49,657 nucleotides of DNA from an uncultured Alphaproteobacteria bacterium (GTDB lineage: Bacteria; Pseudomonadota; Alphaproteobacteria; UBA8366; JADFVY01): the NCBI GenBank assembly GCA_947259795.1, contig CAMYNJ010000016.1:1-49657 (forward strand), read 5' to 3'. The translations under genes and the position numbers were made by a program. The notes under the pieces were generated by a model, which saw only the letters and a program-made list of their open reading frames with translations, had not been told where the DNA came from and did no database searches. The number at the start of each line of letters is the position of its first letter. The stretch's first letter is position 1. Below are positions 1 through 49,657 of this stretch, piece by piece.

Positions 1-12
1 GAGGAATAGACC

Positions 13-1125
13 CTGCCGCCGAAAACCCCGCTCTTCGTCGGCAGCCCGGTTTATCGCCGCGCGGCCTACGGCGCCAACCATCCGCTTGCCATTCCGCGCG
101 TCGCCACGGTGATGGATCTGTGCGACATGCTGGGCTGGCTCGACGACGGAAATTTCCGCGAGAGCCAGGCCGCGACGGTCGACCAGCTGGCCCGGTTCCA
201 TGGGCGCGACTATATCGGCGCGCTGCGGGCGTCCGAGGAAGCCGGCAAGGTCGCGCCCGAAGTTCGCGAACGTTACAATCTGGGCAATCGGGAAAACCCG
301 GTCTTCGCCGGCGTGTTCGAGCGCGCGGCGACCGCCGTCGGCGGCTCGATCCTGGCGGCGAAACTGGCGATGGAATGCGGCCTGGCCTATCACCCGTCGG
401 GTGGCACCCACCACGGCCGGCCCGACCGCGCCAGCGGCTTCTGCTATTTCAACGATCCGGTCTTCGCCATCATGTCCTTCCTGGACGAGGGGGCTAGCCG
501 TGTCCTTTACGTGGATGTGGACGCCCATCACGGCGACGGCGTGCAGGACGCCTTTGTTGATGACGAGCGGGTCTTCACGGTCTCGATCCACGAGGCCGGC
601 CGCTTTCCCTTCAGCGGCCCGGTGAACGACCGGGGCGCCGGGAATGCAAGGAACTTCCCCGTGCCGCGCGGCTTCACCGACAGCGAGCTGGAATATCTGA
701 TGGAAGCGGCCGTGCTGCCGCTGGGCCATGATTTCGAGCCGGACGCCGTGGTCATAACCTGCGGCGCGGACGGGCTGGCAGGTGACCCGCTGTCCGCCAT
801 GGAACTCAGCAATATCGCGCTGTGGCGGGCGGTGGAGATGGCGGCGGCGTTGGCGCCGGCCACGGTCGTGCTGGGCGGCGGCGGCTATAACCCCTGGACG
901 GTGGCGCGTTGCTGGACGGGCCTGTGGGGCCGCCTCAACGGCTGGCCGACCGGCGACAGGCTGCCGGGGGAGGCCGAAAGTCTGCTCAAGGGGCTGGATT
1001 CCGATTTGGTGGACGAAGAGGACAGACCGCATTATTGGTATAATACGCTGGCCGACCCGCCCGCGCCGGGGCCGGTGCGCGACGAAGTCAAGGCCGTCGT
1101 GGCCGCCATATTGAAGGCGGCTTGA
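13..1125 (+). CDS. Histone deacetylase/AcuC-family zinc deacetylase
   Basis: Zn-dependent hydrolase of the HDAC/acetylpolyamine amidohydrolase fold, expected to remove acyl groups from lysine or polyamine amines. The active site looks complete: tandem histidines in GGTHHGRP, the metal-binding DVDAHHGDG, the third metal Asp in CGADGLAGDP and the transition-state Tyr in GGGGYNP. The first ATG is at 109, but residues before it (YRRAAYGANHPLAIPRV) match the conserved family N-terminus, so translation must begin upstream. An in-frame TAG at 7-9 leaves little room. A CTG at 13 preceded by GAGGA at 1-5 is the best candidate, giving about 370 aa. It lies 90 bases before lipS1 on the same strand, so it may be part of the lipoate/sulfur locus. 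The family call is solid; the substrate and the start are not. Confidence 0.8.
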   Translation: MPPKTPLFVGSPVYRRAAYGANHPLAIPRVATVMDLCDMLGWLDDGNFRESQAATVDQLARFHGRDYIGALRASEEAGKVAPEVRERYNLGNRENPVFAGVFERAATAVGGSILAAKLAMECGLAYHPSGGTHHGRPDRASGFCYFNDPVFAIMSFLDEGASRVLYVDVDAHHGDGVQDAFVDDERVFTVSIHEAGRFPFSGPVNDRGAGNARNFPVPRGFTDSELEYLMEAAVLPLGHDFEPDAVVITCGADGLAGDPLSAMELSNIALWRAVEMAAALAPATVVLGGGGYNPWTVARCWTGLWGRLNGWPTGDRLPGEAESLLKGLDSDLVDEEDRPHYWYNTLADPPAPGPVRDEVKAVVAAILKAA

Positions 1126-1215
1126 CATATCCGACTATTTTCCTCGGTTTAGCATTGCGCGGCGCCGCCCGACCCATTTATATTAGTTTTTTTTAATACA
1201 AAGATGAGGCAACGC

Positions 1216-2247
1216 ATGAGCTGGCTGGACCGCCTGGCGGACATTGAGGAGCTGGAGGACGCGGAATTCGACGCGGGCCTCGTGGCCGAACTGGAATCCC
1301 GCGCAGGCCATGTGGCGTCCCGCCCGATCCGGTTCTCGACACCGACCTTCAAGGAATATTCCAGCAGCGAACTGGAAGGCTGCGGCAAGAACAGCTTTCC
1401 CGCCTTTTCCATAACCGCCGGCGGCTGCGCGCTGGACTGCGACCACTGCCAAGCCAAAATCCTGGAACCCATGATCCCGGCGACCAACCCGGAAATGCTG
1501 GACGCCAAGGTGCGCGACATGGTGCTGCTGCGTGACCTGCAGGGCTTCCTGCTGTCCGGCGGGTCGAACCGCAAGAACGAGATCGCCTACGAGCGCTTCT
1601 ACCCCGTCATCGAGGGGCTGAAGCGCGACTTTCCCCATCTGAAGATCGCCATCCATACCGCCTTGACCGACGAGCGCCGCGCCAGGTTGATGGAAAGCGC
1701 CGGCGTGGACACCGCCATGATGGACGTGATCGGCGCGCAGGAGACCATCCGCGACGTCTATCATCTGGATCGGCCCGTCGCCGATTTCGAGGCGACGCTG
1801 GAAGCGCTGTGCGCCACGAATATGGAAATCGTGCCGCATATCGTCATCGGCCTGCATTACGGCCGCATCCTGGGCGAGGCCAATGCACTGGATATCGTCA
1901 GCCGCCACAAGGTGCATGCGCTGGTACTGGTGGTCATCATGCCCTTCTATTCCAAGCCCGGCACCTTCATGACGCCGGATGCCAACGAGGTCGGCCGGAT
2001 TTTCCTGGAGGCCCGCGACCGTATCCCCGACCGCCAGGTATTGTTGGGCTGCGCCCGCCCGCCCGGCATGCACAAGCGCATCACCGACGCTTATGCCGTA
2101 ATGGCGGGGCTGGACGGCATCGCCTTCCCGGCCGACGGCGCGGTGGCGGTCGGCGGCATGGTGGGCCGGCCGATGAACCAGGAACATGCCTGCTGCTCGA
2201 TCAAGATCGGCGCGGGAGAAGCGCTGGGGGCTAGCTGCGCGGCATGA
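1216..2247 (+). CDS. lipS1: Radical SAM lipoate-synthase component LipS1
   Basis: Radical SAM enzyme expected to act with LipS2 in inserting sulfur into the octanoyl chain to make lipoyl-LbpA. The Cx3Cx2C cluster motif is Cys71-Cys75-Cys78 (GGCALDCDHCQA), numbered from the chosen start, and the protein is 343 aa. An ATG at 1204 is also in frame but has no Shine-Dalgarno; ATG 1216 has GAGG at 1206-1209 and is preferred. The stop overlaps the lipT start (ATGA), which implies translational coupling. The assignment to LipS1 rather than a generic radical SAM enzyme rests on the neighbourhood: LipT, LipS2, ligase and lbpA in the order known for sHdr-lbpA loci. The T-rich stretch just upstream (about 1187-1198) may belong to a promoter. 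Confidence 0.85.
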   Translation: MSWLDRLADIEELEDAEFDAGLVAELESRAGHVASRPIRFSTPTFKEYSSSELEGCGKNSFPAFSITAGGCALDCDHCQAKILEPMIPATNPEMLDAKVRDMVLLRDLQGFLLSGGSNRKNEIAYERFYPVIEGLKRDFPHLKIAIHTALTDERRARLMESAGVDTAMMDVIGAQETIRDVYHLDRPVADFEATLEALCATNMEIVPHIVIGLHYGRILGEANALDIVSRHKVHALVLVVIMPFYSKPGTFMTPDANEVGRIFLEARDRIPDRQVLLGCARPPGMHKRITDAYAVMAGLDGIAFPADGAVAVGGMVGRPMNQEHACCSIKIGAGEALGASCAA

Positions 2248-3356
2248 GCGACCGGGCGATTACAACAGACCTTCTCGTCGTCGGGCTGGGCCCGGCGGGC
2301 AGCCGTGCAGCGCGCGCGGCGGCCGAAGGCGGCCTGTCTGTCATCGCCATCGACAGGCGCAGGCGCCCGGGGTTCCCGGTGCAATGCGCCGAATTCATCC
2401 CCGCGCTGATGGAACAGGAAATCGCCGGCCTCGAAGGCGTTACCCGCCAGTTCATCGACACAATGGCGACCTTCGTCGAAAATGAAGCGCCCGATCTGCG
2501 CGAAAATTTTCGGGGCCGCATGGTGGACCGCGGCGAATTCGACCGATTGCTTGTCAAAATGGCTCATGAAGCCGGCGCCGATTGCCGCTTCGGGCTGCAA
2601 CTGAACGATCTGGCGGCGGACGGGATCGCGTCATTGTCGGACGGAACGCGCATTTCGGCCCGTGCCATCGTCGGGGCCGACGGGCCGCGCTCGGCCATCG
2701 GCAGGGCGGTCGGGCAGGTCAATGACGAGATCGTGGAGACGCGGCAGGTCTCCGTTGCGCTGCTGAAACCGTATGAGGCCACGGACATCTTCCTGTCGGC
2801 GAAAATCGTCGGCGGTTATGCCTGGCTGTTCCCGCGCGGCGGGATCGCCAATGTCGGCCTTGGGGTAGTGCCGGGCGAACGCCATCGCCTGAAGCCCTTG
2901 CTGAAAGACCTGCATGCGATGCTGATCGCCGAGGGCCGTGTCGGGCGCGGCGTGATGGGCCATACGGGCGGGGCGATTCCCGTGGGTGGCATGCTGAACC
3001 CCATCGGTGCGCTGGGCGATGTCCCGGTGCTTCTGGCCGGCGACGCGGGCGGCCTGGCCAATCCGGTCAGCGGCGCCGGGATCAATTCGGCCGTGCTGTC
3101 GGGCAGTCTTGCGGGCGAGGCCGCGGCCGCATGGCTGGGGGGCGACGGGGACGCGCTGGCGAATTACGTAGACGAGTTGGAGGCCCTGTTCGGCGCCTCC
3201 ATCGGGCGGGCGCTGCGCAGGCGGCGCGCGATCATGCGGGAATATGAGAAAGGGTTCGGTCCTTTGCCGGCCGCGCTGCGGGCGGGCTGGATCGCCTATC
3301 CGGAATATTGGGCGGACGAAGAGACCGCCGGGACAGAGTTGGAGACTGCATTATGA
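2244..3356 (+). CDS. lipT: FAD-dependent LipT, geranylgeranyl-reductase-like
   Basis: Flavoprotein of the geranylgeranyl reductase superfamily, 370 aa. The N-terminal Rossmann motif VVGLGPAGSRAA at about residues 12-23 binds the FAD adenylate. A second FAD motif, GDAGGLANPVSGAGINSA, lies at about residues 265-280. In lipS1/lipS2 loci this gene is named lipT and is proposed to handle the redox state of the lipoyl group or deliver electrons to the synthase; that role is inferred here from context. The start ATG overlaps the lipS1 stop and its own stop overlaps the lipS2 ATG, so three genes are read as one coupled unit. A role in archaeal-type lipid reduction is unlikely, because no isoprenoid lipid genes are nearby. 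Confidence 0.82.
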   Translation: MSDRAITTDLLVVGLGPAGSRAARAAAEGGLSVIAIDRRRRPGFPVQCAEFIPALMEQEIAGLEGVTRQFIDTMATFVENEAPDLRENFRGRMVDRGEFDRLLVKMAHEAGADCRFGLQLNDLAADGIASLSDGTRISARAIVGADGPRSAIGRAVGQVNDEIVETRQVSVALLKPYEATDIFLSAKIVGGYAWLFPRGGIANVGLGVVPGERHRLKPLLKDLHAMLIAEGRVGRGVMGHTGGAIPVGGMLNPIGALGDVPVLLAGDAGGLANPVSGAGINSAVLSGSLAGEAAAAWLGGDGDALANYVDELEALFGASIGRALRRRRAIMREYEKGFGPLPAALRAGWIAYPEYWADEETAGTELETAL

Positions 3357-4612
3357 GCTGCTTGAAACCCGAAGGCATGGATCCTGTGGCAAACGGCAAG
3401 GGCGGGTTGGACTACAACCCCTTCGACGTCATGCAGCCGCGCGCCCCCGAGCAGATTCCGGCGGAGGCCCGAAACGGCGGCCGGGTGAAGCAGGCGGACC
3501 AGGCGCCGGAGGGCGTCTATCGGCCGGACTACAATATCCTCACCCCCAATATGCGTTCGCCCGATTATGTTCAGATGTCGACGGCCGCCGCAATCACGCT
3601 GGGCATCGCGCAGGGCAAGATGCTGCGCTGCGAATGCACGCGCTGCCTCAATCTGCTGTTGACCTACCCCGAGGGCTGCCGCGCCAACTGCGCCTATTGC
3701 GGGCTGGCCCGCCATCGCGAGGCCGAGCGCGACTATGCCGACCGCAATTTCATCCGGGTCGACTGGCCGGCCGTGCCGATGGCCGAGGTCGTGGATATCG
3801 TGGCCAGGGACGGCGGGAATTCACCCTTCCACCGCATGTGCATCAGCATGATTACCCATCCGAATTCCGATGAGGACACGGTGTCGGTGCTGAAGAAATG
3901 GACGAGCAAGATCGATCCGTCGGCGATTCCGATATCGATCCTGTCCAACCCGACGACGATGACCCGCCAGGATGTGCAGACCCTGCACGAGCTGGGCTCC
4001 GACATCTTTACCGTGGCGCTGGACGCGGCGACGCCGGGACTGTTCGACCGCACGCGCGGCAAGGGCGTGCAGTCGCCGCATTCATGGAAGAAATATTGGG
4101 AAATCCTGGAGGATGCGCGCGACATCTTTGGGCCGAAGAAATTCGGCGCCCATATCATCGTCGGCATGGGCGAGACCGAGCACGAGGTGCTGACGCTGGT
4201 GCAACAGCTCGTCGATATGGGCGGGCACAGTCACATGTTCTGCTTCTTCCCCGAGAAGGGCTCGCTGATGGACCATCTGCCGGCGACGCCGCGCGACCAG
4301 TGGCGCAGGGTGCAGCTTGCCCGTTACCTGATCGATTATTGCGGCGTGCGCGTCGACCAAATGAAGTTTGACGAACACGGCCGGGTTGATGATTACGGCA
4401 TGCCGAAGGGCGAACTGGACGCCATCATCAATGCCGGCATCGCCTTCCGGACCTCCGGCTGTCCGGGCAAGTTCGCCGACGATATCTCGGCCTGCGACCG
4501 GCCCTACGGCGATTCGCCGCCCAGCAATATCGCCAGCTATCCCTTCCAGCCGAACGGCAACGATCTGCGCACCATCCGCAAGCAGCTGGATATCCGCAAA
4601 CCGGCGAACTGA
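3353..4612 (+). CDS. lipS2: Radical SAM lipoate-synthase component LipS2
   Basis: Second radical SAM protein of the split lipoate synthase, 419 aa from ATG 3353, which overlaps the lipT stop (ATGA) and has GGAG about 9 bases upstream. Cys109-Cys113-Cys116 (GCRANCAYCG) form the SAM-cluster motif. A second group, Cys93-x-Cys95-x2-Cys98 (RCECTRC), lies just before it and could bind an auxiliary iron-sulfur cluster acting as sulfur donor, as in LipA. Further cysteines sit near the C-terminus (SGCPGKF, SACDRP). LipS1 and LipS2 together are known to replace LipA in sulfur-oxidising bacteria and archaea. The reading frame is open upstream to 3308, but nothing supports that earlier start. Confidence 0.87.
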   Translation: MSCLKPEGMDPVANGKGGLDYNPFDVMQPRAPEQIPAEARNGGRVKQADQAPEGVYRPDYNILTPNMRSPDYVQMSTAAAITLGIAQGKMLRCECTRCLNLLLTYPEGCRANCAYCGLARHREAERDYADRNFIRVDWPAVPMAEVVDIVARDGGNSPFHRMCISMITHPNSDEDTVSVLKKWTSKIDPSAIPISILSNPTTMTRQDVQTLHELGSDIFTVALDAATPGLFDRTRGKGVQSPHSWKKYWEILEDARDIFGPKKFGAHIIVGMGETEHEVLTLVQQLVDMGGHSHMFCFFPEKGSLMDHLPATPRDQWRRVQLARYLIDYCGVRVDQMKFDEHGRVDDYGMPKGELDAIINAGIAFRTSGCPGKFADDISACDRPYGDSPPSNIASYPFQPNGNDLRTIRKQLDIRKPAN

Positions 4613-4613
4613 C

Positions 4614-5693
4614 ATGTCTAAGCCAAGCTTCCGCGTCATCGATACCGGCCTGCGCGAGGGTCGCGCCAATATCGCCTTCGACCAGGCGCTGATCGACGCG
4701 CGCAACGCGGGCGAGGTTCCCGATACGATCCGTTTCCTGCGCTTTCCGCCGACCGCCCTGATCGGGCGGCATCAGGCGCTGAGCCAGGAAATCCAGCTCG
4801 CCCATTGTTACGATAACGATATCGGCGTGGTGCGGCGCATCACCGGCGGCGGCGCGATCTATTTCGACGAGGGGCAGTTGGGCTGGGAGCTTGCGTTCGA
4901 TCGCAAGACCCTGGGCATTGCCAGCCTGGCGGACCTGACCAGGAAGATCTGCGAGGCGGCCGCCTTGGGAATCGGCCATCTGGGCGTCGATGCGAAATAC
5001 CGGCCGCGCAACGATATCGAGGTCGACGGCCGCAAGATATGCGGCACCGGCGGCTTCTTCGACGGCGATACGCTGTTCTACCAGGGCACGCTGCTGATCG
5101 ACATGGATCCGAGCCATATGGTGGCGGCCCTCAAGGTGCCGGCGGCGAAGCTGAAGAAACGAAACCTCGATTCGGCCGAACAGCGGGTAACCACGCTCAA
5201 GGCGCTGCTCGGCGACGATCTGCCGCCGCTGCCCGCGATCCAGAACGCGTTGCTTGCGGGTTTCGCCGTGGGCCTTGGCATCGAGCCGGCGTGGGGCGAG
5301 ATCACGGCGGCCGAGGAACAGCGCGCCGTTGACGCCTTCGACGAGGAAATCGGCACCGACGAATTCGTCCATGAGATCGATGATCCCGGCGCCGGCGACA
5401 ATGTGCTGTCGGCCAGCCATACCTGCCCCGGCGGCACGGTGGAATCCCATGTGCGGCTGGAAGGGCCGGGCGCGCCGCGCATCCGCGAGGTGCTGTTCAC
5501 CGGCGACTTCTTCGTCACGCCGCCGCGCACCGTCTTCGATCTGGAAGCCAGCCTGCGCGGGGTCCCGGCGGCGGAATCCGGCGAAGCGGTCGAGAAATTC
5601 TTCGCCGAGGCCCCGGTCGATCTGCTGACCATCCAGCCGGCCGATTTCCGCACCGTGCTGGAAAGCGCGATCACCGCCGGTTCGCAAACATGA
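4614..5693 (+). CDS. sLpl(AB): Lipoate:protein ligase for LbpA
   Basis: Lipoate/octanoate-protein ligase, 359 aa, that adenylates the fatty acid and transfers it to the lipoyl-domain lysine of LbpA. Diagnostic motifs are RRITGGGAIYF (residues 74-84) and the catalytic-lysine segment KICGTGG (Lys141). The C-terminal part, from about residue 240, corresponds to the accessory domain that is fused in one-chain LplAB-type enzymes. The start is ATG 4614, one base after the lipS2 stop; the open frame extends upstream to 4368 but that stretch is out-of-frame lipS2. The stop overlaps the next start by ATGA. Ligases of this sub-type are known to be specific for LbpA in sHdr organisms; specificity here is inferred from position. 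Confidence 0.88.
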   Translation: MSKPSFRVIDTGLREGRANIAFDQALIDARNAGEVPDTIRFLRFPPTALIGRHQALSQEIQLAHCYDNDIGVVRRITGGGAIYFDEGQLGWELAFDRKTLGIASLADLTRKICEAAALGIGHLGVDAKYRPRNDIEVDGRKICGTGGFFDGDTLFYQGTLLIDMDPSHMVAALKVPAAKLKKRNLDSAEQRVTTLKALLGDDLPPLPAIQNALLAGFAVGLGIEPAWGEITAAEEQRAVDAFDEEIGTDEFVHEIDDPGAGDNVLSASHTCPGGTVESHVRLEGPGAPRIREVLFTGDFFVTPPRTVFDLEASLRGVPAAESGEAVEKFFAEAPVDLLTIQPADFRTVLESAITAGSQT

Positions 5694-6424
5694 GCAATAT
5701 ATCGGAGTATCCGATCTTCGTGATCCAACACACCTCGGGCGAATTCCTTGGTCTGATGGAAGATCACCTGGAAGGGCGCGGCATCCGCTTCAACTATTTC
5801 CGGCCCTTCACCGCCGGCGGCGGCATCCCTGCCACCATGGAGTTCAGCGCCGGACTGATCCTGCTGGGCGGCGGCCCCTGGGGTACGAAGGGCGGCCGCG
5901 CTACGCCGACCCTGACGGAAGAGGTGGAACTCGCCCGGCAAGCCATCGAACTGGGCAAGCCGGTCGTCGGCATCGGGCTCGGCGCGCAGATCCTGGCGAT
6001 TGCCGCGGGCGGCGGATCGGAGCCGTCGGAGCTGGTGTTCGAGGTCGGCGAGGCGACCCGCAGCCGCGACGACGCGCTGGGCGGGTTCCTGCCGGAGCGC
6101 TTTCCGCTGGTGACCTTCATGCGCGACCGGCCGGTGCTGCCGCCGGATGCCGACGTCCTGGCGACCGACAGCCATGGCGACCCTGCCCTGTTCCAGACCC
6201 GCGGCAACTGCTTCGGCTTCGCCGGGCATCCCGGCGCCAAGGCCGGCATGGCGGAAGACCTGATCATGGAATTCGACGAACTGCCCGACAGTTTCGGCGA
6301 GACGCTGGACGCCTTCCGTGGCGTTCAGAAACCGCTTGAGGATTCGCTGGTCTACATCATGACCGGCCTGATACAGGCGACCGGCTGGATGCAGCCGGTA
6401 ACCGGCGCGCGGGCCGACGGCTGA
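5690..6424 (+). CDS. Class I glutamine amidotransferase-like, catalytic Cys lost
   Basis: Protein of 244 aa with the class I glutamine amidotransferase (GATase1) fold. The nucleophile-elbow segment reads PVVGIGLGAQILA at residues 91-103, where active enzymes have G-x-C-x-G-x-Q. Position 96 is Gly (codon GGG at 5975-5977), so the nucleophilic Cys is missing. The usual C-terminal HPE is GHPGAK: His180 is kept but the Glu is not. The protein therefore should not hydrolyse glutamine and more likely binds a ligand or partner. It is the last gene of the coupled lip block (ATGA overlap with the ligase), and GAT-like genes are known at this place in other sHdr loci. The fold assignment is firm, the function unknown. 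Confidence 0.75.
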   Translation: MSNISEYPIFVIQHTSGEFLGLMEDHLEGRGIRFNYFRPFTAGGGIPATMEFSAGLILLGGGPWGTKGGRATPTLTEEVELARQAIELGKPVVGIGLGAQILAIAAGGGSEPSELVFEVGEATRSRDDALGGFLPERFPLVTFMRDRPVLPPDADVLATDSHGDPALFQTRGNCFGFAGHPGAKAGMAEDLIMEFDELPDSFGETLDAFRGVQKPLEDSLVYIMTGLIQATGWMQPVTGARADG

Positions 6425-6648
6425 ACCGGCCGGGAGTGAGCCGGTGAAGGCATGTATTTCCGGCTCTGTTCAGGTATAAAATAACCCTGATTTCGCTCCG
6501 GTTATATAATAGTTGTCTTATTTAGAATATACTAATATGATTGTTGTCTTGTTGTGGCGGCGCGCTATATCAAATTCGTCGGATACCGGCGGAAAAAAAC
6601 AAGAATAGGCGCCAGGGTACGGAAACGTTTTGCCAGGAGAGAGGGCGA
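6425..6648 (+). promoter_or_regulatory. Promoter-like AT-rich gap before dsrE
   Basis: This 224-base gap separates the lip block from the dsrE-shdr-lbpA block and turns abruptly AT-rich at about 6475-6545. It holds a direct repeat of GTTGTCTT (6512-6519 and 6543-6550, 31 bases or about three helical turns apart) and between them a short inverted repeat TTAG-N6-CTAA (about 6521-6534). sHdr loci elsewhere are controlled by ArsR-type repressors, but no such regulator gene is in the window, so a binding site here is only a suggestion. A 6-bp hairpin (ACCGGC/GCCGGT) directly follows the upstream gene and has no T-run. Confidence 0.4.
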
Positions 6649-7026
6649 ATGGCTGAGAAACTCGTGATCGTTATGGCCAACAGCGATCCGCGCAACGGCG
6701 AGGAGCTGGGGGCGCCCATCTTCCAGGCGTCCGTGGCCGCGGCCATGGAATTCGAGGTCGAGGTGATCTGCACCGCGACCGCCGGCGTGCTGCTGAAGAA
6801 GGGCATCGCCGAAAATCTGACCGTCAAGGAAGGCTCGCCCAAGACCGTCTACGATTTCATCAAGGACGCGCATGAGGCCGGGGTGAAGTTTTTCACCTGC
6901 TCGCCGAACCTGGACCTGTTCGACATGTCCGAAGAAGATTTGATCCCCGAATGCGAAGGCATCGTAGGTGGCGCCTACCTGATCGAAAAGGTCATGGACG
7001 ACGACACCAAAGTTCTCACCTATTGA
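6649..7026 (+). CDS. dsrE: DsrE-family sulfurtransferase
   Basis: Cytoplasmic DsrE/DsrF-fold protein of 125 aa, expected to carry persulfide sulfur between TusA and the sHdr complex. Candidate sulfur-carrying cysteines are Cys84 (FFTCSPNLDLFDM) and Cys102 (IPECEGIVGGAYLI), at the positions typical of the DsrE3 subgroup encoded with sHdr. The start is ATG 6649, just behind an AGGAGAGAGGG ribosome-binding stretch at 6635-6645; the longer open frame from 6541 has no support. It opens the shdr operon, with shdrC1 beginning 16 bases after its stop. Assignment to the DsrE family is secure; the exact subtype would need a tree. Confidence 0.88.
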   Translation: MAEKLVIVMANSDPRNGEELGAPIFQASVAAAMEFEVEVICTATAGVLLKKGIAENLTVKEGSPKTVYDFIKDAHEAGVKFFTCSPNLDLFDMSEEDLIPECEGIVGGAYLIEKVMDDDTKVLTY

Positions 7027-7042
7027 CGGGGGTGGTCGGGTA

Positions 7043-7798
7043 ATGGGTCACGAAGGCACCAGTCGCGTTCAGAGCTATATCGGCGATCCGCTGTCGGACG
7101 CGCCGGCCGTCGACCGCGGCATGCTGGAAGAGGTCTTCCAGGATATCCAGGCCGACATGCGCTACGACCACGAATTGAATGGCTGCCTGAATTGCGGCAT
7201 CTGCACCGCCACCTGCCCGGCGGCGCATTATTACGATTTCAGCCCGCGCGAGATCGTCCAGCTTCTCTGGACCGAAAACCTCGAAGGCATCTACGACGCC
7301 ATGCAGGAAAAGATCTGGGCCTGCGCCCAGTGCTATACCTGCGCCGCGCGCTGCCCCTTCGGCAATTCGCCGGGCGGCCTGATCATGCTGATGCGCGAAG
7401 CCGCGATCAAGCACGGCATGCAGTCGGCCAAGGACGTGCTGCGCCCGTTCAGCCGCGTGATGCTGAAACTGATTTCGACCGGCAACCAGCTGGCACCGGA
7501 CATGATCAATCCGGATCATTTCGCCGACTGGGGCCCCAATATCTCGAAGATCGACGCACCGCTGAAGCTGCTGCGCAAGGCAGTCCCGGTGCCGACCATG
7601 CACACCACGGAAACGGCGTGGCAGGTCAATCTGAAGACTTCCGTCGAGCTTTACACCATCTGGGAAATGACCGGGGTGCTCGACCAGCTTGAGACCATCG
7701 ACGAGAACCTGTTCGACGTGATCTCGGACATCATGGACGAGAAACGCGAGGACTGGGACGACTGGATGGACGAGCAGGAAGACGAAGACGACGAATAG
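7043..7798 (+). CDS. shdrC1: sHdrC1, two-cluster ferredoxin-like subunit
   Basis: Iron-sulfur electron-transfer subunit of the sulfur-oxidising heterodisulfide-reductase-like complex, 251 aa, cytoplasmic. Two complete [4Fe-4S] motifs are visible: Cys48-51-54-58 (CLNCGICTATCP) and Cys94-97-100-104 (CAQCYTCAARCP). The C-terminus is very acidic, with repeated Asp/Glu from about residue 225. In the known complex, HdrC-type subunits link the catalytic HdrB-type subunits to the flavin subunit HdrA. It is paired with shdrB1, 95 bases downstream. Confidence 0.93.
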   Translation: MGHEGTSRVQSYIGDPLSDAPAVDRGMLEEVFQDIQADMRYDHELNGCLNCGICTATCPAAHYYDFSPREIVQLLWTENLEGIYDAMQEKIWACAQCYTCAARCPFGNSPGGLIMLMREAAIKHGMQSAKDVLRPFSRVMLKLISTGNQLAPDMINPDHFADWGPNISKIDAPLKLLRKAVPVPTMHTTETAWQVNLKTSVELYTIWEMTGVLDQLETIDENLFDVISDIMDEKREDWDDWMDEQEDEDDE

Positions 7799-7893
7799 AC
7801 AAGTTCCGCTTAAGGAACGGGGTTGATGGCAACGAGCGGCGGGACCGCCCGACAGGGGCGGGTGTCGCCGGAGAGTGTTAGGAGCAAAAAACA

Positions 7894-9249
7894 ATGACTG
7901 GCGACAACGGAAACAATGGCGACGAACGTTTCACGGGCCACGGGTCCGAGTGGAACAATTCCAGCCTGAGCAGCGATGATGCGAACATCGCGACCGCCTG
8001 GGTCGAGCAGAAGATCGACAAGCGCTCGATGCTGACCAACAAGGATCGCGTCGAGGATGTGCGCGACATCATGTGGCAGCTGGAAAAGGACGGGCAGATC
8101 GTCGTCCATCGCGTGACAGACGATCACCAGCCGGTCATGCACAAGACGCTCTATGGCTGGGACAAGAAGATTCCCACCAACCGCCTGTGGCATCACAAAT
8201 CCTGCGGCCAGTGCGGCAATATCCCCGGCTATCCGACCTCGCTCTTGTGGCTGATGAACGAGCTGGGCCTGGAATATCTCGACGAGACCGACCAGACTTC
8301 CTGCACCGCCTGGAACTATCACGGCTCGGGCATCGGCAATCTGGAAAGCCTGGCCGCCGTGTTCCTGCGCAACTTCCATCAGGCCTATGTCTCGGCCAAG
8401 GCCGAGGGCAAGCCCGAGGGCTACTACTATCCGCTGGTCCATTGCGGCACGTCGTTCGGCAATTACAAGGAAGTGCGCGGCTACCTGCTGCATTCCGCCG
8501 AGCTGCGCGAGCGGGTCACGAAGATCCTGGCCAAGCTGGGCCGCCTCGTCGACGGCAAGCTGCTGATCCCCGAAGAGGTGGTGCATTATTCCGAGTGGGT
8601 GCACGCCATGCGCCCGCAGATCAAGGAACGCCAGGTCGTCGACTGCAGCAACCTGCGCGCCACCATCCACCCGGCCTGCCATGTCTACAAGATGGTGCCG
8701 GAGGACGTGATCTATGACGACGACGTGCTGGACGGCAACCGCGTGGCGGTCTCCACCGGTATCGTCGAGGCGCTGGGCGCCCAGGCGATCGATTATTCCA
8801 CCTGGTACGATTGCTGCGGCTTCGGCTTCCGTCACATCATTTCCGAGCGCGAGTTCACCCGCTCCTTCGCTATCGACCGCAAGATCCGCGTCGCGGTGGA
8901 AGAAGCGCGGGCCGACGTGATGATCGGCCACGATACCGGCTGCATCACCACGCTCGACAAGAACCAGTGGATCGGCAAGGCCACCGGCAACCCGGTGGAG
9001 CTTCCGGTCATGGCAGACTGCCAGTTCGCCGCGCTGATGTGCGGCGCGCACCCTTACAAGATCATCCAGATGCATTGGCATGCGTCCCCGATGGAGACCT
9101 TGCTGGAGAAGCTGGGGATCGACTGGCAGGCGAAGAAAGCCGAGTTCGAGGCCTATCTGAAAGAGGTCGAGGCCGGCAATGGCGAAACCCTCTACGACCC
9201 GCGTCGGATGATTACCTCCGGGCCGGGCTACAAGCGCATCGAAGGATAA
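7894..9249 (+). CDS. shdrB1: sHdrB1, CCG-domain subunit with degenerate N-terminal motif
   Basis: HdrB-like subunit, 451 aa, markedly longer than sHdrB2. It carries one recognisable CCG site: Cys262 (ACHVYK), Cys307-Cys308-Gly and Cys350 (HDTGC), where the last CxxC is reduced to a single Cys. Its N-terminal half lacks a CCG motif but has CGQC at 104-107 and single cysteines at 137 and 184. This asymmetry between B1 and B2 is known in sHdr complexes, where the B subunits carry the unusual iron-sulfur clusters on which sulfur chemistry is proposed to occur. ATG 7894 follows a good AGGAG (7880-7884). The stop lies 11 bases before shdrA. Confidence 0.92.
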   Translation: MTGDNGNNGDERFTGHGSEWNNSSLSSDDANIATAWVEQKIDKRSMLTNKDRVEDVRDIMWQLEKDGQIVVHRVTDDHQPVMHKTLYGWDKKIPTNRLWHHKSCGQCGNIPGYPTSLLWLMNELGLEYLDETDQTSCTAWNYHGSGIGNLESLAAVFLRNFHQAYVSAKAEGKPEGYYYPLVHCGTSFGNYKEVRGYLLHSAELRERVTKILAKLGRLVDGKLLIPEEVVHYSEWVHAMRPQIKERQVVDCSNLRATIHPACHVYKMVPEDVIYDDDVLDGNRVAVSTGIVEALGAQAIDYSTWYDCCGFGFRHIISEREFTRSFAIDRKIRVAVEEARADVMIGHDTGCITTLDKNQWIGKATGNPVELPVMADCQFAALMCGAHPYKIIQMHWHASPMETLLEKLGIDWQAKKAEFEAYLKEVEAGNGETLYDPRRMITSGPGYKRIEG

Positions 9250-9260
9250 TAAGGATAGTC

Positions 9261-10310
9261 ATGAGCAAACCGGTCCTTATCGTCGGCGGCGGCCCCGCCG
9301 GCCTGTCGGCGGCCCACGCCCTCGCAACCGTCGGCCAGAAATCGGTTCTGGTCGACAAGCAGCAAACGCTGGGTGGCCATCCCATTCACAGCGGCTACGC
9401 CAAGCTGGTGCCGTCCGGCGAATGGGCCAGGGACGTCATCGGCGCGATGGTCGACCGGGTGGAGCAGAACGCGCTGGTCGAAGTCCACAAGGGCACGACG
9501 GTCAAGTCGTTTGCGGGCGAGCCGGGCAACTTCACCGCCGAGCTGGATGACGGAAAATCGGTCGAAGCGGCGTCCACGATTCTGGCCACCGGCTTCACCC
9601 ATTTCGACTCGATCAACAAACCGGAATGGGGCTTCGGCACCTACCCGGACGTGGTCACCACGACCCAGGTCGAACAGATGTTCTCGTCGGGCGCCGGCGT
9701 TCGCTGCCCGTCCGACGGGCGCAAGCCGAAGCGCGTGGCGATCCTGCTGTGCGTCGGTTCGCGCGACCGCCAGATCGGCCGCGAATGGTGCTCCAAGATC
9801 TGCTGCACCGTGTCGTCGAACATTGCCATGGAGATCCGCGAGGAACTGCCGGATTGCCATGTCTATATCTACTACATGGATATCCGCACCTTCGGGCTCT
9901 ACGAGGATACCTACTACTGGCGCAGCCAGGAAGAGTTCAAGGTCAAGTACATCAAGGCGCGCATCGCCGAAGTGACCTCGGACGGCGAGAAGCTGATCGT
10001 CAAGGGCGAGGACACGCTGGTCAAGCGCCCGATCACCATTCCCTTCGACATGGTGGTGCACGCAATCGGCATGGACCCGAACGTGGACAACATGGTGATC
10101 GGCTCGATCTTCGACGTGAAGCTGCAGAAGCACGGCCATATCGAAAAGGCCAGCACCTACAGCGCGATGAGCGGCACGTCACGCCCCGGCGTCTATGTCG
10201 CCGGCGCCGCCACCGGACCGGAGACGATCGACGATTCGATCGCCCAGGGCCAGGCTGCGGCGATGGCGGCGATGACCCATACGGTGCCGGTCAAGGCCGC
10301 GGCCGAGTAA
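9261..10310 (+). CDS. shdrA: sHdrA, FAD and iron-sulfur core subunit
   Basis: Flavoprotein core of the sHdr complex, 349 aa. The N-terminal FAD motif is IVGGGPAGLSAA (residues 7-18). Cysteines 164, 177, 181 and 182 (CVGSRD...WCSKICC) match the HdrA pattern that coordinates a [4Fe-4S] cluster, with Cys149 nearby. It is shorter than methanogen HdrA because the C-terminal ferredoxin domains are absent, which is the sHdr arrangement. The start is ATG 9261 with AAGGAT about 5 bases upstream; the frame stays open back to 8811 through shdrB1, but that part is out-of-frame coding sequence. shdrH starts 8 bases after the stop. Confidence 0.94.
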   Translation: MSKPVLIVGGGPAGLSAAHALATVGQKSVLVDKQQTLGGHPIHSGYAKLVPSGEWARDVIGAMVDRVEQNALVEVHKGTTVKSFAGEPGNFTAELDDGKSVEAASTILATGFTHFDSINKPEWGFGTYPDVVTTTQVEQMFSSGAGVRCPSDGRKPKRVAILLCVGSRDRQIGREWCSKICCTVSSNIAMEIREELPDCHVYIYYMDIRTFGLYEDTYYWRSQEEFKVKYIKARIAEVTSDGEKLIVKGEDTLVKRPITIPFDMVVHAIGMDPNVDNMVIGSIFDVKLQKHGHIEKASTYSAMSGTSRPGVYVAGAATGPETIDDSIAQGQAAAMAAMTHTVPVKAAAE

Positions 10311-10317
10311 CGGGGCC

Positions 10318-11178
10318 ATGGCGTTGAGCGCGGCGAAACATAACGACCCCGGCATGGAGGACCGCCCGGTCCTGCATCTCGACGGGCCGACGCTGACCTC
10401 CAACATGGAGGTTCTGGCACGGCATGCCGAGCATGATGGCGGCGTCGAGCGCTATGTGGACGGGTTGAAATTCAAGGCCGGCCTGTTCGATGAGGCGCTG
10501 GGCAAGGGCCGCGCGAAGCATCTGAACGAAGAGACCTTCAAGGGCCTGGTCGCCTTCATGCCGTCGGTGCGCCGGCGCATTGGCCCGCGGCTTAAGGAAG
10601 CGGGCTTCCCGGCCTTCCGCGAGGCGCTGGTAGCGCTGCTGGACGGCGCCGAAGACACGACGACGGCGGATGCCCGCATGGCGGCCTTCCGCGCCGCCTT
10701 CCCGGACGACCGCAAGCATCGCTGGGTCCGCGACCTCGGCGCCGAGGTGCTGCACTACACCCTGCCCGAGCTTTACCCGATGATGTGCCGCTGGGTATGG
10801 GACGTAAAGACCAATACCGGTGTGCTGCGCGAGATCTGGCATGACGACAATGTCGAACATCTGGTGATCGACATTCCCGATAATTACGCCGCCTTCCTGA
10901 TGCTGCGCGAGGAACTGTCGCAGTTCCTGACCGACAATGGCGTCTATCGTGACGTGATGCATTACGTCGACCTCCTGCAGGCGCAGATCTACGGCCATTA
11001 TGTCAGCAGCCAGGGCAGCACTTATCTGCGCGCCGATTTCAGCCAGGAGGAAGATCCCATGCAATATGTCCGCCGGCTGCTGGGCCTGGACGGCATCGAC
11101 ACCACCACCGGCCGCACGCGCTTCAAGACCGTCGATGGCGAGGCGCACCTGGTCGCTGACATCAAGCTCCTGAATTGA
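10318..11178 (+). CDS. shdrH: Conserved sHdr-operon protein (shdrH/hyp)
   Basis: Soluble protein of 286 aa, without signal peptide or obvious membrane segment, that I recognise only by position: the conserved unnamed gene between hdrA and hdrC2 of sHdr operons. No cofactor motif is evident; the single Cys is in PMMCRWVWD. The sequence is rich in charged helices with a conserved-looking central part (WVRDLGAEVLHYTLPELYPMM). It is tightly placed between shdrA (8 bases) and shdrC2 (8 bases), so it is co-translated with the complex and is probably an assembly or structural partner. No enzymatic function is proposed. Confidence 0.8.
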   Translation: MALSAAKHNDPGMEDRPVLHLDGPTLTSNMEVLARHAEHDGGVERYVDGLKFKAGLFDEALGKGRAKHLNEETFKGLVAFMPSVRRRIGPRLKEAGFPAFREALVALLDGAEDTTTADARMAAFRAAFPDDRKHRWVRDLGAEVLHYTLPELYPMMCRWVWDVKTNTGVLREIWHDDNVEHLVIDIPDNYAAFLMLREELSQFLTDNGVYRDVMHYVDLLQAQIYGHYVSSQGSTYLRADFSQEEDPMQYVRRLLGLDGIDTTTGRTRFKTVDGEAHLVADIKLLN

Positions 11179-11185
11179 GATAGAC

Positions 11186-11935
11186 ATGCCGATCCATGAA
11201 AAATCACTGATCCGCCCGGAAGACCTCGTTGAAGGCAGCGGGGAGGCGCACATCATCGATGGCGTCGATGTTTCCGGCCATTGGAGCACCTTCATCAAGT
11301 CCCGCGTGGTCAAGGACTACAACGAGGACATGGAGGCCGAGATCGCGGCCCTGCCCGGCGGCGAGTTTATCCACCGCTGCTGGCAATGCGGGTCCTGCAC
11401 CAACGCCTGCACGGTCAACGCCATCAACCCGGACTTCAACCCGCGCTACTGGATCTACCTGATCCGCACGGGCATGGAAGAGGAACTGCTGCGCGACAAG
11501 GACATCATCTGGCAGTGCGTGTCCTGCCACAAATGCAGCTACACCTGCCCGCGCGACGTGTTGCCGGAAGGCGTGATGAAGGCCACCGCCCATTGGCTGG
11601 AGCTGAAGGGCCACACGCCGAAGTCGCACTCCACCGTCTTCGATGAAGTCTTCGCCGAGCAGGTCATCAAGACCGGTAAGATCGAGGAAGGTCGTGTCTT
11701 GCGACGCTTCTTGACCCGCACCGGCCAGCCGCTGCTGCAGGGCTGGGTGCTGACGATGGCCCTGAGAATGATCCGCCATTTTCCGATCAAACTGATGATC
11801 CATATGGGCCTGGCCAACTTCATTCACCCGAGGACCAGCGGCTGGGGCCGCGCGCGCGCCGCGATCGAGGAATATGTCGAAGAACAGGAAGCCGAGCACC
11901 GCAAGGCGCTGAAGCTTGACCAACCGGCCGAGTAA
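11186..11935 (+). CDS. shdrC2: sHdrC2, two-cluster ferredoxin-like subunit
   Basis: Second HdrC-like electron-transfer subunit, 249 aa. It has two cluster motifs: CWQCGSCTNAC (about residues 67-77) and CVSCHKCSYTCP (about residues 111-122). The C-terminal half has a hydrophobic stretch near LTMALRMIRHFPIKLMIHM and a basic region, followed by a charged helical tail. It is partnered with shdrB2, which starts 13 bases after the stop. The C2B2 pair duplicates the C1B1 arrangement, as is standard for the sHdr complex. Confidence 0.93.
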   Translation: MPIHEKSLIRPEDLVEGSGEAHIIDGVDVSGHWSTFIKSRVVKDYNEDMEAEIAALPGGEFIHRCWQCGSCTNACTVNAINPDFNPRYWIYLIRTGMEEELLRDKDIIWQCVSCHKCSYTCPRDVLPEGVMKATAHWLELKGHTPKSHSTVFDEVFAEQVIKTGKIEEGRVLRRFLTRTGQPLLQGWVLTMALRMIRHFPIKLMIHMGLANFIHPRTSGWGRARAAIEEYVEEQEAEHRKALKLDQPAE

Positions 11936-11948
11936 AGAGGACCAGAGC

Positions 11949-12875
11949 ATGGAACAGAAGTACAAGAAGGTCGCCTATTATCCCGGCTGCGCACTGGAAG
12001 GCACCGGCCATTCCTACAGCCGGTCAACCAAGGAATTGGGCAAGGCGCTGGGCCTCGAACTGGAAGAGGTCAAGAACTGGAACTGCTGCGGGGCGATGGA
12101 GGTCAAGAACGTCGACCCGAAGCTCCAGACCTATCTGTCGTCGCGCGTGATGTCGATCGCCGCCAACGAGATGGGCTACGACACCGTGATGGCGCCCTGC
12201 AACGGTTGCTACCACAATCTGAAAAAGGCGGAATACGACCTGGAGAACGATCCGGCGTCGGTCGAGGTCGTCGGCAAGCTGTCGGAAAAGGCCGGGCACC
12301 AGACCTACGAGGCCGGCCAGGTCGAAACCATCCACGCGCTGGACTGGATCAAGGATTCGCTGGGCGAGGAGGGCATCCGCGCGCGGGTGAAAAACTCGCT
12401 GAAGGACCTGAAGATCGCCAATTACTATGGCTGCATGTATACGCGGCCCCGCCATATTTTCCCCGAGAAGGACAAGGGCGAGGGCAGCGAGTCGACCTCG
12501 AAGCCGCATTACATGGACGATCTGCTGGCTGCTGCCGGGGCGGAGAATGTGGATTTCCCGCTGAAAACGGCCTGCTGCGGCGGCGCCCATACGCTGTCGG
12601 ATTCCGACACCTCGACCAGGCTGGTGATGAACCTCATCCGTGCGGCCGAGGCTTCGGGCGCGGAAGTCATCGCCACCGAATGCCCGACCTGTCATTCCGG
12701 CTTGGAGATGCACCAGATTCGCGCCGAGAAGCAACATGGCGAGAAGAGCAACGTGAAGATCATTTACTTCACTCAGTTGCTGGGCCTGGCGCTGGGCCTC
12801 AGCCCGAGGCAGGTGGGCATCCACGAGAACGTCTCGGACTCCATGGGCTTGCTGAAGGAAAAGGGACTGGCATGA
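11949..12875 (+). CDS. shdrB2: sHdrB2, subunit with two intact CCG motifs
   Basis: HdrB-type catalytic subunit, 308 aa. Both CCG domains are complete: Cys14, Cys46-Cys47, Cys84-x2-Cys87 in the first and Cys162, Cys209-Cys210, Cys245-x2-Cys248 in the second. In methanogen HdrB such motifs bind two non-cubane [4Fe-4S] clusters that cleave a heterodisulfide; in sHdr this subunit is the proposed site of sulfur oxidation. ATG 11949 follows AGAGGA about 8 bases upstream; the open frame from 11916 lies inside shdrC2. Its stop overlaps the next start by ATGA, coupling it to a small unknown gene and then lbpA. Confidence 0.94.
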   Translation: MEQKYKKVAYYPGCALEGTGHSYSRSTKELGKALGLELEEVKNWNCCGAMEVKNVDPKLQTYLSSRVMSIAANEMGYDTVMAPCNGCYHNLKKAEYDLENDPASVEVVGKLSEKAGHQTYEAGQVETIHALDWIKDSLGEEGIRARVKNSLKDLKIANYYGCMYTRPRHIFPEKDKGEGSESTSKPHYMDDLLAAAGAENVDFPLKTACCGGAHTLSDSDTSTRLVMNLIRAAEASGAEVIATECPTCHSGLEMHQIRAEKQHGEKSNVKIIYFTQLLGLALGLSPRQVGIHENVSDSMGLLKEKGLA

Positions 12876-13291
12876 GACCGCTTGCCGACATCGAAGCCGG
12901 GATCGACTACCGGGAGCGCAACTCCGCCGAGCCGGCTGAGGCCGCGGGCGAGCTGTTGAAGTTCGGCGAGGAGATTCTCGAACACTGGCTGGACGCCCAC
13001 GACAAAGCGCCGACCGGCGAGAAAAAGGAAGGGTTCCGCCTGCTGGCGCTGCACCGACAGGCCGCCCAGGGCGACCCCAGCTTCAACGCCTGCCGCGAGA
13101 CCTGCCGGGAGCTGGCCTACCACTACAATCTGATCACGCTGGACGCGCTTCATGCGGAGTCCAGCCAGCGCCTCGTCATGATGGTGATGGTGGTGCGGCA
13201 TCTATATCTGTTCGTCACCGGCAAGATGCAAACCGCCGAACTAGGCGAGTTCTGCTGTGCGTCTCGCCCGTTGCGCGCAAACGCAAATTGA
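12872..13291 (+). CDS. Small sHdr-operon protein of unknown function
   Basis: Protein of 139 aa, coupled to shdrB2 by an ATGA overlap and ending 84 bases before lbpA. There is no signal peptide and no known domain that I can name. It looks largely helical, with one notable Cys pair spaced Cx3C (NACRETCREL) and a Cys-Cys near the C-terminus (GEFCCASRP). A gene of this size often sits between hdrB2 and lbpA in sHdr loci, so it is a real conserved gene rather than a chance frame. The Cys pattern could serve metal binding or sulfur transfer, but that is inference. Confidence 0.75.
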   Translation: MRPLADIEAGIDYRERNSAEPAEAAGELLKFGEEILEHWLDAHDKAPTGEKKEGFRLLALHRQAAQGDPSFNACRETCRELAYHYNLITLDALHAESSQRLVMMVMVVRHLYLFVTGKMQTAELGEFCCASRPLRANAN

Positions 13292-13375
13292 ACCATAAAT
13301 AGAGACTGAATTTGCCGGGGCCGGTCGAAGAGCCGCCTGCCCCGGGGTGGAAGTCAAAGACAGGAGACCTTGACG

Positions 13376-13816
13376 ATGGCCAATGTGCGCGGCTGCAATC
13401 TTCCCGACGATCGTCTTTACGATGTCGACAACCATATCTGGTTTACCGAGGTCGGTGATGGCACCGTCAAAATCGGCATGACGACCGTGGCGACCGCGAT
13501 GGCGGGCCAGTTGGTGGCCTTCACGCCGAAGAAGGTGGGCCGCTCGGTCAAGGCCGGCAAGTCCTGCGCCACGGTAGAGTCCGGCAAATGGGTCGGCCCG
13601 GCGAAATCGGCGGCGGCCGGAGAGGTCGTTGCGGTCAATGAAGACCTGGTCGGCAATCCCTCGCTCGCCAACGACGACCCCTACGATAAGGGCTGGCTGG
13701 TCATCCTGCAGCCGGAAGACTGGGCCAGCGTGAAGGGAGGCCTGACCCCGGGCTCGGAAGTCGCCGCCCCCTACGAGGCCAAAATGGAATCCGACGGCTT
13801 CGCCGGCTGCGGCTAA
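13376..13816 (+). CDS. lbpA: Lipoate-binding protein LbpA, GcvH-like
   Basis: GcvH-like lipoyl-domain protein, 146 aa, the dedicated lipoylated partner of the sHdr complex rather than the glycine cleavage H protein (no gcvT or gcvP is nearby). The lipoyl attachment lysine is Lys71 in ATVESGKWVGP, in the same ES-K context as GcvH. The start is ATG 13376 with AGGAG at 13362-13366; a TTG two codons earlier is also in frame. The gene ends the shdr operon and is followed within 30 bases by a strong terminator. Its lipoyl group should be made and attached by the lipS1-lipT-lipS2-ligase block at 1216-5693. Confidence 0.93.
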   Translation: MANVRGCNLPDDRLYDVDNHIWFTEVGDGTVKIGMTTVATAMAGQLVAFTPKKVGRSVKAGKSCATVESGKWVGPAKSAAAGEVVAVNEDLVGNPSLANDDPYDKGWLVILQPEDWASVKGGLTPGSEVAAPYEAKMESDGFAGCG

Positions 13817-13843
13817 GCTCCTTTCTGCCTGACAATCCGTTTC

Positions 13844-13869
13844 AGCCCGCGCCCTGGCGCGGGCTTTTT
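13844..13869 (+). terminator. Rho-independent terminator of the shdr-lbpA operon
   Basis: Perfect 10-bp stem AGCCCGCGCC / GGCGCGGGCT (13844-13853 and 13856-13865) with a 2-base centre, followed directly by a T-run. It lies 27 bases after the lbpA stop. Confidence 0.9.
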
Positions 13870-14081
13870 CATGCGCCGGCGGGCCGGTACGGCCGCCTAT
13901 GGATATTCCGCAAACAGTGTGGCGTTTTGTCGCAGGTACAGGCTGGCCCGTCGTGAAATAATCCGCCAACAAACACGTTGTACAGACCAAGGGGTTGCAG
14001 CCTGGGACGCCGCCAAAGAGCGGTGGCCAGGTTTCCGCATAAAAAACAATCTGAACTGGTGGCGCTGGAAGGCATAGGGTA

Positions 14082-14327
14082 ATGACAGGCACGGCACGCG
14101 CAGCCCAGACGCTGGATATGAAGGGCATGTTATGCCCCACGCCGCTGATCCGGGCGCGGAACATGATTGAAATCATGGAGCCGGGCGAAAGCATTGAGGT
14201 ACTCGCCACCGACCCGGCGGCCATCAGGGATTTCAAGGCTTATGCGAAATCCGCCGGCCACGAACTGCTGGACTGGAGCGAGACCCGGGGGTTGATCAGG
14301 ATCCTCCTGAAAAAAGGCGCCGCCTGA
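14082..14327 (+). CDS. tusA: TusA-family sulfur carrier
   Basis: Small cytoplasmic sulfur-carrier protein, 81 aa, with the family signature CPTP, Cys18 being the persulfide-carrying residue (MLCPTPLIRAR). TusA proteins receive sulfane sulfur from rhodanese and pass it to DsrE, here probably toward sHdr. It is separated from lbpA by a terminator and a 212-base gap, so it has its own promoter. It converges with the YedE-type transporter gene; the terminator of that gene overlaps the last codons of tusA. Confidence 0.92.
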   Translation: MTGTARAAQTLDMKGMLCPTPLIRARNMIEIMEPGESIEVLATDPAAIRDFKAYAKSAGHELLDWSETRGLIRILLKKGAA

Positions 14328-14342
14328 AAGCAGTGCGGCGCC
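14310..14342 (-). terminator. Terminator of yeeE/yedE, overlapping the tusA 3' end
   Basis: Read on the minus strand: stem GGCGCCGC / GCGGCGCC (14335-14342 and 14316-14323) with an 11-base loop, followed by six T. It lies 24 bases after the yedE stop. On the plus strand the same stem is followed only by TCTT, so it works poorly in that direction. Confidence 0.8.
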
Positions 14343-14366
14343 TCTTCGATGCGGTCGGTCGGCCGG

Positions 14367-15467
14367 TCAGCCGCGCGCGAACATTGCCGCCAGCGCGGCC
14401 CCGAGCCCGCCTTCCTCCAGGTATTTCATGCCGTAGATACCGCCGGCGATGATCGACGCCAGCGCGATCACCGAACCCAGCGCCAGCGTCGACATGCCGG
14501 TGATGCCCTGGCCGATGGTGCAGCCCAGCGCCAGGATGCCGCCGGTGCCCATCAGGGCGCCGCCGACCAGATGGCGGATCATGTCGCTGGCATCGGTGAA
14601 GCTTTCCACCGCGAAGGTCCTGGTCGCCATCGCCATGACGAAGGATCCGGCGACAACCCCGCCGACCACCGCGATGCCGAAATTGATGGTCGCGCCCGAG
14701 AAGGTCATGAGATACATGATGCTCTCGCCGGTCGGGCTCACGAAGGTGAAGGAGCTCAGCTGCGTCGGATCGAAATCGTCATAGCCGATGACGCCCGTCG
14801 CATACCAGGCTGCCGGCACCAGTAGGCCAATGATTAGCCCGGCCGCCATGTCGCGCTTCGAGGCCCGGAATCCGGCATCCTTGAAACAGAAGGCGAGCAG
14901 CCCGCCGGCCAGAAGGATCGTCACGATCCAGCGCAACAGGTCGGCCGAGGCGCCGGTCAGCCCGGCCAGCAGGTCGGGAAGGCCTTGGGAGTCGAAATTC
15001 TCCGACAGGTCTATGTTGGCCGCGGCTTCCAGTTCGACCCGACCCAAGCCGATCAGCCCGCGCAGAGTCATATAGGCGAAAATGCCCAGCACGATCGCAA
15101 CCACCAGCGATTTCAGGTTTCCCGCCCCCAGACGGACCAGCGTCTTGTTGCCGCAACCGCCGCCCAGCGTCATGCCGAAACCGAACATCAGCCCGCCGAT
15201 GATGGCCCCGGCCCAGCCGAAACTGGTGGTGAGATAAATGGATTCGTTGAGGTCCACGACGCCGAAGACGTGCATCGCCTGGCTGACCAGCATGGCCACC
15301 GCGATCGCCATCAGCCACGCCCGCATGCGGTTCCAGTTGCCCATGAAGACCATGTCCGAGATGGCCCCCATGGTGCAGAAATTGGTGCGGTGGGCGGTGG
15401 CGCCGAACACCCCGCCCAGCACGAATCCGGCAATGGCCACGACGGTGCCGATCTCCATCTCTTCCAT
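14367..15467 (-). CDS. yeeE: YeeE/YedE (TsuA-like) sulfur-compound transporter
   Basis: Inner-membrane protein, 366 aa, with about nine to ten hydrophobic segments. It shows the cysteine landmarks of the YeeE/YedE family: RTNFCTMGA near the N-terminus, TLGGGCGN in the middle and ALGCTIGQG near the C-terminus. In thiosulfate-importing YeeE such cysteines line the path and relay the substrate by transient contact. Adjacency to tusA is typical and suggests import of thiosulfate or sulfane sulfur for the sHdr pathway. ATG 15467 has AGAGGA upstream. The AT-rich stretch at about 15555-15585 is a likely promoter region for it. Confidence 0.88.
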   Translation of the reverse strand: MEEMEIGTVVAIAGFVLGGVFGATAHRTNFCTMGAISDMVFMGNWNRMRAWLMAIAVAMLVSQAMHVFGVVDLNESIYLTTSFGWAGAIIGGLMFGFGMTLGGGCGNKTLVRLGAGNLKSLVVAIVLGIFAYMTLRGLIGLGRVELEAAANIDLSENFDSQGLPDLLAGLTGASADLLRWIVTILLAGGLLAFCFKDAGFRASKRDMAAGLIIGLLVPAAWYATGVIGYDDFDPTQLSSFTFVSPTGESIMYLMTFSGATINFGIAVVGGVVAGSFVMAMATRTFAVESFTDASDMIRHLVGGALMGTGGILALGCTIGQGITGMSTLALGSVIALASIIAGGIYGMKYLEEGGLGAALAAMFARG

Positions 15468-15669
15468 GGTCGTTTCCTCTCAACGCTAATTCCCGCCCGA
15501 CCGAAAACGGTTGCGTGGGCGGACGAGCCGCCAACGGTTCCGACCGCCCGCGACGATAGTTATAATTTTTCGAATATGTAATTAGCAAGGGACCGGGCGC
15601 AGGCGCAAGCCCGGATTACGGAGCCCCTCGTTACGAGGGATCGGGCGCGGGGCATATCGCGTGGCGCGT

Positions 15670-16005
15670 TTACAGGCAATGCAGAAGTACGCGCATCCGC
15701 TCGGTATGGAATTCGTCCCAGGCGGCGCGCAACGCCGGTTCGGCTGCCGGTATCCGGTCGCCTCGATGCCAGTCCCACATGGCATCCAGCAAGGGGTTCA
15801 GCTGTTCCATCAGCTCATGGGTCCGCATGTCGCCGTTGGTCCAGCCGATATAGGCGCCGGCCTTGCGAAATCCGTCGCGGTCGTCATGTTCATCCGCCAG
15901 TTCGATCAGGCGGCGGAGGCGCGCCACATCCTCGCGCAGCAACTGGGCGCGAAACACGCTCTCTTCGCCCGCTAGCCGCGATTCAAGCTCTTCGATAAGA
16001 TTCAT
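15670..16005 (-). CDS. Hypothetical protein, 111 aa
   Basis: Not recognised. Acidic, mostly helical soluble protein without signal peptide; heptad-like Leu/Arg spacing in the first 40 residues (LIEELESRLAGEESVFRAQLLREDVARL, quoted in part) could form a coiled coil, followed by a Trp-rich middle. It lies between yeeE and the rhodanese on the same strand, about 90 bases after the rhodanese stop. No good ribosome-binding site is seen before ATG 16005, so a start a little downstream is possible. Confidence 0.55.
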   Translation of the reverse strand: MNLIEELESRLAGEESVFRAQLLREDVARLRRLIELADEHDDRDGFRKAGAYIGWTNGDMRTHELMEQLNPLLDAMWDWHRGDRIPAAEPALRAAWDEFHTERMRVLLHCL

Positions 16006-16096
16006 TCGGTCTGCATCCGTCGTTGAGTTCCGGACGAACTATATTGTACGCCCCGGCGCGAACGTCCAGGTTCCGGCCGGTTTACGCCAATGGAAA

Positions 16097-16525
16097 TTAT
16101 TGCTGGACCCAGGGCAGGCCTGCGACCTTCCAGCCGTTCGATTTTCCGCGATGCTTGGTGCCGTCCAGGTCGCCCTCGAACCCGTCGGATATGTTGTAGC
16201 AGGGGCCGAAACCGGCGCCGGTCAGCGCGATCGCTGCATCGCGCGACCGCACGCCCGACCGGCAGATCAGCAGTAGAGACTGGTCGCGGGCGACGCCCTC
16301 GGCCTCGAGATGGGCCACGAATTCGGGGTTTACGTCCATGTTGGGCCACTGGTTCCACTGCACGCAGACGACCGTGCGGTGCAGCCGCGATACATCGGGG
16401 AGTCCGACATATACCCATTCGGCGACCGTGCGCACGTCGATCAATATCGCGTCCGCGTCCTCCTCCATGAACTTCCAGCCTTCCAAGGCCGTAAGGTCGC
16501 CTTCATATCCTTTATTCAAAAGCAC
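16097..16525 (-). CDS. Single-domain rhodanese sulfurtransferase
   Basis: Rhodanese-fold protein. The catalytic loop is ICRSGVRSR with Cys88 (numbered from the GTG at 16525), and the N-terminal signature ILIDVRTVAEW precedes it. It transfers sulfane sulfur, for example from thiosulfate, to acceptors such as TusA, which fits the adjoining yeeE and tusA. The frame is open to an ATG at 16612, but the extra 29 residues do not resemble the family N-terminus; the GTG at 16525 or the TTG at 16519 gives the usual length of about 140 aa. The start is uncertain, the function is clear. Confidence 0.85.
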   Translation of the reverse strand: MLLNKGYEGDLTALEGWKFMEEDADAILIDVRTVAEWVYVGLPDVSRLHRTVVCVQWNQWPNMDVNPEFVAHLEAEGVARDQSLLLICRSGVRSRDAAIALTGAGFGPCYNISDGFEGDLDGTKHRGKSNGWKVAGLPWVQQ

Positions 16526-16612
16526 GGTTCCGTGCGCTCCCCTTGCCGGTTTGACGTAATACCATGATGCCGCCCCGCTGGCGACGGGTCCAGCCCGTTT
16601 CGCAAAAAACAA

Positions 16613-17105
16613 CGGTGGCGCATCGCCGCAGACGGGCGGTCCGGGTTAACCGGTTCTATGGACTCGTTACCGGTGCCGGGCCATGGCGACCGGATCGATT
16701 TCCATTATGGCCTTGCGCATTGGGCCTTCCAGTTCCTGACCAGGAGGCGGCGACGGATATTGCCGCCTTCGCCCGCGCGATCACAATGTGGCAATTGTCA
16801 CCGCGGCCCGGTCTGCATTTACGCTAATATCGCGCTGTGAAGGCTTGGATTCGCCCTTGGACGTAAATTTAAACAAATTGTGATAAATATAGTTAATCTC
16901 AATTATAGCATTGAAAATATTTATGGTTATGTGATTTTCGAGAGGCTTCGCCGAAGCGATTGAGGTAGCAGCCCCGATTTATGGCGAAAATGTGGCCGGA
17001 AAGTGGAATAATGGAATGACCGACCCGTTGTTTGAGGGAGTTTTGGATGCGATGGCCGGGTGTGGGAAATGCTGTCGCGAAAATGTGGGGCGCGGAGAAA
17101 AAAAA
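16613..17105. other. Intergenic region with a very AT-rich segment
   Basis: No gene is supported here. The open frames at 16564-16840 have no ribosome-binding site, domain or codon bias. From about 16860 to 16940 the base composition drops sharply in GC compared with the surroundings (runs such as AAATTTAAACAAATTGTGATAAAT), which suits a promoter with an upstream activating AT element for the L,D-transpeptidase gene. Confidence 0.5.
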
Positions 17106-18797
17106 GTGTCAGGAACAGGTGCCGGAAGGCTGGACGCCGGGCGAAGTAGACTCCTTGTGACCATAACGATTATGCCGGCTGTTATTTTATTGGCAGCCGC
17201 ATGTTCCGGTGGGTCCGGCGCTGTGGGGGAATCGGCGCTGGCGTTACAGGCAGCGCCGGTGCGCGGCGAAATGTTGTCCCCGCCTGCCGCCAGCCGGGGC
17301 GCGCTGGTCGCGCTTGAGGCGACGCTGGCCGACATGCTGGGCGATCCCGGCTCTGCCAGCTACAAGGGCAGCGCCGCGGCCTGGACGGTACCGGCGGATA
17401 TTTCGCCGGCGGTGATTTATCGAAATCGCGGATATCGTCCGCTGTGGGTAACGGACGAGGGACGCTTTACCCCGCAAGGCGCCTTGCTGATCGACCGTCT
17501 TGCCGACTCGCGGATGGATGCGCTGGATCCGGCCGCCTATCGCATCGACAGGATCCGTGCCGTGATGGCGCAAGGCGACGCGATCGGGACTTCCGCCGCC
17601 GAGTTGTTGTTGAGCGCCGCGCTGGTTCGCTATTCGGCCGACCTTTGGGGTCGCGAGGATTTGGATATCGGCGTGCTGCGCCGCGCCGCCTCGGCCGAGA
17701 ATTTCAACAGTTTCATCGACGGGCTGGCGCCCGCCGATCCCGCTTACAGAAGGCTGCGCGACGCCCTGGTGAAATACGAGGCGATCGTGATGGTCGGTGG
17801 ATGGGAAACCATCCGGGAGGGCGAGACGCTGCGTTCTGGCGCATCGGACAGCCGCGTTCTCGCCCTTCGCCGACGCCTGGCCTTTTCCGGCGATCTGCCG
17901 GAGGGCGCGGATACCGAATCGACCGATTTCGACGGCGAACTTGAAGGGGCCGTAAAACGCTTCCAGGCGCGCCACGGACTGACCGTGGACGGGGCAGTCG
18001 GCGCCAGGACCCTGGGAGTCCTGAATGTGCCTGCGGAAGTCCGGGCCGCACAGCTTGCCGAAAATCTGCGCCTGCAGCGCAAACCCGAATCCCGTTTCGG
18101 CGATCGCGCCATTGTGGTCAACGTCGCCGCCTACGAACTGGTGATGTACGATGGCGGCAAGGAAGTGCTGCGCAGCCGAACGATTGTCGGTCAGCCGGAC
18201 TGGCAAACACCGCGGCTGGCGAGCGAGCTCAAATGGCTGGAGATCAATCCGACATGGTCGGTGCCGCGCAACATCGCGATCAAGGAAATCATGCCGAAAT
18301 TGCGCCGCGACGGAACCGAATATCTCGACGAACGCGGCTTTCGGCTGTTCGATGCCCAGTCGCGCGAACTGGATAAGGAAACGGTGGATCTGACCTCCAT
18401 CGAAGGCGACAGCCTGCCCTTTATCCTGCGGCAGGATCCGGGGCCCCGCAATCCGCTGGGCAATGTCAAGTTCATGTTCCCGAACGACGAGGCCATCTAC
18501 TTGCATGACACCCCGTCGCGACGCTCGTTCGGCCGGACCAACCGCGCGCTCAGCCATGGCTGCGTTCGCGTCGAGGCTGCCGCGAAGCTGGCGATGTTCC
18601 TGTTGAAGGAAGAAGGCTGGACGCAGGCCGATTACGACAAGGTCCTGAATTCGGGCAGGACCTATCGCGTCCCGCTGCACAATCCGATGCCGGTCCATAT
18701 CGTCACGCGGACCGCCTGGGTGGATGCGGATAACAGCGTACAGTTCAGAAACGATCCCTATATACAAGGCAAGAGCTTGCAAGTTGCCTTAAATTAA
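17106..18797 (+). CDS. L,D-transpeptidase (YcbB/LdtD-like) lipoprotein
   Basis: Peptidoglycan L,D-transpeptidase, 563 aa, forming 3-3 cross-links or attaching proteins in the periplasm. The catalytic YkuD signature is complete: HDTPSRRSFG followed by SHGCVR, the Cys being the nucleophile. A peptidoglycan-binding domain precedes it (VKRFQARHGLTVDGAVGARTL), and an N-terminal scaffold region follows the signal sequence. GTG 17106 with GGAG 8 bases upstream gives a short basic N-region, a hydrophobic stretch and the lipobox LAAAC, so the protein should be lipid-anchored. The frame extends to an ATG at 16992, but that would bury the signal sequence. A DUF882 peptidase follows, a common pairing in alphaproteobacteria. 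Confidence 0.87.
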   Translation: MSGTGAGRLDAGRSRLLVTITIMPAVILLAAACSGGSGAVGESALALQAAPVRGEMLSPPAASRGALVALEATLADMLGDPGSASYKGSAAAWTVPADISPAVIYRNRGYRPLWVTDEGRFTPQGALLIDRLADSRMDALDPAAYRIDRIRAVMAQGDAIGTSAAELLLSAALVRYSADLWGREDLDIGVLRRAASAENFNSFIDGLAPADPAYRRLRDALVKYEAIVMVGGWETIREGETLRSGASDSRVLALRRRLAFSGDLPEGADTESTDFDGELEGAVKRFQARHGLTVDGAVGARTLGVLNVPAEVRAAQLAENLRLQRKPESRFGDRAIVVNVAAYELVMYDGGKEVLRSRTIVGQPDWQTPRLASELKWLEINPTWSVPRNIAIKEIMPKLRRDGTEYLDERGFRLFDAQSRELDKETVDLTSIEGDSLPFILRQDPGPRNPLGNVKFMFPNDEAIYLHDTPSRRSFGRTNRALSHGCVRVEAAAKLAMFLLKEEGWTQADYDKVLNSGRTYRVPLHNPMPVHIVTRTAWVDADNSVQFRNDPYIQGKSLQVALN

Positions 18798-18925
18798 GGG
18801 GAAAAGCCGCCAAGTAGTCTCCCGGCGGAAACCTTCTGTAAACCTTTATATTCGATATTATGCCCTGTTCAACCGACTGGGGAGACGGTTGACGTTCCGG
18901 AATTTATGGTTAACATCGGAGCGCG

Positions 18926-19501
18926 ATGGGCATGAAGGGTTGTTTCTCCACTAAACCGGCGGGCAAGGGAATCGGGCGGCGTTCGATTCTGCGTCTTGGC
19001 ATGGCCGGACTGGCCGGCGTCGCGGCGAATCCCGCGCTGGCGGCTCTCAATGGCGCTCGCGAGCGCAAGATTTCGCTGCACAATCTTCACACCGGCGAAA
19101 CCATTCGCACCACATTCTGGGCTGACGGCGTGTTCCAGGCCGATGCCCTGCGCGATATCGATTTCGTGCTGCGCGATTTCCGCACCGGCGAGGTTTCCGA
19201 GATCGACCTGCAATTGCTTGTCCTGCTGCACCGGGTTAAGCAGGCCGCCGGCTCGGACAAGCCCTTCGAGGTCATTTCGGGCTATCGTTCGCCGAAGACC
19301 AATGCCGCCCTGGCCAACAACAGCAGCGGCGTGGCTAAGCGCAGCCTGCATATGCAGGGCATGGCGATCGATGTCCGTTTGCCGGACGTGCGGCTGGCGC
19401 ATTTGCGCGACGCCGCGAAGTCGCTCAAGGTCGGCGGCGTCGGCTATTATCCCAAGAGCAATTTCATCCACGTCGATACCGGCCGCGTCCGTTACTGGTA
19501 G
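18926..19501 (+). CDS. mepK: DUF882/peptidase M15 family murein endopeptidase
   Basis: Secreted zinc peptidase of the M15/DUF882 (MepK/YcbK-like) family, 191 aa. It cleaves cross-links in peptidoglycan; E. coli MepK acts on 3-3 cross-links made by L,D-transpeptidases, which matches the upstream gene. Motifs include ISGYRSPKTN, the metal ligands in SLHMQGMAIDVRL (His and Asp) and FIHVDTG (His). The N-terminus has twin arginines (GRRSILRLGMAGLAG) and ends in ALA-A, so export, possibly by Tat, is likely. Two in-frame ATGs, 18926 and 18932, are both possible; GGAG at 18918 favours the second by spacing. Confidence 0.85.
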   Translation: MGMKGCFSTKPAGKGIGRRSILRLGMAGLAGVAANPALAALNGARERKISLHNLHTGETIRTTFWADGVFQADALRDIDFVLRDFRTGEVSEIDLQLLVLLHRVKQAAGSDKPFEVISGYRSPKTNAALANNSSGVAKRSLHMQGMAIDVRLPDVRLAHLRDAAKSLKVGGVGYYPKSNFIHVDTGRVRYW

Positions 19502-19574
19502 GGACCGATCCGGGATTACGGATCCTGTCCGCGGGGCGCTTGACGCGCCGCCGCATATGCTGCCACATGTTACA

Positions 19575-19799
19575 ATGGCAGAGTTGAAATCCACGATCAC
19601 CTGTCCCGAATGCGGACATGCGGCAACCGAAACCATGCCCACCGATTCCTGCCAGTTCTTTTACGAATGCGCGGGCTGCGGTAAGGTCTTGAAGCCGCTT
19701 GCCGGCGATTGCTGCGTCTTCTGTTCCTATGGGACGGTTCCCTGCCCGCCGATCCAGGAAGCCGGGGCAGGGGGCGCCGGTGCCGGATGCTGTGGCTGA
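19575..19799 (+). CDS. GDCCVxC-domain protein
   Basis: Very Cys-rich small protein, 74 aa. It has CPEC, CAGC, the diagnostic GDCCVFCSYGTVPC and a terminal CCG. The GDCCVxC family is known in bacteria, sometimes as a selenoprotein; here the positions are all Cys. Family members often occur near mercury or metal resistance genes, but none is adjacent here. The paired Cx2C motifs suggest binding of zinc or a soft metal. It overlaps the next gene by about 20 bases. Confidence 0.75.
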   Translation: MAELKSTITCPECGHAATETMPTDSCQFFYECAGCGKVLKPLAGDCCVFCSYGTVPCPPIQEAGAGGAGAGCCG

Positions 19800-20211
19800 A
19801 TTGCCGCACGAAGCCGGCGCCTATGTTCTCCTGATCCGCCTCGAACAGCGGCTGTCTCTCGACATGCCGGCTTTTCGCGGGAAAAGCCTCGTCCCCGGCC
19901 TGTATGCCTACTGCGGCAGCGCCTACGGCCCCGGCGGCATCCGCGCGCGGGTATCCCGCCATCTGCGCGCCGGCAAGCCGATGCGCTGGCATGTCGACCG
20001 GCTGACCGCCGCCGGCCGGATCGAAAAGGTGGGTCTGCGTATCGGCGGCCGGGAATGCGATCTGGCCGGCGAACTGCTGGCCGGCGGGGGATTGGCGCTG
20101 TTGCCGGGCTTCGGCAGTTCCGACTGCCGCACCTGCCCGGCCCATCTCCTGCGCCTGCCTGAAGGGAAGGAAATTCGCCCGGGCCTTTTCGACCTTGCCG
20201 TTTCGCAGTGA
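19780..20211 (+). CDS. DUF123 GIY-YIG-like protein
   Basis: Protein of about 143 aa related to the DUF123 branch of the GIY-YIG nuclease fold: the GLYAYCGSAYGPGGIRARVSRHL segment (quoted in part by position, about residues 39-61) gives the GIY-YIG-like core, and RWHVDRL and CRTCPAHLL follow. DNA cleavage has been suggested for the family, with no well-defined substrate. GTG 19780 or GTG 19792 are the candidate starts; both overlap the end of the GDCCVxC gene, which implies coupling. The open frame extends upstream to 19699 without support. Confidence 0.7.
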   Translation: MPDAVAELPHEAGAYVLLIRLEQRLSLDMPAFRGKSLVPGLYAYCGSAYGPGGIRARVSRHLRAGKPMRWHVDRLTAAGRIEKVGLRIGGRECDLAGELLAGGGLALLPGFGSSDCRTCPAHLLRLPEGKEIRPGLFDLAVSQ

Positions 20212-20274
20212 TGGGCAGTACGCTCAGCCCGCCCGCAGGTCGGCGCGTGCGCCAGCATCCTTGACCGGACGTCC

Positions 20275-20925
20275 ATGCCAATGAAACTGATCGTCATCCC
20301 CGTCACCCCCTTTCAGCAGAACTGCTCGATCCTCTGGTGCGAGGAAACCATGAAGGGCGCCGTCATCGACCCCGGCGGTGAGGTCGACCGCATCCTCCAG
20401 GAGGTCGAGGCGCGGCATATCGAGATCGAGCGCATCCTGGTGACCCACGGCCACGCCGACCATTGCGGCGCCGTGGCGGATTTGCAGGAACGGCTGGGCG
20501 TCCCCGTCGAGGGGCCGCATGAGGACGACCGCTTCTGGATCGAGCAACTGCCGGACCAGGCCGCGCGCTTCGGGCTGGAACATTGCCGGTCCTTCGAACC
20601 CGACCGCTGGCTGGCGGAAGGCGACCAGGTCACCGTCGGCAATATTACCTTGCAGGTCATCCATTGCCCGGGCCATACGCCGGGCCATGTGGTGTTCTTC
20701 GCCGCGGCAGAGAAGGTGGCGGTGGTCGGCGACGTGCTGTTCGCGGGCTCCATCGGCCGCACCGACTTCCCGCGCGGCAATCATGAAGATCTCATCGCCT
20801 CGATCCGCAACAAGCTGTTCCCGCTGGGCGACGAGGTCGCCTTCCTGCCCGGCCACGGCCCGGCCTCCAGCTTCGGCCGCGAACGTGAAGGGAATCCTTT
20901 CGTGGGGGATGCAGCGGTCCAGTGA
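20275..20925 (+). CDS. MBL-fold hydrolase, glyoxalase II-like (YcbL type)
   Basis: Metallo-beta-lactamase-fold hydrolase, 216 aa, cytoplasmic. The binuclear metal site is clear: THGHADHCGA (HxHxDH), HCPGHTPGH, GDVLFAGSIGRTD and the final PGHGP. Length and motifs fit the YcbL-type short glyoxalase II family that hydrolyses thioesters such as S-lactoylglutathione. It is not a persulfide dioxygenase by length, though that related fold would fit the sulfur context. ATG 20275 is followed two codons later by another ATG (20281). Confidence 0.85.
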   Translation: MPMKLIVIPVTPFQQNCSILWCEETMKGAVIDPGGEVDRILQEVEARHIEIERILVTHGHADHCGAVADLQERLGVPVEGPHEDDRFWIEQLPDQAARFGLEHCRSFEPDRWLAEGDQVTVGNITLQVIHCPGHTPGHVVFFAAAEKVAVVGDVLFAGSIGRTDFPRGNHEDLIASIRNKLFPLGDEVAFLPGHGPASSFGREREGNPFVGDAAVQ

Positions 20926-21125
20926 TGACCTTCGACGCCGCTCTGTGCGGCCGCCCGCATGTCTTCAATACCATGCGCCGAAATAGCGCGCCAGGCATTG
21001 CCAGGCCAGGCTCACCGACCTGAATCGGCGATTTCTCGCCTAGATCGATATGAAACTGGTTGCCGTCTATCAATTTATGGTAAAAGAGCAGTTAACGGTC
21101 TCGACCCATTGTGGATGCTCACTGA

Positions 21126-21830
21126 ATGAATCAATCGCTGGCCAACATCGCGTTGCTGGAAGGCATGCCCGCCGTCGAACTCGAGGCGCTGGCCAAACGG
21201 TGCCGCTGGCGGTCCTTCGGCGAAAACGAGCAGGTACTGGCGCATCTCGATGCCGGGACCGACATTTTGTTTCTGACCCAGGGCCGCCTGCGGGTGTCGC
21301 TCTATTCCGCCTCGGGCAAGGAGGTGTCGTTCGAAGACATCCCGGCCGGCCAGCATTTCGGCGAGATGGCGGCGATCGACCGGAAGGGACGGTCGGCCAG
21401 TGTCTTCGCGTTGGACCCCAGCACCGTCGCCTTTCTTTCCAGCAACGACTTCCTGGACATGGCAAGCCGGCATTTTGTTGTCGCGCAACGGGTCATGACG
21501 GCGCTTTGCCGGTTGGTGCGGCGGCTCGACGAACGGGTTTTCGAATTCAGTACATTGACCGTCAGCAACCGCATTCATGCCGAGTTGCTGCGTCTGGCCG
21601 GTGGCGAAGAGGCGGATGGCCGGACTGCGACGGTCGCGCCGGCGCCCCGCCACGCCGATATCGCCAGCCGGGTCAGCACCCACCGCGAGGCCGTAACACG
21701 CGAGATGAACGTTCTGGCGCGGGCCGGAATTATCCGCCAGGAACGTGACGCGCTTCACATCCTCGACCTGCCCAGGCTGGTGGAGATGGTGCATGAGGTT
21801 CTGGGGCTGGAGCCCAGGGAAATCGCCTGA
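21126..21830 (+). CDS. Crp/Fnr-family transcription regulator
   Basis: One-component regulator, 234 aa, with an N-terminal cyclic-nucleotide-binding-like domain (AGQHFGEMAAIDRKGRSASV) and a C-terminal winged helix (ASRVSTHREAVTREMNVL as recognition region). The FGEM...RSA pattern resembles the cAMP-binding cassette. There are no N-terminal cysteines, so it is not an FNR-type oxygen sensor. It is monocistronic, and a structured region ending in a terminator follows. It might control nearby genes, but no matching operator was identified. Confidence 0.85.
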   Translation: MNQSLANIALLEGMPAVELEALAKRCRWRSFGENEQVLAHLDAGTDILFLTQGRLRVSLYSASGKEVSFEDIPAGQHFGEMAAIDRKGRSASVFALDPSTVAFLSSNDFLDMASRHFVVAQRVMTALCRLVRRLDERVFEFSTLTVSNRIHAELLRLAGGEEADGRTATVAPAPRHADIASRVSTHREAVTREMNVLARAGIIRQERDALHILDLPRLVEMVHEVLGLEPREIA

Positions 21831-21959
21831 CTCCGCTTTTCCCGCGAACGAGAATTACCCAATTCGGGGAATAACTGCAAAAAATAGAATTTATTTCGGG
21901 TTATGTGGCAAATGCCACAGCCGGGCATGCCGATTCCCGCCATCATCGCTGCGAGTGAG

Positions 21960-22236
21960 ACGCGATGGAATGGGTGGGCGAGGAACGGATCAGGATCGTA
22001 TGCGCCTCTATGTCAGGAAGGCCCATGATTCTCTCCCATCCATCCGCAAAGGGTCGTCGGTGGTCGGCTGGGAGGGGAATCAGCTAAGTCGACCGGCCAA
22101 CGACCGGCAGGGGCAAAGGCCGTTTCAAGGGATTGGATACGTCCAAGCGAATTCGGTCCCGCCAGCCCCCGGTTGAGGCCCTGCCGGATCTCGTTACCAA
22201 ACCCGGGCGGTGGTGAACCCGCCCGGGTATTTTTTT
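21960..22236 (+). ncRNA. Candidate structured RNA ending in a terminator
   Basis: A non-coding stretch that folds extensively by eye. Hairpin 1 pairs 21962-21974 with 22035-22047 (12 bp with two single-base bulges). Hairpin 2 pairs about 22052-22066 with 22091-22105 and encloses GCTG/CAGC. Hairpin 3 pairs 22104-22112 and 22114 with 22178-22187 (10 bp, one bulge) and encloses TTGG/CCAA. A perfect terminator follows at once. No motif of RNase P RNA, tmRNA, SRP RNA or a riboswitch that I know was recognised, and no convincing protein frame is present. It could be an independent small RNA or a long 3' UTR of the Crp/Fnr gene. Confidence 0.5.
22201..22236 (+). terminator. Strong Rho-independent terminator
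   Basis: Perfect 10-bp stem ACCCGGGCGG / CCGCCCGGGT (22201-22210 and 22219-22228) with an 8-base loop, then A and seven T. It ends the transcript of the Crp/Fnr gene or of the RNA candidate before it. Confidence 0.9.
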
Positions 22237-22267
22237 GTTTGTCGAACCTGCGCCACGAGCCTTGACA

Positions 22268-23506
22268 TCAGATGGCCTTGTCCAGGGCCTCGATGAGGCG
22301 GTCGACATCGCGCGCCGCATTGTAGTGGACCAGTGAAACCCGGACGACGCCGTTTTGCGGCCGCGCCCCGACGGCGTCGATGCATCGCGCGGCATAGAAA
22401 TCGTCAGCGTAGATGCCGATTCTGGCGGCTCTCAGCTTTTCGGGAATCTCCCTCGAATCGCGGCCATCGACGAGAAAGGAGAACACGCTGACGCGTTCCC
22501 GACGCCCCGCCGCGCCGTGCCCGATGATCCGGATCGAGGGTTTCGACGCCAGGTAATCCTCTATGCGGCCGGCCATCGCCGTCTCGTGGGCGGCGATCAG
22601 CCCGAAGAGATTTGCCAGCCGCTCGGGCCGGGCGAGATTGGCGCCGGGGAAGTGATGGTCGTGCAGCGCGTCGAAATATCCGGCGATGCCGGCGGCGGCG
22701 GCGGTCAGCTCGTGGTTGGGGCCGCCGGGGCACAGGCTGCGCTGGAAGTCGCCCGCGCCGACGAAATAGTGGTTCTGGTTGGTGGTCTTCGACAGCAGCT
22801 CTCGCTTGCCGTAGAGCACGCCCAGATGCGGCCCGAAAATCTTGTAGGGGCTGTAGAGATAGAAATCGACGTCCAGGTCCTTCACGTCGACCCGCCGGTG
22901 CGGCGCATAGGCGACCCCGTCGACGCAGGCCAGCGCGCCGGCCTGGTGGATCCGCTTCACGATCGCCTTCACGTCATGGATCAGCCCGACGATGTTCGAG
23001 CAGTGGGTGAAACAGACCAGCTTGGTCCTGTCGTTCAGCAGCGGCTCCAGATCCTCCAGTTCCAGATCGTCGGTCTCGCGGTTCATCTTCCATTCGCGAA
23101 CGACGGCGCCGGTAGTCTCCAGCCGCCGCCAGGCGCCGTTGTTGGCCTCATGGTCCTGGTTGGTGACGATGATTTCATCGCCTGGCGCCAGCAGCGGGGC
23201 CAGCGCGTGCGACAGGACATAGACGTTGCTCGTGGTTGACGGCCCGACGACGATCTCGCCCGGATCGGCGTTGATCATCGCGGCCAGCGCGGCGCGGCCT
23301 TCGTCGATCATTGCCTGCGCATCGTCGGAGGCCGGATATCCCTCGCCGGGCTGGACCTGGCAGTGGCTCGCATAGCGGGTCAGGCGGTCGATAACCTGGC
23401 GCGGGACCAGCGTGCCGCCGGCGTTTTCCATGAAGACCCAGTCCCCGGAAAGCTCCGGGAAATGGCTGCGGCAAAACTCGGCGTCCAGCCTTGTATCGTT
23501 GGTCAA
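22268..23506 (-). CDS. Class V aminotransferase, cysteine-desulfurase-like
   Basis: PLP enzyme of fold type I, 412 aa, close to the cysteine desulfurase-like branch of aminotransferase class V. The PLP lysine is Lys222 in YSPYKIFGPHLG, with CVDGVAYAPH before it providing the cofactor-binding Asp and His. The segment that holds the active Cys in SufS-type desulfurases reads YAARCIDAVG here; one Cys is present but the usual RxGxHC context is not, so desulfurase activity is doubtful. The start is TTG 23506, six bases after a strong GGAGGAG. It is monocistronic, so a link to the sulfur locus is only by neighbourhood. Confidence 0.8.
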   Translation of the reverse strand: MTNDTRLDAEFCRSHFPELSGDWVFMENAGGTLVPRQVIDRLTRYASHCQVQPGEGYPASDDAQAMIDEGRAALAAMINADPGEIVVGPSTTSNVYVLSHALAPLLAPGDEIIVTNQDHEANNGAWRRLETTGAVVREWKMNRETDDLELEDLEPLLNDRTKLVCFTHCSNIVGLIHDVKAIVKRIHQAGALACVDGVAYAPHRRVDVKDLDVDFYLYSPYKIFGPHLGVLYGKRELLSKTTNQNHYFVGAGDFQRSLCPGGPNHELTAAAAGIAGYFDALHDHHFPGANLARPERLANLFGLIAAHETAMAGRIEDYLASKPSIRIIGHGAAGRRERVSVFSFLVDGRDSREIPEKLRAARIGIYADDFYAARCIDAVGARPQNGVVRVSLVHYNAARDVDRLIEALDKAI

Positions 23507-23669
23507 TTCACTCCTCCGTCGATATCCCGGCGCGGATTGCCTCGCCGGCGCGCCACCAACTATCTATGCCATTCGTTCGGCCGACGGCAATCCCCATCCC
23601 GCGCCGGCGCGGGTTGCCCCCACGCGACTGTCACTGGCCCGGCCGGCGCCGGATAGGCTATACTGGACC

Positions 23670-24080
23670 ATGTCCTCGCAAATGGGCGAACATCCGATTC
23701 CCCTTACCATCGAGACGGTCCGCATCTTTGCGGATTTTTCGATCCGGCGCGGCTGCGGTTTCGCTCTACTGGGCGTGAGCTGCGTGATGTTCGCCTTCTC
23801 ATTCGATTTGCGCCAGGCCTTCCATGTCGGCGCGATCCTCGTCGGCTTGCTCGCGATCGTGCTCTGGTTCAAGGGCCTGCGTGCGCGACGCAAGCCCTAT
23901 TACCGGACCGAGCTGTGGATTATCCTTCCCGAACGGCCGCGCATGGGCAAGGCCGAACTGCAGCGCCTGATCGGCGGCGTTCTGGCCGAACGCTTCCTGT
24001 GGCACGCCTGGGCGGCGGCCGCGGTCGCCGGCGGTCTCGCCGTCCTCGCCCTTTTCATCTGGCTGAACCGGCTATTGTAG
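23670..24080 (+). CDS. Small membrane protein of unknown function
   Basis: Protein of 136 aa with two N-terminal hydrophobic segments (FALLGVSCVMFAFSF and HVGAILVGLLAIVLWF) and one at the C-terminus (AAAAVAGGLAVLALFIWL), with a basic loop between them. No family is recognised. ATG 23670 is chosen because the longer frame back to 23412 lies antisense to the aminotransferase 5' end. It is followed by an 84-base gap and the aspartoacylase-like gene. Confidence 0.6.
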   Translation: MSSQMGEHPIPLTIETVRIFADFSIRRGCGFALLGVSCVMFAFSFDLRQAFHVGAILVGLLAIVLWFKGLRARRKPYYRTELWIILPERPRMGKAELQRLIGGVLAERFLWHAWAAAAVAGGLAVLALFIWLNRLL

Positions 24081-24164
24081 CGCCGGGTCATCGCCGATAT
24101 TGCCGAGGGCGCGATCGCGCCCTATTTTCCAGCCCATCGAATAAACATTGCCGAGATTCACGCC

Positions 24165-25412
24165 ATGCCCCGGACTACCGAAGAAATCGCCCTCGCCAAC
24201 CCCAGCCCGGGGACGCGGCGCAGCCTCAAGGTCCATCGTTATGGAAGGCCGGGCGCCCGGCCCAGGGCCTATTTCCACGCCGCCCTGCATGCCGACGAAT
24301 GGCCGGGGCTGCTGACCCTGAACCATCTGATCGGCCTCCTGGACGCAGCCGACGCCGAGGGCCGGATCGCGGGCGAGATCGTGCTGCTGCCTTACGCCAA
24401 TCCGATCGGCCTCAGCCAGCATCATCACGGCTACAACACCGGACGTTTCGCCGCCGATGGCGGCGGCAATTTCAACCGCCACTGGCCCGACCTGACGGAT
24501 GCCGCGATGGAAAAGCTGGACGGCAAGCTGGGCAACGACCCGGCGGCCAACGAGGAACTGGTGCGCGCGGCGCTGAAGGCCGCCGCCGGCGATCTGCCCC
24601 GCCGGACCGAACTGGAAACCCTGAAGGCGACGCTGCTGTCGCTGTCGACCGGGGCCGACATGGTCTTCGACGTGCATTGCGACAGCGTCTCGATGATGCA
24701 TCTCTACGCCCATAAGAGCCACTGCGACGAGGCCATGGCGCTGGCCGGCGACCTGCAGTCGCCGGCCGTCCTGCTGGAGGACGATGCCGACGATGTTCCC
24801 TTCGATTCCGCCAATGCGGCGCCCTGGATCCGGATCAAGCGGCGGCTCGGCCTGAACGAGGCGCTGCCGGGCGGCTGTTTCGCGGTGACCGTCGAGCTGC
24901 GCGGCCATAACGACGTCCTCGACGACTTGGCCAGAAGCGATGCCGCGGGCCTGTTCCGGTTTCTCATGCGCCGGGGCGTCGTGGCGGGGGACCCGGGGCC
25001 GCTCGTCGAAGCGCCCTGCGCAGCGACGCCGCTGGCCGGCGTGGACGTATTGCAGGCGCCGGGGCCGGGCATCGTCGCCTGGCGCCACGAGATCGGGACG
25101 CGGGTCGAGGTTGGCGAACTGATGGCCGAACTGGTGGATATCGAGGCCGACGATCCGGCCGGGGCGCGCACGCCGATCCATGCCCGCGCATCCGGCCTGT
25201 TCTTCGCCCGCATGGGCAGCCAGGCGAGGCAACGCCCGGCTTCCTCTTTACAAAAGGCTTTCCGGTGTATGTCGGAGGGCCTTTTTATTTGCCTTTCACG
25301 GCCATACCCTGCAGCGCGGTTCCGGAACCGCGGCACAGGCGTTCCCCGTCGGATTTGCAGACTGACGCGAGAATCGTCATCTATCATGGCTTTCGGGCCG
25401 CGCCATCCATGA
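24165..25412 (+). CDS. Succinylglutamate desuccinylase/aspartoacylase family protein, aberrant C-terminus
   Basis: Zinc carboxypeptidase-like hydrolase (AstE/AspA superfamily) that would release an acyl group from an N-acylated amino acid. Metal ligands are visible in AALHADEWPG (His, Glu) and FDVHCDS (His); VTVELRGH holds the catalytic-type Glu. Normal family proteins end shortly after the GLFFAR segment (about residue 345). Here the frame continues about 65 residues in low-complexity, arginine-rich sequence and passes straight through a strong terminator at 25253-25287, so the true 3' end has been altered by frameshift or lost in a rearrangement. The core call is good, the C-terminus unreliable. 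Confidence 0.75.
   Translation: MPRTTEEIALANPSPGTRRSLKVHRYGRPGARPRAYFHAALHADEWPGLLTLNHLIGLLDAADAEGRIAGEIVLLPYANPIGLSQHHHGYNTGRFAADGGGNFNRHWPDLTDAAMEKLDGKLGNDPAANEELVRAALKAAAGDLPRRTELETLKATLLSLSTGADMVFDVHCDSVSMMHLYAHKSHCDEAMALAGDLQSPAVLLEDDADDVPFDSANAAPWIRIKRRLGLNEALPGGCFAVTVELRGHNDVLDDLARSDAAGLFRFLMRRGVVAGDPGPLVEAPCAATPLAGVDVLQAPGPGIVAWRHEIGTRVEVGELMAELVDIEADDPAGARTPIHARASGLFFARMGSQARQRPASSLQKAFRCMSEGLFICLSRPYPAARFRNRGTGVPRRICRLTRESSSIMAFGPRHP
25253..25287 (+). terminator. Terminator inside the aspartoacylase-like frame
   Basis: Stem AAAAGGCTTTCCG / CGGAGGGCCTTTT (25253-25265 and 25274-25286), 13 pairs with two T-G wobbles, 8-base loop, T-rich tail. It lies within the last 160 bases of the open frame, where a terminator does not belong. 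Confidence 0.8.
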
Positions 25413-25457
25413 TTCGTCCATAGGTGCAAGAGTGAGTTTCCGCCGGTGCACGGGATG

Positions 25458-25486
25458 ACAATCTGTCCACTTTCTGGACAGATTGT
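25458..25486. promoter_or_regulatory. Perfect 12-bp inverted repeat, candidate activator site
   Basis: ACAATCTGTCCA and its exact reverse complement TGGACAGATTGT are separated by CTTTC. The centre is about 105 bases upstream of the -24 element of the sigma-54 promoter, the normal distance for an enhancer-binding protein. There is no T-run behind it, so it is not a terminator. The regulator is not encoded in the window. Confidence 0.75.
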
Positions 25487-25575
25487 GTGTCTTGGCCGAC
25501 GAGATCGCGGTGGGATGTGCAGTCTCCAGCACAAATATTGGATGAAAACACTAGAGTACAGTATCGTTGCGGGGT

Positions 25576-25590
25576 TGGCACAGGTCTTGC
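25576..25590 (+). promoter_or_regulatory. Sigma-54 (-24/-12) promoter
   Basis: TGGCACAGGTCTTGC has the GG and GC doublets exactly 12 bases apart and matches the consensus TGGCACG-N4-TTGC at all fixed positions except one (A for G). It lies 148 bases upstream of the RND gene. A small reading frame, MKYLGGY (25696-25719), with GAGGAA before it, occupies the leader. Confidence 0.75.
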
Positions 25591-25738
25591 CCCTTGAACT
25601 TCAGGTTTAGCGCACGGTGGTGCGTATTTTTGATCAAGAAATCTTGGAGTTACTTCTGGGTGATTTGTTGGCGGATTTTTCTGAGGAATGCCGACATGAA
25701 GTATCTTGGTGGGTACTGAGCGTATTAGGTGAGGTTTC

Positions 25739-28700
25739 ATGATGTTCGGCTGGGTTATTGGCTCGAGCCTAAAATTCCGCTTTCTGTTGCTGGCTGTCGC
25801 GGTGGCGTTGCTGGTTTTTGGGATCGAGCAGTTGCGCGATATGCCGGTCGATGTATTCCCGGAGTTCGCGCCGCCAAAGGTGGAAATTCAGACCGAAGGG
25901 CCTGGCATGACCGCCTCGGAGGTGGAAGAGCTGATCACGATTCCCATGGAGGATACGCTCCGGGCTACACCGGGCATTGACATCATTCGGTCGTCGTCAG
26001 TCGAGGGACTGTCGCAGGTCGTGCTGATCTTCAAGCAGGGCGAAGATCTCATGACGGCACGGCAACATGTGCAGGAGCTTGTGGCCGCGGCGATCGCGGA
26101 TCTGCCGCAGTCGGCCGGCATGCCGGTGATGCTCCAGCCCCTGTCATCGACCAGCCGGGTCATGAAGATCGGGTTCTCGTCCGAGGTCCACGACATGATG
26201 GACCTTTCGATGATCGCCTACTGGACCGTCAAATTCCGTCTTATGTCCGTTCCCGGCGTGGCCAATATTCCGATCTGGGGCGAGCGGATCAAATCCTTGC
26301 AGGTGCAGGTCGATCCGGCCCGAATGCGCGCCTACAACGTCACGCTCGACGAAGTCATGGAGACGACGTCGGAGGCCCTGGATTTCGGCTTGCTGAGATA
26401 TACCGGCGCGGCGAAGACCCGGATCGACGGAATGCTCGATACTCCCAACCAGAGACTCGTTATCCACCACGAGTCGCCGGTCTTTGGCCCGGAACATCTG
26501 GCTCAAGTGCCTATCGCCCTGTCAAGAAAGCGCCCCACCGCGCCGCCGCGGCTGGGCGATGTGGCCGACGTGAAATGGGACACATGGCCAATGGTCGGCG
26601 ATGCCGTCATTAACGACAAAGTCGGTCTGATGATGATCGTCGAAAAGTTGCCGTGGGCCAACACGCTCGAAGTGACGCGGGGGGTCGAGGAGGCACTCGC
26701 CGAATTGCAGCCCGGACTTCCCGGCATCGTTATCGACCACGAGATATTCAGGCCGGCGACCTTCATCGAGCAGTCGATCGATAATTTGACAACGGCGCTC
26801 ATCATCGGGGCCGTCCTGGTGGTTATCGTACTTGGGGCCTTCCTCTATGAATGGCGGGTGGCGTTGATCAGCGTCGTTGCGATCCCGCTGTCCCTGGTCG
26901 CGGCGGGATTGGTTTTCTGGTTGCTTGGGGCCACGCTCAACACGATGGTCCTGGCGGGATTCGTCGTCGCGCTGGGTTCCGTCGTGGATGACGCGATCAT
27001 CGATGTCGAGAACATCGTGCGGCGCCTGCGAGAGCACCGCAAGGCGGGTGGCAAGAAGTCGACGGCGCGCATCATTCTGGACGCGTCGCTCGAGGTCCGC
27101 CCCGCGATCCTGCATGCGACGTTGATCATTGCTCTGGCGGTGACGCCGGTCTTCTTCATGGGCGGCCTGGCGGGCGCGTTCTTCGAGCCGCTGGCCCTCG
27201 CATTCCTCCTCGCGATGCTGGCGTCCATGGTCGTGGCGACAACGGTAACGCCGGCCCTGTGTTTCATTTTGTTGGATCGCTCTGCCGTCGAACACCGGGA
27301 GTCCCCGCTGGTTCCATGGCTGAAGCGGATCTACCGCGGGCTTCTGTCATGGGTCATCGATCGGCCACGTGCGACAATGGCCAGTGTTCTAGTCGTTGTC
27401 TTCGCCTGTGCCGGAGTGTTTCCGTTTCTTGGGGAATCGCTGCTTCCTTCGTTCAAGGAAAGGGACTTCCTGATGCATTGGATTCCCCCCTCGGGAACGT
27501 CGCACCAGGAAACGTTCAGGATTACCCAGCTCTCCAGCCGCGAACTGCGGCAGATTCCAGGGGTCCGCAATTTCGGCGCCCATATCGGGCGAGCCGTCGG
27601 TGGGGACGAACCCTACGGCGTGAATTTTACCGAGAACTGGATCAGCGTCGATCCCAAGGTGGACTATGACAAGACACGCGCGGCTATCGAGGAGGCTGTC
27701 GAGGGCTACCCTGGGCTTCGTCGCGACGTGCAGACCTACCTGAGAGAAAGGATAAAGGAAGTCCTGACTGGATCGAGCGATGCCATCGTCGTGCGCATAT
27801 TCGGCCCCGATCTCCCGGTTCTCCGTGAAAGTGCGGATATGGTGTACAAGGCCCTTAGCAACCCCCCGATACCCGGTCTCATCGAATTGCATATTGGGCA
27901 GCAGGTCGAGATCCCGCAAATACAGGTCAAGGTGGACCTCGATGTTGCCGGGCGCTATGGGCTCAAGCCGGGTGACGTCCGGCGGGTGGCGGCCGGTATT
28001 ATGTCAGGCATCGAGGTCACGGACATTCACAAAGCGGGTAAGGTGCATGACGTCTTTGTGTGGTCGCCGGAGTCGATTCGCTCCAATCAGGACAGCCTTC
28101 GAGAGTTTTTGATCGACACGCCCTACGGCGGGCGCGTGCGGCTGGGAGACGTGGCGGACATACGCCTCGTGCCGACCCCCAACAGGATCAAGCGCGAAAA
28201 CAACTCCCGCCGGATGGACGTTGAGGGCAACGTCAAGGGGGTCGACCTCGGCACGGTCGCCAGAGAGGTCGAGGCCCGGATCGAGAAACTGCAGTTCCCC
28301 ATCGGGTACTATCCGGAGGTGCTGGGAGAGTACGAGGCGCGCGAAGCTGCAAAGGAAAGCCTGCTTTACTCATCGATAATCGTCGCGATCGCGATTTTCC
28401 TTATTCTCCAGGCGTCCTTCCGGAACTGGTGGCTGGCCAGCCTGATATTTCTGGCCCTTCCGGCGGCACTGGTCGGCGGCGTGCTGGCGGCCTTCCTGGG
28501 TGACGGCGTCATTTCGCTCGGTTCGCTTGTTGGAATCATCACGGTGCTGGGTATTGCGGCGCGAAACGGCATTCTGCTCATCCAGCATTATCGCCATATC
28601 GAGCAGGTCGAAGGTGAACCCTTCGGTCTCGAGCTTGTCTTGCGCGGCGCCGGCGAACGCTTGTCGCCGATCCTGATGACCACCTTGTGCACCGGTCTGG

Positions 28701-29542
28701 CGCTACTGCCTCTGGTTATTGCCGGAAGCATACCCGGTCACGAAATCGAGCACCCGATGGCCGTGGTTATTTTGGGCGGGCTCGTCACCTCGACTATGCT
28801 GACCCTGTTCGTCGTGCCGCTTCTGTATCTTCGGTTCGGGTCGATAAGAGAGAAAACAGGGGGGCTAAACATGGGGAACGCGCTTTCTTGCCTGCTGGTG
28901 ATCTTGTCCTTGTCGGCCGCCTTCATGGCGCTCGGCACGCCCGCATATGCACAGACGGTCACGAAAACCGAAAAAAGCGCGGAGCCGGATCGGATCCGTG
29001 GCCTGATCTCCGTGGCCGAGGAGTCTTCGATGGTTGTAGAGACCGCTGGCGGCGAGACTGTGCGCATAAGACTCTCGGACAATGTCAGTGTTTTCAGCCT
29101 GGCCAAGGCAAGCTTTACGGACGTGGATTTTGGAACCTATGTCGGTTCCGTTTCGGAGCGGCTGGACGCTTTCAGCCCATTCGTCCGGGATTCGCTGAGC
29201 TGGTTGCATAAGGGGTTGGAACTGCGGATCCTCGATGAAGAATTGCGCGGCATTGCCTTGGGACATACGAGCTGGGACCTGACGCCCGAGAGTGTGATGT
29301 CGCATGGCTGGGTCGATGACCTCGAGATCCGGGTTCTTTCGATCAAGTACGGGCCCACCGAAGAAGAAGAAACGGACGTGGACATACCGCGCGACGTGCC
29401 GATTCTCAGGATGTCGCTCGGGAACAAGAGCTTGATAAAGCCAGGGGCGCACGTCTTCGCCGGCGCGCAGAAGGATGCAGCCGGTGACTATGTGGCAGTC
29501 TTCGTTATGGTCGGTAAAGACGGGGTCGTCCCGTCGTTGTAA
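25739..29542 (+). CDS. RND efflux permease with C-terminal secreted domain
   Basis: The first 1040 or so residues are a CusA/CzcA-type RND proton antiporter of the inner membrane: TM1 with a following periplasmic porter region (PVDVFPEFAPPKVEIQT), TM4 with acidic proton-relay residues (GSVVDDAIIDVEN), and TM10 region with GIAARNGILLIQHY. The frame then continues without a stop through Met1045, a hydrophobic signal-like segment ending AYA-Q and a secreted domain of about 190 residues. Total length is 1267 aa, against about 1040 usual. It heads the sigma-54-controlled unit and is paralogous to the second RND gene at 30642. ATG 25739 has AGGTGAGG upstream. The substrate is unknown; a metal or small organic molecule is possible. 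Confidence 0.87.
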   Translation: MMFGWVIGSSLKFRFLLLAVAVALLVFGIEQLRDMPVDVFPEFAPPKVEIQTEGPGMTASEVEELITIPMEDTLRATPGIDIIRSSSVEGLSQVVLIFKQGEDLMTARQHVQELVAAAIADLPQSAGMPVMLQPLSSTSRVMKIGFSSEVHDMMDLSMIAYWTVKFRLMSVPGVANIPIWGERIKSLQVQVDPARMRAYNVTLDEVMETTSEALDFGLLRYTGAAKTRIDGMLDTPNQRLVIHHESPVFGPEHLAQVPIALSRKRPTAPPRLGDVADVKWDTWPMVGDAVINDKVGLMMIVEKLPWANTLEVTRGVEEALAELQPGLPGIVIDHEIFRPATFIEQSIDNLTTALIIGAVLVVIVLGAFLYEWRVALISVVAIPLSLVAAGLVFWLLGATLNTMVLAGFVVALGSVVDDAIIDVENIVRRLREHRKAGGKKSTARIILDASLEVRPAILHATLIIALAVTPVFFMGGLAGAFFEPLALAFLLAMLASMVVATTVTPALCFILLDRSAVEHRESPLVPWLKRIYRGLLSWVIDRPRATMASVLVVVFACAGVFPFLGESLLPSFKERDFLMHWIPPSGTSHQETFRITQLSSRELRQIPGVRNFGAHIGRAVGGDEPYGVNFTENWISVDPKVDYDKTRAAIEEAVEGYPGLRRDVQTYLRERIKEVLTGSSDAIVVRIFGPDLPVLRESADMVYKALSNPPIPGLIELHIGQQVEIPQIQVKVDLDVAGRYGLKPGDVRRVAAGIMSGIEVTDIHKAGKVHDVFVWSPESIRSNQDSLREFLIDTPYGGRVRLGDVADIRLVPTPNRIKRENNSRRMDVEGNVKGVDLGTVAREVEARIEKLQFPIGYYPEVLGEYEAREAAKESLLYSSIIVAIAIFLILQASFRNWWLASLIFLALPAALVGGVLAAFLGDGVISLGSLVGIITVLGIAARNGILLIQHYRHIEQVEGEPFGLELVLRGAGERLSPILMTTLCTGLALLPLVIAGSIPGHEIEHPMAVVILGGLVTSTMLTLFVVPLLYLRFGSIREKTGGLNMGNALSCLLVILSLSAAFMALGTPAYAQTVTKTEKSAEPDRIRGLISVAEESSMVVETAGGETVRIRLSDNVSVFSLAKASFTDVDFGTYVGSVSERLDAFSPFVRDSLSWLHKGLELRILDEELRGIALGHTSWDLTPESVMSHGWVDDLEIRVLSIKYGPTEEEETDVDIPRDVPILRMSLGNKSLIKPGAHVFAGAQKDAAGDYVAVFVMVGKDGVVPSL
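28871..29542 (+). CDS. Nested or separate secreted protein in frame with RND1
   Basis: Met1045 of the RND frame could be an independent start: AGGGGGG lies about 7 bases upstream, and the product of 223 aa begins with a classical signal peptide (GNALSCLLVILSLSAAFMAL, cleavage after AYA). The mature part has two similar beta-rich halves (RGLISVAEESSMVVETAGG; later WVDDLEIRVLSIKYG) and resembles a periplasmic protein family common in alphaproteobacteria that I know only as uncharacterised. If not started here, the hydrophobic segment becomes a thirteenth membrane helix and the domain is tethered in the periplasm. Either reading places it outside the cytoplasm. Confidence 0.5.
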   Translation: MGNALSCLLVILSLSAAFMALGTPAYAQTVTKTEKSAEPDRIRGLISVAEESSMVVETAGGETVRIRLSDNVSVFSLAKASFTDVDFGTYVGSVSERLDAFSPFVRDSLSWLHKGLELRILDEELRGIALGHTSWDLTPESVMSHGWVDDLEIRVLSIKYGPTEEEETDVDIPRDVPILRMSLGNKSLIKPGAHVFAGAQKDAAGDYVAVFVMVGKDGVVPSL

Positions 29543-29672
29543 ATGAGCGATCGCCGATTTTGGAGCCAAGTCAGGATGGCGTTGGCGGTGAGAGCCACGG
29601 GGCTGGCAATGGGACAGCGACCGCTGGCGTCGGTTGGAGGCGCGGAGCGGGCAGAGATTGGGAGGCAATCCA

Positions 29673-30569
29673 ATGAAACAGGAATTTACGGCCGCCGAGA
29701 GACCAGAACCTAACGGGAAAACGGTGTTTGCCGGGTTTGCTGCCTTGGCAGCAGCGGCGATGCTTCTGTTTGCGCCGGCGGCGCATGCGGGCGGAGCAGG
29801 GCCGACCAGCCCCAGCGATGCGGTCTCGTTCGAAGAGATTCCGGGGAGCACCATCAAGCGCGTCATTTTGACCACGAAGGCGGCCGAGCGGCTAGGCATC
29901 GAGACCGGCAAAGTGGAAGAAAAACCGATCGTCCTTAACCAGATGGTAGGTGGCAAGGTTATCCTCCCGAAAGAAAATCAGCCGGAGCCGAGTGGGAAGC
30001 TGACCAACGGCCAGTTTGGCGCGTTCGGGCAAGTGGTGGCTTCGATGACGCCGCAGCCGGCCGCGGCGCCGCCGACAGTGCCCGCCGCCGGCGAGGTCTG
30101 GGTGCATGTGACGCTGTCCAAGGGGGAGTGGGAGAGGATAGCGCAGGTAGCGCCGGCGCGCATCTCGCAGTTGGCCACACGCGACGACTTGAAAAGCGAA
30201 GTGCTGGCCCTGCCATCCAAGATGCCGCCGGTTCAGGACATGAAGCGCTCCATGTTGTCGCTGTACTACGTGGCGCCCGGCAAGGATCATGGCCTGACAC
30301 TGTATCAGCGCGTGCGCGTCGAGTTGCAGCTGACGGGCAGTGGGGAAAAGCGGATGGTCGTGCCCTACAGTGCGGTTTACTACGACGGAAAGGGTGCGCC
30401 ATGGGTCTACGTCAACCCGGAGCCGCTGGTATTCGAACGGCAACGCATCGAGGTTGAACGTATCGTAGGCGATGTGGCGATTGTGACGGACGGCCCGCCG
30501 ACCGGAACCACAGTCGTGACCGTTGGTGCGGCGCTGCTTTACGGCGCCGAAGTCATCTACAAGAGATAA
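29673..30569 (+). CDS. Short RND periplasmic adaptor-like protein
   Basis: Secreted protein, 298 aa, with a signal sequence ending AHA-GG. The middle and C-terminal parts resemble the beta-barrel and membrane-proximal domains of HlyD/CusB-type adaptors (GEVWVHVTLSKGEWERI; RMVVPYSAVYYDGKGAPWVYV). I see no long helical hairpin and no lipoyl-like halves, which normally occupy the first 200 residues of an adaptor; instead there is a Pro/Ala-rich linker. ATG 29673 is preceded by GGGAGG seven bases away; the frame from 29634 has no such site. It is placed between the two RND genes and could serve both. Confidence 0.72.
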   Translation: MKQEFTAAERPEPNGKTVFAGFAALAAAAMLLFAPAAHAGGAGPTSPSDAVSFEEIPGSTIKRVILTTKAAERLGIETGKVEEKPIVLNQMVGGKVILPKENQPEPSGKLTNGQFGAFGQVVASMTPQPAAAPPTVPAAGEVWVHVTLSKGEWERIAQVAPARISQLATRDDLKSEVLALPSKMPPVQDMKRSMLSLYYVAPGKDHGLTLYQRVRVELQLTGSGEKRMVVPYSAVYYDGKGAPWVYVNPEPLVFERQRIEVERIVGDVAIVTDGPPTGTTVVTVGAALLYGAEVIYKR

Positions 30570-30641
30570 AGGCGCACAAGGATTTTCTGCACGCGGCGCC
30601 GGTTTTTTCGGCACGCGAACGCAAAGAAGGAGAAATTGGGG

Positions 30642-33600
30642 ATGTTTCGCTGGATTGTTGGCTCGAGCCTGGAACTCCGCTTCGTGGTAATGGGGGCCGC
30701 CGTGGCGCTGGTCGCATACGGAACTGTCCAACTACAAAAAATGCCCGTCGACGTCTTTCCCGAGTTCGCGGCGCCAACTGTGGAGATTCAGACGGAAGCG
30801 ATCGGGCTCTCGGCCGAGGAGGTGAAGAGCTTGATCACCCTCAATCTCGAGGAGCTGATGTCCGGGGTGCCGTGGCTTGAATCGGTTCGCTCGGAATCGG
30901 TGACCGGCCTGTCGTCGATCGTACTCACTTTTGAGCGTGGAACCGACATCATCAAGGCGCGGCAGATGGTTCAGGAACGCCTTGCGCTGGCCTATACCCT
31001 GCCGAATGTTTCACAACCGCCTACGATCCTCCAACCGCTCTCGTCGACCAGCCGCTTCATGATGATCGGCATCTCGTCGGACGAGGTCGAGCCCACGGAT
31101 CTGTCGCTGATCGCCCGGTGGACGATCAAGCCAAAACTGGTGGGCGTGCCCGGCGTGGCCAACGTGGCGATTTGGGGTCAGCGCTTGCGGCAACTGCACG
31201 TCCAGATCGATCCCGACCGGCTGCGTGACGCCCGTTTGATGCAAAGCGACATCATCGCGGCTACGGGCGACGCGCTGTGGGTGTCACCCCTGACCTTCCT
31301 GAAGGGATCAATGCCCGGAACCGGCGGCTGGGTCGATAACCCCAACCAGAGGCTCGGCGTTCACCACAATATGCCGATAACGACGCCAGAGGATTTGGCG
31401 AAGGTGGCCGTTGCGCCACGCCATCTGCTGATGACCGGCAAGCAGATGTCGTTGGGCGAGGTTGCCGAGGTGTCGTTCTCGCACCCCCCGCTTATCGGTG
31501 ATGCTATCGTGAACGACGGCAAGGGTCTCTTGCTGGTTGTCGAAAAGCTTCCGTCCGCCAACACATTGGAAGTCACACGCGGGGTCGAAAAGGCGCTCGC
31601 CGAGTTGGGTCGCGGCCTCCCCGGCGTGAAGATCGACCCCACCGTCTTCCGGCTGGCGTCGTATATCGAGGATTCGTTATTCAATCTGACTCAGGTTTTT
31701 ATTATAGGAACCGTCCTCGTAATTCTGGTCCTTGGCGCGTCCTTGTACAATTGGCGGAGTGCGGTGATCAGTATCGTGTCGATCCCGATATCGTTGTTGG
31801 CCGCCGTGATCGTTCTCGATCTGATGGGTGCGACGATCAACACCATGGTTCTTGCCGGTTTGGTTGTCGCGCTTGGCGTCGTCATCGACGATGCGATCGT
31901 CGGTGTCGACAAGCTTATGGGACGTCTCCGTGAGCGAGAAGAAGGCGGCGGCGCTTCGATTGCTTCCGTCATCTATGAGACGACGGTGGAGACGCGAAGT
32001 ATCACCACTTACGCTGCGCTGATCGTCGTACTGGGCGTTACGCCGATCCTCTTCATGGGCGGGATGTCGGGTGCGTTCTTCCAACCGTTGGCCCTGTCCT
32101 ATATGCTGGCGGTGTTGGCGTCCTTGGTCGTTGGATTGACCGTAACGCCTACGCTGAGCTTGCTGCTTTTCGGAAAATCGCCCGCCCAGCCCTCCGAGTC
32201 GCCCGTTTCGGTTTGGCTTGGCGGTAAGTATGAGGCGGTTCTCGGGCGCGCCATGAATGCGCCGGGCACGGTGTCTGTCGCGGCCGGCGCCCTGATCGTG
32301 GCCGGCCTCGCGTTATGGCCAATGTTAGGGCAGTCGTTGCTTCCGCCGCTCAAGGAAAGGGAGTTGCTGGTGAACTGGAACACCGCGCCCGGCACGTCCT
32401 ATGAAGAGACTTACCGGATCACGTCCCGGGTCAGTCGCGAATTGAAGTCGTTGCCCGGCGTGCGAAACGTCGGCGCCCATGTCGGTCGAGCGGTGACGGG
32501 AGACCAGATCGTGGGGATCAATTCGAGCCAGATCTGGGTCGGCATCGATCCCAACGCTGACTACGACGAGATGGCCGCCAAGATTCGGGAGACGATCGAC
32601 GGGTACCCCGGTATCGATCGTAGCCTGCAATCCTATTTGCGCGACACGGTCAGTGAAGTGCTGAGTGGCGAGACCCAAGCGCTCGTCGTGCGAATCTTCG
32701 GCCAAAACCGCGACATACTGCGGCAGAAGGCCGAGGAGGTCAGGCTGGCACTTTCCGATGTGGACGGGCTTGTCGATCTGCGCACTGTGGGCCAGGTGGA
32801 GGAGCCGCAGGTGCAGGTAAAGGTGGATCTCGATGCGGCTGGACGCGCGAGCGTAAAGCCGGGCGAGGTGCGACGTTCGTCGGCGACGGTATTCTCCGGA
32901 CTGACCGTCGGTTACCTCTACGAAGAGCAGAAGATCTTTGATGTGGTGGTCTGGAGTCCACCGGAGGCACGCAATAGCCTGACCGATCTTCGCGATCTTT
33001 GGGTCGAAAAATCGGACCGTCACCACGTACGTCTGGGCGATGTCGCGGATGTCGAGATCGTGTCGACCCCGATGGTCATACGGCATGCCGGTACCGCGCC
33101 TTACTTCGATGTCGTGGCCAACGTGACCGGACGCGATATTGGATCGGTCAACCGCGATGTCGAAAGTCGCATGGCGGCGGTGGAGTTTCCACTTGAATAT
33201 CACCCTGAGATTCTCGGCGAATTTGCCGAGCGATCGGGTGCCGTTAAGCGCGTAGCGGGTGTTGGTATTGCCGCACTGGTCGGAATTTTCCTTCTGCTGC
33301 AGGCTTGCTTTAACAGCTGGCGCCTGGCGCTGATCGCGTTCCTGGCGATCCCGGCATCTATCGCCGGCGGGCTACTGGCGGCGCTTGCCGGCGGTGGCGT
33401 GATCTCGCTGGGCTCGATCGTCGGGCTCCTTGCGGTCCTGGGCCTTGCCACTCGAAACAGCATCTTGCTGATCAATCAGTATCGGCATCTCGAGGGTCAG
33501 GAAGGCGTTCCGTTTGGTCTCGGCCTCGTCATCCGCGGGGCACGGGAACGGATGTCACACATCATGGCGAGTTCCACGGCGATTGTCGCGGCGCTGCTGC

Positions 33601-33776
33601 CGATCGTCGTTTTCGGACTGATCCCCGGCCTCGAGATCGTGCGGCCAACGGCGATCGTCATTATTGGCGGCTTGCTGGCCTCGACCCTGCTCACCTTGTT
33701 CGTCATACCGGCCCTGTATCTGACCATCGGGTCGGGGGCGAACCGCCACTCCGACATCGGCCTGGCCGAAGCGTAA
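30642..33776 (+). CDS. Second RND efflux permease
   Basis: CusA/CzcA-type RND permease, 1044 aa, normal length. It is clearly paralogous to the first RND protein, sharing for example FRWIVGSSLELRF, KMPVDVFPEFAAPTVEIQT and GLATRNSILLINQYRHLE. The TM4 relay reads GVVIDDAIVGVDK, keeping the two Asp but with Asp in place of the Glu of the first pump. Start ATG 30642 has AAGGAG at 30627-30632; a TTG two codons earlier is too close to it. Two adjacent permeases with one adaptor recall RND pumps that work as heteromers, but this is only inferred. Confidence 0.88.
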   Translation: MFRWIVGSSLELRFVVMGAAVALVAYGTVQLQKMPVDVFPEFAAPTVEIQTEAIGLSAEEVKSLITLNLEELMSGVPWLESVRSESVTGLSSIVLTFERGTDIIKARQMVQERLALAYTLPNVSQPPTILQPLSSTSRFMMIGISSDEVEPTDLSLIARWTIKPKLVGVPGVANVAIWGQRLRQLHVQIDPDRLRDARLMQSDIIAATGDALWVSPLTFLKGSMPGTGGWVDNPNQRLGVHHNMPITTPEDLAKVAVAPRHLLMTGKQMSLGEVAEVSFSHPPLIGDAIVNDGKGLLLVVEKLPSANTLEVTRGVEKALAELGRGLPGVKIDPTVFRLASYIEDSLFNLTQVFIIGTVLVILVLGASLYNWRSAVISIVSIPISLLAAVIVLDLMGATINTMVLAGLVVALGVVIDDAIVGVDKLMGRLREREEGGGASIASVIYETTVETRSITTYAALIVVLGVTPILFMGGMSGAFFQPLALSYMLAVLASLVVGLTVTPTLSLLLFGKSPAQPSESPVSVWLGGKYEAVLGRAMNAPGTVSVAAGALIVAGLALWPMLGQSLLPPLKERELLVNWNTAPGTSYEETYRITSRVSRELKSLPGVRNVGAHVGRAVTGDQIVGINSSQIWVGIDPNADYDEMAAKIRETIDGYPGIDRSLQSYLRDTVSEVLSGETQALVVRIFGQNRDILRQKAEEVRLALSDVDGLVDLRTVGQVEEPQVQVKVDLDAAGRASVKPGEVRRSSATVFSGLTVGYLYEEQKIFDVVVWSPPEARNSLTDLRDLWVEKSDRHHVRLGDVADVEIVSTPMVIRHAGTAPYFDVVANVTGRDIGSVNRDVESRMAAVEFPLEYHPEILGEFAERSGAVKRVAGVGIAALVGIFLLLQACFNSWRLALIAFLAIPASIAGGLLAALAGGGVISLGSIVGLLAVLGLATRNSILLINQYRHLEGQEGVPFGLGLVIRGARERMSHIMASSTAIVAALLPIVVFGLIPGLEIVRPTAIVIIGGLLASTLLTLFVIPALYLTIGSGANRHSDIGLAEA

Positions 33777-34077
33777 ACCAGGTAACGGAATGACGAGAGT
33801 TGATCGATGACCGGTTCAATAACAAAGTGCGGCTATCGATCACGCCCCGCGATGGCATACGGGAATGCCGTTCCTTGCCTCGCTGCTGCCCCCCTTCCTT
33901 CGCTTGGCGGAAAAAGGTGTGGTGTAACGGCGATGGCAATCGCGAATTCGTGTCTGGAACGTTTGCCGTGCGGTCAATGGATGGGACAGTTTGACCAATT
34001 TGCGGTCCTTATCGGTCGTGTTGTGGGATCCCGCAAAGGTTTAGATACCGGCGGAATGCGAGTAGGAGATTGCTCTC
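33777..34077. other. Intergenic region between RND2 and the barrel gene
   Basis: A 92-codon frame starts at ATG 33807 and overlaps the next gene start, but it has no ribosome-binding site, no domain and mixed codon use, so I do not call it a gene. No terminator is seen, so the downstream genes may be on the same transcript. Confidence 0.4.
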
Positions 34078-35778
34078 TTGGCTAATCGCAGCGACGGACA
34101 GCGCAGCAACGGCCTGAACCGGACATTCGCAGCAGCGGCAGTCGGCGTGACGTGGTCGGCCGTGCTCGTCGTCATATTTGGCTCGAGCCTGCCGGCTGTT
34201 GCCGCTGAGACAAAGATCGATACGGTGGATGACGGCCCCACCGATGCGTTGCTGGTTTGGGCCGACGCTACTGGGGAGAGCCTGCGCCAGGACGATGCGG
34301 CAATGATCCCGAATGGCGGTCAGCTGAGGGCGGAACCGATCTCCGAGCAGCAGGCGTCCGTCGACGCCAGCAAGGACGTATGGTTCTATTTTGACAGTAC
34401 GTCTGCCGGGAATAGCGCAGGGCAGCCGACAAAGGCGCACACTGCGGACGACGCGATCGATATTCAGTTGGCGCAGTTTCAGTTGCCTCAGCCCACAAGC
34501 GAGGGGGAAGCTCCGTCGAAGCAACTACCCCAGCGTTTGACCTACGAGTATTCGTACGGCACCGAGTCGGAGGTTACCTATCGCGTCAACCCCGATCTCA
34601 ATGATCGCGTCCGAGATGACTTTCTCATCGTGACGCCGCAACTGAACGGTAGCGTCACCTATCGACCGTCCGACTGGCTGGAAACAACGCTGGAGATGAC
34701 GATAGAGAGAGAATTCCCTGTACAGGAGGAGCAGGTCGTGACTCTTCCAGACGGAGAGCTGCAATTTGCCGAAAACAGGAAAACCTCGCTACTCGTTGAC
34801 CAGGCGTTCGTAACGCTCAAGGATGTTACGGACCCGTTCGAGCTGACGTTGGGGCGCAAGAATTTCGAGGACAACCGGCACTGGCTGTATGACACTTCGT
34901 TGGACACTGCCCTCGTGTCGTTCAAGCAAGGAGCCTTCCGCGCCGAAGCGAGCGTGAGCCGGGAAAATCTCTGGGACCTGGACCTGACTGACAAGGTCCA
35001 GCGGGATCGAATCGATACCTACATGTTGTACGCGGGCTACCGTGGGATCGAAGACATCAGATTGGCCGGTTATACGGTTATGCGACATGATCTCGACGGG
35101 TTAGAAGGACGGCCCCTGCTCATGGGTGTACGGTCACTCGGCACGGTATCCGAGAGTTTCAGTTATTGGAGCGAACTTGCTCTTCTGCGTGGCGAGGACG
35201 AGCAGTCGCGGAGGTATTCGGCTTTCGCTATCGATGTCGGCGGCACATATCGGTTCACGGGTCTTCCGTTCAACCCGAACGTCACCCTGGGTTATGCGTT
35301 CGGGTCCGGCGACAAGAACCCTGACGACAACAAAAACAGCGAGTTCCGCCAGACCGGCCTGCAGTCGAATGAAGCCAAATTCGCCGGTGTCTCCGAATTC
35401 CTGGTTTACGGCGAGGCGCTTGATCCGGAACTGAGCAATCTCGAAATCTTCACCGTGGGCCTCGGCTTCCGGCCGGCGCCGAACGTATCTACCGACTTTG
35501 TTTATCATCGCTACCTGTTGGACGAGATTGCGGAAGAGCTTCGTGACTCGGCGCTGACAGCCCTGATGAACCAGGATGACACGCAGTTGAGCAAGGATAT
35601 GGGGAGCGCCTTCGACATTGTAATCGGGTTGCGCAACTTGTTCGGTGTGCGGCGGCTCGGACTGGACTTGAGGGCGGGCTGGTTCATTCCTGGAAAAGCC
35701 TTTCAGATCGACGACGGCGGCGGCAGCTTCCGCAAAGCTGACCAAGGTATTTCCGTGGTTGCGAAGTTATGGTGGTGA
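34078..35778 (+). CDS. Outer-membrane beta-barrel protein, AlgE/alginate-export-like
   Basis: Secreted protein, 566 aa, with a signal peptide ending AVAA-E, an N-terminal extension of about 120 residues, then alternating hydrophobic strands separated by acidic loops and a C-terminal aromatic (KLWW), all typical of a monomeric outer-membrane barrel. The strand pattern (DWLETTLEMTIERE, AFVTLKDVTDPFELTLGRKNF, GYRGIEDIRLAGYTVMRHD) recalls the alginate-export/AlgE family. The start is TTG 34078, eight bases after AGGAGA; no better ATG exists. It follows the two RND genes and may provide the outer-membrane exit in place of a TolC-type channel. Confidence 0.75.
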   Translation: MANRSDGQRSNGLNRTFAAAAVGVTWSAVLVVIFGSSLPAVAAETKIDTVDDGPTDALLVWADATGESLRQDDAAMIPNGGQLRAEPISEQQASVDASKDVWFYFDSTSAGNSAGQPTKAHTADDAIDIQLAQFQLPQPTSEGEAPSKQLPQRLTYEYSYGTESEVTYRVNPDLNDRVRDDFLIVTPQLNGSVTYRPSDWLETTLEMTIEREFPVQEEQVVTLPDGELQFAENRKTSLLVDQAFVTLKDVTDPFELTLGRKNFEDNRHWLYDTSLDTALVSFKQGAFRAEASVSRENLWDLDLTDKVQRDRIDTYMLYAGYRGIEDIRLAGYTVMRHDLDGLEGRPLLMGVRSLGTVSESFSYWSELALLRGEDEQSRRYSAFAIDVGGTYRFTGLPFNPNVTLGYAFGSGDKNPDDNKNSEFRQTGLQSNEAKFAGVSEFLVYGEALDPELSNLEIFTVGLGFRPAPNVSTDFVYHRYLLDEIAEELRDSALTALMNQDDTQLSKDMGSAFDIVIGLRNLFGVRRLGLDLRAGWFIPGKAFQIDDGGGSFRKADQGISVVAKLWW

Positions 35779-35884
35779 AACACGCACAGCCGCGATCGGG
35801 CATGCGTCACTTGTGCGCCGGTTTCTGTCTGTGTGCCGGCAGACCAACAGCATGAATCCTATTTGATGCGAAGGAGAGCATTCC

Positions 35885-36586
35885 ATGGTTACGCGAACAT
35901 TCAAATTTGTCCTTACCGCTGCGGCTGTTCTTGCGTTTTCCACGGCATGGGCCCAGGACAAGGGAACTAGCTCGCCCTGGCAAGAGGAGTTCGGTATCTC
36001 GAACTGCAATCTGCTGACAGAAGGACGAAATCAGTACTTCGTCATGGAGCCCGGCTTTCAGCTCGTTTTGGAGGGGGGCGATACGAAGCTCCAGATCACG
36101 GTCCTCGATGAAACCAAGACGATCGACGGGGTAGTCACGCGCATCGTCGAGGAAAAGGAATGGGAAGACGGAAAATTGTACGAAATCTCGAGGAATTACT
36201 TCGCGATGTGCGAGGAAACGAAAGATATCTTCTATTTCGGTGAAGACGTGGATTTCTACAAAGGTGGCAAGGTGGTCAAGCATGACGGCTCATGGATCGC
36301 CGGAACGGACGGCAACAGGGCCGGCCTGATTATGGCCGGAACGCCGAAATTGAAGATGATGTACTATCAGGAGATCGCGCCCGGTGTGGCGATGGATCGG
36401 GCAGAGATCGTCAGTCTTGACGAGACGTGCAAGACACCTGCAGGTACGTTTTCCAAATGCATGAAAATCAAGGAAGGCACGGCCCTCGACGTTAACGAAA
36501 CAGAGTACAAATATTATGCGCCAGAGATTGGGCTCATTCGGGACGAAGACTTGCGGCTAATCGAGCACGGTTTCGTAAAAGACTGA
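35885..36586 (+). CDS. Secreted protein of unknown function
   Basis: Protein of 233 aa with a clear signal peptide (TFKFVLTAAAVLAFSTAWA-Q) and a beta-rich acidic mature part. Four Cys remain after cleavage (ISNCNLL, FAMCEETK, DETCKTP, FSKCMKI) and could form disulfides in the periplasm. I do not recognise the family; the repeated pattern of two-strand segments resembles periplasmic ligand-binding barrels. ATG 35885 is preceded by GAAGGAGAG. It is the last gene of the RND unit and is followed by a terminator, so it is likely a functional part of that system. Confidence 0.65.
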   Translation: MVTRTFKFVLTAAAVLAFSTAWAQDKGTSSPWQEEFGISNCNLLTEGRNQYFVMEPGFQLVLEGGDTKLQITVLDETKTIDGVVTRIVEEKEWEDGKLYEISRNYFAMCEETKDIFYFGEDVDFYKGGKVVKHDGSWIAGTDGNRAGLIMAGTPKLKMMYYQEIAPGVAMDRAEIVSLDETCKTPAGTFSKCMKIKEGTALDVNETEYKYYAPEIGLIRDEDLRLIEHGFVKD

Positions 36587-36710
36587 CAGGCTAAGCAATT
36601 CGAGCCCGAGAGACGCGGACGCTCTCTGTTCGGCGCCTTTCTGGATAGACAGGGATGTGGCGCGACTCTGCAGCGATTCACGTCCACTCACTCCGCCGAA
36701 TAAAGTTTAG

Positions 36711-36745
36711 AAGGGTTGGGTTACCGAGACCCAACCCTTCTTTCG
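36711..36745 (+). terminator. Terminator of the RND unit
   Basis: Perfect 11-bp stem AAGGGTTGGGT / ACCCAACCCTT (36711-36721 and 36729-36739) with a 7-base loop and a T-rich but interrupted tail (CTTTCG). It lies 125 bases after the last gene of the unit. Confidence 0.75.
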
Positions 36746-36821
36746 TACTGTCCGTCGTCAAAGTTCTGGGACGGTGCAGGGTCTGAACTAGAGGAGGCTC
36801 TGCTACATCTGGTTGATCAGT

Positions 36822-37021
36822 CTATGCGGCGGCTCTTCGGTGTCGCAGGCGCCGCTGCTTGATGGTCCTTCGTTTGATCCTCCCTCATTTCAATAAGATA
36901 GTTGGCCTCGCCCGAAATAGACCTCGGCGGGCGTGAGATCACCCAGGCTCCCGTGATAGCGCTGGTGGTTGTTATGCTCGATGAAGGCGCCGATCCGGGC
37001 TTCGAAGTCACCGGGCAGACT
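36822..37021 (-). pseudogene. IS3-family transposase remnant (C-terminus only)
   Basis: The minus strand encodes LPGDFEARIGAFIEHNNHQR, then YHGSLGDLTPAEVYFGRG, the hallmark end of IS3-family OrfB integrases. After FGRG the frame must shift by one base to continue as ILLK-stop-GRIKRRTIKQRRLRHRRAAA, so there is one frameshift and one nonsense codon. An in-frame TGA also stands just before the remnant. The rest of the transposase and the element ends are missing. This shows past mobile-element activity at the right edge of the RND unit. Between it and the tRNA terminator (37022-37252) I see nothing else supportable. Confidence 0.8.
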
Positions 37022-37252
37022 AGGACTTCAGACACGGTCCTTCCGTACATCCGTTCCCAAGCCGAGAGCAGACGGAAACCGGGAGGAGCGGACATGGATT
37101 CCCCAACTCCGCTCACCCACGCGCTTTGCGACGGCATATGAATTCCGGATTCAGCAATGTCAATTCACCCGCAAGTATTACCCCATGCAGGACACAAACC
37201 GAACGGATGTTGCAGACCGCCTGCAAACCGGCGATACAAGTTTAAAAGAGAA

Positions 37253-37290
37253 CAAAACAAAACCCCCGATTTCACCAGAGAAATCAAGGG
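37253..37290 (-). terminator. Terminator downstream of tRNA-Lys
   Basis: On the minus strand: CCCCTTGATTTC, 6-base loop, GAAATCGGGGG, then TTTTGTTTTG. The stem has a small internal imperfection. It follows the tRNA 3' end by a few bases. Confidence 0.75.
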
Positions 37291-37296
37291 GTTAAA

Positions 37297-37372
<76 letters not shown>

Positions 37373-37479
37373 GCGCGGGGGGATATAGCAGAGCCGTTTC
37401 GGCTTGTCACCCCTGTTGGGCCAATTGCGCCCGCGTCACATATGGTGGCGGCGCGGCAGGCTGCAAGGGTTCCTCGGTC

Positions 37480-38631
37480 CTACTCGTCCTCGTCCAGGCC
37501 GCCGCGGGTGAGGCGCAGGTCGCGGTGCACATAGACGCACATGATCAGGCCGAAGGCGACCATCACGGTCAGCATGGCGGTGCCGCCATAGGACACCAGC
37601 GGCAGCGGCACGCCGACCACCGGCACCACTCCCATCACCATCGCCACATTGATGAAGACATAGAGGAAGATCGTGGTGGTCAGGCCCAGCGCCAGCATGC
37701 GGCCGAAATGGTTGCGCGAACGAAAGGCGATGGCGAAACCGTAGCCCAGGATGACGGCATAGAGACCGATCATCCCCAGCCCGCCCAGCAGGCCGAATTC
37801 CTCTGCCAGCATGGTGAAGATGAAGTCCGTCTGTTTCTCCGGCAGGAAGCCGCCCTGGCTTTGCGTGCCTTGGCCGAAGCCGCGCCCGCTCAGACCGCCC
37901 GAGCCCAGCGCGATCTGGGACTGCATGATGTGATAGCCGGCGCCGGTCGGGTCGGTGCTGGGGTCCAGGAAGGTCAGCACCCGCTTCCTCTGGTAGGGCA
38001 GCAGCAGGAATTTCCAGGCCAGCGGAATCGCCGCCAGGCCCAGTACGCCGCCCAGTATGAATTTCCACATGCGCACGCCGGCCAGGAAGAACATCGCCAC
38101 GCCGCCCACCATCAGCATGCCGGCGGTGCCCAGGTCGGGCTGGCGCAGCACCAGCGCCACCGGGGCCAGGATCAGCGCCGTGGGTATGATCAGATAGAGG
38201 ATCCGCCCGGTATTTTCGTAACTGACGGAATGGAAATAGCGCGCCAATGCCAGGACCAGCCCGACCTTCATGACTTCCGACGGCTGCAGCAGGAAGAATT
38301 TCAGGTCGATCCAGCGCTGCGCGCCCATGCCGATCTTGCCGGCGATCTCCACGCCGACCAGCAGCGCCAGGGCCACGCCATAGACCACATAGGCATATTG
38401 CAGCCAGACCCGCAGATCGACCACCGCGACCGCGATCAGCGCCGCCATGCCGACGAGGAAGCGGAACAGATGCCGCTTGGCCCAGGGGTCCATGCTTTCG
38501 TCGGCGGCCGAATAGAGCATGGCGATGCCGATGCAGCCGACGGCGACGATGAAGAACACCAACGACCAGCTGATCTGGCCGAAGCGCTCCTGCACGGTCA
38601 TCTCGCCCGGACGCTGGAAGAGCCCCGCCAT
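37480..38631 (-). CDS. rodA: RodA peptidoglycan glycosyltransferase (SEDS)
   Basis: SEDS-family membrane protein, 383 aa, that polymerises lipid II into glycan strands during elongation, with PBP2 as its transpeptidase partner. About ten hydrophobic segments are seen. Conserved stretches include KVGLVLALARYFHS, RQPDLGTAG, SGRGFGQGTQSQ and the C-terminal GVPLPLVSYGGTAML. ATG 38631 starts two bases after the mrdA stop, so translation is coupled; the open frame reaches 39465 but that part is antisense-frame coding of mrdA. Confidence 0.95.
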   Translation of the reverse strand: MAGLFQRPGEMTVQERFGQISWSLVFFIVAVGCIGIAMLYSAADESMDPWAKRHLFRFLVGMAALIAVAVVDLRVWLQYAYVVYGVALALLVGVEIAGKIGMGAQRWIDLKFFLLQPSEVMKVGLVLALARYFHSVSYENTGRILYLIIPTALILAPVALVLRQPDLGTAGMLMVGGVAMFFLAGVRMWKFILGGVLGLAAIPLAWKFLLLPYQRKRVLTFLDPSTDPTGAGYHIMQSQIALGSGGLSGRGFGQGTQSQGGFLPEKQTDFIFTMLAEEFGLLGGLGMIGLYAVILGYGFAIAFRSRNHFGRMLALGLTTTIFLYVFINVAMVMGVVPVVGVPLPLVSYGGTAMLTVMVAFGLIMCVYVHRDLRLTRGGLDEDE

Positions 38632-38633
38632 GG

Positions 38634-40541
38634 TCAGCCCTGCCCCTCGCCATGGCGGCGATAGTCGCTCAGCGCGAGGCGCGCCGGCCATTCGCCGGCG
38701 GCCAGTTGCTGTTCGCGCCGCTCCAGCTGCGCCATGATGTCGCGCGCCACCGGGGCGGCGGTGGAAGAGCCGCTGCCGCCATGCTCGACCAGCACCGAGA
38801 CCGCATAGCGCGGCGCCTCGACCGGAGCGAAGGCGACGAACAGGGCATGATCGCGGCGCAGCCAGTCGATATCCTTGTTTTTCAGCACCCCGGTCAACCG
38901 CTCGGATTTGGAGATGCGGCGCACCTGCGAGGTGCCGGTCTTGCCGGCCATTTGCCAGGCCGAGCCGACAAGTTTCGAGCCCCGCGCCGTGCCTTCCTCG
39001 TGATTGACCACCTGGGTCATGGCCGTGCGCACCATCTTCAGATGTGTGTCGTTCAGCCCCAGCGATTCGAATACGGGCGCGGGGCGCGCCCGGACCTTGG
39101 TGCCGTCGAAAAGATCGCGGGTCAGATGCGGCGTTACCGCCTTGCCGGTGGCGATGCGCGCCGCCATCTGGGCCAGCTGTATCGGCGTGGCCAGCACATA
39201 GCCCTGGCCGATGGCGGCCACCAGCGTGTCGCCGCCGCGCCAGTAGTCGCCGGTCGTCGCCTGTTTCCAGCCCTCGTCGGGAATGATGCCGGGATATTCG
39301 CCGGTGATGTCGATGCCGGTATGCGCGCCCAGCCCCAGGCGGCGCGCCATCTTGGCGATGCGGTCGATGCCCAGCTTCTGCGCCAGCTCGTAATAGAAAA
39401 TGTCGCAGGATTGGCGGATGCTCCTGGTTACATTGACGTGGCCGTGCCCCCAGCGCTTCCAGCAATGGAACTTGCGGTCGCCGAACTGTATAAAACCCTT
39501 GCAGTTGGTCGTGAAGCCGGCGGCGACCCCGGCCTCCAGCCCCGCCAGCATAACCGCCATCTTGAAGGTCGAGCCGGGGGCATATTGCCCGGTAACGGCC
39601 TTGTTGGTCTGCGGCGTGTAGGGGTTATTGCGGATTTTTTCCCAGTCGGCGACGCCGATCCCGTTGGGGAACAGGTTGGCGTCGTAGCTGGGCGTGGATA
39701 CCAGCGCCAGGACTTCGCCCGTATTGACCTCCATGACGGTGGCCGCGGCGGCGTTCTGGTCGGCCAGCCGGTCCATGATGAAACGCTGCAGGCCGACATC
39801 CAGGGTCATCACGATGTCGTGGCCCGGCTCCGGCTCGACCCGCCGGTCCACCAGTTCCTGGATCTCGCGATTGAGGTTGTTGACCTCGACCGCCGTGGTT
39901 CCCACCCTGCCGCGCAGGGCCTTCTCGAATTTGTGCTCGATGCCGGTCTTGCCGATCCGGTAGGAGGGCAGTTCCAGCGCCGAATCGCTATCTTCCGACA
40001 TCTCGGTCTCGTTGACCGCACCGACATAGCCCACCACATGCGCCGTCGCTTCGCCGTGCGGATAGTAGCGTCCCTGCTCCGGCTCGATGGCGATGCCCGG
40101 AAGATCGGGCGAATTGACCTCGATCCGGCTCACCTCTTCCCAGGGCAGTTCCTGGCGGATAGGCACCGGCAGGAACTTGCGCTTGCTTTTCTTTACCTTG
40201 GCCAGGATCCGCTTGCGTTCCTCGGGCGAAATCACAATGACCCGGGACAGCGCGTCCAGCGCCGCCTCGACATCGCCGGCCAGCTCCGGCACCAGGTTCA
40301 ACTGGTAGTTCAGCGTGTTGACCGCCAGCGGTTCGCCATAGCGGTCGACGATATAGCCGCGGCTTGGCGGCAGCAGGCGAAGGTTGACGCGGTTGTCCTC
40401 CGCCATCAGCCGATAGCGGTCGCTCTCCACCACCTGCAGCGAATAAAGCCGTCCGCCCAGCCCGGCCAGCAGCAGCAGCTTGCCGCCGGCCAGCAAGGCG
40501 GCGCGGCGGGTAAAGACATTGGCTCTGCTTCGCTCTGCCAT
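38634..40541 (-). CDS. mrdA: Penicillin-binding protein 2
   Basis: Class B transpeptidase of the elongasome, 635 aa, anchored by one N-terminal membrane segment (GGKLLLLAGLGGRLYSL). The pedestal domain follows, then the transpeptidase domain with PGSTFKM (active Ser of SxxK), the SxN-type segment and AGKTGTSQV (KTG). It cross-links glycan made by RodA. The start lies nine bases after mreD in a compact mreBCD-mrdA-rodA order. Confidence 0.95.
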   Translation of the reverse strand: MAERSRANVFTRRAALLAGGKLLLLAGLGGRLYSLQVVESDRYRLMAEDNRVNLRLLPPSRGYIVDRYGEPLAVNTLNYQLNLVPELAGDVEAALDALSRVIVISPEERKRILAKVKKSKRKFLPVPIRQELPWEEVSRIEVNSPDLPGIAIEPEQGRYYPHGEATAHVVGYVGAVNETEMSEDSDSALELPSYRIGKTGIEHKFEKALRGRVGTTAVEVNNLNREIQELVDRRVEPEPGHDIVMTLDVGLQRFIMDRLADQNAAAATVMEVNTGEVLALVSTPSYDANLFPNGIGVADWEKIRNNPYTPQTNKAVTGQYAPGSTFKMAVMLAGLEAGVAAGFTTNCKGFIQFGDRKFHCWKRWGHGHVNVTRSIRQSCDIFYYELAQKLGIDRIAKMARRLGLGAHTGIDITGEYPGIIPDEGWKQATTGDYWRGGDTLVAAIGQGYVLATPIQLAQMAARIATGKAVTPHLTRDLFDGTKVRARPAPVFESLGLNDTHLKMVRTAMTQVVNHEEGTARGSKLVGSAWQMAGKTGTSQVRRISKSERLTGVLKNKDIDWLRRDHALFVAFAPVEAPRYAVSVLVEHGGSGSSTAAPVARDIMAQLERREQQLAAGEWPARLALSDYRRHGEGQG

Positions 40542-40550
40542 GGTTCGCGA

Positions 40551-41081
40551 TCAGTCCATGAAACTGCCGCTGTCGCGCGGCAGGGCTTTTTGCGCCAGCA
40601 CGAAGGCAACGGTCAGCACCGGGTAAAGCGCAACGGTCATCAGATATTCGAAGGTTACCGGCCATGGCGCGATCATGGTGGTCGTCAGGGTCGAAACCAG
40701 CAGCCAGCGAAGTGCTTCGGCTACCAGCGCGACCAGCGCGAAGACCAGCCACAAGACCATGAAGGATCGGTCGCCGAAATGACGTTGCTGCGAAGCCACG
40801 AACCAGTACACGGCGATCAGCACGAAGGCGTTTACGCCGAAGGGCTCCCCTTCCAGCGCGTCCTGAACGAGACCGACCAGAAAGACCACCGACGCCGGCA
40901 GCAGGTCAGGGCGGTGCAGGCCCCAGTAGAACACGGCCATAAGCACGAAATAGGGCGTTACCGCGGAATCGCCTGGCAGCGAGAAGGGCAACTGGCCGAG
41001 GACGACGAGAAACAGCAGCAGCAGCGAGGGCGTGATGTTCCGCGCCGTCACGTCGAAGTTCTGCCAGGACGATCCGCTCAT
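40551..41081 (-). CDS. mreD: Rod shape-determining protein MreD
   Basis: Small integral membrane protein of the elongasome, 176 aa, with about five hydrophobic segments (PSLLLLFLVVLGQLPF; YFVLMAVFYWGLHRPDLLP). The RPDLLP and GLVQDALEG segments are typical of MreD. It lies between mreC (20 bases) and mrdA (9 bases). Confidence 0.9.
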   Translation of the reverse strand: MSGSSWQNFDVTARNITPSLLLLFLVVLGQLPFSLPGDSAVTPYFVLMAVFYWGLHRPDLLPASVVFLVGLVQDALEGEPFGVNAFVLIAVYWFVASQQRHFGDRSFMVLWLVFALVALVAEALRWLLVSTLTTTMIAPWPVTFEYLMTVALYPVLTVAFVLAQKALPRDSGSFMD

Positions 41082-41101
41082 GGCTTACACCGGCACCGGT
41101 A

Positions 41102-41986
41102 TTACTGGCTGGCCAGGCCGAGGTCCTGGTCCTGTAAAACGCCCGTCAGGCCGAAATCCATTAACCGCACGAATTCCAGCCGGTCCGGGGCCAGGAAGGG
41201 CTGCACGCGCAATTCGCCGCTGCCGTCTTCCCCGGCCGCGATCACGACGCCGACCGGCAGGCCGGCCGGAAAGGCCCCGCCATGTCCCGAGGTCACGACC
41301 AGGTCGCCTGGTCCGAAACTGCGTTCCGGCGGCAGATAGGCCAGCTTCGCGAGGTCGCTGTTGTCGCCTGCCAGGATCGCGCGTTCGCGGCTCTCGCCGA
41401 CGAGAACCGGAATGCGGCTGTTCAGGTCGGTAATCAGAAGAATGCGCGCCGACCGCTGGCCCACCTCGGCAACCCGGCCGACAAGCCCGTTGTTGTCGAC
41501 CGCGGCGGTTCCCTTGCGGACCCCATCGCGCCCGCCGACATTCACCAACACGCTGCGCAGGAAGGCACCGCCGGAATCGCCGATAACCCGGCCGGTAATG
41601 AAGGTCGCTTCGGGTTCCGGCGTGAAGTTCAACAGCCCGCGCAGCCGTGCATTCTCGCTCTCCAGGCTCTGCGCCGCGGTATGCCAGCGCCGCAGCCGCT
41701 CGTTCTCTTCGCGCAGCGCCTTGTTCTCGTCATAGGCGACGAACAGGTGCTTGCCTTCCTCGATCAGTTCGGCGCCCGCCGCGACCGGGCTGGACAGGGC
41801 GCCGATGACCGGCGTTGCGATGTCGGCGATGGCCATGCGGGTGCGCTCGTACAGCGCCGGGTCGGCCTTGCCGATCAGCATGACGCCGACTGCAAGCAGA
41901 AGGAAGAGCGCAAAGGTCGAACGTTGCGCGCCCTGTCTGATCGACAGCGACGCGCGCATCAGTCGGCCCGACCTCGGTCTCAACAT
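41102..41986 (-). CDS. mreC: Rod shape-determining protein MreC
   Basis: Periplasmic elongasome scaffold, 294 aa, with one N-terminal membrane anchor (STFALFLLLAVGVMLIG), a coiled coil at about residues 82-115 (DENKALREENERLRRW) and two beta-barrel domains (VLVNVGGRDGVRKGTAAVD; SFGPGDLVVTSGHGGAFP). It links MreB to PBP2. Confidence 0.93.
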   Translation of the reverse strand: MLRPRSGRLMRASLSIRQGAQRSTFALFLLLAVGVMLIGKADPALYERTRMAIADIATPVIGALSSPVAAGAELIEEGKHLFVAYDENKALREENERLRRWHTAAQSLESENARLRGLLNFTPEPEATFITGRVIGDSGGAFLRSVLVNVGGRDGVRKGTAAVDNNGLVGRVAEVGQRSARILLITDLNSRIPVLVGESRERAILAGDNSDLAKLAYLPPERSFGPGDLVVTSGHGGAFPAGLPVGVVIAAGEDGSGELRVQPFLAPDRLEFVRLMDFGLTGVLQDQDLGLASQ

Positions 41987-42043
41987 GCCTTCTCTACCTT
42001 ACCATGCCCGCAAACAGATCCTTGTGCCGATTAACCATATGGC

Positions 42044-43081
<1,038 letters not shown>

Positions 43082-43157
43082 CTAACCACGCCTCCGCGAG
43101 CTGATGTGCCGGATGATGATCATGTTCACGTCCTTACAGTTACCGCGTTAAGGGGAC

Positions 43158-44741
<1,584 letters not shown>

Positions 44742-45220
44742 CTTTCAAATTCCTCTGCTTCGGTCAGTGGTTGAGTTCTTCGCAACAGATCCCCTGAACG
44801 CACACCGCCAACGCAAAGGCGGGCTGTCACGCTCAGGGGCGGGTAAGTCGCAGAAGAAGCCCACTGCCGGGCAGATCAAAAACCACAAAACGCCCGGACG
44901 GGTCCGGGCGTCGTGTACGGCCGGGCGCGCATGCGTAAGCGCCGGTGTTATCCACACCGGTCTCGAAAGCGATATGATGATCGATTCCGTGCATATACGC
45001 GTTACTCACCCGTCAAACTGCTGTTTCGCCGCAACGTCTTGATACGACCTGTTTAGTTAAATAATCCCTAAACTCCATGGCCACAAGCCGGAATATTAAT
45101 ATGCATATACACGCAATAATTTCACGGCTTGTCCGATCAATCGACCAACCATCTTTACGACTTTTCCACAGGCGGCCGCAATGAATTTTTCTTAACGCGG
45201 AGGCAGCATGCGGGCGATAT
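44742..45220 (-). promoter_or_regulatory. leuA: Structured leader and promoter region of leuA
   Basis: Non-coding stretch of 479 bases. Reading toward leuA it contains a 7-bp hairpin (CCGGTGT/ACACCGG, 44942-44960), a terminator-like hairpin (44890-44911) and a long imperfect hairpin (44790-44838, outer stem CCCTGA/TCAGGG, inner CCGCC/GGCGG). The order is that of an attenuator, but no leader peptide with a leucine-codon run was found. The upstream half (45050-45180) is AT-rich and holds TTTTCCACA at 45162-45170; TTATCCACA lies in the hairpin at 44948-44956. Confidence 0.5.
44876..44911 (-). terminator. Terminator-like hairpin in the leuA leader
   Basis: On the minus strand: ACGCCCGGA, 4-base loop, TCCGGGCGT, then TTTTGTGGTTTTTG. 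The stem is perfect. It is 148 bases upstream of the leuA start codon, so it either ends a transcript from the SRPBCC pair or attenuates leuA. Confidence 0.75.
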
Positions 45221-45691
45221 TCACGTCTCGATCATCTTACCGGTTTTCAGGTAGGCATTGATCGCCGCCTCCCAACTCTTCATGAATTTCCGGTAGGAGG
45301 CTTCGGTATGTCCGCTTACGATGGCTTGTCCGACTTCGGACAGGGCCGTGTGTTCATAGGAGATTGTCGCCTTCGTGCCCGGACCGTCTTCGGCAAGGGC
45401 AACATCGAGCCGGCTGACGACCACGCCCGGCACGATTTTGTACATCCTCAGTCTGTGGGCTTCGGGATCATGATCCGCCGTGATCCAGATGGCGTCGGCG
45501 GGTTCGCCGGGCGTGACGAACATGCAGTCTTCCTCGACCAGCCCGGTTTTCGACACAACCAGCCGCGTGCGCCAGCCAGGCACCCAATCCTCTTCGCGCA
45601 CCGGGCACAGCAGCGGGAAAACCTCGTCCGGTGTCGCGGCGATGGCTTGCGTATAGGTATGCTTCCGACGGCAAGGCGGCTCATGGGTCAT
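45221..45691 (-). CDS. SRPBCC (START-like) domain protein
   Basis: Protein of 156 aa with a SRPBCC-like pattern: YTQAIAATPDEVFPLLCPVREEDWVPGW at the start (quoted by position, residues 14-41), then beta strands and a long C-terminal helix (SYRKFMKSWEAAINAYL). Such proteins bind small hydrophobic ligands. ATG 45691 has AGGAG upstream and overlaps the end of the preceding gene by 11 bases; the frame open to 45775 is the overlap of that gene. The ligand is unknown. Confidence 0.7.
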   Translation of the reverse strand: MTHEPPCRRKHTYTQAIAATPDEVFPLLCPVREEDWVPGWRTRLVVSKTGLVEEDCMFVTPGEPADAIWITADHDPEAHRLRMYKIVPGVVVSRLDVALAEDGPGTKATISYEHTALSEVGQAIVSGHTEASYRKFMKSWEAAINAYLKTGKMIET

Positions 45692-45986
45692 GTCGGTCTT
45701 GCTCCTGTTCTTGCCTGCCGGCGTCTTTCGACTCGGACAATTTGTGACTGTCCTGTGCATTGAGATCGAGGCCATACACGCTCTTCAACTTGGCGATCCG
45801 GGCGCGCGTTCCGGCGCTAAACGGCGTTTTGCCCTCGAAGGCATGCAGGACGATGCCTTCCAGCAAATCGCCCAGGGACATGTCGCCATGCTGCGCGATG
45901 GCCTTGAGCACCTTGAGAAGGCGTTTTTCGATCCGCACGCCTGTCTGCACGCGCTCGACATATTTCGGTTTCCGGGTTTCCGGCAT
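45681..45986 (-). CDS. Ribbon-helix-helix-like putative DNA-binding protein
   Basis: Protein of 101 aa. Residues 14-50 (TGVRIEKRLLKVLKAIA, then MSLGDLLEGIVLHAFEGK) fit a ribbon-helix-helix fold: a short strand with basic residues followed by two helices. The C-terminal third is charged and probably flexible. It overlaps the SRPBCC gene by 11 bases, so the two are co-translated. A perfect 16-bp palindrome 30 bases upstream suggests autoregulation. Confidence 0.6.
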   Translation of the reverse strand: MPETRKPKYVERVQTGVRIEKRLLKVLKAIAQHGDMSLGDLLEGIVLHAFEGKTPFSAGTRARIAKLKSVYGLDLNAQDSHKLSESKDAGRQEQEQDRHDP

Positions 45987-46015
45987 CGAGGTTATCCATA
46001 TTCCAGTACATGATT

Positions 46016-46031
46016 ACATTGGTACCAATGT
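46016..46031. promoter_or_regulatory. 16-bp palindrome, operator candidate
   Basis: ACATTGGTACCAATGT is a perfect palindrome 30 bases upstream of the RHH-like start. GTACAT at 46006-46011 and GTACC at 46030-46034 extend the symmetry. Its place fits an operator bound by the RHH-like protein. Confidence 0.55.
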
Positions 46032-46084
46032 ACCAAACGGCCGGAAATGTCAAATCCGGCGCGCGGTGAAAAATTCAATCGGCC

Positions 46085-46120
46085 AAAAAAGAAAGGGGCG
46101 CAGCCTTGCGGCCGCGCCCC
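46085..46120 (-). terminator. Terminator of ilvBNC
   Basis: On the minus strand: GGGGCGCGGCC, loop GCAA, GGCTGCGCCCC, then TTTCTTTTTT. Eleven pairs with one G-T wobble, 28 bases after the ilvC stop. Confidence 0.9.
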
Positions 46121-46148
46121 CGATCAACCGTAAATCGGCCGGAACGTT

Positions 46149-47730
<1,582 letters not shown>

Positions 47731-47758
47731 GTTCCGTATGCCTTGTCTGGGATAGCGA

Positions 47759-49519
47759 TCACACCAGCACCATGCCGTCCTCGGAAACCGGCCTCTCGGC
47801 CTCGTCCGCCGGCCCGAGCAGCATATCGTTGTGGGCCGCGCCGGACGGGATCATCGGGAAGCAGTTCTCCTTGGGGTCGACCGCGATGTCGGCGACGACC
47901 GGCCCGTCATGCGCGATCATCTCGCGGATGGTGTCGTCCAGCTCCGACGGCTTGGTCGCCCGCAGCCCCTTGGCGCCGAAGGCCTCGGCCAGCTTCACGA
48001 AATCGGGCAGGGCGGCGGAATAGCTTTCCGAATAGCGCCCGCCATGCAGCAGTTCCTGCCACTGGCGCACCATGCCCATATATTCGTTGTTGATGATGAA
48101 CAGCTTGATCGGCAGCCGGAACTGGATGGCGGTGGCCAGCTCCTGGATGTTCATCATGGTCGAGGCCTCGCCGGCGATATCCACCACCAGCGCATCCGGA
48201 TGGCCGAGCTGCACGCCGATTGCGGCGGGCAGCCCGTAGCCCATGGTGCCCAGCCCGCCCGACGTCATCCAGTGGTTCGGCTTTTCGAAGCGGAAATGCT
48301 GCGCCGCCCACATCTGGTGCTGGCCGACCTCGGTGGTGATGAAGACCTCGCGGTCGAGCGTCAGCTCGTAGAGCCGCTTGATTGCTTCCTGCGGTTTGAT
48401 CACCTTCTTGTTGGTGGCGAATTTCAGGCTGTCGCGCGCGCGCCAGCCATTCACGGTCTTCCACCAGGAAGCGACCGCCTTCTTGTCGGCCTGTTTCTTC
48501 TCGGCCTTCCAGACCTTCAGCATGTCTTCCAGTACGCTGGCGACATCGCCCACGATGCCCACATCGACCGCGATATTCTTGTTGATCGAAGTCGGGTCGA
48601 TATCGATATGGATCTTCTTCGAGCCCGGTGAAAAGGCGTCCAGCCGGCCGGTCACCCGGTCGTCGAAGCGGGCGCCGACGCAGAGCATCAGGTCGCAATC
48701 ATGCATCGCCATGTTGGCTTCATAGTTGCCATGCATGCCGACCATGCCCAGATAGCGTTCGTCCGAGGCGGGCAGGGCGCCCAGCCCCATCAGGGTCAGC
48801 GTCGTCGGCGCACCGGTCGTCTTCACGAACTTGGTGAAGAGCTCGACCGCCCTGGGGCCGGAATTGATGATGCCGCCGCCGCCATAAATCACCGGCCGCT
48901 TTGCCTTGGCGATCATGTCGACCGCCTTGGCGATCTTCCTGGTGTCGCCCTTGATCTGCGGGCGGTAGGTCTTGTGCTTGACGTTGCCGGGGCCGGAATA
49001 GGGGCAGTCGGCGAGCTGGACGTCCTTGGGGATGTCCACCACCACCGGGCCGGGGCGCCCGCTGCGCGCCACATAGAAGGCCTCGTGCAGCGTCTGGGCC
49101 AGCCGGTTGGCGTCCTTGACCAAGTAATTATGCTTGGTGCAGGGCCGGGTGATGCCGGTGGTGTCGCATTCCTGGAAGGCGTCGTTGCCGATCAGATGGG
49201 TCGGCACCTGGCCGGTCAGGCAGACGATCGGCACGCTGTCCATCAGCGCGTCGGTCAGGCCGGTCACGGCGTTGGTCGCGCCCGGGCCGCTGGTCACCAG
49301 CACCACGCCGACCTTGCCGGTCGACCGGGCATAACCCTCGGCCGCGTGCACCGCGCCGCCTTCCTGCCGGACCAGGATATGGCGCAGCTCGTTCTGCTTG
49401 AACAGCGCATCGTAGATCGGCAGGACCGCGCCGCCCGGATAGCCGAATACGACATCGACACCCTGGTCCACCAGGGCTTTGATGACGATCTGGGCTCCGT
49501 TCATCGGCTCGCTTGCCAT
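47759..49519 (-). CDS. ilvB: Acetolactate synthase large subunit
   Basis: Thiamine-diphosphate enzyme, 586 aa, making acetolactate or acetohydroxybutyrate. The catalytic Glu lies in VRQEGGAVHAAEGYAR; the FAD-binding middle domain and the C-terminal ThDP/Mg motif (AGEASTMMNIQEL to INNEYMGMVRQW) follow. The GEAS variant in place of GDAS is one I associate with alphaproteobacteria. It heads the ilvBNC operon. Confidence 0.96.
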   Translation of the reverse strand: MASEPMNGAQIVIKALVDQGVDVVFGYPGGAVLPIYDALFKQNELRHILVRQEGGAVHAAEGYARSTGKVGVVLVTSGPGATNAVTGLTDALMDSVPIVCLTGQVPTHLIGNDAFQECDTTGITRPCTKHNYLVKDANRLAQTLHEAFYVARSGRPGPVVVDIPKDVQLADCPYSGPGNVKHKTYRPQIKGDTRKIAKAVDMIAKAKRPVIYGGGGIINSGPRAVELFTKFVKTTGAPTTLTLMGLGALPASDERYLGMVGMHGNYEANMAMHDCDLMLCVGARFDDRVTGRLDAFSPGSKKIHIDIDPTSINKNIAVDVGIVGDVASVLEDMLKVWKAEKKQADKKAVASWWKTVNGWRARDSLKFATNKKVIKPQEAIKRLYELTLDREVFITTEVGQHQMWAAQHFRFEKPNHWMTSGGLGTMGYGLPAAIGVQLGHPDALVVDIAGEASTMMNIQELATAIQFRLPIKLFIINNEYMGMVRQWQELLHGGRYSESYSAALPDFVKLAEAFGAKGLRATKPSELDDTIREMIAHDGPVVADIAVDPKENCFPMIPSGAAHNDMLLGPADEAERPVSEDGMVLV

Positions 49520-49619
49520 GTCCTACTCCATTCCGGTTCCGGCGGCGGCCGCAAGATGTGCCGCTCCTGCCCCACGGAGGCAGGCTGATCAGCGCAGGTT
49601 TCCGCCATTTTTCAACAAT

Positions 49620-49644
49620 GCTGCGGGCCATTCAGGCCCGCAGC
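49620..49644. other. Perfect hairpin upstream of ilvB
   Basis: GCTGCGGGCC / GGCCCGCAGC with a 5-base loop. There is no T-run on the plus side and only a weak one on the minus side, so it may be the terminator of a gene beyond the window end or part of the ilvB leader. Confidence 0.45.
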
Positions 49645-49657
49645 CGCCGGACAATAA

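Follow-up and report, generated by a model that had tools for sequence, protein, structure and literature searches.

Sigma-54 control of RND efflux pumps is already described. In Pseudomonas putida CbrB together with sigma-N controls PP2810-PP2813, a probable RND operon (PMC6296734), and the target loci of Nla28 in Myxococcus xanthus include the CusAB-type MXAN989 (CusA/CusB) and the RND locus MXAN7147 (PMC9765219). The original prediction, in which such control was considered unusual for an RND unit, was thus overstated. In the window (the whole stretch of 49,657 nucleotides analyzed here) the promoter architecture found upstream of an RND cassette is that of a textbook sigma-54 promoter. The features referred to below are the following.

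25213 to 37251, no strand assigned: insertion, absent from a same-genus genome, whose left edge truncates an astE/aspA-like gene starting at 24165
25458 to 25486, no strand assigned: perfect 12-5-12 palindrome, candidate enhancer-binding activator site, single copy in the genome and absent from relatives
25575 to 25591, plus strand: TTGGCACAGGTCTTGCC, a predicted sigma-54 promoter of the -24/-12 type, with transcription expected to start near 25602
25742 to 29542, plus strand: RND1, CusA/CzcA-like permease, ATG at 25742 (or 25739), fused in frame to a periplasmic protein of ~200 aa
29634 to 30569, plus strand: short periplasmic adaptor, RND_mfp-like, start uncertain
30636 to 33776, plus strand: RND2, second RND permease, 49% identity to RND1
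34078 to 35778, plus strand: Alginate_exp-family channel protein of the outer membrane, start uncertain
35885 to 36586, plus strand: final cassette gene, encoding a DUF3108-like exported protein that scores 26.9 bits, slightly below the cut-off of 27 set by Pfam
36709 to 36741, plus strand: hairpin with a 12-bp stem and a T-rich tail, probably terminating the cassette
36749 to 37020, minus strand: IS3-family element, truncated, close to the right-hand end of the insertion

PP2810-PP2813 resembles this locus in that it probably encodes an RND efflux system, has a GG-N10-GC promoter, which lies ~127 bp ahead of the start codon, and is preceded by activator sites. However, its RND genes are not the same as those found here, and its control by CbrB involves non-palindromic sites and requires IHF, whereas here the palindrome is single, long and perfect and an IHF site is not clearly recognisable. 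The Nla28 targets are similar in that CusA-like and RND efflux genes have been reported under a sigma-54 activator, but the binding motif consists of repeats of 8-bp half-sites, unlike the palindrome. As to the proteins, TIGR00914 (CusA/CzcA heavy-metal RND) was the best NCBI family for RND1, and CusA and ZneA were its best solved structures; the scores of RND1 (579 bits) and RND2 (454 bits) fell short of the curated cut-off of 701 bits for this family. The cassette differs from the CusA/CzcA systems in having two different RND subunits per operon, an Alginate_exp-type channel and extra periplasmic proteins. No description of this two-permease RND cassette was found in the literature searched, and the interest of the locus, which we consider moderate, comes mainly from the RND cassette itself being uncharacterised.

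The promoter and the operon are, judging from the comparison with close relatives, acquired from elsewhere, a fact that the original prediction had overlooked. In a same-genus genome (locus L094) the window was matched up to 25215 and again from 37252, just before a tRNA-Lys gene (37297-37372), with 144 bp in between. Both this genome and another of the genus (L105) have an intact, conserved end of the astE/aspA-like gene. The empty site and the intact gene ends indicate therefore that these ~12 kb are an insertion in the lineage of the window. It replaced the final ~30 codons of the astE/aspA-like gene, the frame of which (24165-25412) now reads on into foreign DNA. Within the insertion, a terminator-like hairpin (25252-25285) and the promoter region are followed by five genes and then by a terminator, and no recognisable regulator was found there.

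The -24/-12 match was present as originally claimed. The sequence TGGCACAGGTCTTGC at 25576-25590 has the GG-N10-GC spacing of the sigma-54 consensus TGGCAC-N5-TTGC and is the top match of the window, with 16.7 bits against 12.9 for the runner-up, scores that are good for ranking only since the matrix was an approximation of published frequencies. When the upstream region of 400 bp was shuffled 500 times, the best score reached was 15.1. When one mismatch was permitted the window contained 4 sites, versus 4.0 expected by chance, so that the weight lies on the exact site. The start codon of RND1, the first gene of the downstream RND unit that had also been correctly recognized (a CusA/CzcA-like permease ending at 29542), is located 148 bp 3' of the site, and both the site and the palindrome lie in non-coding DNA 5' of this gene. 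Altogether we accept with good confidence a sigma-54 promoter at 25575-25591, from which transcription would start near 25602 (about 25601-25604). About 8 bases past this predicted start, at 25610-25630, there is a small hairpin followed by ATTTTT, which could be an attenuator or a chance structure.

The palindrome, ACAATCTGTCCA-N5-TGGACAGATTGT, was also present as claimed. It is a perfect 12-bp inverted repeat, 29 bp overall, with its centre ~104 bases upstream of the TGGCAC, within the range of roughly 70-200 bp of activator enhancers. Its presence is beyond chance: inverted repeats with arms of at least 12 and a loop of 3-10 appeared once in total in 20 Markov-1 copies of the window, versus two in the real one (the palindrome and the terminator-like hairpin at 36709). 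No further copy was found in its own genome, it was missing from the 60 relatives searched, and even with up to 3 mismatches there was no match in 385 genomes of the class. Several known types of element could be discarded. The palindrome is not a terminator, its stem being strong but without a T run; it does not fit the NifA site (TGT-N10-ACA), as the spacing here is 11, nor the GlrR consensus TGTC-N10-GACA, as the spacing here is 9; and the Rfam search gave no match. A second tandem site is frequent for these activators although not obligatory; here the next best copy had mismatches at 11 of 24 positions, the same as in shuffles. No convincing IHF site was found between the palindrome and the promoter, 37% of the shuffles matching equally well.

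The best comparison for this arrangement is found within the same organism. On contig 162 (L127:2583-2726) there is a second sigma-54 site with an 11-bp perfect palindrome, GATGTACATAATTTATGTACATC, centred ~117 bp upstream; it precedes response-regulator and cytochrome genes, with an enhancer-binding activator gene ~4 kb off, and is a cleaner case than 25458-25590. Thus, a sigma-54-like site and a long perfect dyad are found at a like distance twice in this organism, and because the second such layout is near an activator gene, a role as activator site is plausible for our palindrome, and on balance we favour it slightly.

Putting the two elements together, the explanation that we prefer, although by no means strongly, is that a sigma-54 promoter and an NtrC-family activator acting at the palindrome drive the imported RND cassette. 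Bound to the palindrome, 104 bp further upstream, the activator would loop to the RNA polymerase at 25575-25591 and, upon some signal, open the promoter, leading to transcription of the five genes. The polymerase site predicted in this mechanism is well supported by the sequence, whereas the use of the palindrome by an NtrC-family activator and the presence of this activator in the host are inferred. Against the mechanism count the single copy of the palindrome, the lack of a clear IHF site and the absence of both the palindrome and a consensus site from nine orthologous cassettes. The search for the cognate activator also gave little. As had been stated originally, the activator is absent from the window, no PF00158 gene being present on its contig. 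The genome, 66% complete, has four true activators (the sister genome, 96% complete, has six), and neither a second copy of the palindrome nor a palindrome-like dyad beside the activator genes was found in it. In six relatives, the loci of 30 activator genes likewise had no such dyad. Proximity of an activator gene to its dyad is common but not obligatory, and the cognate activator may be lacking from the assembly or may have been left behind in the donor. The promoter part of the original proposal is well supported by the exact site, rpoN and the enrichment in the genome described below, while the activator-site part is plausible but not proven, as the palindrome occurs once, has no recognised cognate activator and precedes none of the nine orthologous operons.

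The strongest competitor, which we nevertheless regard as unlikely, keeps the sigma-54 promoter as real but has the palindrome bound as an operator by some unrelated dimeric regulator (of the TetR, GntR or IclR type, for example), which would modulate the operon or an undetected promoter. A perfect dyad of 29 bp exceeds most activator sites, which in one systematic survey were mostly 4-6-bp repeats spaced 3-8 bp (PMC3333781), and its single copy also suits this reading. In the relatives, versions of the core palindrome with two mismatches were ~3 times commoner than those of its control, nearly all the inspected cases being in coding DNA or 5' of unrelated genes; diverged dyads with TGTCCA/TGGACA arms are nevertheless intergenic and located 5' of oxidoreductase genes in order-level relatives, which speaks for this reading. 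However, a consensus scan of 25200-25800 revealed no sigma-70-like promoter near the palindrome, a position 104 bp upstream fits an activator and not a repressor of a sigma-54 promoter, and the matching layout on contig 162 also argues for the activator.

Less probable still is that the sigma-54-like sequence arose by chance, the actual promoter escaping consensus scans and the palindrome being an operator or a leftover from the donor. Exact matches to TGGCAC-N5-TTGC in the genome were 15, versus 5 for the reversed control pattern, and these five prove that chance matches do arise; moreover, the orthologous cassettes manage without the site. On the other hand, at least 9 of the 15 exact sites are outside same-strand reading frames of at least 100 codons; from the control, far fewer exact matches would be expected in non-coding DNA. 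No sigma-70 alternative was found. Several of these non-coding sites precede plausible genes, such as the cluster of response-regulator and cytochrome genes and those for two signalling proteins resembling receptors (chemotaxis receptors). The host does have rpoN (a 540-codon open frame on contig 139, E 1e-68), which was detected in 18 of the 20 genomes searched. Finally, the palindrome might be part of a mobile element without regulatory role (insertion-sequence ends, a MITE or an insertion-edge hairpin), as the insertion that holds it is acquired and has an IS3 remnant at its other edge, but its single copy, its location 245 bp inside the left junction and the lack of meaningful matches in plasmids or viral contigs, which also speak against a family of repeats or an origin in a phage or plasmid, make this very improbable.

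The cassette was found in nine other genomes from several phyla (two Variovorax, two Rhodospirillales/Rhodospirillaceae, a Nitrospiraceae, a Betaproteobacterium, an unclassified Proteobacterium, an Anaeromyxobacter and a Rokuibacteriota bacterium), with RND1 identities of 64-76%, and has apparently spread across these distant phyla by horizontal transfer. The order is RND, adaptor, RND, Alginate_exp channel and DUF3108-like protein, plus the ~200-aa periplasmic protein; in the two Variovorax cassettes the last two genes are swapped, and in two others (L014 and L016) the contig ends within RND2. Neither the palindrome nor a consensus sigma-54 site was found upstream of any of the nine. Only one of them (L017) has a weaker sigma-54-like match, CCGGCACCCAACTTGCA at -110, its 11.7 bits being somewhat over the 10.0 that marks the 95% level among shuffles, with nine regions tested. 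No upstream element was shared by the nine beyond chance 11-13-mers, and no regulator was consistently adjoining among the ten neighbours tested, the sole regulator-type neighbour being an ECF-type sigma factor gene beside one cassette (L020). Since the ten copies examined have no upstream element in common, the comparison suggests that transferred cassettes get plugged into differing regulatory settings. For this uncharacterised and widely scattered RND cassette, the window provides one concrete, predicted sigma-54 promoter. More tentatively, the mobile two-permease cassette might be, in this lineage, under an undescribed sigma-54 activator recognising the palindrome, and the pump would then be tied to a signal new to efflux.

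The periplasmic protein fused to RND1 (28859-29542) has a signal-peptide-like start, MGNALSCLLVILSLSAAFMALGTPAYAQ, and the search for relatives with a solved structure gave none. RND1 stops at residue 1040-1057 in each of the nine relatives, where the periplasmic protein is outside its frame, and the fusion here is either real or a sequence error. More distant relatives of RND1 (L026-L092; 56-62% identity) are found in actinobacteria and Chloroflexi (Arthrobacter, Catellatospora and Ktedonobacteraceae), groups without a typical outer membrane.
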